Assembly: GCF_902143375.2 (NCBI RefSeq)
Contig: NZ_CABFVA020000116.1
Coordinates: 1-64,000, forward strand
Length of the DNA stretch: 64,000 nucleotides
Source of the DNA: Methylacidimicrobium tartarophylax
GTDB lineage: Bacteria > Verrucomicrobiota > Verrucomicrobiia > Methylacidiphilales > Methylacidiphilaceae
Direction of reading: 5' to 3'
Of this stretch, positions 1 to 64,000 are shown in pieces. The position numbers and the translations under genes are program-made. Position 1 is the stretch's first letter. Every line of letters starts with the position of its first letter. The notes beneath the pieces were generated by a model that was given only the letters and a program-made list of their open reading frames with translations, was not told where the DNA came from and searched no databases.

Positions 1-1
1 A

Positions 2-220
2 ACCGCCCTGGGGCTCGGGCGGCGGATTTGCGAAACGTTCGGTGGCGGGGAATTCCGGGAAACGAGCGTCTCGGGAGATCAGGGCCAGATGTATATCTAC
101 TCGGCGGGCTCCAAAGCGGTCCTGGGAGTGGTGGCGCGCCTCGGAGCTAATGTCGGGCTGATCCACCTCGAGGCGCGGGATGTAGCCAGCCAGGTCAGCC
201 AGGTCCTGGAGCACCGATAG
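2..220 (+). CDS. Roadblock/LC7 domain protein, 3' end only
   Basis: Reading frame 2 is open from the window edge to a TAG at 218-220, giving the last 72 residues of a protein whose start lies outside. The visible part looks like the second half of a Roadblock/LC7 domain: a GQMYIY strand, a KAVLGVVARLGANVGLIHLE strand-loop-strand, then a short C-terminal helix. Family members are small dimeric regulators, often of Ras-like GTPases such as MglA. The stop lies 20 bases before a globin gene, so the two are probably cotranscribed. Family assignment rests on pattern recognition of a fragment; the partner GTPase is not visible. Confidence 0.6.
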   Translation, partial: TALGLGRRICETFGGGEFRETSVSGDQGQMYIYSAGSKAVLGVVARLGANVGLIHLEARDVASQVSQVLEHR

Positions 221-240
221 GTCGGGCTGGAGGGCATCGA

Positions 241-828
241 ATGGCCGCTAACCTCACTGGCGTCACCGATGCGGTTTTCGCGCATCTTCCTCCGGCCGCT
301 CGGTTTTCGAACGAGGATGGAGCCTTCCTCATCGGGCATGCATCGGAGTTGGCCGCTCTCGAAGACCAGTTGGTTCAAGGATTCTACGACATCCTGTTTG
401 CCCATTCCGAAACCGCCCGCATTCTCAGCGGAGGCGAGCGGACGGAACGGGAGATGGCTCTCCGCCATTGGTGGCGACGCACGCTCGAAGGTCCCTTCGA
501 CGCGCACTACTGGGAATGGCAGGCGGCGGTGGGCTTGATTCACGTTCGCGTCGGGGTGACCAACCCGATGATGATCGGCATGTGGGGCTGGCTCTTGAAT
601 GCTCTCCAAGGAGCCCTTGTCGAGAAGCTCAATCTTCCGCCTGAGGAGGCCGGCCGTCTGATGGAAGTCTTTCACCGTCTGGCGGCCACCGTGCAGGCTG
701 TGATTGCCGAGAGCTACCTCCAGAATTATCTGGCCGTCCTTGCTAATTCGACCGGGATGTCCCCGGAGCTCATCCATCGCCTGGTCGCGGTCGAGCTCGC
801 CGGGCTCGACCCGTCCGCGCGGGGATAG
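241..828 (+). CDS. Single-domain protoglobin-like heme protein, copy 1
   Basis: A 195-residue soluble protein without signal peptide or membrane segment. Its middle (about residues 40-175) resembles the protoglobin/globin-coupled-sensor heme domain: WEWQ followed by GLIHVRVGV, where His101 sits at the expected proximal heme ligand. A Trp/Arg-rich EMALRHWWRR segment precedes it. Family members bind O2, CO or NO; sensor versions carry a kinase, cyclase or methyl-acceptor module, but this one has no output domain. It follows the Roadblock gene by 20 bases and is followed by a paralogue. ATG is the first start after the upstream stop. Heme binding is inferred. Confidence 0.7.
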   Translation: MAANLTGVTDAVFAHLPPAARFSNEDGAFLIGHASELAALEDQLVQGFYDILFAHSETARILSGGERTEREMALRHWWRRTLEGPFDAHYWEWQAAVGLIHVRVGVTNPMMIGMWGWLLNALQGALVEKLNLPPEEAGRLMEVFHRLAATVQAVIAESYLQNYLAVLANSTGMSPELIHRLVAVELAGLDPSARG

Positions 829-1047
829 AAACGCCCAGGCGCTTCCGGCATGGAGGCTGCCGGTATTCTCTTGAAGTTTTCTTTGCGCCGGTGGCGTGGC
901 TCCGCTACAAGACGAACCGTGATGCTGTTTCTACGATTGCAGCCGGGGCCTGCCTCGGGAACGCCGTCCCCCTCCATCGGGCAGAGTAGCGGTGTAGCGC
1001 CTTCCCTGGACTCGAAGAGCGCTCGGCATGTCTCGGGAGACTGATCG

Positions 1048-1635
1048 ATGTCGACCTCCCTCGCGGAAATCACCGAATCGATCTTAGCGCAACTTCCGCC
1101 CTCCACCCGTTTTTCGAGCGAGGACGAGGCTCTCCTTTTGCGTCTGGCGCCCGCCTTGGCTCCCCTGGAAGACCTTCTGGCGAAGGGATTCTACGACACC
1201 CTCTTCGCCCATCCTCCAACCTCCGCCGTCTTCAGTTCAGGCGAGCGGGCGGAGCGGGAGATGGCTCTCCGGCGCTGGTGGCGGCGTACGCTCGAAGGTC
1301 CTTTCGATGCCCGCTACTGGCAGTGGCAGGCAGCCGTGGGCTTGATCCACATTCGGCGCGGCGTGAGCAATCCGATGATGTTGGCCATGTGGGGCTGGAT
1401 CCTCAATGCCTTGCAGGGTGCTCTCCTCGAGAGGGTCAAGCTCCCTCCGCAGGAGGTGGCCCGCCCGATGGAAGCCCTGCATCGACTGGCCGCGACCGTG
1501 CAGGCCCTGACGGCCGAAAGCTACCTTCATCACTATCTGCTCGCGCTCTCTCACTCCACGGGGGTCTCGATCGACCTAGTCCACCGGCTGGTCGCCGTCG
1601 AGCTCGCCTCATTCGACCCTTCCGCTCACGGGTAG
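1048..1635 (+). CDS. Single-domain protoglobin-like heme protein, copy 2
   Basis: A 195-residue protein of exactly the same length as the globin gene at 241-828 and alignable without gaps. The block EMALRxWWRRTLEGPFDA, the proximal-ligand region GLIHIRRGV (His101) and LNALQGAL are nearly unchanged; the N-terminal quarter and several surface positions differ. This is a clear tandem duplication. About 220 bases without a convincing gene separate the copies. The ATP synthase operon follows about 100 bases downstream. No output domain is present, so function (O2/NO sensing, buffering or detoxification) is open. Confidence 0.7.
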   Translation: MSTSLAEITESILAQLPPSTRFSSEDEALLLRLAPALAPLEDLLAKGFYDTLFAHPPTSAVFSSGERAEREMALRRWWRRTLEGPFDARYWQWQAAVGLIHIRRGVSNPMMLAMWGWILNALQGALLERVKLPPQEVARPMEALHRLAATVQALTAESYLHHYLLALSHSTGVSIDLVHRLVAVELASFDPSAHG

Positions 1636-1732
1636 AAAGGAACTTCTCGCAGCCTCTGGATCTTCGCTTGCCCATTTTTGTCTCATTTTTTCTTTGCATC
1701 GACTCCTCTCCTCCCCTAAAGGAGGAAGCTCA

Positions 1733-2572
1733 ATGTTTTTCCTAGCGACGGCCGAGGCTAGCAGCCATCCACCGCTTGTTCATCCTGCGGCTCCCACCCT
1801 TTTCTCTCTGGGTCCGCTCCCGATCACGGCATCAATGGTGCAGTGCTGGGTGATTCTTCTGCTTCTTTTTCTCGTGATCCGCCTGGGAACCACCCGCCTG
1901 CAGATGGTGCCTTCGGGCCTGCAGAACGCGATCGAGGCTTCCGTCGAGGGCTTGGAGCGTCTCACGCGAGGTCTGCTGGAGCCCAAGGTTGCCGACTGGT
2001 GCTTTCCCCTCGTCGCCACCTACTTCATCTTTATCGCCGTCTCGAATCTGACCGGCTTAATTCCCGGCGTCGGCACGATCGGCTTTGGGCTAGCGAAGCC
2101 GGGCTCGCACCTGCCGTACTCCGTCGAGCACCCCCACATCTCCCTTCTTCGTCCTCCGACCTCGGATGCCAACATGACGAGTGCCATGGCCGTGATCTAC
2201 TTCTTTGTGAGTCTCTACTGGGCTCTCAAGTATCACCACGGCCCTTGGGGGCTTCTCGTTCATATCTTCGGGGTGAAGGGCGGCATGAAGGGGTGGATTC
2301 TGATCCCGCTCGCCGTCCTCTTTTTCGCGGTCGGCCTGATGGAAGCGCTGTCGATCGTGATTCGTTCGATTGCCCTGGCCATGCGACTCTACGGCAACAT
2401 CTACGGGGGCGAGTCGGTGCTTGTGCTCATGACCGGTATGTTGGGGGGCCTTGCGGCCGTTCCGTTTTACTTCTTCGAATTCGCGGTGGCGCTGATCCAA
2501 GCCTTGATCTTTACGCTTCTTGCGATCGTCTTCACGGGCACTCTTTGCTCCCACGAGGAGTCCCACAAGTGA
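1733..2572 (+). CDS. atpB: F-type ATP synthase subunit a
   Basis: A 279-residue polytopic membrane protein, subunit a of the Fo sector, which forms the two proton half-channels next to the c-ring. The conserved segment AMRLYGNIYGG contains the essential Arg of the fourth core helix, and the C-terminal helix ends near FTGTLCSHEE. The ATG at 1733 is chosen because an AAAGGAGGA ribosome-binding site ends eight bases upstream; in-frame codons further up have no such site. First gene of an atpB-E-F-H-A-G-D-C operon. No atpI-like gene precedes it. Confidence 0.95.
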   Translation: MFFLATAEASSHPPLVHPAAPTLFSLGPLPITASMVQCWVILLLLFLVIRLGTTRLQMVPSGLQNAIEASVEGLERLTRGLLEPKVADWCFPLVATYFIFIAVSNLTGLIPGVGTIGFGLAKPGSHLPYSVEHPHISLLRPPTSDANMTSAMAVIYFFVSLYWALKYHHGPWGLLVHIFGVKGGMKGWILIPLAVLFFAVGLMEALSIVIRSIALAMRLYGNIYGGESVLVLMTGMLGGLAAVPFYFFEFAVALIQALIFTLLAIVFTGTLCSHEESHK

Positions 2573-2650
2573 GATGCTTTCAGGCCGCGGCGTCGGCCCG
2601 AATCCTGAACCAGACAAAACCAGGCAGTAGAAACTAGGAGAGTGACTCGT

Positions 2651-2860
2651 ATGATGTTCCTTGCGGAAATGAGTGGAAATATCGCAGTAGGTCTTGCGGC
2701 CACCGGTGGGGCGATCGGGGTCGGCTTGGCCGCCTTGGGCGCAGCCGGTGCGATCGGCCGCAATCCCGGCTCGTTCGGCCTCGTCTTTACGACCGCGCTT
2801 CTGGGCATGGCGCTTTCGGAAGGGTTGGCGATTCTGGTCTTCTTCGTCGTGGGAAGGTAA
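2651..2860 (+). CDS. atpE: F-type ATP synthase subunit c (proteolipid)
   Basis: A 69-residue hairpin of two membrane helices joined by the polar loop GRNP, the normal c-subunit plan (the family more often has RQP). The ion-binding carboxylate is the Glu in ALSEGLAIL of helix 2. Helix 1 has small residues (GLAALGAAGAIG) where Na+-type rings carry a Gln, so the ring is predicted to be proton-driven. Start choice: AGGAG at 2636-2640 gives ten bases to ATG 2651, whereas GTG 2642 would be too close. ATG 2654 is also possible. Confidence 0.92.
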   Translation: MMFLAEMSGNIAVGLAATGGAIGVGLAALGAAGAIGRNPGSFGLVFTTALLGMALSEGLAILVFFVVGR

Positions 2861-2866
2861 TCATCG

Positions 2867-3412
2867 ATGGGGGACGCACTCGTTCAGCTCGGAATCGACT
2901 GGCCCAGGTTCATCGCCCAGACGATCAACTTCGCGATCGTTCTCTGGGTCTTGAACCGGTTCGCCTTTCGACCGGTTCTGCGGCTTCTCGAAGAGCGCCG
3001 GGCGCGCATCGCGGAAAGCCTGCAAAACGCCGAGCGCATCCAGAAGGAGCTTGCGGCGGCCGAAGAGGCGCGAAGGGAGATCCTGCAAAAAGCGAATGCG
3101 CAGGCTTCCCAACTCATCGCCGATGCCGAGCAGACGGCTCGGCTGCAGGGAGAGAGGCTGCTCAAGGAAGCGACAGAGGAATCCGAGCGCATTTTGGAGA
3201 AGGCTCGGGCGCGGACGGAGCAGGAGCAGCGGGAGAGCCGTGCCGTCGTTCGCCGTGAGGTAGGAGAGCTCGTGCTCGCCCTTACCGCGAAGGTCTCCGG
3301 GAAAGTGCTTTCCGCCGAGGACCAGGAGCGGCTCCGAGCAGAGACCGTGGCGCAACTTTCTTCTCCCAATCGCGGCGACACTCTGCCCGCCGCGGACGCC
3401 CAAAGGAACTGA
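2867..3412 (+). CDS. atpF: F-type ATP synthase subunit b
   Basis: 181 residues with one N-terminal membrane helix (about 18-36, INFAIVLWVLNRFAF) followed by a long charged alpha-helix rich in Glu, Arg, Ala and Gln, the peripheral stalk. The helix-breaking FRPVL motif after the membrane segment is typical of subunit b. The start lies six bases after the atpE stop. A single b gene is present, so a homodimer is expected. The short tail after the coiled coil (PNRGDTLPAADA) is not conserved. Confidence 0.93.
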   Translation: MGDALVQLGIDWPRFIAQTINFAIVLWVLNRFAFRPVLRLLEERRARIAESLQNAERIQKELAAAEEARREILQKANAQASQLIADAEQTARLQGERLLKEATEESERILEKARARTEQEQRESRAVVRREVGELVLALTAKVSGKVLSAEDQERLRAETVAQLSSPNRGDTLPAADAQRN

Positions 3413-3428
3413 AGGGAAGCGTTTCGAC

Positions 3429-3821
3429 GTGAAGATTTCCCGGCAGGCGCGACGCAAAGCAAAGATCCTCTTCCGGCTCTGCCTGGATGGCGAGGCCCTG
3501 GATCCGGGGCGGGTGCGGCAAGTCGTGGCGGCGCTTCTCGATCAGAAGCCGCGCGGCTATCTTCCGATCCTGCAGCGCCTTCGCCGGTTGATCGCCTACC
3601 GGGTCGCCGAAAACACCCTCTCCATCGAGAGCGCGGCCCCTCTGCCGGACGAGGGCCGCTCGCTCTTTTCCGAGCTGGAAGCCCGCTACGGCGCCGCGCT
3701 CGAAAAGCGCTACTCGGTCCGTCCGCAGCTGATCGGCGGCATGCGCATCCAGAAAGGGAGCACAGTCTGGGACGGTTCCATCTTCCAGAGGTTGCAAAGA
3801 TTGGAATCTTCGTTAGCCTAA
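3429..3821 (+). CDS. atpH: F-type ATP synthase subunit delta, short form
   Basis: 130 residues, clearly shorter than the usual roughly 175-185 of subunit delta (OSCP). The C-terminal hallmark is intact: LIGGMRIQKGSTVWDGS, the segment that contacts the b dimer. The N-terminal six-helix bundle that clamps the F1 alpha subunits appears compressed: only about 70 residues lie ahead of the LEARYGAALEKRYSV region. The gene keeps its place between atpF and atpA and its start is 16 bases after the atpF stop, so a missed upstream start cannot supply the missing part without overlapping atpF. Confidence 0.85.
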   Translation: MKISRQARRKAKILFRLCLDGEALDPGRVRQVVAALLDQKPRGYLPILQRLRRLIAYRVAENTLSIESAAPLPDEGRSLFSELEARYGAALEKRYSVRPQLIGGMRIQKGSTVWDGSIFQRLQRLESSLA

Positions 3822-3866
3822 GAATCGTTCCGTTTCTATCACCCAACCCACATCACTTTCACTACC

Positions 3867-5417
3867 ATGAGCACCTTACTCGAAGAGATCGAAAATCGGA
3901 TCGCCGACCTGCGGCGGGAAGTCGCCAAGACCGATGTGGGCACCGTCCGGGAAACGGGCGACGGCGTCGTGAAAATTGAAGGGCTCGGCAATGTGGGCAT
4001 GAACGAGATCCTGGAATTCCCCGAGCGGCGGGACTCCTTCGGCCAGCCGATCCGCGCCCTGGCTCTTAATCTCGAGGAGACGGAGGTCGGCGGGGTGATT
4101 CTCGGGGAGTTCACCGAGATCCGCGAGGGAGACCCGGTGCGCTCGACAGGGAAGCTGCTTCATGTCCCTGTGGGAAAGGAACTTCTTGGGCGGGTGCTCA
4201 GCCCCTTGGGCCAGCCCCTGGACGGAAAGGGCCCTATCGAGTCGGCGACCTTCTATCCGGTGGAGAGGATTGCGCCCGGAATCATCCGGCGCCGCTCCGT
4301 CAGTCAGCCCGTCCAGACCGGGATTGCCGCAATTGACAGCATGATCCCCATCGGCCGCGGGCAGCGGGAGCTGATCATTGGCGATCGCGCCACGGGCAAA
4401 ACCACGATCGCGGTCGACACGATCCTCAATCAGGCCCGGATCAATCGCGCCAATGAGGGAAATCCCGGCTACCGGCCGCTCTACTCGATCTATGTCGCCA
4501 TCGGCCAGAAAAACGCCAACGTCGCGCGTGTGCTCGATGTCCTCGATTCCCATGACGCCCTTGCCCATACGATCGTCGTCGTCGCGGCGGCTTCCGAGCC
4601 GGTGACGCTCCAATATCTCGCGCCCTTCGCGGGTGCGTCCATGGGCGAGTGGTTCATGGAGAACGGCATGGATGCCCTCGTCGTCTTCGACGATCTCTCG
4701 AAGCATGCGGTCGCCTATCGCCAGCTTTCCCTGGTCCTGAAGCGTCCTTCCGGGCGTGAAGCCTATCCGGGCGATGTCTTTTACCTCCACTCCCGCCTTT
4801 TGGAGAGAGCGGCGCGCACGAGCGAGCGGTACGGCAATGGAAGCTTGACGGCCCTACCGATCATCGAGACCCAGGCCGGAGATGTCTCCGCTTATATCCC
4901 GACGAATGTCATCTCGATCACCGACGGTCAGATCTATCTGGAGACCGATCTCTTCTATCAAGGCATTCGGCCGGCGATCAGCGTGGGGCTTTCCGTCTCG
5001 CGGGTCGGCTCGGCGGCGCAGATCAAAGCGATCAAGCAGGTGGCCGGCAAAGTGAAGCTCGAACTCGCCCAGTTCCGCGAACTGGCCGCCTTTGCTCAAT
5101 TTGCCTCGGACCTGGATCCCGCGACCAAGGCCAAGCTCGACCGCGGCGCGAGGATCGTGGAAATCTTCAAGCAACCCCAGTACAACCCTATCTCAATCGA
5201 AGTCCAGGCGGCCACTCTCTGGGGCGTGCAGAACAACTTCTTCGATGCGGTGCCGGTGCCGCAGCTCAAGGCGTTTCAGGAAAAGCTCGTCCAATTTCTC
5301 CAAAGCCGGTATCCGGCGGTCCTCGAGGAGATTCGTCAAAAAGGCGCCTTCGATGAGGGGATCACGAAGTCGCTCAAGGGGGCATTCGAAAACTTCACGC
5401 AAACCTATACCGCGTAG
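3867..5417 (+). CDS. atpA: F-type ATP synthase subunit alpha
   Basis: 516 residues, full length. The P-loop GDRATGKT lies near residue 172 and is followed by the usual IAVDTILNQ. Also visible are the PGIIRRRSV segment before the nucleotide-binding fold and the alpha-type signature [13 protein letters not shown] in the C-terminal third. This subunit provides the non-catalytic nucleotide sites of the F1 head. It sits in the conserved order between delta and gamma. Confidence 0.97.
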
Positions 5418-5447
5418 GCGCTCGACCCGCTTTCCGCCACTCTCCCC

Positions 5448-8171
<2,724 letters not shown>

Positions 8172-8177
8172 CTGCTC

Positions 8178-8501
8178 GTGCCCTCCTCGCTCGCTCTTGC
8201 GGATGCTCAGACCATCGGCACCGAACTGGCGATCCGATGGGTGGATGGCAGGGAAAGTTACCTCCCTTTGGAGCTTCTTCGGCGCAACTGTCCTTGCGCC
8301 CTTTGTCAGGGGGAAAGCACCGCGACGGCGACCTTTGCTCCCAAGCAGACGAACTATTCCCCGGCAAGCTTTGTCGTGCGCTCCCTCCAGCCGGTCGGAG
8401 GATATGCGCTCCAGATCGTCTGGGCGGACGGCCACGCAACGGGCATTTATCCCTACTCCTATCTACTCTCGCTTGCCGAAGAAGAGCCTCCCTCGGGATG
8501 A
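8178..8501 (+). CDS. DUF971 protein (GBBH-like N-terminal domain)
   Basis: 107 residues forming one DUF971 domain: an IRWVDGRESYLPLELLRRNCPCALC start with a Cys-rich pocket (CPCALC), then a variable loop, and YALQIVWADGHATGIYPYSYL at the end. Related domains occur at the N-terminus of gamma-butyrobetaine hydroxylase and, free-standing, near Fe-S or Mrp/ApbC genes; the biochemical role of single-domain forms is not firmly known. The GTG at 8178 is six bases after atpC, so it may be read from the atp transcript. The start codon is not certain. Confidence 0.8.
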   Translation: MPSSLALADAQTIGTELAIRWVDGRESYLPLELLRRNCPCALCQGESTATATFAPKQTNYSPASFVVRSLQPVGGYALQIVWADGHATGIYPYSYLLSLAEEEPPSG

Positions 8502-8582
8502 AGGTTTCCCGGGGCCTTCGCCCGACCTGGGGCGTTGCCTTGCGTCCTTTCCCGACTCCCTCTATGCTGCTCTCTACAATCC

Positions 8583-9545
8583 GTGCACCCGGCTAATCCT
8601 GCCTCTCCCGTTCTCGATCGGATTCACTCCGCCGTAGCAGAGCTTCCCGTCCGGCTTCTCGCCGCGGTTTCCGGAGGGCTCGACTCCTGTGTACTCCTTG
8701 ATTCGCTGGTTCTAGCCGGGAAGAAGCCGATCGTTCTTCACCTGGACCACGGGTGGCGTCCAGAGAGTGGGGAGGATGCGGTCTTCGTCGGGCGGCTTGC
8801 GGCCTCCTACGGGCTTCCTTTCCTGGAAGAAAAGGCCGCCTCGGGCGGATTGGGTTCGGAGGCGATGGCGAGGAAGCGGCGATATGACTTTTTCGCGCGA
8901 GCCGCCCGCTCGGTGGAATGCCGCGATCTCGCCTTGGCCCATCATGCAGGCGATCAAGTGGAAACCCTTCTTCTGCAACTGCTGCGCGGTGCAGGCTCCC
9001 ATGGGCGGGGAATGCGGGAAACCGAAGCGTACGGCAGTCTATGCCTTCGCCGGCCTTTTCTCTGGGTCGAACGGAGCCTGCTTCGGGAGTACGCAAAAGT
9101 TCGCAAACTTTCATGGCGTGAGGATCGCTCGAACCAGGATCGCCGCTACCTTCGAAACCGAGTTCGCCACGAGCTTCTCCCCTATCTGGAGGAGCGCTTT
9201 TCTCCCCATATTCGTCGCTCCTTGCTCCGCTTCTGCCGAGTGAGGGTGGCCGAAGAGGAGTGGATGACCGAGCTTGTCCGTGAAAGGGCCGAGAGAAGCA
9301 GACTCTCGATCGCGGAACTTCAGGACTCTCCCCTGGGCCGGCAGCGGCGGCTGATCCATCTCTGGCTTCGCCGGCGAGGCGTCCCGGACCTTTCCCTGGA
9401 CGACGTCGAGTCGGTCCGGCGGATCGCCCACGGACGGCGCAGCGCCAGCCAGTTCACCCTAGCCGGCGGGTGGAATGCGGTTCGGGAGGATGGGGAGATC
9501 TGTCTGAAGCACCAGCCACTGCCATGCGTCTCAATCAATACTTAG
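8583..9545 (+). CDS. tilS: tRNA(Ile)-lysidine synthase TilS
   Basis: About 320 residues. The ATP-pyrophosphatase P-loop AAVSGGLDS lies near the N-terminus, followed by VLHLDHGWR and the TilS-specific ALAHHAGDQVETLLLQLLRG. NRVRHELLPYL is the tRNA-contact segment typical of TilS. The enzyme converts C34 of tRNA-Ile(CAU) to lysidine so that it reads AUA. GTG 8583 is taken as start because it leaves the usual short lead before the P-loop; TTG 8535 is an alternative. A CAT-anticodon tRNA that could be the substrate is at 39096. Confidence 0.9.
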   Translation: MHPANPASPVLDRIHSAVAELPVRLLAAVSGGLDSCVLLDSLVLAGKKPIVLHLDHGWRPESGEDAVFVGRLAASYGLPFLEEKAASGGLGSEAMARKRRYDFFARAARSVECRDLALAHHAGDQVETLLLQLLRGAGSHGRGMRETEAYGSLCLRRPFLWVERSLLREYAKVRKLSWREDRSNQDRRYLRNRVRHELLPYLEERFSPHIRRSLLRFCRVRVAEEEWMTELVRERAERSRLSIAELQDSPLGRQRRLIHLWLRRRGVPDLSLDDVESVRRIAHGRRSASQFTLAGGWNAVREDGEICLKHQPLPCVSINT

Positions 9546-10264
9546 CCCGCTGCGGCCTCGGATCCCGCAGGGGTGTGGAACCGCTCATCTTCGAAGGCAG
9601 GGTGACGGTCAACGGGCTGGTCCAAAGCGGCCTCGCCGTTCAAGTCGAGGAGGGGGACGCAGTTGCCATTGATGGTCGTCCGGTGCATCCCGCGTCGACC
9701 CTTACGGTTCTTCTCCACAAGCCGAGAGGATTTCTCTGCACCTCCTCCGATCCCCGGGGACGCCAGACCGTTTACGAACTTCTGCCTCCGCGCTGGAGAA
9801 GCCTCCGTTATATCGGCCGTCTCGATCGAGACAGCGAAGGGCTCCTGCTATTCACCAGCGATGGTCTCCTGATCCAACGGCTGGCCCACCCGCGACACAA
9901 AGTTTCGAAGGTCTACGAGGTGGAATGCGATCATCCTTTGGAGGCAACTCGTGTCGCTACCCTTCTCCGCGGATGCCGCATCCAGGGGCGAACGGCCTCC
10001 CTCGACTCCTTCCATCTCCTTGGCTCGCGGCGCGTTCGCGTCGTGGTCCATCAGGGAATGAAGCGTCAAATCCGGCTGATGTTCCAAGGTCTCGGCTATA
10101 AGGTCATTCGGCTTGTCCGCGTGGCTTTAGGCCCGCTCACTCTCGGCTCGCTTGCGGCCGGTCAATACCGGCTCCTTTCCAGAAGCGAGACCGAAGCGCT
10201 TCTGCACGCAGCGGCTCCGTCTTCTCCAGCCGCCCCAGGGAGGCATCGCGCCCGCTCTTTATGA
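9524..10264 (+). CDS. 16S/23S rRNA pseudouridine synthase, RsuA/RluB family
   Basis: About 246 residues. An S4 RNA-binding domain opens the protein (RLNQYLARCGLGSRRGVEPL), followed by the RsuA-type catalytic core with GRLDRDSEGLLLFT; the first Asp is the catalytic nucleophile that isomerises uridine. The C-terminal part holds GMKRQIRLMFQGLGYKVIRL, also family-specific. ATG 9524 overlaps the end of tilS by 22 bases, suggesting coupling. RluB, RluE, RluF and RsuA cannot be told apart from sequence alone here. Confidence 0.88.
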   Translation: MRLNQYLARCGLGSRRGVEPLIFEGRVTVNGLVQSGLAVQVEEGDAVAIDGRPVHPASTLTVLLHKPRGFLCTSSDPRGRQTVYELLPPRWRSLRYIGRLDRDSEGLLLFTSDGLLIQRLAHPRHKVSKVYEVECDHPLEATRVATLLRGCRIQGRTASLDSFHLLGSRRVRVVVHQGMKRQIRLMFQGLGYKVIRLVRVALGPLTLGSLAAGQYRLLSRSETEALLHAAAPSSPAAPGRHRARSL

Positions 10265-11646
10265 ATCCCTCCATTTCGCCTTGGGGAGGCCGTTTCCACG
10301 AAACACCCGATATCCTGTTCCGACGTTTTTCCGAATCGGTCAGCTTCGACCAGCGTCTCTATCGGCACGATATTCTCGGAAGCATCGCTCATGCGACCAT
10401 GTTGCACGAAGCGGGTCTGCTGGGCGCCGAAGAACGCGAAGAGATCGTCCGCGGATTGGAAGCCATTCAAGAAGAGATTGCTAAAGGCGTTTTCCCCTGG
10501 TCGACCGATTGGGAAGATCTCCACATGAATATCGAGCGGGCGCTGATCGCCCGCACTCCGTGCGGAGCAAAGCTGCACACCGGCCGAAGCCGGAACGATC
10601 AGGTCGCCACGGCCCTGCGGCTTTGGGTGAAGGAAGAGATCGATTCCGACAGGGAAGCCATTCGCGCCGTCCAGTCGGCCTTGGTCGATTGGGCGGAGCG
10701 GGACGTCGATGTCCTGATTCCGGGCTACACGCATCTCCAGCGGGCGCAGCCGGTTCTGCTTGCCCACCATCTGCTGGCCTATGTGGAAATGCTTTCCCGC
10801 GATTCCGACCGGCTCCGTGAGGGCCGGAAGCGGGCGGACGTTCTACCCCTTGGGAGCGGAGCGCTCGCCGGGAGCACGCTTCCTCTGGATCGCCATCGGG
10901 TCGCGGAACTTCTCCATTTCTCGCAAGTGGCGCGCAACTCCATGGATGCGGTGAGCGACCGGGACTTCGTGGTGGAATACCTGGCTTCTTTGGCACTGCT
11001 TGGAACGCATCTCTCCCGCTTTGCGGAAGACTTGATTCTCTGGTCGAGCAGCGAGTTTGGACTCGCGTCGCTTCCGGAAGGCTTCACGACGGGATCGAGC
11101 CTGATGCCCCAAAAGAAGAATCCGGATGCACTCGAGCTGGTTCGCGGGAAGACGGGTCGCCTCTCTGGCAATCTTCTTTCGATCCTGATCCTGCTCAAGG
11201 GGCTGCCTCTGACCTACAACCGTGACCTACAGGAGGATAAAGAAGCCCTGTTTGATAGTGCCGACACCGCACTCGGCTGTTTGCGGATCCTGGCGGCACT
11301 GATCCCCGGCGTCGTCGTCCATCGGGACCGGTGCGAGCAGGCCGCTTCCGATCCCATGCTGCTCGCCACGGATCTTGTCGATTGGCTTGTCAATCATGGG
11401 ATGGCTTTTCGGGAGGCCCATCACGCGGTCGGCCGGCTGGTCGCTCTCGCCGAATCGAGGGAAGTCTCCCTTGCCGAGCTTCCCGCCGAAGACGTTGCTC
11501 CTCTGCACCCCAAGCTTCCTAGCGAATGGAACGAGATTTGGAGCCCTCGAGCGGCGATCGAGAGAAGGCAGACGGAGGGTTCTTCCCGCCCTATCTTCGT
11601 GCGAGCCGAGATCGAGCGGTGGCGAAGAGAGCTGCGCTCGGCATAG
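10261..11646 (+). CDS. argH: Argininosuccinate lyase
   Basis: 461 residues, full length. It begins WGGRFHETPD, carries AKLHTGRSRNDQVATALRLW in the N-terminal third, and has the fumarase/aspartase superfamily signature GSSLMPQKKNPD with the mobile catalytic Ser loop. It cleaves argininosuccinate to arginine and fumarate, the last step of arginine synthesis; arginine then feeds SpeA at the other end of the window. The start overlaps the preceding stop (ATGA). Confidence 0.96.
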   Translation: MNPSISPWGGRFHETPDILFRRFSESVSFDQRLYRHDILGSIAHATMLHEAGLLGAEEREEIVRGLEAIQEEIAKGVFPWSTDWEDLHMNIERALIARTPCGAKLHTGRSRNDQVATALRLWVKEEIDSDREAIRAVQSALVDWAERDVDVLIPGYTHLQRAQPVLLAHHLLAYVEMLSRDSDRLREGRKRADVLPLGSGALAGSTLPLDRHRVAELLHFSQVARNSMDAVSDRDFVVEYLASLALLGTHLSRFAEDLILWSSSEFGLASLPEGFTTGSSLMPQKKNPDALELVRGKTGRLSGNLLSILILLKGLPLTYNRDLQEDKEALFDSADTALGCLRILAALIPGVVVHRDRCEQAASDPMLLATDLVDWLVNHGMAFREAHHAVGRLVALAESREVSLAELPAEDVAPLHPKLPSEWNEIWSPRAAIERRQTEGSSRPIFVRAEIERWRRELRSA

Positions 11647-11684
11647 ACGTCGCCCCCTTGCCGAAGCGCTGAGGGGAAGCAGGC

Positions 11685-13400
11685 TTACGAACGGCTGATT
11701 TGCGAGGCGGAGACCGGGGCGACTCTCCCACGTTCGTCCGCCCGCCGCTTCCACCAAGCCCAGGAACACCAGAGGGCGAAGAGGAGTTGGGCCAGAGCAA
11801 AGCCGGCTACGGGGCCGACCGCACCGCTGCCGAAGCCATAGCTGTGCAGACCCTTGCCCAGCACATAGTTGACTCCGTACCAGGCCATCAGAACGCTCAG
11901 GAAGCAGAGGACGGAGCCGATGGCGAGGCCGAACTCGCCCCACCAGCCGGCGATGCGTCCGTGAAGCAGGGCCAGGTAGCAGAGGAGCGACACCAGAGCC
12001 CAAGTCTCTTTCGGATCCCAATCCCAAAAGCGGCCCCAGGAATAATTGGCCCAAACCGCCCCAAGCACGACCCCGGCCGCAAGGAAGAAGACGCCGATCT
12101 GCAGACAGCGGTAGATATATTGTGTGAGAATGGGCTCCTGCCGCTTTTTGTCCGGAGCTTGCCGCAACCATCTCCATAGATAGAGATCTCCCAATCCGAG
12201 CGCCAAGCCGAAGGCAGCGTAGCTCAACGTGACGCTCAGGACGTGGACCGTGAGCCAAAAGTTATTCCGGAGAACCGGGACCAAGGGCTGGAGAGAGGGA
12301 TCGAAAATCAGGGGCTGGGTTTGAACGAAAAGAAGGCAGAGAACCGCAATCGGCATCGCGGCCAGAAGAAGATAGCGGGAGCGGTAGACCGCTTCGAGCA
12401 GGAGCGCGAACAGGACGACTCCGAAGGCCACCCAGATCACCGACTCGTACATGTTCGTGACCGGCGGCCGGCCGGCCAGCAAGATTCGACAGGCAAAGCC
12501 GTAGATCTGGAAGAGAAGACCGGTCAAAGCCAAGCCCCATCCAGCGAAATAGCCGAGCCGGCGCCCCCATGCGCTGGTCAAAGCAAGACAAATCGCCGCC
12601 GCGGCGTAGCAGATCCAGGCCCATCGCCAAGGTTGGAGTTCGCGATAGGCTTCCTCGAAGCGGAGCTTCCCCGCCTCGGGGTAGCGGGCAGGGCTTAGGC
12701 TCCGCAGCTCCTCTGCCAGGGCCAAGGCGGCGGTGCCGGCTTCCGCATGTTTGCCGGAGAGCACGGCGGCCCGCATCTTGTCCCAAGACTCCTCCAATTT
12801 CGTCGTGACCTCGACCGGGTAGACCGCCTTCGCTTCGGCGAGCGTAAGCCACTTCTTCTCTGTTCCCGCCGGCTCGGGAACGATCGTCAAGGCGCTACCG
12901 GAAACAATACGCGAGAAAAGATCCATTCGATCCGTCAGCCCGCGCACGGCTCGTTCGATCTGAGCCTGGGATGAGTCCTCCCCCTCGGCCGATCTCCCAC
13001 TGGCTCCTAAGCGGAGCACGAGAGCCCGCAAGGCCGGATTGCTGCTCAATTCGTCATAGGAAAAGCGTGTCCGCGAGGGGGGAAGGCCGAGGGCCTCCCG
13101 CAGGATCGGCTCGCCGACCAGAAGGATGGGCTCCTTTTCCCATCCATCGGGGGAGAGCCAAAGGGAGAGCAGGAGAGGCAGCGCCTCCATCTTCCCCCGA
13201 TCGGGTAGGGCGACACTCTGTTTGCCGGTGAGCAGAAGACAGCTTTCGCTGGCAAAACTCGTCAGCGGTTTCTTTCTTCCATGATCTTGAACGGCGATTT
13301 GCGCGAAGTCCCGTTCCCAGGCGGTCTTGGCCCCCGCCGAGGAGGAGCAAATCGCCCAGAAAGAGAGAAAACAAGAAAAAGAGAGGAGAACGGCACGCAT
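11685..13400 (-). CDS. ccsA: Cytochrome c biogenesis protein CcsA with large N-terminal domain
   Basis: 571 residues. A signal-like helix (1-24) leads a soluble domain of about 230 residues, followed by roughly eight to ten membrane helices. Near residues 450-467 lies the heme-handling WWD motif (SWGRFWDWDPKETW), with conserved His residues in flanking loops (VHVLSVTLSY, LHGRIAGWWG, LHSYG). CcsA with ResB/CcsB exports heme and attaches it to CXXCH apocytochromes (System II). The extra N-terminal part may stand in for ResB, which is not in the window. It faces ribBA across a 197-base AT-richer spacer. Confidence 0.85.
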   Translation of the reverse strand: MRAVLLSFSCFLSFWAICSSSAGAKTAWERDFAQIAVQDHGRKKPLTSFASESCLLLTGKQSVALPDRGKMEALPLLLSLWLSPDGWEKEPILLVGEPILREALGLPPSRTRFSYDELSSNPALRALVLRLGASGRSAEGEDSSQAQIERAVRGLTDRMDLFSRIVSGSALTIVPEPAGTEKKWLTLAEAKAVYPVEVTTKLEESWDKMRAAVLSGKHAEAGTAALALAEELRSLSPARYPEAGKLRFEEAYRELQPWRWAWICYAAAAICLALTSAWGRRLGYFAGWGLALTGLLFQIYGFACRILLAGRPPVTNMYESVIWVAFGVVLFALLLEAVYRSRYLLLAAMPIAVLCLLFVQTQPLIFDPSLQPLVPVLRNNFWLTVHVLSVTLSYAAFGLALGLGDLYLWRWLRQAPDKKRQEPILTQYIYRCLQIGVFFLAAGVVLGAVWANYSWGRFWDWDPKETWALVSLLCYLALLHGRIAGWWGEFGLAIGSVLCFLSVLMAWYGVNYVLGKGLHSYGFGSGAVGPVAGFALAQLLFALWCSWAWWKRRADERGRVAPVSASQISRS

Positions 13401-13597
13401 CGGTTTGCGCCGAGATTAATCATCGAATATATAGTAAGCAATCTCGCGATAGAGAGAAAAATCTCCTTGTCATGGGCAATTCTTTCGGCTGCTCCGTCTT
13501 TTTGTCTCCCTTATTATGCAATACGCGGTCGACTGCCCGAAGGGCGTTTTCGGCACCTTGACCGCCGGCTCAAGCCTGGTCGATCCCCTTATCCCCT
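13401..13597. promoter_or_regulatory. Divergent intergenic region between ccsA and ribBA
   Basis: A 197-base spacer between divergently transcribed genes, with an AT-rich core (about 13415-13445, including ATTAATCATCGAATATATAG) unlike the surrounding GC-rich DNA. It must hold both promoters. I looked for the conserved elements of an FMN riboswitch ahead of ribBA and did not see them. Confidence 0.5.
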
Positions 13598-14857
13598 ATG
13601 ACCCATTCCTCCTTCTCTTCGATTGAACAAGTGCTCGACGATCTTCGCCAAGGAAAGTTGGTGATCGTCGTCGACGATGAGGATCGAGAGAACGAAGGAG
13701 ACTTCGTCGCATCCGCACAGCTCTGCTCGCCGGAGACGATCAATTTCATGGCCCAGCATGGCAGGGGGTTGATTTGCGTGCCCATCACCCGGGAACGGGC
13801 GGACGAGCTCAGCCTGGCTTGGATGGTTGCTCCGCAGCAGAACACGGCTCTCCAGGGGACTCCCTTCACCGTTTCGGTCGACTACACGATCGGTACCCGA
13901 ACCGGGATTTCAGCGGCCGACCGGGCCCAGACGGTTCGTGCCTTGGCCGATCCCCATGCGGTGCCTGCCCACTTTTGCCGGCCGGGCCATATCTTTCCGC
14001 TCCGGGCAGCCGAGGGAGGGGTGCTCCGGCGCGCAGGGCATACCGAGGCGGCCGTGGATCTCATGCGGTTGGCTGGGCTTTTCCCTGCGGGAGTGCTGGT
14101 CGAAATTTTGAACGCAGACGGAACGATGGCCCGAGTACCCGACCTCCTTCGCGTGGCTTCCGAGTTCCATCTGAACATTGTCACGATCAAGAGTCTGATC
14201 GCCTACCGATTGCGGACAGAGTCGCTGGTAGAAAAGGCCATTACCGTGTCTCTACCGACCGTCTTCGGCCATTTTTCCCTGACCGCCTTTCGGGACGTAC
14301 TGACCGGGCAGGAACATCTGGCGCTCACGAAGGGGACTTGGTCTCCGGAGGAAGCCGTGCTGACTCGGGTCCACTCGGAGTGCCTGACCGGAGACGTGTT
14401 TCATTCGTTGCGCTGCGATTGCGGGGAGCAGCTCGCGCTTGCATTAGCGCGAATCGAGCAGGAGGGGAAAGGGGCTCTCCTTTATTTGCGACAAGAGGGC
14501 AGGGGGATCGGCCTGCTGAACAAGCTGATGAGCTATAAGCTTCAGGAGGCGGGGCTCGACACCGTGGAGGCGAACGTCGCCCTTGCTTTCGCCCCGGACA
14601 ACCGGGATTACGGGATCGGCTGCCAGATTCTTCGCGCCTTAGGCGTGCATCGCCTGCGGCTTCTGACGAATAATCCAATCAAGCGGATCGGGATCGAAGG
14701 GTATGGGCTGGAAATCGTGGAGCGCATTCCTCTCCATGGGGAGCCGAACCAGTACAACCGGCGCTATTTGCAAGCCAAGGTGGACAAGCTCGGTCATCTC
14801 ATCCCGAATGCGCTCTTCGAGGGGCTTCCTCCCGACGCAAAACTCACCGATGGTTGA
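13598..14857 (+). CDS. ribBA: Bifunctional DHBP synthase / GTP cyclohydrolase II
   Basis: 419 residues. The N-terminal half is RibB (3,4-dihydroxy-2-butanone-4-phosphate synthase), with the metal-binding [11 protein letters not shown] and the [26 protein letters not shown] region. The C-terminal half is RibA, with the zinc-binding [34 protein letters not shown] and [15 protein letters not shown]. It supplies both branches of riboflavin synthesis. The RibA half keeps its Zn Cys residues and Arg/Tyr active-site positions, so both activities are expected. Confidence 0.95.
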
Positions 14858-15614
14858 GTTTCCTTCCGTGGATTCTTTCTATTCCTTCCGGAGCCGTTGG
14901 TCCGGCTGGCTGGGCCCGGCGCTACTCTCGGCCCTCCTGCTCCTAAGCGGAATTCCTCAACTGCCGGCGCAGGAACCCACGCAACAGGAGTGGATCGTGA
15001 TCAGCGGTGGACCGGCGCTTCGATTTTTCGAACACGGCAAAACCGATTCACACGACAAGTATTGGGGCAACTTCATTCGGGCGGCCGTTGCCCGACTCGA
15101 GCAGTTGCAGTTGCAGGCGCAAGGAAGGTCGGGAATCACCATAACATGGCTCGTCTATCGACCGGCCTACGCCTCTCGCGGCCAGGAAGAGAAGCTCGAC
15201 ATCCTCCGCAACATCGTCGACCAGGCAAATGAATTGAAACTCGCTCTCCTCTGGTTCGACAGCACCGAGCAGCTCGTCAACTACATGAATGCCGGACATG
15301 ATCGGAAAGTCATGCCGATTGGGAGCCTGGATTATTTCGGCCATGCGAATCGAGCCTGCTTGATGTTCGACTACAGCACCTATTTTGACAACATGTCGAA
15401 GGGATACCTTCATGAGAAGGATCTGCGTCAGATCGAGCGGAAGGCGTTTCTCCGGCGGGCAACGGTGAAAAGCTGGGGCTGCCACACAGGGGAGGACTTT
15501 TCTCTCTGGTGGAAGCGACGGTTCGGGCTTCCCATGGTCGGCGCCGTGGGGCGCACGGACTATGCCACGGCAAGCCTGCCGTATCTGTCCAAGGGAGCGA
15601 AGTGGACCCAGTGA
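14850..15614 (+). CDS. Secreted protein of unknown function with His/Cys dyad
   Basis: 254 residues. The N-terminus has a hydrophobic signal segment (about 20-40, ending PQLPAQEP). The mature part alternates hydrophobic strands and helices: EWIVISGGP, then [40 protein letters not shown] and [18 protein letters not shown]. His165 (FGHA) and Cys211 (WGCHTGE) sit after hydrophobic strands, a spacing that recalls clan CD (caspase/gingipain/CHAT) cysteine peptidases; that is inference, not a recognised family. The ATG overlaps the ribBA stop by eight bases, and the next gene overlaps this stop, so the three are probably cotranslated. Confidence 0.7.
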
Positions 15615-16252
15615 TCCTCGCCCGCCGCTCTCTCTCGCTGGGCGGCCTTCTCTCCTCTCTCCTTTTGCTTTCCTTGGCGCACGGAGAGGAGCTCCCTTCG
15701 CAAGCGACTCCACCACCCGCGCCGGTTCTCCCTTCGGCAAATCCGAGCGATGCGTCCGCCACTCCGGCCGGCGAAGCCGTCGCATCCGCGCAACCCGTCC
15801 TGCCGCCTCCGCAGCAGGCCCCGGAACCATTGACTCCACCAGCGGGCGTGCAGGTCGAGGAGTTTGTCGGACACCGTTCGTACGACAAGGATGGAAGTGG
15901 ATGGGGTTGGGTAAAACGTGCCAATGAGCCCTGGTCGGCCGCCAAATGGGTCGTATTCGAGGAGACTCCCGGAGGCGTTGTCGCGCCGTGGAGACTGCTG
16001 AATAAAAAACGGACCGCTGATCAGGACTTTGACTATCGCCTGCGCGGCTATGTCGCTCCGTTCTCCGTATACGACCCCCATACCGACGAATTTTTGGCCG
16101 TGTTCGTTCCCGAGCGCGTGGAACCGATCGGCCGGGCGGCAGCTCCGCCGGAGCACCCTGGACCTCCCTTCCATCGAGTACGGGTTCCCGACTTAACCTC
16201 CTCAGTATTCGTGACCGACCCGAACATTCAAGCGCCCACCCCCTTTCGCTGA
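15602..16252 (+). CDS. Secreted proline-rich protein of unknown function
   Basis: About 216 residues. Signal peptide in the first 30 (LGGLLSSLLLLSLAHG), then a Pro/Ala-rich linker (about 35-85) and a C-terminal domain with Trp/Tyr-rich strands (GSGWGWVKRANEPWSAAKW, DFDYRLRGYVAPFSVYDP). No family recognised. GTG 15602 overlaps the previous gene; GTG 15611, overlapping its TGA as GTGA, is an equally good start. Probably partnered with the upstream secreted protein. A GC-rich hairpin follows directly. Confidence 0.65.
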   Translation: MDPVILARRSLSLGGLLSSLLLLSLAHGEELPSQATPPPAPVLPSANPSDASATPAGEAVASAQPVLPPPQQAPEPLTPPAGVQVEEFVGHRSYDKDGSGWGWVKRANEPWSAAKWVVFEETPGGVVAPWRLLNKKRTADQDFDYRLRGYVAPFSVYDPHTDEFLAVFVPERVEPIGRAAAPPEHPGPPFHRVRVPDLTSSVFVTDPNIQAPTPFR

Positions 16253-16255
16253 TGG

Positions 16256-16274
16256 GCGAGCCCTGCAGGCTCGC
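16256..16274. terminator. Hairpin between convergent genes
   Basis: GCGAGCC at 16256-16262 pairs perfectly with GGCTCGC at 16268-16274 around a five-base loop. It lies in the 21-base gap between the ends of the plus-strand secreted-protein gene and the minus-strand lipoprotein gene, so it could stop transcription from both sides. There is no clean T-tract. Confidence 0.45.
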
Positions 16275-16765
16275 TATCCCCGTTTCCCTTCCCCCGGCTC
16301 TTCTTTCTTGCTCCAGCTTCCATCGGGCATCTGGACATATTCCCCGGGGAAAGCGTCGTCCTGCCACCGCTCTCCGTAGTGCGCCTCCACCCGGGATAGG
16401 CTTTCGCCCTGCTTTCTGGCCTCGGCCGAATAGAAAAGATAGCGGGATCGATTCTCTTCCTCGACGATTCGCACCGCATAGGAGCGGTAGGCGCTTTCCT
16501 GCGGTTCGGCGACGAATTGGAGATACCCGTTTCTGGTCTCCCCGATGATGCGGGCGTTCTTCAAGGACTGCACCTCCGCCATCCGCATTCGTCTTCTCTG
16601 CTGCAGATTGCTCGCCGGGGCTCGGGCCCCGGATTGCAGAGGCGGACTCCGGATCTCCGTATCCAAGTCGACGTCGAAGAACAGAGGCTGGGAAGATCGG
16701 AGCTGGAGCTGAGCGCAAGCGCTCAACGCGACGAGCAGGGGAAGGGTGAAGAGCAGCTTGCTCAA
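16274..16765 (-). CDS. DUF1318 (YdbL-like) lipoprotein
   Basis: 163 residues. A lipoprotein signal LLVALSAC places the acyl-Cys at about residue 16. The core has the YdbL/DUF1318 pattern RMAEVQSLKNARIIGETRNGYLQF, then segments with conserved Arg/Glu/Tyr and a Trp-rich end (GERWQDDAFPGEYVQM). Exported and probably membrane anchored; the function of DUF1318 is unknown. The only plausible start in frame just before the signal is TTG at 16765; the frame extends further upstream, but that part has no start near the signal and overlaps the Nudix gene. Confidence 0.7.
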   Translation of the reverse strand: MSKLLFTLPLLVALSACAQLQLRSSQPLFFDVDLDTEIRSPPLQSGARAPASNLQQRRRMRMAEVQSLKNARIIGETRNGYLQFVAEPQESAYRSYAVRIVEEENRSRYLFYSAEARKQGESLSRVEAHYGERWQDDAFPGEYVQMPDGSWSKKEEPGEGKRG

Positions 16766-16806
16766 CCTCGCCGGATCGCTTCGTTCACGACGCGTCCGAC
16801 AACGCC

Positions 16807-17370
16807 TTACCTCGCCGCACGGAGGAGAAATTGGTGTCGTAGTCGGCTCCACAGGTGAACGAACACCGGGGAAAAAAGATCCGGGCCAACACGAATTTCC
16901 CTTTCCAGATCGGGGATCCCGAGGAATCGCCCTTCGGAGATCTCCTCCGGATCCAGACGGAAAGGTCCGTCGGATTCCCCAAGATAGACCCAGACAAACT
17001 CGTTGCCGGTTTCTCGCTGCGCGTCGAGCTTGCAGACCGGCCGAAGAGAAATCGGGTGGGTGAGACCGAGTTCCTCGCCGAGCTCTCTCCTGGCGGCCTG
17101 CTCGTAGGTCTCCCCCGCGTGGAGATGGCCGCTGCAGGAAGAATCCCAAACCCCGGGATTGAGATCCTTCGCAAGCGAGCGTTTTTGCAAAAAGATCTCT
17201 CCTCGCGCATTGAAGAGGAGCGCGTGAACCGCGCGGTGGCGCAGTCCGTCCCGGTGAACACACGCACGGGTCTTTTGTCCGACGACGCGGTCTGCGGCAT
17301 CCACAATATCGAAAAGCTCCGGGAGACCGTTCAACCTTTCACCCTTTCGTCCGCCGTTCCCTCCTTCCAT
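16807..17370 (-). CDS. Nudix hydrolase
   Basis: 187 residues. The Nudix box is complete: GHLHAGETYEQAARRELGEE, matching the G-x5-E-x7-RE-U-x-EE-x-G-U rule with the metal-binding Glu residues. The N-terminal part (LFDIVDAADRVVGQKTR, then HRAVHALLFN) resembles the YfcD/IPP-isomerase-like branch. Substrate unknown; a nucleotide-sugar, isoprenoid or oxidised-nucleotide diphosphate is possible. The neighbouring DUF1318 lipoprotein gene starts about 40 bases downstream. Confidence 0.85.
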   Translation of the reverse strand: MEGGNGGRKGERLNGLPELFDIVDAADRVVGQKTRACVHRDGLRHRAVHALLFNARGEIFLQKRSLAKDLNPGVWDSSCSGHLHAGETYEQAARRELGEELGLTHPISLRPVCKLDAQRETGNEFVWVYLGESDGPFRLDPEEISEGRFLGIPDLEREIRVGPDLFSPVFVHLWSRLRHQFLLRAAR

Positions 17371-17460
17371 GCCCCTTTTTCCCCTTCAAGGCAAGATCCT
17401 CCCCTTGGGCGACCCGGTTTTTGCTTCCTCCGGTTCCCGGAAGGCAGAATGTCCGCCTGC

Positions 17461-19008
17461 TTATCCTTTGCCAAGATCGCCATTTTGATCGGAAAGGCCC
17501 TCGATTCGACGGCGCTCTTCCAGGCGCCGTAAGGCGCCTTGCAGGCGAGATCGGGACGGGGAGGGGGGACTGCCGCCCGCGCTAGGAGCGGAAGGGCTTC
17601 TTACCGGATTCTCCTGCACTGGGTCGGAAAAGCCGGTGCGGGAGGGGGGCGGGGAAGCGGACACTTCCAAGACAAGCGTCTGCGCCTCGGAAGATCGGGT
17701 CTGCCGCAAGGGAGAAAAGTTCCACAGACGCACCGCCATTCCGCAAAGGACAGCACCCAGGGCGGAGAGCAGGAGGGTACAGAGAGGAAGGGTGAGACCC
17801 ACGAAGAAAAAGGTGACGACGGAGACGGCGACCAGAGAAGCGAAGAGAATGGCAATGGCCGAGATGGCGCCGAGGACAGGAAGCCTGACGAAAAGTCGCG
17901 CCCCCCAAAGGCAGAAGGCAAAAGCCATCACGGCGGCGAGAAACCAGGGAAGCGGACGGATCAGATCTCCTTCGACGATCTGTCGGGTAATCTGCATCTG
18001 GAGTTCCACGGGCGTCATGGGCCCCAACGGAGTCACCATTTTCGGAACGATTGCTCCATCGGTCACGCCGATCCAGACCTGCCTCCCGCGAAGAAGGGGA
18101 AGCTCGTCTTCGCTCAACCGTCCTCGGGATGCCTGATTGGCAGAAACGAGATAACTATCGTAATCCACGCGCGGGATGGTCTTCGGGGAGTGGCGATAGC
18201 GCAGGGCGATCCGCCCCTCGGCATCCACGGGAATCGTCCGGAGTCGCTTCCCATGCCGGTCGCGAAGGATGATGGCGTGACCCAAGCGCACGGTCGCCTG
18301 GGCCAGATCCGCCCCGAGGTAGACGGCCCCCGCCTGCAGCGCCAGAGAGGGAACCAGTGCCTCCTTGACTCGGAAGACCAACGGGAGAGAGCGGACCTCC
18401 TCGGAGCCGACATCGAGATTGGCTAACCCGACGGGGCTTGCGCCGGCAAAGGTTGCTCCCGGCCAGATCACGGAGCGATACTCTGTCAAGTCGCTGAGCT
18501 TGGCCGCGCCCGGAAGGCGCATCGCCCTGGGGGGGAGCGGTTCCCCCTGCTGCTCGCCCAACAGCGCATCCGCCGCGAAACAGACATGCTCCATGCGCCG
18601 GACAAGAGAGGCAAACGTCTGATCGAAGGAGCTCATCTTCGTCCCGTTTTCACTCAAGAGAACCTCGAAGACGACGCTCTGAGGAATCTGTTCCAGCAGT
18701 CCGCGCAGGCAAAGGGCGTATTCGAGCCGAGGCCATGGCCAGGGCCGGTCGGCCGGAATGTGGTCGATGGCGATGAGAGCGAAGTGGCTGCTCTTCGAAT
18801 CGGAAGCGGGAATCTCTTCCCAGCGGGCGACCTTCTCCTCCCATCCTGACAGGATGCCCTGATAGGCAAAGAGCGTCAGAAGAACGCACCAGAGGGAGGC
18901 CAGCAGCCCCGCAACCCGAAGGCTCCTTTTCTCGTGCGGCGGCAATCCGGACCTTGCCGGAGACGGAGAACCCTGGTCAGTTTGCATCGGGCAGTTTTTC
19001 CCATCCAC
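17461..19008 (-). CDS. CHASE2-domain membrane protein without output domain
   Basis: 515 residues. One N-terminal membrane helix (about 29-52), a periplasmic CHASE2-like domain of about 280 residues (FALIAIDHIPADRPWPWPR; QVWIGVTDGAIVPKMVTPLG), then three closely spaced helices (about 355-430), the usual CHASE2 topology. CHASE2 normally feeds a cytoplasmic cyclase, kinase or diguanylate cyclase; here only about 80 residues of Ser/Pro-rich, Arg-rich tail follow. The start overlaps the J-domain gene upstream by 32 bases (ATG 19008) or 11 bases (ATG 18987). Confidence 0.75.
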   Translation of the reverse strand: MDGKNCPMQTDQGSPSPARSGLPPHEKRSLRVAGLLASLWCVLLTLFAYQGILSGWEEKVARWEEIPASDSKSSHFALIAIDHIPADRPWPWPRLEYALCLRGLLEQIPQSVVFEVLLSENGTKMSSFDQTFASLVRRMEHVCFAADALLGEQQGEPLPPRAMRLPGAAKLSDLTEYRSVIWPGATFAGASPVGLANLDVGSEEVRSLPLVFRVKEALVPSLALQAGAVYLGADLAQATVRLGHAIILRDRHGKRLRTIPVDAEGRIALRYRHSPKTIPRVDYDSYLVSANQASRGRLSEDELPLLRGRQVWIGVTDGAIVPKMVTPLGPMTPVELQMQITRQIVEGDLIRPLPWFLAAVMAFAFCLWGARLFVRLPVLGAISAIAILFASLVAVSVVTFFFVGLTLPLCTLLLSALGAVLCGMAVRLWNFSPLRQTRSSEAQTLVLEVSASPPPSRTGFSDPVQENPVRSPSAPSAGGSPPSPSRSRLQGALRRLEERRRIEGLSDQNGDLGKG

Positions 19009-19966
19009 GATCCCGCTTCGCAGGAAACATCCGTTCCAACTCTCGTTCCCACCGCCGGACTCGATATTTCAGGGTGCGTGCTTCCTTCTTTGCCTCGGCG
19101 ATTCGCGTCCGAAGCCAGGCCTCGACTTTCGGTCCCGTCGTCTTCTCCCACGCGCCTCGTCCGCAGCCCCATGCCAAATCTTTTCGATAATTTCCGAGTT
19201 CTTGAAGCAAGCGTGCCAGGGTCTTCTCCGCTTGCGAGACCCTTTCGGCCAGCCAGGAAAGCGTTTCTCCTTCGACCATGGCGCTGTCGTCCTGGAGGCA
19301 CATGGACTCCAATAGCTCGAGGTCACCCGCCTGATAGGCGAGTTGTACGGCCCTCCACTGCTCCATCTGCTTCCCATCTCCCGCCCCATTCACGTCCGGA
19401 TGGAGTCTTCTGGCCATGATCCGGTATGCCTTTTTCAGCCGCCTCCGCCTCTCCCCGGTCTCCCCGGCCTCTCGGATTGCCCAATCGAGGCACCCGCCCT
19501 TCGAATCCTTCGGCGATTCGGGTGTCTGCGACGGGCGCCCGGAGGAGCGCCTCTCCAACAGATGACGATAAGCCAAGGCAGGACCTTGCTCTTTGAGGCA
19601 GCTCATCGACTCGACCTCGAAGACAAGCCGTCGGAGTGCATGGAGACATTCTTCCGCTCGCGCAAGTTCCCGCGCCAATCGGGGAAACTGCTTTTGGGTC
19701 CAGCAACGGAAGCGCTCTCGTTCGCCGGATAGAAACGCATGGATGCGCGCGCGTACCCGGCCAAGCCGTTTCTGGATCCGCCGATAGCGCCTTTCCCAGT
19801 CTTTGCGGATCGATGCCTCCTCTATGAGCAAGAGGGAGCGACAGGGCGGGGAGAGCGGCCGGGAAGACCGAATTCGGAAGCGGGACCGTCGCAAAGAGGA
19901 GCCGCCGTTGTACAAGTTTGCTGGATCCTCCGTCTGCCAGCCTAAGCCGAAGAGGTCCCTCCACAA
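18977..19966 (-). CDS. J-domain-containing protein (DnaJ-like)
   Basis: About 329 residues, strongly basic and predicted mostly helical. A J-domain core lies in the middle: RRRRLKKAYRIMARRLHPDV with HPD at residues 189-191, followed by WRAVQLAYQAG, the helix III equivalent. The usual N-terminal J-helix (xYYxxLG) is not recognisable, and two coiled-coil-like regions flank the core (about 55-125 and 235-315). It is not canonical DnaJ: no Gly/Phe region or Zn fingers. It probably recruits DnaK to a specific client. Gene overlap links it to the CHASE2 protein. The N-terminal start is not certain. Confidence 0.7.
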   Translation of the reverse strand: MWRDLFGLGWQTEDPANLYNGGSSLRRSRFRIRSSRPLSPPCRSLLLIEEASIRKDWERRYRRIQKRLGRVRARIHAFLSGERERFRCWTQKQFPRLARELARAEECLHALRRLVFEVESMSCLKEQGPALAYRHLLERRSSGRPSQTPESPKDSKGGCLDWAIREAGETGERRRRLKKAYRIMARRLHPDVNGAGDGKQMEQWRAVQLAYQAGDLELLESMCLQDDSAMVEGETLSWLAERVSQAEKTLARLLQELGNYRKDLAWGCGRGAWEKTTGPKVEAWLRTRIAEAKKEARTLKYRVRRWERELERMFPAKRDRGWEKLPDAN

Positions 19967-20148
19967 GGAAGTGGATTCGCTCGGACGGCTGCTCGGCGCT
20001 GGGAAAGAAGCCGCCTCCGCCTGAGTTCGAGGCGCCAGAGACCGCTAGGCGTACGTTCTAAACAGTGCCATCCTGCCATGAGAGCCACGGTCGACATGCT
20101 CGGTCCGTTTGACGCCGAAGCGCCAAACGCGCATGCTCTTCCCAGCTT

Positions 20149-20889
20149 ATGGAAAGCTTGGGTTTGGTCAACTGTTTTGCCGCCGGCGGGCTGGTCTACG
20201 CCTTCGAAAAGGCGACTCTGGCGAGCAAGTTGATCCTCTTCCTGCTCCTCCTGGCTTCCTCGCTGAGCTGGACGGTTATCTTTGTTAAGTTCGGACAGCT
20301 TCGTTTCGCGCGGCGCCAGACCCAGCGTTTTCTCGAGAGACTTCGTCCCGGTTCCTGGTACGTGCCCTATGCCAACCGGGAGCGATTCCCGGGCTCTCCG
20401 GAGCACGCCGTCTATGCGGTCGCCTTTCAAGAACTCCTGCACCAAGCCCATTTCCCCTCGGTCGTAGGAGGACCTCCTCCGGAAAAGCTCCTTCCCGATA
20501 TCCTGGTGAAGCCGCCTGCGGTCAAGGCGGTGCAGGGAGCGATCGAGCGCGAGCTCGGCATCCAGGGCCTGTTCCTGGAAGAGCAGATGGTGCTCCTGGC
20601 GACCGCTGCGTCCGGAGCGCCCTTCCTCGGCCTTTTAGGAACCGTGTGGGGGGTGATGGACGCGTTCAGCGACATTGCGATCGTGGGAAAGGCATCCCTC
20701 GCCGCCATGGCGCCGGGAGTCTCGGGCTCCTTGATCTGCACGGTGACCGGTCTTCTGGTGGCGATCCCGGCCCTTTTTGCGTACAATTTTCTCATTGCGA
20801 CGATTCGTTCGCATACGATCCGAATGGAGAATTTTGCAGCGGAGTTGCAGAGCGAGTTGGAGCGCTCCTTTCTGGAGCCTGACTCATGA
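20149..20889 (+). CDS. tolQ: TolQ/ExbB/MotA-family proton channel
   Basis: 246 residues with three membrane helices: one near residues 25-50 (LILFLLLLASSLSWTVIFVK) and two in the C-terminal half. The family core includes FLGLLGTVWGVMDAF and a following Met/Pro/Gly-rich region with LAAMAPGVSGSLICTVTGLLVAIPA. With TolR it forms the inner-membrane motor that uses the proton gradient to drive the Tol-Pal system. Its stop overlaps the tolR start (ATGA). First gene of a tol-pal cluster. Confidence 0.9.
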   Translation: MESLGLVNCFAAGGLVYAFEKATLASKLILFLLLLASSLSWTVIFVKFGQLRFARRQTQRFLERLRPGSWYVPYANRERFPGSPEHAVYAVAFQELLHQAHFPSVVGGPPPEKLLPDILVKPPAVKAVQGAIERELGIQGLFLEEQMVLLATAASGAPFLGLLGTVWGVMDAFSDIAIVGKASLAAMAPGVSGSLICTVTGLLVAIPALFAYNFLIATIRSHTIRMENFAAELQSELERSFLEPDS

Positions 20890-21323
20890 AGCGCTTTTCC
20901 CAGAGAATGTCGGCGCGAGGCTTTGCCGAGCTGAACGTGACTCCCATGCTCGATTTTGCTTTCACCCTGCTGGTCATCTTTTTGATTACGACGCCGCTCC
21001 TGGAAAGCGGAATCGACGTCTCCCTTCCGCAAGCCGCCGCCAACCGTCGGCCTCCCAACCCCCACTCGGTCCAGACGGTCACGGTCACTCGGGCGGGCGG
21101 TCTCTTTTGGAATCGTGAGCCGATCACGATCGCTCAGCTTCCCGGCCGGGTTGCGGAAGCACTCCGGCTTCATCCGGATCTGGCGGTTGCAGTCCGGGCC
21201 GACAAAGATCTCCGATACCAGGAACTGGTCAGCGTTTTCGACACGCTCCAAGCCGGGGGAGTTCCCCAAGTGGCTCTCGTCCATGCCGAGGAAGCTGCGG
21301 GCCTTCCTCCCGCTACCCCTTGA
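20886..21323 (+). CDS. tolR: TolR/ExbD-family biopolymer transport protein
   Basis: 145 residues. One membrane helix near the N-terminus, introduced by LNVTPMLDFAFTLLVIFLI, whose Asp is the proton-responsive residue of TolR/ExbD. The rest is a periplasmic domain ending HLHPDLAVAVRADKD-like segments (here LRLHPDLAVAVRADKD) and a VFDTLQAGGV helix. Partner of the tolQ product. Confidence 0.92.
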   Translation: MKRFSQRMSARGFAELNVTPMLDFAFTLLVIFLITTPLLESGIDVSLPQAAANRRPPNPHSVQTVTVTRAGGLFWNREPITIAQLPGRVAEALRLHPDLAVAVRADKDLRYQELVSVFDTLQAGGVPQVALVHAEEAAGLPPATP

Positions 21324-22216
21324 CGCCCCTCTCCTTCCGCCATCAGAATGGAACTGCCGTGACGCGAGACTCGATCTCCCGCAAGCCATCCCTTCCGAAG
21401 GAGCAGCCTTCCCATGCCCGGGCCTTCCGGCGAACCTATCCGCTGGTCGCCGCCGGCCATCTTCTCGCCCTGCTTCTTCTCCTCGTGCTCGCCAAGTTCG
21501 TAGCGAGCCGCCCTGCTCCTGCGGCTTTCTTCTCCCCCGTTTCTGTGGACAAGACGGGGGCCGGCAACCATTCTCCGCCGCAAGCTCGTGCCGATTCTTC
21601 ACCCTCCCCTGCCGAACCTACCGAAAGGAGAACTCCTTCTCCGGCTGCCCGCGCGGAGAAGGCGGCGAAGCCCGCCTCGTCCTCGATCCACCCCGCTCCC
21701 GTTCCCGTGAAGCCGGCGCCCTCCGTCCCGGTGGTGAAAAAGCATGTCGAGCCTCCCCGGAAGCCTTCCATTCGTCCCAACCTGGTCGAAGTGAGCCGCA
21801 CTCTCCCGGCGGAGGCAACCCCTTCGAAGCCGCCTCCGGTCACCCACCGCAGCGTCGAGCCCTCGACGAAACCGAGCGAGCCCAAAACCGGGCCGCCCGG
21901 CAATGGAGAGGGGGGTGGCTCCTCCTCGAATGCTCCCTCGCTTGGGCCGAACTGGTACTATGCTCTCATTCGAGACCGTCTCTACGCCGCTTGGGATCAA
22001 CCTCTCCACCTTTCGAGCCAAAACCTTGTCGCAAGGGTACGGATTTTCGTTGCCAAGGATGGTCGCATCTCTAAACCTGTCCTCCTTAACTCATCGGATA
22101 ATGAGGAGTTCGACCGCACCGTTTTGGCTGCAGCTCACCAGGTGGAAACGGTGGGAGAGCCCCGTCCCCAGGACGTGGCCGAAGCCGTTACGGTCACCTT
22201 CCGCATGGTACACTGA
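21320..22216 (+). CDS. TonB/TolA-like energy-transducing protein
   Basis: Up to 298 residues. A membrane anchor (about 43-64, VAAGHLLALLLLLVLAKFV), then a long Pro/Lys/Ser-rich periplasmic linker (about 75-205) and a C-terminal TonB-like domain (NWYYALIRDRLYAAWDQP; ARVRIFVAKDGRISKPVLLN; FDRTVLAAA). By position between tolR and tolB it should be the TolA equivalent, reaching Pal and TolB. TTG 21320 overlaps the tolR TGA; GTG 21359 would shorten it by 13 residues. Confidence 0.82.
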   Translation: MTPLSFRHQNGTAVTRDSISRKPSLPKEQPSHARAFRRTYPLVAAGHLLALLLLLVLAKFVASRPAPAAFFSPVSVDKTGAGNHSPPQARADSSPSPAEPTERRTPSPAARAEKAAKPASSSIHPAPVPVKPAPSVPVVKKHVEPPRKPSIRPNLVEVSRTLPAEATPSKPPPVTHRSVEPSTKPSEPKTGPPGNGEGGGSSSNAPSLGPNWYYALIRDRLYAAWDQPLHLSSQNLVARVRIFVAKDGRISKPVLLNSSDNEEFDRTVLAAAHQVETVGEPRPQDVAEAVTVTFRMVH

Positions 22217-23384
22217 TTGGGTCCGTATCGGAAAGTCGAGAGCTGCGCGGGGAGTCCTCTTCCTCCTCCTGTTGGTTTTGCCTCTTTCTTCATCCTGGAG
22301 TCAGGTCGAGGTCACCGGGGGCAAGGCAGCGGTCGCCCTGCTTCCCTTTAGCGGCCCGGAAGGGGCCAAAGCGCATGCCATCGTGAGCGCCGATTTGACC
22401 CGGACCCTCCTGATTCAGGTGACTTCGGGCGCTCACGAGCGTTTCGAAGCATCCGCCACGGTGAGCGGCGGATCACTCACCGGCCGCCTCGTCGACCGGC
22501 ATCAAAAAACTCCGCCGGTAGAGCGCACCTTTGCCGGAGATCTGCGCCGGATCGCCCATGAATTTGCCGATATGGTCACGCAGCAGGTCACCGGCGTCGC
22601 CGGGTTCGCGACCAGCCGCGTCGCCTTCATTTCACAGGAAACAGGCTATAAGGAGCTCTACGTCATGGATATAGACGGAGCGAACGTTCAGCGCATCACC
22701 GCAGACCGCTCGATCAGCGCCCATCCTCGCTGGAGTCACGACGGCGCCCTTCTCGTTTACACCTCTTATCGGAGCGGCTATCCTGATGTCTACATCGTGA
22801 AACTCGGCAAACGGACGCGGAGCCGAGTCGCATTTTTCCCCGGCATCAATTCGGGCGCCGCCTTCTCCCCGGATGACCTGACCTTGGCGCTGACCCTGAG
22901 TAAAGACGGCAATCCGGAAATCTACCTCATGCCGGTGGACGGTGGGGCGCCTCATCGACTGACGCGCAATCGGGCAACCAATACCTCTCCCTGCTGGTCT
23001 CCCGACGGCCAGGAGATTGTCTACACTTCGGACGAGCGGGGAAGTGTGCAGCTCTTCGTGATTTCCGCCCAGGGAGGATCGGCTCGCCGTCTGTTGACGG
23101 GGAATGCCTATAGCTCCGAGCCCGACTGGTCTCCCGACGGCAAAAACATCGCCTATGCCGCCCGGATCGCCGGCGAATTTCAAATCGGCGAGTATGCCCT
23201 CTCGTCAGCGACAGCGGTCGTGTTGAGTAGCGGCGGAGGGGAGGATCCATCCTGGACGAGGAACTCTCGCCACCTGGTGTTTGCCCGCGGGGGGTCCCTC
23301 TATCTCATGGATTCGGTTTCCAGACAGACCGCTCCTCTTCCGAACAGCCTTTCCCGTTGTTCCGAACCATCCGTCTCCCCTTGA
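22101..23384 (+). CDS. tolB: TolB periplasmic beta-propeller protein
   Basis: About 380 mature residues after a signal peptide (GVLFLLLLVLPLSSSWSQ). An N-terminal domain (AVALLPFSGPEGAKAHAIVSADLTRTL) is followed by repeated propeller blades with the TolB pattern: AHPRWSHDGALLVYTS, GAAFSPDDLTLALT, TSPCWSPDGQEIVYTS, SEPDWSPDGKNIAYAA. TolB binds Pal and OmpA. No ATG, GTG or TTG occurs in frame between the upstream gene's end and the signal peptide. The nearest canonical start is ATG 22101, deep inside the upstream gene; ATC 22227 would give an ideal signal peptide. The start is therefore unresolved. Confidence 0.88.
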   Translation: MRSSTAPFWLQLTRWKRWESPVPRTWPKPLRSPSAWYTDWVRIGKSRAARGVLFLLLLVLPLSSSWSQVEVTGGKAAVALLPFSGPEGAKAHAIVSADLTRTLLIQVTSGAHERFEASATVSGGSLTGRLVDRHQKTPPVERTFAGDLRRIAHEFADMVTQQVTGVAGFATSRVAFISQETGYKELYVMDIDGANVQRITADRSISAHPRWSHDGALLVYTSYRSGYPDVYIVKLGKRTRSRVAFFPGINSGAAFSPDDLTLALTLSKDGNPEIYLMPVDGGAPHRLTRNRATNTSPCWSPDGQEIVYTSDERGSVQLFVISAQGGSARRLLTGNAYSSEPDWSPDGKNIAYAARIAGEFQIGEYALSSATAVVLSSGGGEDPSWTRNSRHLVFARGGSLYLMDSVSRQTAPLPNSLSRCSEPSVSP

Positions 23385-23390
23385 ACGCAC

Positions 23391-23936
23391 ATGAATTCCT
23401 TACCGCTCCTTCGCCGCTCGGGTTCGATCCGCCACTTCACCGGACTCTTTCTTTCGCTGGTGCTCCTCGTCTCTCTTGCGAGCTGCGCCAAGCCTAAGAA
23501 GAACGGCGGAGTCTCCGCTCCGGAGGAGGAATCCCTCACCACCTCTCCGCTGCCTAGCCGCGGGGACTTTAATCCGGAAACCGATGTCAACTATGCTCCG
23601 CTTCGCGCCGAGACCGTCTATTTTTCCTTCGACAGCTCGGCCATTCCGAGCGGAGAGCGAGGAAAGCTGGAAAAGGCAGCTCAGTGGATGGCCGAAAACC
23701 CGGATAGGTTGCTTCTCTTGGCAGGCCATTGCGACGAGCGGGGGACCGAGGAATACAATCGAGGTCTCGGAGAACGGCGGGCCCTCGCCGTCCGCGAATA
23801 TCTCATCGGCCTCGGCATTTCGCCCCAGCGACTTCATACGATCAGCTATGGAAAAGACCGACCGGTAGCCCGCGGCCACAGCGAAGCAGATTATATCCGG
23901 AATCGGCGGGTGGAGCTGGGAGTCATCGAAAAGTAG
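23391..23936 (+). CDS. pal: Peptidoglycan-associated lipoprotein Pal (OmpA-like)
   Basis: 181 residues. A lipoprotein signal LLVSLASC anchors the protein to the outer membrane through Cys32. The OmpA-like peptidoglycan-binding domain spans about 75-180: VYFSFDSSAI, LLLLAGHCDERGTEEYN, LGERRALAVREYL and NRRVELGVIEK, with the Asp and Arg residues that bind meso-diaminopimelate. It follows tolB by six bases. No CpoB/YbgF-type TPR gene follows, unlike in many tol-pal operons. Confidence 0.93.
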   Translation: MNSLPLLRRSGSIRHFTGLFLSLVLLVSLASCAKPKKNGGVSAPEEESLTTSPLPSRGDFNPETDVNYAPLRAETVYFSFDSSAIPSGERGKLEKAAQWMAENPDRLLLLAGHCDERGTEEYNRGLGERRALAVREYLIGLGISPQRLHTISYGKDRPVARGHSEADYIRNRRVELGVIEK

Positions 23937-24018
23937 CGGCTCCTCCTGACCGCTCTCCTCGCGGCGGCCGGATGCCGCAATCTTTGTCGTCGGCGCCGAC
24001 TTACGGTATCCTACGAGG

Positions 24019-25392
24019 GTGGACGAACTCTTCCCGATCGCAAGCGTCACCGCATCACCCGTTTCGGAGGTCGCACCTTTGGCGGTACGACTGCGGCCGC
24101 GCGGCCTTGAGGAAATCGTGGGGCAGGAGTCTCTGCTCGCCCCGGGGAAGCCGCTGCGCCGCCTTGTCGATGCCGACCGGCTGGGCTCGGTGATTCTCTT
24201 CGGCCCTCCCGGCAGCGGTAAAACGTCTTTCGCCGAAGCGGTTGCCTGCGCGACGAAGCGGCCTTTCACGAGGCTCAACGCCGCTGATTCGGGCGTGCCC
24301 GAGCTGCGAAAGATCCTGGAGCGTGCTTCCGTCCATTTCTCGAGGCGGGGAGAGCCGACGATCTTGTTTCTGGATGAAATCCATCGTTTCAATCGTGCGC
24401 AGCAGGACTCTCTGCTTTCCGGAGTGGAAGAGGGGGTCATTCGCCTGATCGGGGCGACGACGCACAACCCATGCTTCGCTCTGAGCGCTCCTCTTCTTTC
24501 CCGATCGCAAGTCTTCGAGTTTACTCCCCTGTCTGCGACTCAACTGGATCAGATCCTCTCCCGCGCCCTGGAGGATTCCGAGCGCGGTCTCGGCCGCTTC
24601 CAGTGCCGACTCGATCCGCTGGCCCGACAACACCTTCTTGCCGCGGCACAGGGGGACGCCCGCCGGCTCCTCAACGCCTTGGAGGTGGCCGTTCTTTCCA
24701 CCCCGCCTTCTCCGGACGGGAACATCGAGATCGACCGGGAAGCCGCCGAGAATTCGTGTCGGAGGAAGATGCCTCGCTACGATCGGGACCAGGATGAGCA
24801 CTACGACACGATTTCGGCATTCATCAAGTCGGTTCGGGGGGGAGACCCGGATTCGAGCCTCTACTGGCTTGCGAAGATGCTCGTCGCCGGAGAAGATCCA
24901 CGATTCATCGCCCGCAGGCTCGTGATCCTGGCGTCGGAAGACGTCGGACTTGCCGAACCATCGGCTCTTCCTCTCGCCGTCGCTGCGTGCCAGGCGGTGG
25001 AGCAGATTGGGATGCCGGAAGGCCGAATCCCCCTGGCGGAAGCGGTGATCTATCTCGCCACGCTGCCGAAGAGCAACTCTGCCTATGCGGCGATCAATCG
25101 GGCGATCGAGGCGGTGGAGAAAGGAGAGACCGTTTCCGTTCCCCCCTCTCTCCGTGACGCTCACTACGCCGGCGCAGCCCGTTTGGGCCGCGGAGTGGGC
25201 TACCAATACAGTCATGACTATCCCGAGGCGATCTCTCCACAAGACTATGGAATCGTTCCCGGCCGCTTCTACGAGCCGATCCATCGTGGCGAGGAGAAGG
25301 AAATGGCCGAGAGGCTGAAACGGTGGCGGGCCCTTCGCTCATCAACGACTCGGGAGCCGGAGGGGAGGCCCTCTTCCCCCGAAAAACAGTAG
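24019..25392 (+). CDS. rarA: Replication-associated recombination protein A (RarA/MgsA)
   Basis: 457 residues. AAA+ ATPase with Walker A FGPPGSGKT, Walker B ILFLDEIHRFN and sensor segment LIGATTHNPCF, followed by the C-terminal MgsA/RarA domain that forms tetramers (YDTISAFIKSVRGGDPDSSLYWLAKMLVAGEDP). It acts at stalled replication forks. The start is GTG 24019. Standing between pal and the Bat genes, it is not obviously part of either operon. Confidence 0.93.
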   Translation: MDELFPIASVTASPVSEVAPLAVRLRPRGLEEIVGQESLLAPGKPLRRLVDADRLGSVILFGPPGSGKTSFAEAVACATKRPFTRLNAADSGVPELRKILERASVHFSRRGEPTILFLDEIHRFNRAQQDSLLSGVEEGVIRLIGATTHNPCFALSAPLLSRSQVFEFTPLSATQLDQILSRALEDSERGLGRFQCRLDPLARQHLLAAAQGDARRLLNALEVAVLSTPPSPDGNIEIDREAAENSCRRKMPRYDRDQDEHYDTISAFIKSVRGGDPDSSLYWLAKMLVAGEDPRFIARRLVILASEDVGLAEPSALPLAVAACQAVEQIGMPEGRIPLAEAVIYLATLPKSNSAYAAINRAIEAVEKGETVSVPPSLRDAHYAGAARLGRGVGYQYSHDYPEAISPQDYGIVPGRFYEPIHRGEEKEMAERLKRWRALRSSTTREPEGRPSSPEKQ

Positions 25393-25486
25393 TCCGCATG
25401 CGTCCATTCATTCCCGGCTCGACATTTTTCTTGGTGGAGTGGGCCATGTTCGCCAAAGTTATTCGAATCTGTCTGCATTTGCGCCT

Positions 25487-27232
25487 ATGAGCTGGCGCTC
25501 TCCTTCCTGGTTCATCCTTGGACTTCCGCTCCTGGCTGCTGCGGCGATTCTCCTCCGGCGCTCGAGAGAGAACTCCCCGATGCGGAGACCCTTCCTCTGT
25601 CTGATTCCGACAGACGGGCGCTGGATGATCCGCGCCGGCACAAGCGGTCTCCATCGCCGCCCCTGGTTTTTTTTTCTGGCCGGCTTTTTGGCCATCTTAG
25701 CGTTGGCAGGCCCCCAATGGGGGAAAAGCTCGCGGCAGCTGCTTCGTCCGTCCACCGACCTAGTCATCGCCTTGGATCTCTCCCGGAGCATGACCGCGCA
25801 GGATCTGGCCCCCTCTCGGCTCGATCGGGCCAAGTTGCTGATTCGCGCCTTTCTCCAGGAAGCCGCGGGACAACGGATTGGCCTCCTCGTCTTCTCCAAC
25901 TCAGCTCAGCTTGCGGTGCCCCTGACCACGGATTACGGCGCTCTCGAGGAGCTATTGGCCGAGCTCACTCCTGCCAGCCTTCCCGAGGCGGGAACCGATT
26001 TCGGCGCTCTCCTGGACGAGACATTCGATACTTTTTCCCAGAGGGATTCCGCTCATCGGATTCTTCTCATTCTTAGCGATGGCGAAGATCACGGAAGCGG
26101 ATGGAAGGAAAGAGTTCCTCGGCTGGTGAGGATGGGCGTCCGCATCTGCGCGATCGGCCTTGGCACGGATCGGGGAGGGTTGGTTCCGGATCCGCGAGGG
26201 GGATTCCTCAAGACCGACGGAGGACATCCGGTTCTCTCGCATCTGCAGCCGGAAGCCTTGCGCGCCTTGGCGTCGGCAACCGGCGGGCGATATTTTCGGG
26301 GGGACCGGTGGGTGACCTTGGCGGAGATCCTTGAGGTGGATTCCGCCGCCAATGCAACTCGATTGGAGCAGATTGCAGGTCAGGCGGAACGTTTCACCTA
26401 TTTCCTCCTTCCCGCCGTTCTCTGCTGGTGTGTAAGCCTTCTTTGGGAACTGCCGGCCTTCCGCTCCTCCCCCAAAACCCCCGTTTCGTCTCGTCCCCTT
26501 GCCACAGGCTCGAAGGTTCCCCTTCTGCTGCTTTTCGGACTGGGGGGGCTGTTCTCCGCGGTCTCTTTCTCCCATGCGAAATCGGATGCGGCTTCGGCTT
26601 CCGCCGGCGAAGGAAAGGATGCGCTGATCCCCTGCGTTCAGGCTCTTGCTCGAAAAGATCAACTCTTTGCGTCCGATTACGGCACGCTGGCTCAGGAGAC
26701 GATTTCTTGGTGCCGAAATCGGCAGGAGTCCGGCTTATCCGCCGGGGTGATTCAGGATGGGCTGGTTGCCGTCGACCGAGGCGAGCGGCTGGATCCCCGC
26801 CTTCTTCCCTGGAAGCAGTTGCGCAAGGAGCTTGAGGGCTTCCTCAAAGCGAGCCGCCCCCCGGACGCTCCCTTGGAAGACTCCCATTCGTCTTCTCAGC
26901 ATCAAGGCTCGTCCTCCGGTCCCCCCTCCCGGTTCCGATCGGCGGCGGGCGCTCGCCCGCAACCGTCGGGAAGCGGGCAGCGGCAACGCTCTTCTCCTGG
27001 ATCTCCCGAGGGGAAGGCTCCGGCTTCGCCTTCCCCGTCTTTGTCGGATTCCTCGAAGCAGAAGGATGGCGCGGATTCGCATGCGGGGCAGTCGTCTCCG
27101 GAAGGGCGGAATGGAACCAAGGCGCGCTTGCGTCAGGTGGAGCGTTTAGATCGCCCAGCCCTCCTCTTCGAGCGGATGCGGCAAAAGGAGGCAGAACAGG
27201 CGGATGTCCCGCCCGAACCAATGGATTGGTGA
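25487..27232 (+). CDS. Bat-type von Willebrand factor A protein with TPR-like tail
   Basis: 581 residues. A membrane helix (about 8-25) and a second (about 62-80) precede a VWA domain whose MIDAS is intact (VIALDLSRSMTAQD, DxSxS; later ILSDGEDHG). Helices near 315-330 and 350-370 follow. The C-terminal 200 residues resemble BatC-type TPR segments and end in Ser/Pro/Gln-rich low-complexity sequence. In Bacteroides aerotolerance operons BatA/BatB/BatC occupy separate genes; here one gene seems to combine roles. Its TGA overlaps the GTG start of the next gene. No moxR or DUF58 gene is adjacent. Confidence 0.82.
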   Translation: MSWRSPSWFILGLPLLAAAAILLRRSRENSPMRRPFLCLIPTDGRWMIRAGTSGLHRRPWFFFLAGFLAILALAGPQWGKSSRQLLRPSTDLVIALDLSRSMTAQDLAPSRLDRAKLLIRAFLQEAAGQRIGLLVFSNSAQLAVPLTTDYGALEELLAELTPASLPEAGTDFGALLDETFDTFSQRDSAHRILLILSDGEDHGSGWKERVPRLVRMGVRICAIGLGTDRGGLVPDPRGGFLKTDGGHPVLSHLQPEALRALASATGGRYFRGDRWVTLAEILEVDSAANATRLEQIAGQAERFTYFLLPAVLCWCVSLLWELPAFRSSPKTPVSSRPLATGSKVPLLLLFGLGGLFSAVSFSHAKSDAASASAGEGKDALIPCVQALARKDQLFASDYGTLAQETISWCRNRQESGLSAGVIQDGLVAVDRGERLDPRLLPWKQLRKELEGFLKASRPPDAPLEDSHSSSQHQGSSSGPPSRFRSAAGARPQPSGSGQRQRSSPGSPEGKAPASPSPSLSDSSKQKDGADSHAGQSSPEGRNGTKARLRQVERLDRPALLFERMRQKEAEQADVPPEPMDW

Positions 27233-29793
27233 AGGTGAAACGCTTTTTGGCTCTGCTTTTCTTGGCTGCTTGCTTTCCTTCTGCTCTTCTCCACGCCCAG
27301 AGCGCTCATTGGCTTCCTCTGGAAAGCAGCGCAATCCTCGGTTTGCCTTATCGAGTGGAGCTGGTCGTCGAAGGCGGAATTCCGCGGACGGATCCCGAGC
27401 TTCCCCCGATCCCTTATGTCGAGACCAGTTCTGCAAAGAGGGAGCCTTCCGCCAATTCCGGGAACGCGAGAAGCCCTTCCGTTGCGTATGTCTACACCCT
27501 CCGCCTGCTTCGATCCGGCCCTCATGCGATTCCCGGATTTTCCTTGGCTACGGATCATGGCATCGCCTCCGTTCCGGCATTCACGTTTTGGGTCGGCGAG
27601 CCGTCCTTTTCTCCTTCCTTTACCTCGTCGGCAGATGCTTCGCTGACTCTTTTCCGCGATGAAGTCTGGCAGGGGGAGCCCTTCCCCGTGGAGTATCGGC
27701 TTCTGGCCCATGCCGGCGCTTTTCTAGAGATTACCGGACAGCCGGAATGGACGCCCGCAGATCTGCTGGTCGACCGCTGGAGCCGCCCGGAAAGAGTCAG
27801 CGGGGAGTGGCGCGGAGCTTTCTTCAGCGGCCTTCGCTACTCTGCGCTCGCGATCGCCCTGAATCCGGGAAAGATCTCCCTTCCTCCCGTCAGCCAACAT
27901 GTGAGCATGGAGACGAGCAAGTTCGGGCAAGGCCTTTTTTCGCAAGCCGTCATTCGTCCGCTGGTGCTTCACTCCGCGGCGCTTGCCCTGTCCGTGAGGC
28001 CATTGCCGGCACCAGCCAAGGACGGTTTCAGCCAGGCCGTGGGCACATTCGGCCTGACCAGCCAGATTTCTCCTTCGGATACGCAAGTGGGGGAACCCGC
28101 CACATGGACGCTTCGAATCGAGGGGACGGGCAACTGGACAACCCCTTGGAATCTCCTACCCCCGGAGATTCCAAGCGGCCTGCGCGTCATCGAGCCGGCA
28201 CCGCAACAGCAGAGCGATCCGGATTCCCTCTTTTGCGGCTCTTTGAAGGTCGAACGCATCTTGGTTGCCGAACGGCCGGGCCGGTATCTGATCCCTCCTT
28301 ATCGCTTCACCTACTTCGACCCTCTAGCCGGCATCTACCGGACGGCTCTGGCCCCCTCCACGGTCCTGACTGTAAATCCTCGCTCTTCTCCCGTCGGTTC
28401 TCTCTCCGATCATTCTTCCTCCGGCCGACCAATGCCCCTTCCTGCGGAAGCGGCTGCTCCCAAAAAGCGGTTGCCGCAAGCCCCGCTTTCCGGCTCTGCC
28501 CGTGGCCTCGTCCCGCTGGAGAACCGCTGGCTTCTTGCCGGAGCAGGCGGTGCCGGCGTGGTGCTTCTTGCCCTTTGGCTCATTCTGGCGCGAGGGCATG
28601 CGTGCCTGACGGATCCCTTGCAACGCAGACGAGCCGGATTGCGCCGCCTCCGCCGGATTCATCGAGAGATCCGCCATTCGGGCTCGGAAGGGGAGCGGCA
28701 GCAACAACTGTTTCGCTGGCAATCGGCGATTCGGGATGCCTGGCTCGTCGGCCCTGTCACACCGGAACTGGCGGAGCTTCAGGCTGCTCTGGAACGGGCT
28801 CAGGTCGACCAGGCAGCCTTCCAGACTTGGACCGCTCTCTGGCGGGAGGCAGAAGTTCATCTCTACGCGCGAGAGGTGAGTCTTCCTGCGGATTGGGTGG
28901 AACGATCCGAGGAACAGGCACGCCGCATTTCCATTCCGCGACCGTCGTGGAGAAAGACCTTCGCCCTTCCTCACTTCTTTCCCGTCTTGACGATCTTAGG
29001 CTTGCTCCTCTCTTCGTCCTGGGGCCTCAATGCCTTGGATCTCTATCGCTCAGGCCGATTTACAGAGTCCGGGTGCCTGTGGGAGAGGAGCTTGCGGAGG
29101 TCTCCCACTGACTGGATCGCGCGCAGCAACTATGGCGCGGCACTCTCCCAGGAAGGGCGTTGGCCGGAGGCGCTCGCCCAATGGTCTTCCGCCTTCCTGC
29201 TCGCTCCCCGAGACTCGGCTGTCCGCTGGAACTTCGCGCTCGCAATCTCCCAGTGTCCCGGCGTCGATGCGCGGCTCTCTGCCTTGACGAACGGGCCACT
29301 CTGGTTCCGCTGGATCGCCGTCGGCTCCCCTGCGGAATGGCAGATCCTTCTTGCGGGCGGTCTCTTGGATCTTTTCCTCTGTGCGCTCCTCCTGCTCCTC
29401 TCGCGCTACCGCTTGGCTCAACTGGCCCCCTCGCTGCGTAAGGCCCTGCTTGCGCTCGGCCTGGGCGTCTCCGGGATCGCTGCAACCGCGGTAATCCTCT
29501 ACGGTCCGATGGCGGATCCTCGGGCTGGTCTCGCGACCGAAGGGGCGCTTCTTCGATCCATGCCAACAGATGCCCAGCAGCAGAACAGTCCGCTCCTCGC
29601 CCCAACCCTGGTGGTCGTCGGCAAGCCGTTCCTCCATTGGGTCCAGGCATGCCTTTCGGATTCACGATCGGGGTGGCTGCGCGCGGAGACGATCGTCCCC
29701 TTTTTTCGCCCCCCATACGTCCCGCGTCCGTCCGCTGTTTCTTCCACGACTGCCGACGCAGAGACAGCGCTTCCCTCGGCTTCTGGTCCATAG
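27229..29793 (+). CDS. BatD-BatE-like fusion: oxygen-tolerance domain, TPR and SH3
   Basis: About 854 residues. A signal peptide (1-24) leads a long BatD-like exported region of Ig-like domains (about 30-390; for example LFRDEVWQGEPFPVEYRLLA, FGLTSQISPSDTQVGEPATW). A membrane helix near 440 is followed by cytoplasmic-looking DUF4381-like sequence, another helix near 580, TPR-like repeats (NYGAALSQEGRWPEALAQWS), two more helices and a C-terminal SH3-like segment (ATEGALLRSMPT...GWLRAETIV). This matches BatD joined to BatE. GTG 27229 overlaps the preceding stop. Its role is probably envelope quality control together with the VWA protein. Confidence 0.75.
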   Translation: MKVKRFLALLFLAACFPSALLHAQSAHWLPLESSAILGLPYRVELVVEGGIPRTDPELPPIPYVETSSAKREPSANSGNARSPSVAYVYTLRLLRSGPHAIPGFSLATDHGIASVPAFTFWVGEPSFSPSFTSSADASLTLFRDEVWQGEPFPVEYRLLAHAGAFLEITGQPEWTPADLLVDRWSRPERVSGEWRGAFFSGLRYSALAIALNPGKISLPPVSQHVSMETSKFGQGLFSQAVIRPLVLHSAALALSVRPLPAPAKDGFSQAVGTFGLTSQISPSDTQVGEPATWTLRIEGTGNWTTPWNLLPPEIPSGLRVIEPAPQQQSDPDSLFCGSLKVERILVAERPGRYLIPPYRFTYFDPLAGIYRTALAPSTVLTVNPRSSPVGSLSDHSSSGRPMPLPAEAAAPKKRLPQAPLSGSARGLVPLENRWLLAGAGGAGVVLLALWLILARGHACLTDPLQRRRAGLRRLRRIHREIRHSGSEGERQQQLFRWQSAIRDAWLVGPVTPELAELQAALERAQVDQAAFQTWTALWREAEVHLYAREVSLPADWVERSEEQARRISIPRPSWRKTFALPHFFPVLTILGLLLSSSWGLNALDLYRSGRFTESGCLWERSLRRSPTDWIARSNYGAALSQEGRWPEALAQWSSAFLLAPRDSAVRWNFALAISQCPGVDARLSALTNGPLWFRWIAVGSPAEWQILLAGGLLDLFLCALLLLLSRYRLAQLAPSLRKALLALGLGVSGIAATAVILYGPMADPRAGLATEGALLRSMPTDAQQQNSPLLAPTLVVVGKPFLHWVQACLSDSRSGWLRAETIVPFFRPPYVPRPSAVSSTTADAETALPSASGP

Positions 29794-29822
29794 CCAGCAT
29801 GGACCTTTTTGAGACAGGCAGG

Positions 29823-30956
29823 TCAGAGCCGTCCCAAGAGGTGGCCGACCACCTTCCTGGCATCCAGCACTTCTTCCGCAAAGGCTCGCGCTCCCGCGGC
29901 TTCTGCGTCGTAGTGGCTTTCCACTCTTTCGATCGCGCGAGCCGCCTCCTCCACCGAGGAAAAGGCGTGGAGGCCGTGCGGAGGCCTAAGCAGCGTACTC
30001 CAGCCGGTGTCCTGGAGAACCACCGGTTTGCCCAGAGAGAGGTAGCAAGCGCTTCGATCGCTGAACCAACCGCAGCGGGAGACGCGATATCCCCCCTTCA
30101 CCACGGAGAACTCCCCGCGGCTCTCCCGCAAAAAATTGCGATACTGTTTCCAATCGTCCGCCATGCCGCTGCTGGGAAGCAGCTCCCAGCCCGCGGAGCG
30201 AAATCTTTCGGAGACCTCTTCTTCTTGCAGATCGCTGGCGATGCGAAAGGGGATGCCGGTGATCCGAGGCAGATCGATGAACTTTTCCCATTCCGGAGCC
30301 TTGTTCGTAAAGGTCCATCTGCCCCAACGGACTTCCGGATAGGCGCGCCAATGGGTTACGGTGGTCCAGCTTTTCCCGCTTCCCGGGAGTCCAGTCCAAT
30401 ATTCGAGAGCAACCGGGGGCAGGGTGGGCAGCCAGCGTACCCCCAGGGGCGGAGCGTGAACTCCGGCTCCGTCCATGCGGAGTCCCACGGTCAGAAAAAG
30501 ATCATGGCCGCCGAGGCCGAGATCACAGCCGTACTTCGCCGCCCAGACCGACGTGAAGCCCGGATCGAGGTCGAGGTAGATTCGCCGTCGCGGCAGATTC
30601 AAAAGTTCTCGACGGCGCAAAATGCCCGAGATGTTCAAAAGCAGGTCGGCTTCTCGGGCATAATCGCGCAAGTCGTCCCACTTCTCTTCCATGCCTTCCT
30701 GCAGAAGGGTTGCTTTCCCACTCCATCCGAACTCCTGCACCGCCTTTTGCCAGTGGACCCCATTGACAGCTCGATCCGGAGAAGTTCGATGGCCGGCGGC
30801 ATCCACGCAAGCCGAGGCCGGCAGCTCTTCCACAAGCCAAGTATCCCATCCCGACAGACGAAAGCCGAGTGCCCACTGGAGGAATGCCCAGGTGACCCCC
30901 GCCGAGTTCCGTGGATAGCGGGCAAACGCCGTCGTGATGATCGCCTTGCCGCCCAT
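29823..30956 (-). CDS. Glycosyltransferase-like protein
   Basis: 377 residues, soluble. It begins IITTAFARYPRNSAGVTWAFLQW, a nucleotide-sugar-type N-terminal lobe. The C-terminal lobe has ESRGEFSVVKGGYRVSRCGWFSDRSACYLSLGKPVVLQDTGW and then a short helix with Glu residues, the layout of GT-B enzymes (acceptor and donor lobe). No family signature proves the activity and no neighbouring sugar genes fix the substrate. It converges on the Bat gene end with a 29-base gap. Confidence 0.55.
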   Translation of the reverse strand: MGGKAIITTAFARYPRNSAGVTWAFLQWALGFRLSGWDTWLVEELPASACVDAAGHRTSPDRAVNGVHWQKAVQEFGWSGKATLLQEGMEEKWDDLRDYAREADLLLNISGILRRRELLNLPRRRIYLDLDPGFTSVWAAKYGCDLGLGGHDLFLTVGLRMDGAGVHAPPLGVRWLPTLPPVALEYWTGLPGSGKSWTTVTHWRAYPEVRWGRWTFTNKAPEWEKFIDLPRITGIPFRIASDLQEEEVSERFRSAGWELLPSSGMADDWKQYRNFLRESRGEFSVVKGGYRVSRCGWFSDRSACYLSLGKPVVLQDTGWSTLLRPPHGLHAFSSVEEAARAIERVESHYDAEAAGARAFAEEVLDARKVVGHLLGRL

Positions 30957-31047
30957 CCCTTGTCTCCTTCTACGCCGAATCGAGTCGCTGGTATCGAAAA
31001 AAGGCTTTTCCCAGAGGCTTACTTCTCGCTAGAGTTGCCCGAATTTC

Positions 31048-31899
31048 ATGCGACCCGTAGGCCTGGGCGGCAAGCTTTGTGTCGGCGCCCTAGCAATCCT
31101 TCTCTCGAGCTGTGTCACCCAGACGAACTACAAGCCGACGACTCTCGTGAGAGTCAGCGTACACGACCAGGCTCTTGAAGTCGTCAAGAACGGAACTTCG
31201 ACACACCGTTTCCCCGTTTCCACCTCTCGGTTCGGCTTAGGGGACGAGACGAACAGCTTTCGAACGCCGCTGGGCCGATTCGTCGTCCAGAGTAAGATTG
31301 GCGACGGCGTCCCGTTGGGGGGCAAGTTCTACCATCGGCAGTATACCGGGGAACGGGTCGACCTGGAACATGGATCGGCGTGCGGCCACGACAGCCTGCT
31401 GACTCGGATCCTCTGGCTGCGCGGCTTGGAAGAGAGTAATCGCAACGCCTATAGCCGGGGAATCTACATTCACGGCACCAACCAGGAAGCCCTGATCGGC
31501 CAGCCCGCAAGCTATGGTTGCATCCGCATGCGGAATCGGGACGTCCTTGCTCTTTACGATATCGTGCCGCAAGGGAGCCTGGTCGTCATCCAGCTCGATC
31601 CGCTTTCTCCGGCGCCCCGCGCTGTCGCCGCGGCCGCAGTGAGGAGGCCGGCCACTTCCAGCCCACAATCCCGAGCGACCCCTGATCCTGCCCCGGTTCC
31701 TCCGAAAGCGCTCCCGGTCCAGGCCAGCCCGGCCCCGCGCCCTTCTTCTCCTCCCACGTCCCGGCGACCGGCCGTTTCCTCCCCACACGCTCCAAGCCGC
31801 ACGGTCGCCCACCACGCCCGAGGTCGACGGCATCCTCACCGGCCTCATGCCCTCCGAGGCAAGCATCTTGCCAAGGCCTCCCCTCGCAAAACCGGGTAG
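31048..31899 (+). CDS. L,D-transpeptidase (YkuD) lipoprotein
   Basis: 283 residues. A lipoprotein signal ends LLSSC, with acyl-Cys22. The YkuD catalytic domain (about 30-195) contains IYIHGT with His142 and SYGCIRM with the nucleophile Cys158. Such enzymes make 3-3 peptidoglycan cross-links or attach proteins to the wall. The last 90 residues are a Pro/Ala/Arg/His-rich, very basic tail (PSRTVAHHARGRRHPHRPHA), which may contact the wall. It may be cotranscribed with the small basic protein that follows about 135 bases later. Confidence 0.88.
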   Translation: MRPVGLGGKLCVGALAILLSSCVTQTNYKPTTLVRVSVHDQALEVVKNGTSTHRFPVSTSRFGLGDETNSFRTPLGRFVVQSKIGDGVPLGGKFYHRQYTGERVDLEHGSACGHDSLLTRILWLRGLEESNRNAYSRGIYIHGTNQEALIGQPASYGCIRMRNRDVLALYDIVPQGSLVVIQLDPLSPAPRAVAAAAVRRPATSSPQSRATPDPAPVPPKALPVQASPAPRPSSPPTSRRPAVSSPHAPSRTVAHHARGRRHPHRPHALRGKHLAKASPRKTG

Positions 31900-32033
31900 G
31901 CGTTTTCTTGCCGGCACCTTGCCGGCCCGCGGTAGATTCCCCGGGAAAGCTCTTCCTTCAATCGGTTTTTTCGTGACAAACGCTCTCCTCTTTGCGATGA
32001 AGCCATCCTCAAACTTCCTACAGGGAGAAGTGC

Positions 32034-32186
32034 ATGTCGCAACATCGGAGTCTTCGCAGAGGTATGCTACTCACAGCAAAGAGGAATGTGCTGAAACGCT
32101 TTGAGCGGATCGCGCTTCTCAAAAAGCGGGGGCGATGGAAAGAAGGGATGCGCCTCTTCGGTCTTCCGAAGACCCGACCATTGTAA
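32034..32186 (+). CDS. Small basic protein of the Chlamydiae/Verrucomicrobia family
   Basis: 50 residues, roughly one third Arg or Lys: it begins MSQHRSLRRGMLLTAKRNVL, continues KRFERIALLKKRGRWKEGM and ends LFGLPKTRPL. This is the pattern I recall as a small basic family confined to Chlamydiae and Verrucomicrobia, thought to be ribosome-associated. A strong AGGGAGAAG ribosome-binding site sits at 32022-32030, three bases before the ATG. A stem-loop follows. The gene is easily missed because of its length, and it is the best lineage marker in the window. Confidence 0.85.
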   Translation: MSQHRSLRRGMLLTAKRNVLKRFERIALLKKRGRWKEGMRLFGLPKTRPL

Positions 32187-32199
32187 GTGACTTGGGATA

Positions 32200-32224
32200 A
32201 GAGGCTGTTGAGGGATAAGCCTCT
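32200..32224 (+). terminator. Stem-loop after the small basic protein gene
   Basis: AGAGGCT at 32200-32206 pairs with AGCCTCT at 32218-32224 around an 11-base loop, 14 bases after the stop. There is no T-run, so it may be a processing or weak termination site. Confidence 0.35.
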
Positions 32225-32300
32225 CAGTAGACAGGACGATCGATATTGGGTGCAAGCCTGCTGAACGCTTTTCGATCGCAAGGCGGATCCACTCGGCGGG

Positions 32301-33278
32301 TCAGGGCTCCCTTGGGAGCGGAAACGCTTTGGGAGGAAGCCAGAGGTAATGGGCGAGCGGACGGTCGACGAATTCAAGCGAGGCGTGGGGGACGGACAGA
32401 AACTGCCCCGGACTACGCTTGAGGGCAAGGCCGGAGTTTCTTTCCTTCTCTGGAGGAGAAGCCAGGAGAAGAATCCTCCGAGGGAGCGGCAGTCGCCAAG
32501 CCACATGTTCCGGTAAGCCCAGGCCGAAGCGCAGATGACCCGCGCCGCAAACGACCAGGGCACGATCCTCTTTTCGTCCCCTCCCGTGCAGAGCCCGCAC
32601 GATGCGCTGGGCCATCCATTCGTCACGGACTTCTTGCGCTTCCGCGGCCTGACGGAGCCACGTGCGCCCCATTCCCGGATGGATCGGCAAGAAAAGTTGG
32701 AGCAGGCGCTGGTACATTGGATCAAACTGAACGTGATCCAAGCGCAAGCGCGTCCGTTCGGCGGTCGGAACCGATTGCCACCCTAGCCGGGCGATCCGGC
32801 GAAAAAGGGGGGCAGGGCCGTCGAGGCCAAAGATCCGAATCCGTCTTTCGCGGGCCAAAAGGCAGAGGCCCCGATAGTCCTGATAGTTGCTCCATCTCGC
32901 GGACCAGTGAATGGCTCGGGCGAATTCTTCAAAGGAAAGTTCGCCGGCCAGGAAGCGGGAGACCCACGGTTCATCCTCTGATTCCAGGGCCTCAAGAAAA
33001 AGGGAGAGCGGATCTTCTCCGGTGCCGAGCAAGGAGAGGAGTTGTGCTTCGAGCCGGTGGTGGGAGCGGGCGGTGTGCATCTCCCCAAGGTAGATGATGC
33101 GAACTCTCCGCAGGTCGGAAAGGAGAGCCGTTTGTGAAATCGGCTCTCCGGCCAGGAGATCGATCCAGCCTTGGCTGTGCGCTCCGCAGCCGGAAAAGAG
33201 AAAGGAGAGCGCAAGGATGACGACCGCTTCTCGAATCAGACCCAGACGGGCGATCTTCCCACGAATGCTTCCGCTCAA
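32301..33278 (-). CDS. ChaN-like lipoprotein (haem-binding uptake family)
   Basis: 325 residues. A lipoprotein signal LLFSGC (here FLFSGCGAH) places an acyl-Cys near residue 31. The ChaN core starts VRIIYLGEMHTARSHHRLEAQLL, containing the Glu/His pair typical of the family, and continues LFLEALESEDEPWVSRFLAGELSF-like segments in shorter blocks. Members bind heme or act in iron uptake; they resemble the erythromycin-esterase/TraB-like fold. It is translationally coupled (four-base overlap) to the unknown gene upstream. Confidence 0.75.
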   Translation of the reverse strand: MSGSIRGKIARLGLIREAVVILALSFLFSGCGAHSQGWIDLLAGEPISQTALLSDLRRVRIIYLGEMHTARSHHRLEAQLLSLLGTGEDPLSLFLEALESEDEPWVSRFLAGELSFEEFARAIHWSARWSNYQDYRGLCLLARERRIRIFGLDGPAPLFRRIARLGWQSVPTAERTRLRLDHVQFDPMYQRLLQLFLPIHPGMGRTWLRQAAEAQEVRDEWMAQRIVRALHGRGRKEDRALVVCGAGHLRFGLGLPEHVAWRLPLPRRILLLASPPEKERNSGLALKRSPGQFLSVPHASLEFVDRPLAHYLWLPPKAFPLPREP

Positions 33279-34420
33279 GAGGACGAATGCGATCCTTCTT
33301 CCGGTGCGGAAAGGCGCTGCGTTCGGATTGCGGCGATCCGCTCCGTAGTCCGAAAGGGATCGCCAAGCTGGCAGACGAAGCGTTCCGCGTCATCTAGCAA
33401 GCTGTCGGAAAACGCGCGCCACTCCCATTTGAGTAAGAGAACCAATAATCGGCGTATGCCGAAAAGAGCGAGAGAATCTCCCGAGAGGCCGGCCTGGGCG
33501 GCAGCCAATCCTTCGGAGAGAGATCCCATTCCAAACAGGACCAAAAGAATCAGGTAGGCAATCGCTCCGTATCCCCGCTGCGTCTGAAGCCGCTGGCAGA
33601 GGGCTGCCCGGAAAGAGGCCCGCTCTTCTTCGGTGCTTAGGCGCGAGTAGAGGCCGAGCAGGGCCTCCGCGTTGGGGGAGACGACCTGTTGACTGGGCAA
33701 CTGGCCGGGCTCTCGATCCTTCGAAACCGCGCCGGCTTCTCCATTCTCGCGAGGTGCCGAAACCGTGCCGAGCTGCCCAGGCCCCCGCGTGCGAAGCTCG
33801 ACCAGCTCAAATTGCAGCACCGATGCTACATTCTTTTCCGTCGGGTCCGAAATTTGAAATCCGGGTTCCTGCGGGAGCTCGATCTCACCGAAGACCGTCG
33901 CCAGGGGGCGAAGAACCAGATGAACGGGAACGGAGAGCTTCCCCTCGCTTCGGAGAGAAAAAGCCACCCAGAAGTCGGTGGATGCCGTCGGCGGCGGACC
34001 CGGGATGCCGATCTCCAAGGAAAGGTCGAGGGCTCCTTGGGGCGGAACCTCGATGTCTCGGTTGGCTGGTTCTTGCGGGGAGAGGATCGAGCGATAGCAG
34101 AGATCGGTCCCGGCCAGAGAGGAAATCAGCCGAACATCGAGCAGGCGAAAGGGTTTTCGCGTGTGGTTGAGAAGCGAGCCGGCCGCGCAAAGATAGGAGA
34201 ACTCCCTTCTTTTCGGGAAGAGCGCGACCCACCAGCAGTGGTCTTTTTTCCATTGTACCTCGACGCCGGACCGTGCGGTCAGAGGGTAGAGTCGGTAGAC
34301 CCAATCTCGGGCCGAATGGGAGGCCATGCCGAGGGTTTCCGGGGAGATCCACTTGTCGATCCATGCGAACGGATCGGATGGAGCGGGCTTTTCCGGTGGC
34401 GCCGATTGGGAATCAGCCAT
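33275..34420 (-). CDS. Unknown protein, coupled to the ChaN-like gene
   Basis: About 381 residues from ATG 34420 (MADSQSAPPEKPAPSDPF). Not recognised. The middle has beta-rich segments (EVQWKKDHCWWVALFPKR; LDLSLEIGIPGP), then a Gly/Glu-rich hinge (about 225-255), then helices (LGLYSRLSTEEERASFRAAL; GYGAIAYLILLVLFGMGSL). Without a signal peptide it is probably cytoplasmic or peripheral. Four-base overlap with the ChaN-like gene suggests a shared operon; no function is assigned. Confidence 0.6.
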   Translation of the reverse strand: MADSQSAPPEKPAPSDPFAWIDKWISPETLGMASHSARDWVYRLYPLTARSGVEVQWKKDHCWWVALFPKRREFSYLCAAGSLLNHTRKPFRLLDVRLISSLAGTDLCYRSILSPQEPANRDIEVPPQGALDLSLEIGIPGPPPTASTDFWVAFSLRSEGKLSVPVHLVLRPLATVFGEIELPQEPGFQISDPTEKNVASVLQFELVELRTRGPGQLGTVSAPRENGEAGAVSKDREPGQLPSQQVVSPNAEALLGLYSRLSTEEERASFRAALCQRLQTQRGYGAIAYLILLVLFGMGSLSEGLAAAQAGLSGDSLALFGIRRLLVLLLKWEWRAFSDSLLDDAERFVCQLGDPFRTTERIAAIRTQRLSAPEEGSHSSS

Positions 34421-34584
34421 GACTAGAATGTCTATCCGATCGGCACGCCACTGTCGAGAGCGGTGCAGGCTCACTCCGGGGATCGGAAGCCTGAGCCGAT
34501 GGCGCCGTTGTTGCTTGTGCTAATGACGGGTTCGCATACGATGCAGAGACGGGGCAACAGCCTCAATGAGGTATAGAATCGGGT

Positions 34585-37500
34585 ATGTGGCTTGTTCGGA
34601 CGGCCCTCAAGAAGCCTTATTCGGTTGCGGTGCTGGCGATCCTGATCCTCTTTCTGGGGTTCTTCTCTGTCCAGAAAACGCCCACCGACATCTTTCCGGA
34701 AATCGACATTCCGGTCGTGATCGTGGCTTGGCAGTACCTCGGCTTGGTGCCGACCGACATGACCAACTACATCACGACTTACAGCGACTATCAGATCGCC
34801 AACTTTGTCGATGGCGTCAAGCGGGTCGAGTCGAACGCCTTTTTCGGCTTCTCGGTCACCAAGGTTTACTTTCAGCCCAACGTCGATATTCCCATGTCCG
34901 TCGCGGAGATCACGGCGGTTCTCCAACCGATCATCAAGCGAATGCCGCCGGGGACGACACCTCCGTTGATCTTTCGCTTCAATGCCTCATCGGTGCCGGT
35001 CGTTCAGATCGCCGTCTCGAGCCCCGTCCTTTCGGAATCGAAACTCTACGATTACACGGTCTGGCAACTCCGTCGGGACCTCTTGGCGGTGCGCGGAACG
35101 CTTCTGGCTCCGCCGTGGGGAGGGATCGTGCGCTGGATGACCGTAAACTGCGATCCCAACCAGCTCTTGGCTCGGGGGTTGACGGCCCAGGACCTGTTGA
35201 ACGTCGTCAACAGCCAGGTGATCGACTATCCGTCGGGTGACGTGAAGATCGGGGATCGAGATTATCTCGTCACCCTGAACAACGTCCCGAAGGACGTCTT
35301 TGAGGTGAACAACTTTCCGGTGAAGTTGGTGCCCGATCCCAATACGTCGACCGTACGAAAAAACGTCAACGACCGTGTCGTCTATGTCCGCGATGTCGCC
35401 AATGTTCAGGATGGCGGCGTGCCGCAATGGAACCTGGTCCGTCTCAATGGGCGGCACGGAGTCCTGATGACGGCGCTCAAGACGGGAAGAGGCTCCACGA
35501 TCCAGATCGTCGACCAGATTAAAGAACTTCTGCCCGAAATTCGGCGGGCGAATCCCAAGATCGAGATCCGAGAGCTTTTCGACCAATCCGTCTACGTCAA
35601 GGCGGCGATCAAAGGGGTGCTGAGCGAGGCAGGGAGCGCGGCTTTGCTGACCGGGGCCATGATCTTTCTCTTTCTGGGCAGCTTCCGAACCACCTTGATC
35701 GTCCTGACATCCATCCCGCTCTGTATTCTGGTTGCTTTGTTCGTGCTCGGCAGCCTCGGAAATACCCTAAACCTCATGACGCTGGGAGGGCTGGCGCTCG
35801 CCGTTGGCATCCTGGTGGACGACGCGACCGTGGCGATCGAGAATATTCATCGCAATCTCCAGTTGGGGAAGCCGTTCCGGCAGGCGATCCTGGACGGGAG
35901 CCAGGAGATCGCCGCACCCGCTTTCATGGCGACCCTTTCCATTTCCGTCGTATTCACCTCGGTCATCTTCCTCGAAGGTCCGCCCCGCTTCCTCTTCATC
36001 CCCATGGCGTTGGCTGTCGTCTTTTCGATGCTTTTTTCCTATTTTCTTTCCCGGACTCTCGTTCCCGCCATGGCCGTTCTCCTGCTGCGCGGGGAATCCG
36101 AAGGCGCAAAGGAGGAACGGAACTCGATCCTGGAACGGTTCAACGAGAGGTTCAACCGAGCATTCGATGCGTTCCGTGAACGATACGCCCGCATTCTCGG
36201 TTTCTTTCTCGCTCATCGCCGGCGCGTTTTCGAGATCGCAGGCATTCTGCTCCTCGCCAGTCTGGTCGCGGCGCTCTGGGTCGGTCGTGATTTCTTCCCG
36301 GTCGCCGACGCAGGGATCATGCGGCTCCACGTCTATGCTCCTACCGGAACTCGGATCGAGGTCACGGAAACAATTTTTGCCGACGTCGAAAAGACGATTC
36401 GAGAAGTCATTCCCCCCGAAGAGGTGCAGACGATCGTGGACAACATGGGTCTTCCGATCTATTTCATGGCGACCTTGGCGCTTTCCGATTCAATGAACGA
36501 AGGGGTATTCGATGGCGAGATCATGATCCAGCTCCAGGAGCGCCACCGTCCGACCGCCCAATACGCAAAGCGCCTGCGAGAGTTGCTCCCGCAGCGGTTT
36601 CCCAGTTGCGAGTTCTTTTTTCAGCCGGCGGATATGGTGAACGAGGTGCTCAATTTCGGGATCGCCGCTCCGATCGACATCCACGTCAGCGGCCTGGATC
36701 TCAACCTCGCCTATCAATTCGCCAGGGAAATCCGCGATCGGATCCGATCGGTGCCCGGGGCAGTCGACGTCCATATCCACCAGCGGATCGATTATCCCAC
36801 CTTGCATCTCGAAGTCGACCGAGTGCGGGCGATCGAGATGGGATTGAAACAGGTGGATATCTCCAACAACGTCCTCAACAATCTCTCTTCCAGCTTCATG
36901 GTCAGCCCGACCTATTGGGTCGATACGCGAACGACCATCAACTATCCGTTTCTGGTCTTTACCCCACAGCGAAGGATTTCCTCGATCAACGATCTTCTCA
37001 ACATGACGCTGGCTCCCACGACGACGGGGACCGTTCCCTTCCCGGAGTCGACGCAGACCCTTCTGGGCAATGTGCAGAATGCGGAGTTGCTGGCAAACGT
37101 GGTGCAGCTCAAAGAAGAATCCCAGCCGGCCATGATGAGCCGTTCCACGATGAAGCCGGTCTTCGACGTTCTGGCGAACGCGCAAGGCCGGGACTTGGCG
37201 GGAGTGGCAGGGGACGTCGAACGCATTCTCCGAGACGTGCGGCAGAAGCTTCCTCCCCTTTATCGAGCCGAGGTCATGGGCCAAGTGGTCAGCATGCACG
37301 ACGCCTTCGCCCAACTCGGGTTCGGTGTCCTCTTTGCGATTGCGCTGGTCTACCTGCTGCTCGTCACGAATTTTCAATCGTGGCGGGAGCCCTTCATCAT
37401 CCTCTCCGTATTGCCGATCGGAGCCTGTGGGATCATCTGGATGCTCTTCTTGACGGGGACCACCTTTAGCGTTCCTGCCTTGATGGGCGCCCTGATGACC

Positions 37501-37812
37501 GTCGGGGTTGCGAGTTCCAACAGTATCCTTTTGATCACCTTTGCGAATCAGCGCATGGCGGAGGGGCTGACGGCCGCCTCCGCAGCCGTCGAGGCCGGCA
37601 GGATTCGGCTTCGCCCTGTCTTGATGACAGCCGGAGCGATGATCGTGGGCATGCTTCCCATGGCTTTGGGAGTGGCGGAAGGAGGGGAGCAGTATGCGCC
37701 CTTGGGCCGTGCGGTGATCGGAGGGCTTCTCCTGGCGACCGTGGGCACCCTCTTCTTCGTGCCCGCCGTGTTTGCTTCCATTCGAAGCCGTGGGGCGGCG
37801 AGGGGACGGTAG
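34585..37812 (+). CDS. RND-family efflux transporter
   Basis: 1075 residues. The N-terminus is a first membrane helix (VAVLAILILFLGFFS) then a large periplasmic region with QPNVDIPMSVAEITAVLQ-type porter sequence. The proton-relay motif GGLALAVGILVDDATVAIENI lies in the fourth helix, and a second TM bundle follows (ARILGFFLAHRRRVF). Overall this is the AcrB/CzcA plan of twelve helices with two periplasmic loops. Cargo is not predictable; the next gene encodes the adaptor. Note that the pump gene precedes the adaptor gene, the reverse of the commonest order, and no outer-membrane channel gene is adjacent. Confidence 0.9.
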   Translation: MWLVRTALKKPYSVAVLAILILFLGFFSVQKTPTDIFPEIDIPVVIVAWQYLGLVPTDMTNYITTYSDYQIANFVDGVKRVESNAFFGFSVTKVYFQPNVDIPMSVAEITAVLQPIIKRMPPGTTPPLIFRFNASSVPVVQIAVSSPVLSESKLYDYTVWQLRRDLLAVRGTLLAPPWGGIVRWMTVNCDPNQLLARGLTAQDLLNVVNSQVIDYPSGDVKIGDRDYLVTLNNVPKDVFEVNNFPVKLVPDPNTSTVRKNVNDRVVYVRDVANVQDGGVPQWNLVRLNGRHGVLMTALKTGRGSTIQIVDQIKELLPEIRRANPKIEIRELFDQSVYVKAAIKGVLSEAGSAALLTGAMIFLFLGSFRTTLIVLTSIPLCILVALFVLGSLGNTLNLMTLGGLALAVGILVDDATVAIENIHRNLQLGKPFRQAILDGSQEIAAPAFMATLSISVVFTSVIFLEGPPRFLFIPMALAVVFSMLFSYFLSRTLVPAMAVLLLRGESEGAKEERNSILERFNERFNRAFDAFRERYARILGFFLAHRRRVFEIAGILLLASLVAALWVGRDFFPVADAGIMRLHVYAPTGTRIEVTETIFADVEKTIREVIPPEEVQTIVDNMGLPIYFMATLALSDSMNEGVFDGEIMIQLQERHRPTAQYAKRLRELLPQRFPSCEFFFQPADMVNEVLNFGIAAPIDIHVSGLDLNLAYQFAREIRDRIRSVPGAVDVHIHQRIDYPTLHLEVDRVRAIEMGLKQVDISNNVLNNLSSSFMVSPTYWVDTRTTINYPFLVFTPQRRISSINDLLNMTLAPTTTGTVPFPESTQTLLGNVQNAELLANVVQLKEESQPAMMSRSTMKPVFDVLANAQGRDLAGVAGDVERILRDVRQKLPPLYRAEVMGQVVSMHDAFAQLGFGVLFAIALVYLLLVTNFQSWREPFIILSVLPIGACGIIWMLFLTGTTFSVPALMGALMTVGVASSNSILLITFANQRMAEGLTAASAAVEAGRIRLRPVLMTAGAMIVGMLPMALGVAEGGEQYAPLGRAVIGGLLLATVGTLFFVPAVFASIRSRGAARGR

Positions 37813-37829
37813 ACGGAAAGGACGGAAAG

Positions 37830-39065
37830 GTGCGAAAAGAGCCAGCTTCCGCTCGCCGGATCTTCTTGCGGTTGGTGCCTCGGTTGCGACCGGAAGGGCT
37901 TCCGGGGCTTTGGAGCCGGATCAAGAAATCCGCATGGGCCTTTGCGCGGAAGCGGCATCCCGCTTGGATTGCTGGAGGAGTTCTGGCCCTTTGTTTGGCT
38001 CTGGGTCTGGTCAAGCGCGCATTCGACTGGGCGGCCTTGCAACACCTGATCCAGGAAAGCAGACAGATCTACGTGGAGCTCGTCAGTCCCGAGCCGACGC
38101 CCGCATCGATCCCGCTGGCCTTGCCGGGCACGACGCAGGGCTTCTACGAGACGCCCATTTGGTCGCGGGTCAGCGGATATGTGAAAAGCTGGTATCGAGA
38201 TATTGGCGAGCGAGTGAAGGAAGGAGACCTGCTCTGTACGATCGATGCGCCGGAAGTCGATCAGACCGTAGTGAGCTTGCGAGCAAAGGCGGAGATTGCC
38301 CGGATCAACTACGAGCGCTGGAAGGCGCTCGTGCGAACCCGGGCGGTATCCCAGGAGGAGTACGACGTGCAGAGGACCGGGTATGATTCGGCGCTGGCTG
38401 AGCTCAACCGGTGGGTCGAGTGGCAGAAGTTCGAAAAGGTGACCGCCCCCTTTTCGGGCGTAATTACCGCTCGAAACATCGATGTAGGAACCCTCGTCGC
38501 GGGCCAAGGCGAATTTCCGTTCGGGGCGCTCCGGCAACTCTATCGGATGGCAGAAATCTCCCTTTTACGCATCTACGTCGCGGTGCCGCAGTCCTACTCC
38601 TTCGCGGTCAAGGAAGGGATGACGGCGAAGGTGATGGTTCCGGAGATGCCGAACGAGATTCGGGATGCTCGTGTGGTTCGGACCGCGATGGGCCTTGAGT
38701 CGGCGTCGCGGACTCTTTTGACTGAAGTCGACCTGCCGAATCCCGACCAGAAGCTCTTGCCCGGGCTCTACGTGCTGGTCACGTTTCAAGTACCGAGCCG
38801 CGCTCCCTTTATCCTACCCGTCAACACGGTTTTCGATCGCGCCGATGGTCATTATGTCGTCGTCGTCGATGCCTCCGATCGATGTCATCTGAGGAAGGTT
38901 GATCTAGGGAACAACGACGGATACAAGGTAGAGATTCTATCCGGCATTCAGGCGGGAGAGCGAGTGGCCTTAAGTCCCCCCGACCGCGCGAAAGCGGAAG
39001 GGGCCGCCGTCACGGTTGTCTCGGTGCGGGAAAGCGCCCAGCCAAAGTCCGATGGGAAAAAGTAA
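37830..39065 (+). CDS. RND periplasmic adaptor (membrane fusion protein)
   Basis: 411 residues. One N-terminal membrane helix (about 45-62) then the lipoyl/hairpin/beta-barrel pattern of the family: SGYVKSWYRDIGERVKEGDLLCTIDAPEVDQTV, a short helical hairpin, and KVTAPFSGVITARNIDVGTLV. It links the pump at 34585 to an outer-membrane channel. The short hairpin (about 60 residues) is typical of HlyD-like adaptors of RND pumps. GTG 37830 starts 18 bases after the pump gene. Confidence 0.88.
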   Translation: MRKEPASARRIFLRLVPRLRPEGLPGLWSRIKKSAWAFARKRHPAWIAGGVLALCLALGLVKRAFDWAALQHLIQESRQIYVELVSPEPTPASIPLALPGTTQGFYETPIWSRVSGYVKSWYRDIGERVKEGDLLCTIDAPEVDQTVVSLRAKAEIARINYERWKALVRTRAVSQEEYDVQRTGYDSALAELNRWVEWQKFEKVTAPFSGVITARNIDVGTLVAGQGEFPFGALRQLYRMAEISLLRIYVAVPQSYSFAVKEGMTAKVMVPEMPNEIRDARVVRTAMGLESASRTLLTEVDLPNPDQKLLPGLYVLVTFQVPSRAPFILPVNTVFDRADGHYVVVVDASDRCHLRKVDLGNNDGYKVEILSGIQAGERVALSPPDRAKAEGAAVTVVSVRESAQPKSDGKK

Positions 39066-39095
39066 GGGACCCCGAGCGTGCGCCGTCCGGGAAGG

Positions 39096-39169
<74 letters not shown>

Positions 39170-39234
39170 CTGCTATTCCTCGAGGGTAGAGGCTGGCGCC
39201 GGGGCCGCGTGACGGACGACGGACAAGCCGCGGC

Positions 39235-39816
39235 CTACGGAATCACGGTGAGGGACGTGGCCGCCGTGACCTCCGGGTAGCCGGCCAGCGTCATCTCAAT
39301 ACGGTAGGCTCCCGGAGAAAGAGGATGGTCCAGGTCTTGGATCGGTAAAACGTCGGTAAAGGTGAGGCAATCGCCCGGGTTGAGCATCGACATCCCCTCG
39401 ATCGCGAGGAACTCTTTGTCCGCTGACCAGACGTAGATCGGCTGATTGGCGGCATCCCGCAAGACAAAATCGTAACGCTGCGCATTGGTAAAGTTGAACG
39501 AATAGGTTCGCTTTCCCTTGTTGAGCACCTGAAACGTGAGCCGAAGCGTGGCCGAGTCGAGCCGATCGTGAAGCGAAGCAAGGGAGAACGGGTTGCGCTC
39601 CACCTGTAGGCGGGCTTCCACGTTGTGCAGGTTGACCTGGTTGGCCTTATCAATCCTCTTCGGATCACCAAAGCGAAGGGAAAAGAGGCTCCAATGTTGT
39701 CGCGGCGTGTCATCGATGATGTTGGGATGCGTGTTTTTGCTCGGGCTCACATCGATGGCCCAGGCCGGAAAGATGCCGAGCAGCGAGACGAGCAGGATCC
39801 AAGCGCGTTTCACCAA
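39235..39816 (-). CDS. Exported BsuPI-domain protein
   Basis: 193 residues. Signal peptide (1-20, ends FPAWA). Residues about 95-190 match the BsuPI-type domain: LRLTFQVLNKGKRTYSFNF, then QRYDFVLRDAANQPIYVWSADKEF and a Leu/Pro-rich end. The domain is named for a Bacillus intracellular proteinase inhibitor but occurs in many exported proteins without proven inhibitor activity. Single gene convergent with the tRNA; the pgsA gene is divergent from it. Confidence 0.72.
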   Translation of the reverse strand: MVKRAWILLVSLLGIFPAWAIDVSPSKNTHPNIIDDTPRQHWSLFSLRFGDPKRIDKANQVNLHNVEARLQVERNPFSLASLHDRLDSATLRLTFQVLNKGKRTYSFNFTNAQRYDFVLRDAANQPIYVWSADKEFLAIEGMSMLNPGDCLTFTDVLPIQDLDHPLSPGAYRIEMTLAGYPEVTAATSLTVIP

Positions 39817-39910
39817 CCGAAAGTTTAGCGCATCCGACGCGGTCGTCTACCCCTTTCTCCCGGGCTTCCTCGCAGGTTTCTCTTGCTCGATCGGGTAGGT
39901 TGAGGGCTTA

Positions 39911-40591
39911 TTGCCGAAAGCGGTGGCGACTGCCAAACAGTGGAACCTCCCGAATAAGATCAGCCTGGGAAGGCTCTGCATTTGCGGACTCTTTGTGGGG
40001 GATGTCAGCTTGCCGTGGGCTTACTCCGCCACGACCGCGCTCCTTCTTTTCGCCGTCGGAAGCCTGACGGACTGGGTGGATGGCTGGGTCGCACGCAGGC
40101 ACAACCTCGTGAGCGACTTGGGGAAACTGCTCGACCCTCTCGCGGATAAGATCCTGATCTGTGCGGCCTTCTTGGTTTTGCTCGAGCGCGGAGTCGTCCC
40201 CCTATGGGCAGTGGTTGTCATCATGGCTCGTGAATTCCTGGTGACGGGACTCCGTGCGTTGACCGCCGCGCGCGGGGCGGTTTTGGCTGCCGCATCGTCT
40301 GGGAAGTGGAAGACGTTGGCACAAATGCTTTACGTTCTGCTGATGCTGACGCAGATGGCCCTGGCCGAAATCGGAGGGGGAGGAAAGGAAGGGGCTGGGC
40401 GTCTCCTGGAAGCTCCGGCCACCGCTCTCCTTTGGCTCGCGGTAGGAATCACCTTTGCATCCGGCGTGCTCTATTTTTATCGTTGCCGTGCCCTGGTTTT
40501 TTCGGGAGAAGGCACGGAGAAAGGAGGGGAAAAGGATCTTGAGCGCCAGCCATACTCATCCGGCTCAGGCAATCGAATGGCCCGCCCTTAA
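39911..40591 (+). CDS. pgsA: CDP-diacylglycerol-glycerol-3-phosphate 3-phosphatidyltransferase
   Basis: 226 residues with about five membrane helices. The CDP-alcohol phosphotransferase motif is complete: DWVDGWVARRHNLVSDLGKL then LDPLADK, i.e. DGx2ARx8Gx3Dx3D. NKISLGRLCICGLF at the N-terminus is the PgsA-type entry. It makes phosphatidylglycerophosphate, the first step to phosphatidylglycerol and cardiolipin. TTG 39911 or GTG 39923 is the start. It overlaps the next gene by about 50 bases. Confidence 0.88.
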   Translation: MPKAVATAKQWNLPNKISLGRLCICGLFVGDVSLPWAYSATTALLLFAVGSLTDWVDGWVARRHNLVSDLGKLLDPLADKILICAAFLVLLERGVVPLWAVVVIMAREFLVTGLRALTAARGAVLAAASSGKWKTLAQMLYVLLMLTQMALAEIGGGGKEGAGRLLEAPATALLWLAVGITFASGVLYFYRCRALVFSGEGTEKGGEKDLERQPYSSGSGNRMARP

Positions 40592-41126
40592 AGAGGCGGA
40601 GCCGATCGTCCGAGCTCTGGGAAAAGGATTGCAGTCCCTGATTCTCCGGAAAGGGGGCATTGCGGAGGGCCGCGGCGGCTTCGCAGCGAGCCACGCCGAC
40701 TTCTGGCTTTTACCCACCCGCTTTCATGCTCAGGCGGACAAGATTCGACCGGAGTTCCGCTTCCTGGCCGAAGAGCGGGAAGGCGCGGAACCGGATGCCG
40801 TGGAACTGCAATATGTGGCTAAGCTCGCTTGGTCGCGATGGATCGCCGATTGGACTCTGATTCGCCGGCTCATTCCTCTGCAGCTCTGGGAAGAAGAGTT
40901 GCTGCGGGAGAGATTTGCGTACGGAGGGAAAGAAGGGTTACATCTGTTGATGGTGCGAGTCTACCGGAGCGAGAAAGTGGTCTGTCCTTGGGAGCGCAAC
41001 TTAGGCGGATGTCGCTCCTGGGTGTCGGTGCGCTCCCCATGGAGCGAGGCATTGCTCCCCGTGCTCTCCGATGGGCAATTCGACTCGTGCGTGCGGGAGG
41101 CCGTCGCCGCCGCCGAGGGCGGGTGA
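40539..41126 (+). CDS. DUF1802 family protein
   Basis: 195 residues from TTG 40539. This codon is chosen because AAGGAGG at 40521-40527 lies 11 bases upstream. The protein matches DUF1802: WPALKEAEPIVRALGKGLQSL, then ILRKGGIAEGRGGF, HADFWLLPTRFHAQ and a central ELQYVAKL segment. Function unknown; the fold is nuclease-like only by loose analogy, which I would not rely on. It overlaps pgsA by about 50 bases. Confidence 0.7.
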   Translation: MSASHTHPAQAIEWPALKEAEPIVRALGKGLQSLILRKGGIAEGRGGFAASHADFWLLPTRFHAQADKIRPEFRFLAEEREGAEPDAVELQYVAKLAWSRWIADWTLIRRLIPLQLWEEELLRERFAYGGKEGLHLLMVRVYRSEKVVCPWERNLGGCRSWVSVRSPWSEALLPVLSDGQFDSCVREAVAAAEGG

Positions 41127-41230
41127 GGGAGACGATCTAGGGGCGGGGAAGCGAAGGCTAGCGAAGAGTTGGCCCTCTACCTCTGCTTTCGACGAGATCA
41201 GAAAACCGGAGGAGGAGAGGGAGAGAAGGA

Positions 41231-41605
41231 ATGAGTGGGCTTTTCTTGGCAGACGGCTCGTGGTTGGGAATTCACTGGGGACTCATGAAGGTCATCGGTT
41301 GGGCCGGCAATCTCCTCTTCTTCTCGCGGTTCGTCATTCAGTGGCTGGCTTCGGAGCGGAAGAAGGCGGTCGTTGTCCCACTCGCCTTTTGGTATTGCAG
41401 CCTGGCAGGCTCGCTGCTGCTTTTGATCTACGCGCTTTCGCGCCGGGACTCGGTCTTTGTCTTTGCCTACCTCTTCACATGGATCCCCTATATCCGGAAC
41501 CTCTATTTTGCCCATCGGGAGCGTCGATTGGAAATCGCTACACCAGAGGATACGCGCGTCTCTTCTTCCAAAGTCGAGACGGCCGCTCCTCCGAGCGGAC
41601 GATAA
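41231..41605 (+). CDS. Lipid-A-disaccharide synthase N-terminal domain protein
   Basis: 124 residues, three membrane helices. It matches the LAB_N domain: MKVIGWAGNLLFFSRFVIQW, then LAFWYCSLAGSLLLLIYAL and VFAYLFTWIPYIRNLYFAH. In some bacteria this domain precedes LpxB; here it stands alone, followed by a variable Thr/Ser-rich tail. It may act as a lipid carrier or partner near envelope synthesis. RBS GAGGAGAGGGAGAGAAGG precedes the ATG. Confidence 0.75.
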   Translation: MSGLFLADGSWLGIHWGLMKVIGWAGNLLFFSRFVIQWLASERKKAVVVPLAFWYCSLAGSLLLLIYALSRRDSVFVFAYLFTWIPYIRNLYFAHRERRLEIATPEDTRVSSSKVETAAPPSGR

Positions 41606-41639
41606 GAAAGAGCAGGCTGGCGCTTGTTTTCCGGTAGCG

Positions 41640-42659
41640 CTACGCCGACGCCGCCGAAATCATCGTCCCCTTGTAGGCTTCTGGGGGTTCTTCGATTCCG
41701 AAGTTTCCGGCGATCAGCTGCTCGATTCGGTCGAGTTCCACCCGCGAGAGGGAGGGCGCTTCGGGCGCCGCCGCAAACTCCTCGAGCTGCTCCATAGTGT
41801 AGATGTTGGGGAGGCAAGAGAGGATGCGCGGCTCGCAGAGGATCCACTGCAAGGCGGCTTGTCCAAGGGTTCTTCCCGGTTCTTCGAGAAAGCGGAGCTG
41901 CTCGACCTTTTTGAGCCCGTTGGGAAGCCAATGGGTCGGCCGATGGTTGCGATGATCCCCCTTCGGGAACGTCGTCTCAGCGGTGTATTTCCCCTCGAGC
42001 AGGCCGCTCGAATGAGGAACACGGACCAGGAAGCGCGGGTTCTGATCCGGAGCTGCGTCCATGAGCGGCCTCCCCGGGAATGGCTCGAGGAGGTTATAGA
42101 TATGCTGGACCACGGAAGGACGACGGAGGCGGAGAGCCGTGATCCCTTCGTAAAGCCAGCCGATCGCAGGCCCGAGGGCGATTCCGTAGGAACGAATTTT
42201 CCCCTCCTGACGGAGGGCTTCGAGGAGCGCCCAGAGGGCATCGTCCTCGACATGTTCCATGCGGATGTTATGGAGCTGGAGATTGTCGATCGTCTCACGG
42301 CGGAGGCGGCGCAGGGAGTCGTCCACGGCCTTTCGGAGGAATCCCTCTGAAAAATCCTGAGGGAGCTCGCGCTGGCCGCGACCGCGCGAGGTTCCGGAAA
42401 AATCGTACCCGACCTTGGTGGCGATCACCACTTCTTCCGATGCGTCACCGAAAGCCTTGCCGAGCAAGAGCTCTCCGTAGCCGTCGCCGTAGACGTCCGC
42501 CGTATCGAAAAAGTTGATTCCCAAGTCGCGGGCGCGGTGCAAAAACTCCAAGGCTTGCTTTTCGGTGTATTCTCCCCACCAGCCGGTCGAAAGCGTCCAG
42601 ACGCCGAAGCCAACCTCCGAAACTTTTTGTCCCGTCTCGGGCAGCAGCCGATACTTCAT
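41640..42659 (-). CDS. Aldo/keto reductase
   Basis: 339 residues from ATG 42659 (MKYRLLPETGQKVSEVGFGV). TIM-barrel reductase with the catalytic Asp/Tyr region NFFDTADVYGDGYGE and Lys in VIATKVGYDFS; an alternative catalytic His lies in QLHNIRMEH. It is expected to use NADPH and reduce aldehydes or ketones. Upstream in-frame codons exist but have no signal and lie close to nuoI on the other strand. Two conserved Cys residues (CEPRILSCLP) are seen near the C-terminus. Confidence 0.85.
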   Translation of the reverse strand: MKYRLLPETGQKVSEVGFGVWTLSTGWWGEYTEKQALEFLHRARDLGINFFDTADVYGDGYGELLLGKAFGDASEEVVIATKVGYDFSGTSRGRGQRELPQDFSEGFLRKAVDDSLRRLRRETIDNLQLHNIRMEHVEDDALWALLEALRQEGKIRSYGIALGPAIGWLYEGITALRLRRPSVVQHIYNLLEPFPGRPLMDAAPDQNPRFLVRVPHSSGLLEGKYTAETTFPKGDHRNHRPTHWLPNGLKKVEQLRFLEEPGRTLGQAALQWILCEPRILSCLPNIYTMEQLEEFAAAPEAPSLSRVELDRIEQLIAGNFGIEEPPEAYKGTMISAASA

Positions 42660-42738
42660 GTTTCCATTTTGGAGGAGGCGTCTGCAGGAGTAAAAGAAAA
42701 AAGGCTGACAGCGAATCCGTTGCCGGTAGAGTAGGAAC

Positions 42739-43260
42739 ATGATTGTTGTCCGTCGGCCGGAGCTCTCTTGGGTGGAACAGCTCTACCTCCCTGGCTTCTG
42801 GGAGGGATTGAAGATCACTTGGCGCCACTTTGTGGCCCATCTGACGGGAAAAACGCGCATCACCCTGCAATATCCCGAGGAGCGCCCGGCGATCCCTCCC
42901 GGCTACCGGGGGGCGCCTGTCCTGGTGAAGGATGAGGAGGGCCGAGAAAAATGCGTGAGTTGCCAGCTCTGTGAGTTTATTTGTCCGCCGCGGGCAATTC
43001 GGATCGAACCCGGAGAAATTCCGGAGGATTCGCCTTACGCCAAGGTGGAGAAGGCGCCGAAGGAGTTTTGGATCGACATGACGCGCTGCATCTTCTGCGG
43101 CTATTGCGAGGAGGTCTGTCCGGAAGAGGCGATCTTCCTTCTGCCGCAGAACTACTCCCTGAACGGTCGGAGCCGGGAGGAGCTTCTTCACGATAAAGGT
43201 AAGCTCTACCAAATGGGAGGCATACTCCCTCGGCCGATTCGGAAGTGGGCCAATAAATAG
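42739..43260 (+). CDS. nuoI: NADH-quinone oxidoreductase subunit I
   Basis: 173 residues with two ferredoxin-type [4Fe-4S] motifs, CVSCQLCEFICP and CIFCGYCEEVCP, that carry the N6a/N6b clusters. It passes electrons towards the quinone site. First gene of a nuoI-J-K-L-M-N set; nuoA-H is not in the window. About 100 bases separate it from nuoJ. Confidence 0.95.
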   Translation: MIVVRRPELSWVEQLYLPGFWEGLKITWRHFVAHLTGKTRITLQYPEERPAIPPGYRGAPVLVKDEEGREKCVSCQLCEFICPPRAIRIEPGEIPEDSPYAKVEKAPKEFWIDMTRCIFCGYCEEVCPEEAIFLLPQNYSLNGRSREELLHDKGKLYQMGGILPRPIRKWANK

Positions 43261-43358
43261 GCCGGCACACGCGAACATCTGGAAAGCGCAGGGTTTTTCA
43301 GAATCGCTCTTGATTTTCTGTGGGGAGTCGCTAACCACGGAACAGTCGGAAGGAGGAG

Positions 43359-43850
43359 ATGGAGGGATTTTTGTTCTGGTTTTTGGCCGTTGTGCTGTTG
43401 GGCAGCGCCGTGGCCGTCGTTGTCAATCGCAGCCCCGTGGCTTCGGCTTTAAGCCTTGTCACGACGATTCTGGCGCTGGCCGGGCTCTTTGGGCTTTTGG
43501 GAGCCTATTTCCTGGCCGCCGTCCAAGTGTGGGTCTACGCAGGGGCGGTCATGGTGCTCTTCCTCTTCATTGTCATGTTGCTTGACCTGAAGGCCGAAGA
43601 GGCGGCTCCAATTCGCACACTCGGGATGGGAGCGGGCCTGCTCACGGTGATCCTCCTCGGAGCCGGTTTCTGGCATGCGATCCCGGCCTCCGCCTGGGAG
43701 GCAAACGGGGCGCGAGCGGAGGAGGCAAATAATGCCGCGAGCATCGGGCATCTCCTGTTTGGCGCCTACCTTCTCCCGTTCGAGGCGGTTGGGCTTCTCC
43801 TGCTCGTCGCCATGGTCGGAGTGATCGTCTTGAGCAAGAGGGATGTGTAG
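43359..43850 (+). CDS. nuoJ: NADH-quinone oxidoreductase subunit J
   Basis: 163 residues, five membrane helices. It has AVQVWVYAGAVMVLFLFIVMLLD, the conserved NuoJ region near the E-channel. A GGAGG ribosome-binding site sits just before the ATG. Part of the membrane arm of complex I. The middle loop (AWEANGARAEEANNAAS) is family-variable. Confidence 0.92.
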   Translation: MEGFLFWFLAVVLLGSAVAVVVNRSPVASALSLVTTILALAGLFGLLGAYFLAAVQVWVYAGAVMVLFLFIVMLLDLKAEEAAPIRTLGMGAGLLTVILLGAGFWHAIPASAWEANGARAEEANNAASIGHLLFGAYLLPFEAVGLLLLVAMVGVIVLSKRDV

Positions 43851-43869
43851 GAAACCGGACGCGTAGCAG

Positions 43870-44178
43870 ATGGGAACTCCAACTCTCGGTCATTACCTGG
43901 TTCTTAGCGGGTTGCTCTTCGCCATCGGCCTTGCGGGGGTGATCGCTCGGCGAGATCTGTTGATCATGTACATGTGTTTGGAGATCATGCTCAACGCCGC
44001 GAATCTCTCCCTGGTCGCCTTCAGCCGGTTCACGCAACAGGTGCGAGGCGAAGTATTTGTCTTCTTCGTGATTACCGTGGCCGCGGTCGAGGTGGCGGTC
44101 GGATTGGCTCTCCTGGTTTCGCTCTATCGGATGAAGCGCACGACAAAGGCGGAAGAGATCACCGCTCTGAAATTCTAA
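43870..44178 (+). CDS. nuoK: NADH-quinone oxidoreductase subunit K
   Basis: 102 residues, three membrane helices. The second helix carries the conserved Glu of LEIMLNAANL, part of the proton pathway; the third helix includes VAAVEVAVGLALLV with a second Glu. Follows nuoJ by 19 bases and precedes nuoL by six. Confidence 0.94.
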   Translation: MGTPTLGHYLVLSGLLFAIGLAGVIARRDLLIMYMCLEIMLNAANLSLVAFSRFTQQVRGEVFVFFVITVAAVEVAVGLALLVSLYRMKRTTKAEEITALKF

Positions 44179-44184
44179 CTGCTT

Positions 44185-45960
<1,776 letters not shown>

Positions 45961-46010
45961 AGAAGCGAGCAGCCAAATCGGAATATCGAAGGATCACCAC
46001 CAACCCGCTT

Positions 46011-47474
46011 ATGTCACCCTTGACGATCTTGCTTGTCGTCGAAGCATCCGCCATCGGGCTGATCCTCCTCGGCGCTCCTGCCAGAAGGGTTTCTCTGGTC
46101 GCGGCGGGAGTCAACTTCCTCCTGAGCCTCTGGATCTACGCGCAATTTCCCTCGGGAATCGGCGGCTGGCACTTCGTGGAGAACCACTCCTGGATCGCGC
46201 TCGGTGCGCTGCCCGAGATTCGGTATCATGTCGGAGTGGATGGCATCAGCCTGCCGCTGGTGCTCCTCACAACCCTCGTCACGCTCGCTGCGATCTGGGT
46301 CTCCCCCACTCAGATCAAGAGGGCCGGGGAGTTTTATAGCTATCTTCTCCTCCTCTCCCTGGGTGCGTTGGGCGCCTTTGTTTCCCTCGACCTGTTCTTC
46401 TTTTATGCCTTTCACGAATTTGCGCTGATCCCGACCTTTCTCCTGATCGGGATTTGGGGAACCGAGAATCGCCAATTCGTCAGTCTCCAACTCACTCTCT
46501 ATCTTGGATTAGGCAGCCTCGTTCTCCTCGCCGGAATCATTGCGCTCCTGGGCGTATTGCCGGCGGAAGCGCGCACCTTCGACATTCCCCGGCTGACGGA
46601 ATACCTGCGGGACAATCCGATCTCGCCCCGCCAGCAGCTGGTTCCCTTCGCCCTCTTGGCCGCGGGCTTCGGCACTCTTGTTTCGCTCTTCCCCTTCCAT
46701 TCCTGGGCTCCCTTCGGATATGCCTCGGCTCCGGCTCCGGCCGCGATGCTTCACGCGGGGGTGCTGAAGAAGTTTGGTCTCTACGGGCTGCTCCGCATTG
46801 CGATCCCGCTGCTTCCCGGAGGAGCGGAAGCATGGAAGCCGTGGATTCTCGCCCTGCTGCTGGGCAACGTTCTCTTTGTCGGACTCACCACGATCGCCCA
46901 GAAGGAGCTTCCCGCCATGCTCGGATTCTCGAGCGTGATGCACATGGGCTACCTTTTCCTTGGGTTGATGTGCTGGAATGCGTTAGGGGTCAGCGGAGTC
47001 GTCCTCCTCATGGTTGCCCACGGCTTGAGCGCCGCTCTACTCTTCGCCGTGGCGGGCGAGGTGCGGGAGAGAGCAGGAGAGATCAGCTTCGCCGAGCTCG
47101 GCGGTCTCGCGCGCCGGATGCCGTTCGTCGCGGTCGCGTTCCTGGTCGGCTCTTTTGCCTCGGTCGGTGTGCCTGGGCTGGCAAACTTCCCCGGCGAGCT
47201 TCTGATCTTCTTCGGGGCATGGAAAAGCCAGCCGCTGATCACCGCTGTGGTGATCTGGGGAATCGTGATCTCGGCCGTCTACCAGCTCCGGGCGGTGCGA
47301 TCGGTGTTTTACGGCGATCTACCGCAACATCTGGCTGAAACAGTAGACGTGGAAGGCTCGAAGCGGATTCCTTACGCATTGCTGATGGCCGCATTATTGA
47401 TTCTCGGCATATGGCCCGGAACGCTCCTCGGAGTCGTCGGGCCGGGGGTAAAAGAATTTCTCTCGCTCTACTAG
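46011..47474 (+). CDS. nuoM: NADH-quinone oxidoreductase subunit M
   Basis: 487 residues, about 14 helices. Conserved elements: [20 protein letters not shown], then [22 protein letters not shown] with the key Glu, and the loop around [25 protein letters not shown] with the proton-channel Lys. ATG 46011 is chosen because the N-terminus is then [15 protein letters not shown], directly a first helix; the in-frame extension upstream runs far back into nuoL. Confidence 0.95.
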
Positions 47475-47505
47475 CGAGGAAACCGGAAGGAGCGGGAGGG
47501 ACGCC

Positions 47506-48942
47506 ATGCAGGAAGGGTTGTGGATCATTGGTGCACCGGAAGTGACCTTGGCGGTCGGTGGAGTGCTCCTCTTGCTGGCGGAGTCGGTCACGAAGCTCCA
47601 ACCCAGGGCCGTCGGCGTCCTGGTCCTTGGCGTCTACTTGATCGCCGGGCTCTGTTTGCTGCCCTTCGCAATGAGCGGAGCGGTGCTTTGGGGCGGGATC
47701 TACACATGGGACCGGTTCGCGGTTTCGGGGAAGGCCTTCTTTCTGTTGACCGGCATGCTGGTCACTTACCTAAGCCTGGAAGGAGAGGGTGAGGTCCCCG
47801 CAGCACGCGCGGAATTTTACATTCTACCCCTCTTTTGCACCGCTGGGATGGCTCTTCTCTGCTCCGTGCGGGATTTCGTGCTTCTTTTTGTCGCCCTTGA
47901 GCTCGTCACCGTCACCCTCTTGGTTTTGGTCGCCTATCGGCGGTCTGACACTGCATCCTTGGAAGCGGGGGCGAAGTACCTCATTGTCGGCGGGCTGGCG
48001 ACGGCCTTTCTGGTGATGGGGATCGCTTACCTCTTTGGAGCAACGGGATCAACCCAGTTTGACGGGGTGGCGCGATACGCCGAAAAAGAGGGGGTCGGCC
48101 CCGTACTGATTCTGGGCTTGGCCTTCCTCTTGGTGGGATTAGGCTTCAAAGCGGCGGCCGTCCCCTTTCATATTTGGGCACCCGACGTCTATCAAGGGGC
48201 GCCGACTCCGATCACGGCCTATCTTTCCGTCGGTTCCAAGGCTGCGGGCTTCGTAGTGCTGCTTCGGGTGCTCCTCTTGCCCTTTTGGAATACCGACTTT
48301 CAGCGTCACTGGGTGCCTTTGATTGTTCTGATGGCGGCCTTTTCCGTAGTCCTGGGGAACTTGGCTGCGCTTCCTCAGCGGAACATGAAGCGGCTTCTGG
48401 GATACTCGAGCATCAGCCACGCGGGTTTTCTTTTGATCGGGTTGGCCTCGCACAGCTTCCTTGGATTTGCCTCGATGCTCTATTATCTTTTGGCCTACTT
48501 GGTTGCTACCTTCACCGCATTCCTGGTGCTTGTCCTGCTGGAGCGGGAGAAAGAGGGGAAGACCATTACCGATCTGTCCGGCCTCGTCCAGAGGAGTCCG
48601 CTCTTGGCATGGTCCATGGCGTTGGCGATGATTTCGCTCGCCGGGCTTCCGCCGCTCATGGGGTTTTTCGGCAAGCTTCTCGTCTTCCTCGCCGCTTGGG
48701 AGAGCGGGTTTCATGCTCTGGTGATGATCGGGGTGGCGGCGGCGGCGGCCGGGATCTACTATTATATATCGGTCGTCCGGGCGATGTTTTGGAGCGATCC
48801 TGTTCACCAGGCGCCGATTGTCGTCCATCCGGCCACCCAAGGGCTGCTCATGGCATTAAATGTCGGGAGCGTCCTTTTCGGTTTCTATGCGAAACCGATT
48901 CTCGCCCTGGCCGCCGGGGCAGTGTCCGGGATCGGGGGGTAG
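47506..48942 (+). CDS. nuoN: NADH-quinone oxidoreductase subunit N
   Basis: 478 residues, about 14 helices. It has [19 protein letters not shown] with the conserved Glu, and [36 protein letters not shown] with the proton-channel Lys, both NuoN hallmarks. Last gene of the nuoI-N set; a tRNA-Val gene follows 28 bases later. Confidence 0.95.
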
Positions 48943-48970
48943 ATCTTTCGCTCGAACCGGCGCAAGCAGC

Positions 48971-49042
48971 GGGCAGTTAGCTCAGTGGTAGAGCGTCTCG
49001 CTTACACCGAGAGGGCCGGGGGTTCGAATCCCTCACTGCCCA
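48971..49042 (+). tRNA. tRNA-Val (TAC anticodon)
   Basis: A full cloverleaf: acceptor GGGCAGT pairs with ACTGCCC, anticodon stem TCTCG/CGAGA with loop CTTACAC (anticodon TAC), T arm with GTTCGAATC, and discriminator A. CCA is not encoded. It reads GUA and, with modification, other Val codons. Confidence 0.96.
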
Positions 49043-49117
49043 ATCGATGAGACGAGAGCCGAGAGAAGAAAAAAGGACTTACTCTTCATTTCGAGCGGAT
49101 TATGGTGAGCGAGCGCC

Positions 49118-51169
49118 ATGCAGCAGTTTTTGATCGATCATGCGCTCCTCCTCGCCATCGGTTTTGCGCTCGTCGGGGTCATTGCGGCGGTTGCCTTAGC
49201 ATACCAAGTACGCGGCATGGACGCCGGCGACGGGAAGATGCGCTCGATCGCCAGTGCCATCGAAGAAGGCGCTGCCGCGTATCTTAGCCGGCAGATGCGG
49301 GCGGTGGCCGCCATCGCCCTCCTCCTTTTTCTTCTCATCGGGATCTTCAAAAGCTGGTGGGCGGGCGGTGGATTCCTCCTGGGTGCAGGTTGTTCTTTCT
49401 TGGCAGGATTCATCGGCATGCGCGTTGCCGTGCTGGCAAACGTTCGGACGGCGCAGGCGGCCACGATTGGATCCCAGCGGGCCATGCACGTCGCCTTCCG
49501 GGGCGGGGCGGTTACCGGATTGCTGGTCGTAGGACTGGCTCTCTTCTCGGTGGGGACATTTTACTTCCTCTCGTTCACCCACCAAGGACTCAGGGAAACG
49601 GTCTCATCCCTGGTTGGCCTAGCTCTGGGAGCGAGTCTGATCAGCGTCTTCGCGCGCCTGGGCGGAGGAATCTATACGAAAGCGGCCGATGTGGGCGCCG
49701 ATCTCACCGGGAAGATCGAGCAGCGCCTGGAAGAGGACGATCCCCGGAATCCGGCCACGATCGCGGACAACGTCGGTGACAACGTCGGAGACTGTGCGGG
49801 AATGGCCGCGGACGTCTTCGAAACCTATGTCGTCAGTCTCATCGGCGCTGTCCTCGTTGCGGCAATCAGCCTGGGAGGAGATCCCGCCGCGACGATGTAC
49901 CCATTCCTCGTCGGTTGCATCACCGTTGTGGGTGCCCTCTGCGGGATCGGATACGTGAGCTACTCGAAGGCCCCGGCGGACAGAGCCCTGCTCCAGGGGG
50001 TCATCGCCAATGGCGTCGTAGCGGCCATCCTTTTTCTTCCGCTCTGTCTCTGGCTCTTTCCAGACCGGTGGGCTCAGGAATATAGCTGCTCCGTCATCGG
50101 GCTGCTCATGACGGCCGCCATGGTCATGATCACCGATCACTATACGAAGATCACGGGAAAGCCGGTGCAGCGGATCGCGCGAGCATCCCAGACGGGTCAT
50201 GCCACAAACATCATTGCAGGCTTGGCCCTGGGGATGGAGGCGACCGCGCTTCCGGTGCTTTTCATCGCGCTGGCCGTGCTCGTCACGTTCTGGCTCGATC
50301 AGCTCTACGGGGTGGCCATCGCGGTTCGCTGTATGTTGAGCATGGCGGGGGTGGTCATTTCATTAGACAGCTTTGGCCCCATTACGGATAACGCCGGCGG
50401 AATCGCCGTGATGAGCGGGCTGCCAAAGCAGACGCGCCAGGTGACCGATGAGCTCGACGCGGTGGGCAACACGATGAAGGCCGTCACCAAGGGATACGCG
50501 ATCGGATCGGCGGGGCTCGCCGCCCTCGTCCTTTTCGGTTCCTACGTGGAAGAACTCCGTCACTACAGTTCACAGGCAACGGCGGAGGGATTACAGTTCC
50601 GACTCCAGGATCCCAAGGTGATCGTGGGTCTCTTCCTCGGAGCCCTCCTCCCCTATGTTTTTGCTGCCCGAAGCATGGCGGCGGTGGGAAATGCCGCAGG
50701 AGCCGTCGTCGAAGAAGTACGGAAGCAGATCGTGGAGATCCCCGGGTTGCTCCAGGGAACCGCGAAGCCGCTCTACGGCCGATGTGTCGATATCGTGACA
50801 AAGGCCGCTTTGCACGAAATGGTCTTACCGGCCCTCTTGCCTCTGATCCTTGTCGTCGCGATTGCAGTGATCCCCGGGCTTGGCCCCGTCGTTCTCGGGG
50901 GCGCCCTCATCGGGACGATCGTGACCGGTCTCTTTGTCGCGATCTCCATGACCTCCGGTGGAGGCGCATGGGATAATGCGAAGAAATACATCGAGGAAGG
51001 ACACTACGGGGGCAAGGGATCGGAGACGCATGCGGCAGCGGTCACGGGCGACACCGTCGGCGACCCTTACAAGGATACCGCCGGACCGGCCATCAACCCC
51101 ATGATCAAGGTCGTAAACGTTTTGGCGATTCTGGTCATCGGGATTTTCGCCCGGTACTGGAATCTTTAG
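49118..51169 (+). CDS. hppA: K+-independent H+-translocating pyrophosphatase
   Basis: 683 residues, about 16 membrane helices. The substrate-binding loops are intact: [38 protein letters not shown], seen in blocks, and a second Asp-rich loop ([13 protein letters not shown]). The residue that decides K+ dependence is Lys in [12 protein letters not shown], the K+-independent, H+-pumping subclass. It recovers energy from PPi by building a proton gradient. It starts downstream of tRNA-Val. Confidence 0.95.
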
Positions 51170-51181
51170 GGCGGGCTTTTT
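51149..51181 (+). terminator. Possible intrinsic terminator at the hppA end
   Basis: GCCCG at 51149-51153 can pair with CGGGC at 51172-51176, followed directly by five T residues (51177-51181). The stem is only five pairs with an 18-base loop that contains the hppA stop, so the call is weak. Confidence 0.3.
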
Positions 51182-51345
51182 GAAGAATGGGAGGCTCCGG
51201 TAAAGCGCGGAGCGAAGCAAGCCGACGAAGCTCGGGATTGACCCGCATCCCAATCCGGGCTAACCTTAACAAGCAAGTTCCTCGTTCTGGAATGGACGAA
51301 ACGGAACTCCACTTCCCGAAAATAACCCGCCGAACGGAAAGTCCC

Positions 51346-52431
51346 ATGAAAGCGACGCAAAAACTACACGATCTTGGACAAAGCCTCTGGGTAGACAACA
51401 TCTCGCGGCAGATGCTCGATGAGGGGCTCCTGGAAAAGTATATCCGGGACTATTCGGTCACCGGATTGACCTCCAACCCGACGATCTTCGACCATGCGAT
51501 CGCCAAGAGCCATCGGTACGACGAGTCTATTGCAGCAGGCGTGTCACGGGGCCTCGAGGGGGAAGCCCTCTTCTTCGAGTTGGCCATGGAAGATCTTCGG
51601 AGAGCAGCCGACCTCTTCCGGCCTATTTACGATTCGACCAAGGGGCTCGACGGTCAGGTCTCGCTCGAAGTCTCACCGTTGCTCGCTTACGAGACGGATC
51701 GCACTCTAAAGGAAGCGAAGCGGATTTATGGCGCGATGGATTGCCCCAACTTACTGATCAAAATCCCGGGTACCAAGGAAGGCCTGCCGGCAATCGCCGG
51801 TTCGATTGCCGATGGGGTTTCCGTCAACGTCACCCTGCTTTTCTCGGCTCATCAGTATGCCGCGGCAGCGGACGCCTACATGAACGGGCTGGAGCGTCGG
51901 AAAGCGGCAGGGTTGCCCTTGGATGCGGTTTCTTCGGTCGCCTCCATATTCATCAGCCGGTGGGATAAGGCGACCACGGGCAAAGTGCCCGCACGCCTCC
52001 AAAACAAGCTGGGGATTGCCGTGGCCAAGCAGGCCTATCGGGCCTATTGCGAGATCCTCGCGTCCGATCGCTGGCGCTCGCTCGAGAAGTCGGGAGCGAA
52101 GCCGCAGCGGCTTCTCTGGGCCAGCACGGGCACGAAGGATCCGAAGGCCTCCGACATCCTCTACGTTCGCTCTCTTGCTGCCCCCAAAACCATCAACACG
52201 ATGCCGGAGGAGACCCTTCTGGCTTTTGCCGATCATGGCGAGTTCGGAGAGCTGCTTCCGGCCGACGGAGGCGATGCCGCCACGTTGCTTGCCGAATTCC
52301 GCGAGGCGGGAATCGATGATCACGCGCTGGCGGAGCAACTCCAACGAGACGGGGCCGACTCCTTCATCGCTTCCTGGAAGGATCTCCTCCGCTCGATTGC
52401 GGAACGGGGCACTCTCCTGCAGCGCGCATAG
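51346..52431 (+). CDS. tal: Transaldolase
   Basis: 361 residues from ATG 51346 (MKATQKLHDLGQSLWVDNI). It has the TAL signature VTGLTSNPTIFDHAI and the Schiff-base Lys in LIKIPGTKEGL, then SVNVTLLFSAHQYAAAADAY and DALAEQLQRDGADSFIASWKDLL-like C-terminus (seen as HALAEQLQRDG). It moves dihydroxyacetone units between sugar phosphates in the pentose-phosphate or ribulose-monophosphate network. The upstream in-frame extension lacks support. Confidence 0.95.
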   Translation: MKATQKLHDLGQSLWVDNISRQMLDEGLLEKYIRDYSVTGLTSNPTIFDHAIAKSHRYDESIAAGVSRGLEGEALFFELAMEDLRRAADLFRPIYDSTKGLDGQVSLEVSPLLAYETDRTLKEAKRIYGAMDCPNLLIKIPGTKEGLPAIAGSIADGVSVNVTLLFSAHQYAAAADAYMNGLERRKAAGLPLDAVSSVASIFISRWDKATTGKVPARLQNKLGIAVAKQAYRAYCEILASDRWRSLEKSGAKPQRLLWASTGTKDPKASDILYVRSLAAPKTINTMPEETLLAFADHGEFGELLPADGGDAATLLAEFREAGIDDHALAEQLQRDGADSFIASWKDLLRSIAERGTLLQRA

Positions 52432-52437
52432 AGAAGG

Positions 52438-52464
52438 GCATTCCGGTTAAGGGCCGGGCAATGC
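52438..52464. terminator. Hairpin between convergent tal and phosphatase genes
   Basis: GCATTCCGG at 52438-52446 pairs with CCGG (52454-52457) and AATGC (52460-52464), leaving a two-base bulge and a seven-base loop. It fills the gap between two convergent genes and may act on both. No T-run. Confidence 0.4.
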
Positions 52465-52470
52465 CGGTTC

Positions 52471-53295
52471 CTAAGATGGCCAAGGGACTTGTCCGGGGTC
52501 GCCTGATTCGGCAACGGGCAGGCCGCTCAAGTCGAGCAGTCCGTTGGTCGCCGTGACGCGCAGTGTATTGGTGCCTGCGTTAGGGAATTGGTGGATCCGG
52601 CCTCCAGCCTGCTGCAGAAGCAGGACGCCGGCCGCGATGTCCCAGAGGTGGATCTCCTGCTCCAAGTAGGCGTCGATCCTGCCGGAGGCTACGTAGGCTA
52701 GATCCAGAGCAGCCGAACCCGTTAGTCGAATCTTTCGGACGCGGGGCACGAGGTATTGAAAGAGGCGCAGCCCCTGTTCGATTCCCGCTCGGCTTCGAGA
52801 AAAGCCAACCACGCAGACCGCCTCGGAGAGGCGAGCCCGACTGCTCGCCCTAACGGGGCTACCGTTGAGACGGGAAGATCGATCCCTTTCGGTGGTGAAA
52901 AGTTCCTGTCGGATTGGATCGTAGATCACCCCAGCGAGAGTCTGGCCTTCTACCCGGACGGCAATCGAGGTGCAAAAATGGGGAATTCCATAGGTGAAGT
53001 TCACCGTGCCATCGAGTGGATCGACGATCCATTCGACCTCTCCGGTCGGCGAACCATCCGTACCCTCTTCCCCTAAGATCCGATGATCGGGGAAGTCGCG
53101 GAGGATCGTTCGGCAGATCAACTCTTGGCACTGCCGATCGGTCTGGATCTTGATGTCGTAGGCGGTCTCTTCGGCAATGATGACCGGCCGTCCGAAGCTC
53201 CGCCGGAGGAGATCTCCGGCAACCAGGGCGGCGTCGACCGCCGTCCGAACGCATCGGGCGGAGAGCGTAGCAAGCTCGGGAGAAAGAGGGTTCAT
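52471..53295 (-). CDS. Inositol-monophosphatase-family phosphatase
   Basis: 274 residues from ATG 53295 (MNPLSPELATLSARCVRTAV). The Li+-sensitive, Mg2+-dependent fold is clear: ILGEEGTDG, EWIVDPLDGTVNFTYGIPHF (metal ligands) and LWDIAAGVLLLQQAGG. Substrate could be inositol-, adenosine-3'-5'- or fructose bisphosphate; sequence alone does not choose. The frame extends 36 codons further upstream without a supporting start, overlapping the SMC remnant. Confidence 0.9.
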   Translation of the reverse strand: MNPLSPELATLSARCVRTAVDAALVAGDLLRRSFGRPVIIAEETAYDIKIQTDRQCQELICRTILRDFPDHRILGEEGTDGSPTGEVEWIVDPLDGTVNFTYGIPHFCTSIAVRVEGQTLAGVIYDPIRQELFTTERDRSSRLNGSPVRASSRARLSEAVCVVGFSRSRAGIEQGLRLFQYLVPRVRKIRLTGSAALDLAYVASGRIDAYLEQEIHLWDIAAGVLLLQQAGGRIHQFPNAGTNTLRVTATNGLLDLSGLPVAESGDPGQVPWPS

Positions 53296-53302
53296 CGGAA
53301 GG

Positions 53303-53503
53303 CTAGAGAAAAGCCGGCAAGCGGAAGTTGGACCGGACTCCTCCCAACTCGTTTCGCTGCGGCTGCTCGGCAGGCTCGCGGAGCGAATAGATTCGAGAAA
53401 CATCTTGTTCCGGCATCGTCACCCTGTAGACCGTATCGGCTGACGCCACGGTAGGGCGATTGTGGGTGAGGATCAAGAACTCTGGAGAGTTCCTGGAAAA
53501 CAG
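53303..53503 (-). pseudogene. Remnant of an SMC protein C-terminus
   Basis: From the codon at 53503 the minus strand reads LFSRNSPEFLILTHNRPTVA, then SADTVYRVTMPEQDVSRIYSLR, the very end of chromosome-partition SMC proteins, where the THN strand follows the D-loop. Nothing upstream supplies the Walker A, hinge, signature or Walker B/D-loop in any frame. The frame is open to ATG 53584 but the sequence between is unrelated. It is probably a decayed or truncated smc copy. Confidence 0.6.
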
Positions 53504-53574
53504 AGGAGAGCCCGGGACAAAAAGACTGCCCGACTCCTCTGGCGGCCTGAAAAAGCGGCGTGGGAGCTTTTCTT

Positions 53575-54120
53575 CTAGGGGCAAGCAATTCCGAGCAGGC
53601 GGTAGGCCGTTCTCTGGAGTGGCAGAGAATGAAATTGGCTGCTCGCGACCATGGCGTCAAGGGCATTGCGTCCTTCGGAGCGCAACTCATGTTGTGCCCA
53701 GAGAAGAGCCACGCAGAGCGCTTCTTCCTTGGAAAGATCGATTTTGGGCAGCTCGGCGTAAGGAGCGGCGAAGGAGAAATAGTGGAGAAAGCGGAACTCC
53801 TTACCGCTAGCGACGAAGAGGAGGTTGCCACGCCGCTCGTTTCCCCGCTCGATCACGAAAAAGAAGGCGCGCTTTTCGCACGCCGATGGTCCTACGAGAT
53901 CATGGGTACAGTCGAATGCCAAGTAACTGCGAATCAGGAGTTGATTGCCCTCCGGCAAGGTATCCAAGAAGCGGGCCAGCCGTTCCGTCAAAAATGGGGT
54001 CATCGCCGCCCGGCGACCCTGCACACAGACCGGCGTCGCGAGAACCAGCAATCCAAAGGAGGCAACGATCGACGCGAAAACGCAGGCCCGGCAACGCAGG
54101 GAGCGAAGCCGTTGCAACAA
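53575..54120 (-). CDS. Secreted protein of unknown function
   Basis: 181 residues. Signal peptide (about 1-35, FASIVASFGLLVLATPVCVQG). The rest has no recognised family: it has helices with many charged residues and LRSYLAFDCTHD-type segments (here IRSYLAFDCTHDL). Start is a TTG at 54120 (not ATG), supported by AGAGGAGAG just upstream. It is the distal member of a minus-strand run including the LolA-like and YmdB genes. Confidence 0.55.
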   Translation of the reverse strand: MLQRLRSLRCRACVFASIVASFGLLVLATPVCVQGRRAAMTPFLTERLARFLDTLPEGNQLLIRSYLAFDCTHDLVGPSACEKRAFFFVIERGNERRGNLLFVASGKEFRFLHYFSFAAPYAELPKIDLSKEEALCVALLWAQHELRSEGRNALDAMVASSQFHSLPLQRTAYRLLGIACP

Positions 54121-54197
54121 GGGCTCTCCTCTGGAAGGGGTGGGAAAGGCAAGATCGCTCAGAGAAGAGGATGATGTTTTTATAAGAACAACCCCGT

Positions 54198-54992
54198 TTA
54201 TGGTCTGGCCGGACTCTCGTCCGGCTTGGCTTGGCGATAGTCGACGATCTCAATACGCTGGCGTTCATGGCGTGAAGCAAACGGAATCCGCACCCGGTAA
54301 TGAAAGAGGACCGTCTTAGGTGCGTAGCCGAGCGGGATGCGCTGGGCGGCGTAGGAGAAATCGAGATGCTCGAATCGGACAAAAAACCAAGCGACGTTGA
54401 CCGGCTCTTCTAGAAAAGCGTGCGTTTCCAGGATCGAGTAGTCTCGGGCGCTGACCTGCATCTGCCCGCGAACATGGTTCAGCAGCTTCTCCAGCGGAGT
54501 CCGATAGGGCTCGTTCGGCTTGCCGGAGAAGGCAAGGTGATAGGCGGGCTCGCCGTGCCAATCTTCTTGACCCAGCAGGATCACGCGAAATCGGGGAACG
54601 GCCTTCCGAAAGGAATAGACGGTCTCGATGCCTCGTCTTGCCTGTTTCACCTCCGCCTCGGCTACCGCGCGGTTGGCGTTCTGGTCACCCGCGGCATTCG
54701 TGAGAATCAAGGCATGGCTATTCGGGCGGATTTGAACCACGAGATGGGAATGACTCCGCGGCGCATTGTCCTTCCCCAGCGCCTCGATGTCGATCTTCTC
54801 GAGGAATTGATAGGCATCCAGCTCATGTGCGAGAGCCTCCTGCTTGTCGACCATCCGAGTGAGGATCGAAGAGAGAGGCGGGGTCTGGGTGGGAGGAGAG
54901 GAAGGTTCCGCCATCAAGCTCGTGCGCGCGAGCAGCCACCCGAGCAGCACGACTACGCAACCCGGAAACGGCTTCAAAAAGGGAAGCCCCAT
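54198..54992 (-). CDS. Exported LolA-like/lipoprotein-sorting-type protein
   Basis: 264 residues. Signal peptide (1-28). A beta-rich domain follows: SHSHLVVQIRPNSHALILTN, VPRFRVILLGQEDWHGEPAYHLAFSGKPNEPYR in blocks, HFLEEPVNVAWFFVRFEHLDF-like segments (EEPVNVAWFFVRFEHLDFS). The pattern resembles outer-membrane lipoprotein-sorting (LolA-like) proteins, but I cannot name the exact family. It starts five bases after the ymdB stop. Confidence 0.5.
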   Translation of the reverse strand: MGLPFLKPFPGCVVVLLGWLLARTSLMAEPSSPPTQTPPLSSILTRMVDKQEALAHELDAYQFLEKIDIEALGKDNAPRSHSHLVVQIRPNSHALILTNAAGDQNANRAVAEAEVKQARRGIETVYSFRKAVPRFRVILLGQEDWHGEPAYHLAFSGKPNEPYRTPLEKLLNHVRGQMQVSARDYSILETHAFLEEPVNVAWFFVRFEHLDFSYAAQRIPLGYAPKTVLFHYRVRIPFASRHERQRIEIVDYRQAKPDESPARP

Positions 54993-54997
54993 GCCTC

Positions 54998-55777
54998 CTA
55001 AATCGCGAGTTGGATCGGCTCGATTTCGAGCGCTCTCCCGGAGAGGTCGTCTAGGGTGAGTAGGACGCCGTCAGCCTGAAGGCCCTTCGTCGCCAGACCA
55101 AACCGCTGGGGAAGGATAGTCACATACCGCTGGATGACCGGCGCGACGTCCCGACCGATGACCGAATCATGCGCCCCGCAGAATCCGGCATCGGTCAGGT
55201 AGGCCGTGCCTCCCGGAAGAATCTTTCCGTCAGCCGTCTGCACATGCGTGTGTGTGCCCACGACTGCGGAGACCTGTCCGTCGAGGTATCGTCCGAAAGC
55301 GATCTTTTCCGAAGTGGCTTCCGAATGGAAATCCACAAGAATGCAAGGAGTCTCCCGCCGAATTGCTTCCAAGACGGGGCGAACCGTCAGAAAAGGGTTA
55401 TCCGTTTGGGGCGTCATGAATGTACGTCCCAGCGCGCAAAGCACTCCTAGCTTCTTTCCATTCCCTTGGACGACGATCGAGCCAGCCCCTGGCGTATTCG
55501 GTGGAAAGTTGAGTGGACGGAGCAGGCGGGGCTCGTCGGCGAGGAATGGGACGATTTCTCGTTGATCCCAGGCGTGATCACCCAGGGTGATCACATCGGC
55601 GCCATACCGAAGCAACTCGTAGGTGATCTTGGGCGTGATCCCATTGCCGCCAGCGGCGTTTTCTCCGTTGACGACGACAAAATCAATCTGCGCCTTCTGA
55701 CGCAAACGGCCGATCGCAATGCGAGACGTCTCTCGTCCGGCCTCACCGACGACGTCGCCTAGAAATAGTACCTTCAC
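54998..55777 (-). CDS. ymdB: YmdB-family metallophosphoesterase (cyclic nucleotide phosphodiesterase)
   Basis: 259 residues from GTG 55777 (VKVLFLGDVVGEAGR). The metal-binding motifs are in order: GDVVGEAGR, NGENAAGGNGI, GDHAWDQ, DFHSEATSEK and GTHTHVQTAD. Members cleave cyclic nucleotides and influence developmental decisions in Bacillus. The in-frame extension upstream would add a non-conserved hydrophobic head and overlap the RRM gene, so it is not used. Confidence 0.88.
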   Translation of the reverse strand: MKVLFLGDVVGEAGRETSRIAIGRLRQKAQIDFVVVNGENAAGGNGITPKITYELLRYGADVITLGDHAWDQREIVPFLADEPRLLRPLNFPPNTPGAGSIVVQGNGKKLGVLCALGRTFMTPQTDNPFLTVRPVLEAIRRETPCILVDFHSEATSEKIAFGRYLDGQVSAVVGTHTHVQTADGKILPGGTAYLTDAGFCGAHDSVIGRDVAPVIQRYVTILPQRFGLATKGLQADGVLLTLDDLSGRALEIEPIQLAI

Positions 55778-56133
55778 CGAGCCAGCGCTGTTCCTCGCTG
55801 ACCCCACCGAAAGGAGAAGAACGAGAAGAGCGACTTTCCCCAAAAAAGCGAGAGCCGGCTAGCGCCGGTCCCGCTTACGGAAGCCTCCCGAGCTGGAGCC
55901 GGAACCGGAGGGAGAAAATCTCCTTCGACCTTCGTTCCATGCAGCTTGTCGATCGCTGCCTTGGATTCTTCCGGGTTCTCCATCGTGACGAAGGCAAAGC
56001 CACGAGACTGCCCGGTCATCCGATCGATGATCAGGTTAACCTCAGTGACTTTCCCATACTGGCTAAAGAGCGCGCGAACGTCTTCCTCTCGGTGAGAGAA
56101 AGGGAGGTTCCCAACATACAATCTGTTATTCAT
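55774..56133 (-). CDS. RRM RNA-binding protein with probable frameshift
   Basis: 119 residues as read. The RRM domain (1-78) has RNP2 (LYVGNLPF) and RNP1 (RGFAFVTM), the plan of bacterial cold-induced RNA-binding proteins. After LHGTKVEG the reading is odd (DFLPPVPAPAREAS) and has no RRM-tail character. Adding one base near 55921 gives RFSPSGSGSSSGGFRKRDRR and a stop at 55859-55861, a normal Gly/Ser/Arg tail. So either the gene is frameshifted or the sequence lacks one base. Upstream a 260-base spacer holds AGAGGAAAG before the ATG. Confidence 0.75.
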   Translation of the reverse strand: MNNRLYVGNLPFSHREEDVRALFSQYGKVTEVNLIIDRMTGQSRGFAFVTMENPEESKAAIDKLHGTKVEGDFLPPVPAPAREASVSGTGASRLSLFWGKSLFSFFSFRWGQRGTALAR

Positions 56134-56396
56134 GCAATCTTTCCTCTATACTATCACATCTCATCTGCCGGGTCCCCCCGATCGCAGCGGCGCTTCGAAA
56201 GAAGTGGGTACCAGCCTTGGTGCCCGCACCTCTCTCGCAGAACCTCGCTCACAATCCCACATCGGAAGAAGGAGTCAAGCGGAAAGCGGGGAAGCAGTCT
56301 CCCTCCCTGGGGGGCACAAGCCGCACCGGGCGGGGGGAGAGTCGATCGAAGGTTCGGTCCAAAGGGGTCGCGCAGCGAGCAGAAAAAGACGATCGA

Positions 56397-57461
56397 CTAT
56401 AAGGAGTCGTAGAGGCGGCCGGAGTTGAGAATGCCTTTCGGATCAAAGGCGGCCTTGAGCCTTTTGTGAAGGGCGAAGAGCCCCGGGTCGAGAGGCTGCA
56501 GGCGGCACCGGCCCGAGTCGAAGAGAGCGGCATGGCCTCCCATCGAGCGAGCCCACTCCCAGAGGGCGGTGGGCTCGGCCGACCCTTTCCACCAGCGTTG
56601 GGCTCCGCTCCAATCGAGCAAGAGCCTGCCTCCGCCGGGTGGAGGAGCCAGAGTCGCCGGAGGGACCGAAAGCCGCCAGAGCGGACCGGGGAGGGAGAAA
56701 AACGGATGGGTGCGCTCGCGGACCGACTGCCAAAAGGCATCCGGGTCCGCCAGACGCTCTCCCCCGATGCGATTCGCCGCAGCCCGCACTCCGGCTTCCG
56801 TTCCGCTCAACCGAAGGAAGAGCCGTTCCCCATCGTGAGAGGCTGCGCTCAAGGGGAGTGGCTTGGCGGCGAGCTCGGCCAGCCGGCGGATGGAGCTTTC
56901 CAGGCCTTCTTCCCTCGTCAGGGTTTCCGAGGCGGGTGGCAGCGGGCCCACCTTGAGGCTGATCTCGAGCAAGGCGCCAAGGGTGCCTTGTGCTCCGGTA
57001 ACCAAGCGCGCCACGTCATATCCGGCCACGTTCTTGATGACCTCTGCGCCAAAATGAAGTAGTTGGCCTCTCCCGTCGAGTAGCCGCACGCCGAGAACGA
57101 AGTCCCGAGCCGCCCCGAAGAAAGGGCGAGCCGGTCCGGAAAGGCCGCAGGCGATCGTCCCGCCGAGTGTTGCGCAGGAAGCGAAGGACGGCGGCTCGAA
57201 GGGGAGCCACTGTCCATGTGCAGCCAGAAGATCGTGAATCTCGCCCAAGGGAGTTCCGGCCCGCGCGGTGAGGACAAGCTCGGTCGGCTCGTAGTGGACG
57301 ATGCCACAATGCTCACGCACCGAGAGGCGCTTTCCCTCGACCGATCGACCCAGGAACGGCTTGGTCTCCCCTCCGGCGAGGGAAAGCCGGATTCCGGAAT
57401 CGTGGGCTTGTCGCACCTCGTCGGCCAATGCTTCCGTAAGATCGCGGTCGCTCTGGCTCAT
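56397..57461 (-). CDS. glcE: Glycolate oxidase FAD-binding subunit GlcE
   Basis: 354 residues. FAD-binding PCMH domain with SLAGGETKPFLGR, LGGTIACGLSGPARP and EVIKNVAGYDVARLVTGAQGTLGAL, the shortened GlcE version lacking the C-terminal active-site half of GlcD. Works with GlcD, and normally the Fe-S subunit GlcF, to oxidise glycolate to glyoxylate. Its start is 36 bases after glcD. No glcF follows. Confidence 0.88.
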   Translation of the reverse strand: MSQSDRDLTEALADEVRQAHDSGIRLSLAGGETKPFLGRSVEGKRLSVREHCGIVHYEPTELVLTARAGTPLGEIHDLLAAHGQWLPFEPPSFASCATLGGTIACGLSGPARPFFGAARDFVLGVRLLDGRGQLLHFGAEVIKNVAGYDVARLVTGAQGTLGALLEISLKVGPLPPASETLTREEGLESSIRRLAELAAKPLPLSAASHDGERLFLRLSGTEAGVRAAANRIGGERLADPDAFWQSVRERTHPFFSLPGPLWRLSVPPATLAPPPGGGRLLLDWSGAQRWWKGSAEPTALWEWARSMGGHAALFDSGRCRLQPLDPGLFALHKRLKAAFDPKGILNSGRLYDSL

Positions 57462-57497
57462 GGGCTCCTTTCCTCTGCAGGATCGGTTGTTAGGACC

Positions 57498-59027
57498 TCA
57501 GAACCGTTCGATCCCGGGAAAAGGCAGCGTTCCCCGATGGACATGCATCGCCCCCAACTCGGCGCACCGATGGAGCAGAGGAACCGCCTTGCCCGGGTTG
57601 AGGATGCCTTCGGGATCGAAGGCATCCTTGATGCGATGGAATTGCGCCAGTTCTGCTGCGCGAAACTGGATGCACATCTGGTCGAGCTTTTCCACTCCGA
57701 CGCCATGTTCCCCGGTGATCACTCCGCCGAGTTCTACGCAGAGCTCCGAGATCCGGCCTCCGAGGCTCTCGGCCCGCTTGAGTTCATCGGGCCGGCTCGC
57801 ATCGTAGAGGATCAGGGGATGCAAGTTCCCGTCTCCCGCGTGGAAGACGTTCGCCACCGGCAGCCCATATTCCGCCGAAAGCCGAGCGATGCGGCGCAGG
57901 GCTTCCGGCAAGGCCCGGCGGGGAATGGTGCCGTCCATGCAATAGTAATCGGGGGCCATCCGCCCGGCGGCTGGGAACGCCGATTTCCTCCCTTTCCAAA
58001 GCAAAAGCCTTTCTTCCTCGGAGCAGGAGAGACGCAAGAAATAGGCTCCGCTCTCTCGCAGCTGCTCTTCGGCGAGGGCGATCTGTTCGTCCACCTCCTC
58101 GGGCGGTCCGTCGCACTCGCAGAGAAGGAGGGCGGCCGCGTCCATCGGATAGCCGGCGTGGACAAACTCCTCGGCTGCCCGGATGGCTAAATTGTCCATC
58201 ATTTCCAAGGCCGCCGGAACGAATCCCCGGCCAATCAGCTTTCCCACCGCCGCGGCGGCGGAGTCGACCGAGGCGAAGGCGGCGACGATCAAGCGAGCCA
58301 AGGGGGGGCGCGGCAAGAGACGGACCGTCGCCTCAACGACCACCCCGAGCAGGCCTTCCGATCCGACGAAGAGGGCCAGGAGATCGAAGCCGGCCGAGTC
58401 GAGCGCTTCCGCCCCCAGGGTCAGCAACTCCGCCTCTGGGGTGAGAATCTTGACGGCAAGGACGTTATGAACGGTCAACCCGTATTTCAGGCAATGAAGG
58501 CCGCCCGCGTTTTCCGCAATGTTCCCTCCGATCGTGCAGGCGACTTCGGAGGAAGGGTCCGGAGCGTAGAAGAGGCCGTGTGGAGCGGCGGCTTCCGAGA
58601 TCGCCCGATTGGTCACCCCGGGTTCGACTCGTGCCGTTCGGTTGAGAGGATCGAGCGCAAGGATCTTCCGAAACCGGGCCATGCTCAGGAGCAGGCCGCC
58701 GCTTCTGGGGAGAGCTCCTCCCGACAAACCGGTTCCCGCACCTCGGGGAATGACCGGCAGGCGCAGCGCGCAGCAGACGCGAAGGATCTCCTGGACTTGG
58801 GCGATCGATTCCGGGATCGCCACCGCCAAGGGGGTCTCCCGGTAGGCGGTCAGTCCGTCGCACTCATACGGCCGCAACTCCTCCGGCTCGGAAAGCACGG
58901 GGCAACCGGGGATCGCGCTTCGCAGCCGCCGCAAAATTTCTTGCGGCGAGCAGGAGCGGGAGGCCGCTCCATGGGCCTCCTGTGCGCCGCCTCCGCGCAG
59001 GAAGGAGGCAAGAGGCGAAGGAGTCAC
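57498..59027 (-). CDS. glcD: Glycolate oxidase subunit GlcD (FAD-linked oxidase)
   Basis: 509 residues, full FAD-linked oxidase fold. FAD motif IPRGAGTGLSGGALP and EVACTIGGNIAENAGG, and a C-terminal domain with HAGDGNLHPLILYD and ITGEHGVGVEKLDQM, the histidine-containing active-site segment. Oxidises glycolate or D-lactate; GlcE next to it favours glycolate. It is the first gene of a two-gene operon. Confidence 0.9.
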   Translation of the reverse strand: MTPSPLASFLRGGGAQEAHGAASRSCSPQEILRRLRSAIPGCPVLSEPEELRPYECDGLTAYRETPLAVAIPESIAQVQEILRVCCALRLPVIPRGAGTGLSGGALPRSGGLLLSMARFRKILALDPLNRTARVEPGVTNRAISEAAAPHGLFYAPDPSSEVACTIGGNIAENAGGLHCLKYGLTVHNVLAVKILTPEAELLTLGAEALDSAGFDLLALFVGSEGLLGVVVEATVRLLPRPPLARLIVAAFASVDSAAAAVGKLIGRGFVPAALEMMDNLAIRAAEEFVHAGYPMDAAALLLCECDGPPEEVDEQIALAEEQLRESGAYFLRLSCSEEERLLLWKGRKSAFPAAGRMAPDYYCMDGTIPRRALPEALRRIARLSAEYGLPVANVFHAGDGNLHPLILYDASRPDELKRAESLGGRISELCVELGGVITGEHGVGVEKLDQMCIQFRAAELAQFHRIKDAFDPEGILNPGKAVPLLHRCAELGAMHVHRGTLPFPGIERF

Positions 59028-59082
59028 AAAAGACGAATGCCTCGAATCCGTTTCTTTGACAACTCCACCCTCCGCACACTGG

Positions 59083-61053
59083 TTACCCAGTGACTAGAGA
59101 AGGCAGCGGCGCAGGAGGCAGGGCAAGGCTGGTCGGATACGCAAATTCGAGGTAGGTCGGATGGCGCAACCCGGACTCGTAAAAGTCCAGGAGGCGCATG
59201 CCTTCGTTCGGCTTCAGCACATCCCCCTTGATGGCGGCATCGATCTGTGCCTTGAAGGCCCGCTGAAGAGCATGGGTCTCGTACTGAACCGAGGCCAGGG
59301 CCTCCGCGATCGTGAGGGCTGGGATGGTTTCCTCGATGTAGAAGCCCTGTGGTTCGTCGGCATCGAGAAAGACGTGCGCCTCGTTGACTCTCCCCAAGAG
59401 ATTGTGCAGATCGCCCATGATGTCCTGGTAGGCACCGATCAGAAAAATACCGACCAGATAGGGCTTCCCCGTAAAATCATGAAGGGGCAGAGTGCTCTGG
59501 ATAGCGTCGTCGCCATCGATAAACGTCGAGATCTTGCCATCGGAATCGCAGGTGATGTCGGCCAAAATGGCTCGACGGGTCGGCGGCCGGTGGAGCTCGT
59601 GGATGGGAACGATCGGGAAAACCTGGCCGAGCCCCCAATAATCGATCAAGGATTGGAATACGGAAAAATTACAGAGAAATTGATCGCAGAACGAATTGCC
59701 GAGCTTGCGAATTTCTTCCGGAATCTGCTTTGTCCCTTCGTAGAGAGAGAGAACTTCTTTGCTGATTTCCCAGTAGAGCGTTTCGACATGCGCTTTGGTG
59801 TGGAGATCGAGAAGGCCGAGATCAAACATGGAAAGCGCATCTTCCTTGACCTGAAGCGCGTCATGATAATGCTCCAAACGATTCTTCCGGCTCAAAAGCT
59901 GCTTCTTCACATCAAGCAGTTCCCGGACGAGCTTATGGGGCTCCGTCTGCTGCGGCGTGGCAGCAAGAGTCCTCTCCTTTTCAATGGATCCAAAGGTGTC
60001 GACGACGAGAACCGAATGGTGTGCGGCGACGGCTCGCCCGCTCTCGGTGACTAGGCAGGGGTGAGGGACCTTCTCCTCGTCACAGACTTCCGCCACATTG
60101 TAGACTACGTCGCGCGCATACTCTTGCAGAGTGTAGTTGATGCTCGAGTCGGTCGAACGGCTCCCGTCGTAGTCGACTCCCAGGCCGCCGCCCGCATCAA
60201 GGTAGGCGAGCGGAAATCCCAATTGGCGGAGGCGGGCGTAGTAGCGGGCGGCCTCGCGTACGGCGCGCTTGATGGTAATGATGTCGGGGATTTGAGAGCC
60301 GATATGGAAATGGACGAGTTGCAGGCAGCGTTCCATTCCGCATTGGCGCAGGCGATCGGTTACATCGAGCAGTTCCTGGGTGGACAGGCCGAACTTTGCG
60401 CTTTCGCCGCTGGAAAGAGCCCAGCGCCCCCTCCCTTTTGCCGATAGACGGATGCGCACGCCGAGGAGGGGGTCGACCTCCAACTTGCGCGCGGCCTCGA
60501 GCGCGACCTCGAGTTCCGCCGGCTTTTCCAGGACCAGAAAGATCTTCTTCTTGAGCTTGCGGCCCAGAAGGGCGGTTTCGACGAAGAGACTGTCCTTGAA
60601 GCCGTTACAGATGATCAAGCCTTCCGGGTCCCGGTGGAGGGCAAGGGCGGCAAAGAGCTCCGGCTTGCTCCCGACCTCCAAGCCGTGATGATAAGGAGAG
60701 CCCGCGTCGAGGACCTCTTCCACGACTTCTTGGAGCTGGTTGACCTTAATTGGGAAAACGCCGCGGAACCGTTCGCAGTAGCCTGCTTCCTCGATTGCTT
60801 CGGCGAATGCTCGGTTCAGGCTTTCGACCCGGTGGCGAAGGATGTCTTGAAAGCGGAGGAGGAGTGGGAATTGCAGTTTGCGCCCCCGCGCCATTTCGAC
60901 CACTTCGAGCAGGTCGATCTCCGGACCACCGTCCTGCAGCGGGCGAACGGTCATGTGACCCGCTTCATTGGCAGAGAAGTATCCCGCACCCCATCTCGGA
61001 ATTTGATAGGTCTGCAGGGCTCGGTGGATGTTCCACGGGATTTTCGCGCTCAT
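59083..61053 (-). CDS. speA: Biosynthetic arginine decarboxylase
   Basis: 656 residues from ATG 61053, with AGGGAG eight bases upstream. PLP-dependent alanine-racemase-fold enzyme: Schiff-base Lys in FPIKVNQLQEVVEEVL, then YLDAGGGLGVDYDGSRS, GLGQVFPIVPIHELHRPPTRRA and the ADITCDSDGKISTFI segment of SpeA. It makes agmatine for polyamine synthesis. It is divergent from the bifunctional-nuclease gene. Confidence 0.95.
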   Translation of the reverse strand: MSAKIPWNIHRALQTYQIPRWGAGYFSANEAGHMTVRPLQDGGPEIDLLEVVEMARGRKLQFPLLLRFQDILRHRVESLNRAFAEAIEEAGYCERFRGVFPIKVNQLQEVVEEVLDAGSPYHHGLEVGSKPELFAALALHRDPEGLIICNGFKDSLFVETALLGRKLKKKIFLVLEKPAELEVALEAARKLEVDPLLGVRIRLSAKGRGRWALSSGESAKFGLSTQELLDVTDRLRQCGMERCLQLVHFHIGSQIPDIITIKRAVREAARYYARLRQLGFPLAYLDAGGGLGVDYDGSRSTDSSINYTLQEYARDVVYNVAEVCDEEKVPHPCLVTESGRAVAAHHSVLVVDTFGSIEKERTLAATPQQTEPHKLVRELLDVKKQLLSRKNRLEHYHDALQVKEDALSMFDLGLLDLHTKAHVETLYWEISKEVLSLYEGTKQIPEEIRKLGNSFCDQFLCNFSVFQSLIDYWGLGQVFPIVPIHELHRPPTRRAILADITCDSDGKISTFIDGDDAIQSTLPLHDFTGKPYLVGIFLIGAYQDIMGDLHNLLGRVNEAHVFLDADEPQGFYIEETIPALTIAEALASVQYETHALQRAFKAQIDAAIKGDVLKPNEGMRLLDFYESGLRHPTYLEFAYPTSLALPPAPLPSLVTG

Positions 61054-61159
61054 CGGTCTCCCTTTATAAAAATCTCTCTCGTCTTTTCGCAATCTCGGGG
61101 AAAGAGAAACTTTCCGCTTAGGAGTCGAGGCATTCGCGGCAGCTTGCGAAGGGGCGGGA

Positions 61160-61672
61160 TTGTGGTACGAAGGAGGTGTGAAGAATGATCTCGTCTCCGT
61201 CGAGGTCGTCGGAATCCTCCCGACCGGCCCTCAGGGTTTCGCCGTTTTCCTGGGCAATGAGGAGAAGGTATTCGTGATCAATGTCGATAGCTATGTCGGC
61301 CGTGCGATTATGGCGGCACTCCGCGGCGAGCGCAACGAACGGCCGCTGACCCACGAGCTGGTCGGCTTGATTTTCGAGGGGTTTTCGATCGGCATAGACC
61401 GAGTCATCATCAACGACCTGCGAAACAATACCTACTTTGCGCGGCTTCTTCTGCACGCGGAAAGCGAGGTGCATAAGAAGATGATCGAAATCGACGCTCG
61501 TCCCAGCGATTGCCTGACACTCGCCTTGCAAGCCAAGCGCCCGATTCTGGTCGCCCGCGAAGTCTGGGACGAAGTAGAGGACATGAGCGAGCTTCTGGAG
61601 AAGATGCGCGAGGCGCAACGCAAACAGCAAGAGCCGCCTGACGAACCGTTCTTCGGCGGCGAGACCAAATAG
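61160..61672 (+). CDS. Bifunctional nuclease family protein (DUF151)
   Basis: 170 residues. DUF151 core: VVGILPTGPQGFAVFLGNEEKVFVINVDSYVG in shorter blocks, then ERPLTHELVGLIFEGF, and the conserved MIEIDARPSDCLTLALQAKRPI. The name comes from nucleases in plants and bacteria, but most bacterial members are uncharacterised. TTG 61160 is used as start (AAGGGGCGGGA upstream); GTG 61178 is possible but too close to AAGGAGG. Confidence 0.85.
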   Translation: MWYEGGVKNDLVSVEVVGILPTGPQGFAVFLGNEEKVFVINVDSYVGRAIMAALRGERNERPLTHELVGLIFEGFSIGIDRVIINDLRNNTYFARLLLHAESEVHKKMIEIDARPSDCLTLALQAKRPILVAREVWDEVEDMSELLEKMREAQRKQQEPPDEPFFGGETK

Positions 61673-61694
61673 ATCATGGTCCGCCCTGGTTGCG

Positions 61695-62579
61695 TCAACT
61701 CTTTCGCCTGGCGGAGGCGAGGAATGCTCCGAGGAAGAGAGAGGCGATCAGGACGGCGGTATTGAGCGTTGGGACCGAGAACCACGGTTTGAGACAGAGT
61801 TCTCCGCCCATGAGCGCCAGAACCCACGGGATCGCCCGGTTGAGCCACTGCAGGTTGTCCGCCGCGTGCTGCACGAGCGGGTAGAGGGAGCGGAGTCCCA
61901 TGACCGCGCAAAGATTGGCCGGAAAGACCACGGTGGGATCGAGCGTGATGGCAAATGCCGCAGGAACGGAATCCAAGGCGAAAAGCAGGTCGGCGAACTC
62001 GATCGACAGGAGGGCAAGCAGCCGCGGAGACCGCAGGGTCCGGCCGCACCGGACAAGGAGCCCGCGGGATCTCTCTTCCTCGCTCGGGGGAATCAGGGTG
62101 CCGAGCAGTCGTGCTCCCGGGATCACGGACCCCGAGTCTGGGTTGCGGGAGAGTCGGACCGCCGCGACGAAGAGCAGGATCCCCAACAGCGGGAAGACGG
62201 CTTCGTACGTTCGAAGCAGGCTCAAGCCGGCCCAGATCAGCAAGGCACGCAGCAGGACGGCCAGGAGAACGCCTACGGTCAGTAGATGTCCCTGGGCGGC
62301 ACCCCGAATATGGAAAAGACGGAATGTCCCATAAAAAGCGAAGAGATTGTCGATGCTCAGGAGATATTCGAGGCCATACATGGCTCCAAAGTCGAGAGCC
62401 GCGGAAAGTCCGCGCGTCTTCCCTAGGTAGCCGCCGTAGGCCGCGGAAAATGTCAACCAGAGAAGGCTGAGAAGCAGAGCGCGGCGCAGAGGTCTCTTGC
62501 CCAAGCTTCTGGCCAAGCCCGCTTCGAGCAGCGCGAGCAGGGTGAGGAGGCCGAAGAACCAAAAGAGGAAAGAACTCAT
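61695..62579 (-). CDS. TerC family integral membrane protein
   Basis: 294 residues with eight to nine helices. TerC signature LEYLLSIDNLFAF and IEFADLLFALDSVPAAFAIT carry the Asp/Glu residues that define the family. TerC proteins have roles in tellurite resistance and in metal (Mn) export to secreted enzymes. No ter operon partner is near, so a metal-export role is more likely but inferred. Confidence 0.88.
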   Translation of the reverse strand: MSSFLFWFFGLLTLLALLEAGLARSLGKRPLRRALLLSLLWLTFSAAYGGYLGKTRGLSAALDFGAMYGLEYLLSIDNLFAFYGTFRLFHIRGAAQGHLLTVGVLLAVLLRALLIWAGLSLLRTYEAVFPLLGILLFVAAVRLSRNPDSGSVIPGARLLGTLIPPSEEERSRGLLVRCGRTLRSPRLLALLSIEFADLLFALDSVPAAFAITLDPTVVFPANLCAVMGLRSLYPLVQHAADNLQWLNRAIPWVLALMGGELCLKPWFSVPTLNTAVLIASLFLGAFLASARRKS

Positions 62580-62662
62580 GGGAGCCGGAACGGGCGGCTT
62601 CTTTTGGGCGCGAGGGTTCGATCAACGCAAGGAAAAATGGTGCCGGCGGAAGGAGGATAAGG

Positions 62663-63439
62663 ATGCAGCTCGTCGAGGATCCAGAAGAGATGCAAGCGGT
62701 TGGACTCCGTCTGACGCAAGGCGGTGCTTCCTCCGTGTTGGTGCCAACCATGGGGGCGCTCCATCCTGGACATCTCTTCCTCATCCAAAAAGCGCGGCAA
62801 GAGGGAGCACCCGTGATCGTCAGCGTCTATGTCAATCCCTTGCAGTTCGGCCCAGGAGAAGACCTGGCTGCGTATCCGCGGACGACAAAGGCGGACGTGC
62901 AGGCCTGCGAAGCGGCGGGCGTGGATCTTCTCTTTGCTCCCCGGACTCTCTATGCGGACGACCATTCGACCTATGTCGGGGAAGAAGTCCTCTCTTCCGG
63001 CCGGTGCGGAAGAAGCCGGCCTGGCCACTTTCGAGGAGTGGCGACCGTGGTCGTGAAGCTCCTCAACCTGACTCAGGCGGCGGCGGCGGTCTTTGGATGG
63101 AAGGATGCGCAGCAACTTTCCGTGATCCGTCGCGTGGTGCGCGATCTCGCCCTCCCCGTCCGGATCGTCCCGGTGGAAATTCAGCGGGATCGGGACGGGC
63201 TGGCATGGAGCTCAAGGAACCGGTATCTTTCGACAGAGCAGCGGAATCGGGCGGCTGCCTTCCCTCGCATCCTCGAGGAGGCGGCTCGGCGTCCGGATGG
63301 CTGCGTCTGGGCGGCGGTCGAGTTGAACAAGAGGCCGGGGTTTCGCGTCGATTATGTTGAAGAAGTGGACGGTCGCGTGTGCGGAGCCATCTGGATCGAT
63401 GAAGTTCGGTTGATCGACAATTTTCCATGTGCAAGCTGA
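62663..63439 (+). CDS. panC: Pantothenate synthetase
   Basis: 258 residues with GGAGG upstream of the ATG. ATP-binding HxGH motif in TMGALHPGHLFLI; FGWKDAQQLSVIRR is the second motif, followed by SSRNRYLS. It joins pantoate and beta-alanine to make pantothenate for coenzyme A. The next gene overlaps the end by 13 bases. Slightly short at the C-terminus compared with 280-residue enzymes. Confidence 0.93.
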   Translation: MQLVEDPEEMQAVGLRLTQGGASSVLVPTMGALHPGHLFLIQKARQEGAPVIVSVYVNPLQFGPGEDLAAYPRTTKADVQACEAAGVDLLFAPRTLYADDHSTYVGEEVLSSGRCGRSRPGHFRGVATVVVKLLNLTQAAAAVFGWKDAQQLSVIRRVVRDLALPVRIVPVEIQRDRDGLAWSSRNRYLSTEQRNRAAAFPRILEEAARRPDGCVWAAVELNKRPGFRVDYVEEVDGRVCGAIWIDEVRLIDNFPCAS

Positions 63440-64000
63440 TTCGAGCTGTGCTTTTTGCGGCTGCCGTTCTTCTGACGCCGGCTCTCGCTAAGGCAGAAGG
63501 CGATACCGGGTGGCATCTTGCGACCATCGGCGGGCGAGAATATGTGCCGCTCGAGGAGTTTTGCCGCTTTTATCGGCTCTCGGCCGTGGAGCCGTTGCCA
63601 GGGGAAATTCATCTGTCCGGGAACGCAGGGACCGTGGATGGGAAGCACGGAAGACCATATGTCTTCATCGACGGCATCCGACACACGCTCTCCTTTCCTC
63701 TGCTCGAAAGAGATCGACAATGGTACGTTTCCCGCACCGACCTTTCCTGCTTGTTCGATCCCATTTTTCGTCCTTCCCGCGTTCCGGTTCGGTTTTCGTT
63801 CCGGGGCGTCGTGATCGATCCTGGGCATGGCGGCGAGGATAAAGGAGCGAGAAGCCGAAACGGCCGATACGAGAAGGAGTACACCTTGGACACGGCGCGC
63901 CGGCTGGGGAAGATTCTCCGCTCCCAAGGCTTTCCCGTCGTCTTTACCCGAACGAGCGACGTCTTCGTTCCCCTGGAAGAGCGAGTACGGATTGCCCAGG
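63427..64000 (+). CDS. N-acetylmuramoyl-L-alanine amidase, 5' part
   Basis: The first 191 residues of a protein cut by the window end. Signal peptide (1-24, LFAAAVLLTPALAKAEG), a 100-residue region of strand-rich sequence (YVPLEEFCRFYRL, GRPYVFIDGIRHTLSF) resembling a copper-amine-oxidase-N-type or AMIN-like domain, then the Amidase_3 start VVIDPGHGGEDKGA with the Zn-binding His and Glu (GRYEKEYTLDTARRL). It cleaves peptides from glycan strands in cell division or wall turnover. The ATG overlaps panC by 13 bases. Confidence 0.88.
   Translation, partial: MCKLIRAVLFAAAVLLTPALAKAEGDTGWHLATIGGREYVPLEEFCRFYRLSAVEPLPGEIHLSGNAGTVDGKHGRPYVFIDGIRHTLSFPLLERDRQWYVSRTDLSCLFDPIFRPSRVPVRFSFRGVVIDPGHGGEDKGARSRNGRYEKEYTLDTARRLGKILRSQGFPVVFTRTSDVFVPLEERVRIAQ

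Follow-up and report, generated by a model that had tools for sequence, protein, structure and literature searches.

A small basic protein gene (TIGR04137) nearly universal in three PVC phyla, and its plausible link to the ribosome

Is the 50-codon open reading frame (ORF) behind an L,D-transpeptidase gene of Methylacidimicrobium tartarophylax a real gene, and if so, what does its product do there? The analyzed stretch comprises 64,000 nt of contig NZ_CABFVA020000116.1 (hereafter the window), in which the ORF occupies positions 32034–32186 of the forward strand, from an ATG start to a TAA end (stop included). Its 50-aa product, MSQHRSLRRGMLLTAKRNVLKRFERIALLKKRGRWKEGMRLFGLPKTRPL, has a computed pI of 12.0 and a net charge of about +13.6. 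The NCBIfam model TIGR04137 (Chlam_Ver_rRNA, 'small basic protein') matches positions 1–49 of 50 with 87.7 bits, 37 bits above its curated cut-off of 50 bits, and the E-value of 3.3e-25 places this match beyond chance. The hit is full-length, the protein has the same length as the model, and the gene is present as a single copy in its own genome; we found no difference from the family other than a range exceeding that implied by the model's name. The first-pass annotation had called a 50-residue basic gene here and named this family, and the ORF, the profile match and the pI all agree with it. Among seven species of the same genus, pS greatly exceeds pN in nearly all pairs (typically 0.3–0.6 versus 0.04–0.11; in one example pair, 0.576 versus 0.063), the closest pair having too few changes for the comparison, and the gene is thus under purifying selection within the genus. 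The ORF is a genuine, conserved gene: that a mere 50 codons in GC-rich DNA abounding in spurious ORFs form a chance or non-coding frame is a negligible prospect against the curated-family match and the synonymous excess.

To place the gene in its phylogenetic context, we searched genomes of Verrucomicrobiota, Planctomycetota, Lentisphaerae, Kiritimatiellota and Omnitrophota together with 14 controls. Planctomycete query sequences served as bait only, and all conclusions are drawn from the genomic sequences retrieved. TIGR04137 matched 143 of 145 Verrucomicrobiota genomes, 94 of 98 genomes from the phylum of one planctomycete and 46 of 48 from the phylum of one Omnitrophus, almost always once per genome, as well as all 30 nearest relatives; none of the 14 controls gave a match. 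The family is therefore nearly universal and single-copy in three PVC phyla. A collection scan revealed further carriers in Kuenenia, Scalindua, Lentisphaerae, Kiritimatiellaeota and Tritonobacter. No carrier was found among the viral contigs scanned, and carriage by phages was rejected. Eight genomes yielded no match, and a broader profile retrieved no convincing homologue from them. The protein may consequently not be strictly essential, although draft gaps could account for these absences, and some of the eight may indeed be assembly gaps. The initial description of a lineage marker of Chlamydiae and Verrucomicrobia thus stands as to the marker and widens as to the range, which also takes in Planctomycetota, Lentisphaerae, Kiritimatiellota and Omnitrophota.

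This distribution recalls a protein that is already described in the literature. Judging by range, size and clade, we infer that MSQHRSLRRGMLLTAKRNVLKRFERIALLKKRGRWKEGMRLFGLPKTRPL belongs to the CT421.2 family, already described as the PVC signature protein. Gupta et al. 2012 (PMC3444138) describe its chlamydial member, CT421.2 of Chlamydia trachomatis. As early as 2008, a reviewer comment in PMC2474590 expected the signature protein in Methylacidiphilum. The signature protein is also the subject of Lagkouvardos et al. 2014 (AEM 80:440), as cited in passages of PMC5041132 and PMC7203096. The TIGR04137 protein and the published one are alike in being PVC-only, about 50 aa long in Verrucomicrobia and longer in planctomycetes, with many invariant positions. 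Against a published core of about 53 aa (over 80 aa in planctomycetes) the protein has 50 aa here, and all five sampled PVC groups were positive versus 0 of 14 controls. Planctomycete loci mostly encode about 53–120 aa with Lys/Ala-rich tails, and such tails are mostly added in Omnitrophota as well. The protein is one of very few markers common to nearly all of the superphylum to which Chlamydia belongs. That its function is not established, as stated at the outset, holds for the published signature protein too. What we add is its linkage to rluB, an explanation of its odd neighbour, a conserved promoter-like element and a direct check of uL30 absence.

We then considered which properties of the chain are conserved. 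Among 55 diverse PVC sequences, seven positions never vary (R17, V19, L20, R22, E24, R25 and K46) and three more hardly do (S6, L7 and L44). The core net charge varies from +2 to +14 among family members; since it falls as low as +2 in some, charge alone is not the conserved property, and the very high charge is a trait of the window's genus and not of the family. The seven invariant residues suggest a specific contact instead of mere bulk charge. An AlphaFold2 model of MSQHRSLRRGMLLTAKRNVLKRFERIALLKKRGRWKEGMRLFGLPKTRPL (mean pLDDT 72, pTM 0.42) predicts a confident helix at 22–32, a short helical turn at 8–11 and extended conserved loops, with zero strands and no hydrophobic core. Foldseek returned nine matches to this model, every one with an E-value over 5, the best being histone and other DNA-binding chains. 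Searches of PDB chains for relatives gave only repeat-protein artefacts, and no solved structure contains the chain. A likeness to the N-terminal half of uS14 was rejected, the profile search of PDB chains, many ribosomal proteins included, being empty. Several small ribosomal proteins lack a hydrophobic core. With bL34, bL36 and bTHX, the protein shares its size, charge and core-less chain, whereas no sequence relation to them was found.

Gene neighbourhoods pointed in the direction of rRNA modification. In the phylum as a whole, the TIGR04137 gene most often adjoins a gene for an rRNA pseudouridine synthase: an RluB-type gene lies directly 3' of it at 27 loci (some within the same genome) that cover at least 13 families, with gaps of 7–82 nt at ten of those loci for which a start codon could be assigned. 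This order occurs in at least 13 other verrucomicrobial families and in Kiritimatiellaeota and Tritonobacter loci. At several of these loci, argH comes next after rluB. In the window, the order tilS-rluB-argH (8535–11646) occurs without the small gene; the RluB-type gene (S4 and PseudoU_synth_2 domains; 9470–10264, plus strand) is followed by argH (10261–11646, plus strand), and both are located 22 kb upstream of the TIGR04137 gene. Within this cluster, the tilS and rluB ORFs overlap, the GTG of rluB at 9470 lying inside tilS, which ends at 9545. Order-mates carry the TIGR04137 gene before rluB, and on the simplest reading the two would have parted in the ancestor of the genus or family. Other phyla show other neighbours, namely an aminotransferase and AcpS in planctomycetes, NifU in Lentisphaerae and GNAT in Omnitrophota, which means that no single operon defines the family. 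Genes that we take, by eye from their sequences, to be Era, TruA and RNase PH adjoin it in one case each. In sister genera, a bactofilin-domain gene is found 5' of the TIGR04137 gene; there and in one related family, a zinc-ribbon-like protein with a bactofilin domain (locus L007, bases about 610–1440) is encoded directly 5'.

Based on its near-universal single-copy occurrence, its invariant residues, the recurrent link to rRNA modification and its core-less basic chain, we lean, with moderate confidence, towards a lineage-specific rRNA-binding ribosomal protein or late assembly factor. On this reading, the chain would be mostly unstructured before binding, and the invariant R-x-V-L-x-R-x-E-R helix together with the conserved L-P-K loop would hold a specific rRNA site, in the manner of other core-less small ribosomal proteins. 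The purifying selection within the genus, the single cases beside Era, TruA and RNase PH, and the absence of uL30 described below point the same way. Several observations speak against this: neighbours vary by phylum and no ribosomal-protein gene was seen adjoining the TIGR04137 gene in the loci examined, eight genomes are without a convincing match, and the chain is absent from solved structures. The first-pass annotation had regarded the protein as probably ribosome-linked; such a link is plausible in view of the rluB neighbour, the single copy and the basicity, while ribosome binding itself stays a prediction. If the protein is indeed ribosomal, the PVC ribosome would have a composition unlike that of all model ribosomes, and the rluB neighbour together with the checked uL30 absence makes this reading directly testable.

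A possible, though distinctly less probable, alternative is that the protein does housekeeping work by binding nucleic acids in general, much like a nucleoid protein or an RNA chaperone, and has no set place on the ribosome. Gel shifts in the 2014 study of the signature protein reportedly showed unspecific binding of DNA and RNA, which fits a general binder and counts against a ribosomal or assembly role; the small size, the pI reached in this genus and the identity of the best, non-significant Foldseek matches are in keeping with a general binder as well. Such a protein would, however, hardly be expected to keep seven strictly invariant residues, one of them a glutamate, to tolerate a core charge of +2 in some members, or to recur beside an rRNA-modifying enzyme.

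PMC7203096, citing Lagkouvardos et al. 2014, reports that an RNA-binding protein whose fold is L30-like might substitute for uL30. Following this proposal, we also considered a special case of the ribosomal reading in which the protein replaces uL30 in PVC bacteria and occupies its position on the large subunit or one close by. None of the 33 PVC genomes tested has uL30; 13 of the 14 controls do. In the genome of M. tartarophylax, the usual slot of uL30 is closed, with only 8 nt between the uS5 stop (1489) and the uL15 start (1498) at locus L165 of contig C73, and no uL30-like frame was seen at the uS5-uL15 junction in one Omnitrophota, one Lentisphaerae-type and one planctomycete genome. These findings are compatible with substitution by the TIGR04137 protein, which, like uL30, is small and basic. 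A single shared loss, however, constitutes one evolutionary event and not a correlation. Synechococcus elongatus, the sole control without uL30, also lacks TIGR04137, so losing uL30 does not require having this protein, and TIGR04137-negative genomes are devoid of uL30 too. Homology to uL30 was rejected, as MSQHRSLRRGMLLTAKRNVLKRFERIALLKKRGRWKEGMRLFGLPKTRPL and 54 relatives showed no Pfam match to PF00327. The uL30 fold is alpha/beta with a three-stranded sheet; the AlphaFold2 model, at mean pLDDT 72 and pTM 0.42, has helices and no strands and appears unlike it. We therefore consider replacement of uL30 unlikely, and equally doubtful that the PVC ancestor gained a ribosomal protein of this family upon losing uL30; if it did, the PVC ribosome itself would bear the defining innovation of the superphylum.

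Why, then, does the gene lie behind an L,D-transpeptidase? The upstream neighbour (YkuD Pfam domain; 31048–31899, plus strand, outside the feature) is separated from it by 134 nt on the same strand, and this pairing is kept in all seven genus members, which could indicate that the two proteins act together in the cell wall. In every other genus examined, no such transpeptidase adjoins the TIGR04137 gene. The neighbour is thus a genus-level rearrangement, silent on function, and the location noted as puzzling in the first-pass annotation is real but ceases to be a puzzle. The partnership was rejected on this ground and is highly improbable, given also a family near-universal in PVC, a product without an apparent signal peptide or membrane segment, and a conserved promoter-like element between the two genes.

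This element (31966–32001, plus strand), 3' of the transpeptidase stop, comprises a T-run (31966–31971), a –35-like GTGACA (31973–31978), a 17-nt spacer and an extended –10-like TGC-GATGAA (31993–32001). TTTT-N-CGTGACA followed by TGC-N-A is invariant in seven of seven genus members, in an intergenic region that has otherwise mostly diverged, and nowhere else in the genome is the combination found. A simple sigma-70 scan did not call the element, which we infer from its conservation to be the putative promoter of the TIGR04137 gene itself. Further downstream, a Shine-Dalgarno AGGGAG (32022–32027, plus strand) is read directly 6 nt before the ATG, its GG invariant across the seven genus members; the site is good but ordinary, and not, as first stated, strong. 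Past the stop, a 7-bp stem is present as previously noted (32200–32224, plus strand; arms 32200–32206 and 32218–32224), but it folds no better than shuffled sequence (z = 0.12; 101 of 200 shuffles equally good) and for this reason carries no weight in our argument. It has no U-tract, the terminator scan was negative and Rfam gave no match for the region, and its roles as a terminator or regulatory RNA were rejected.

Elsewhere in the window, a 399-aa ORF without a Pfam match (33275–34474, minus strand) has a ChaN/Tiki-type gene on one side and an AcrB-type RND transporter on the other, and the genes for a VWA-domain protein and then a BatD-domain protein (25439–29793) make up a Bat-type aerotolerance-like operon.
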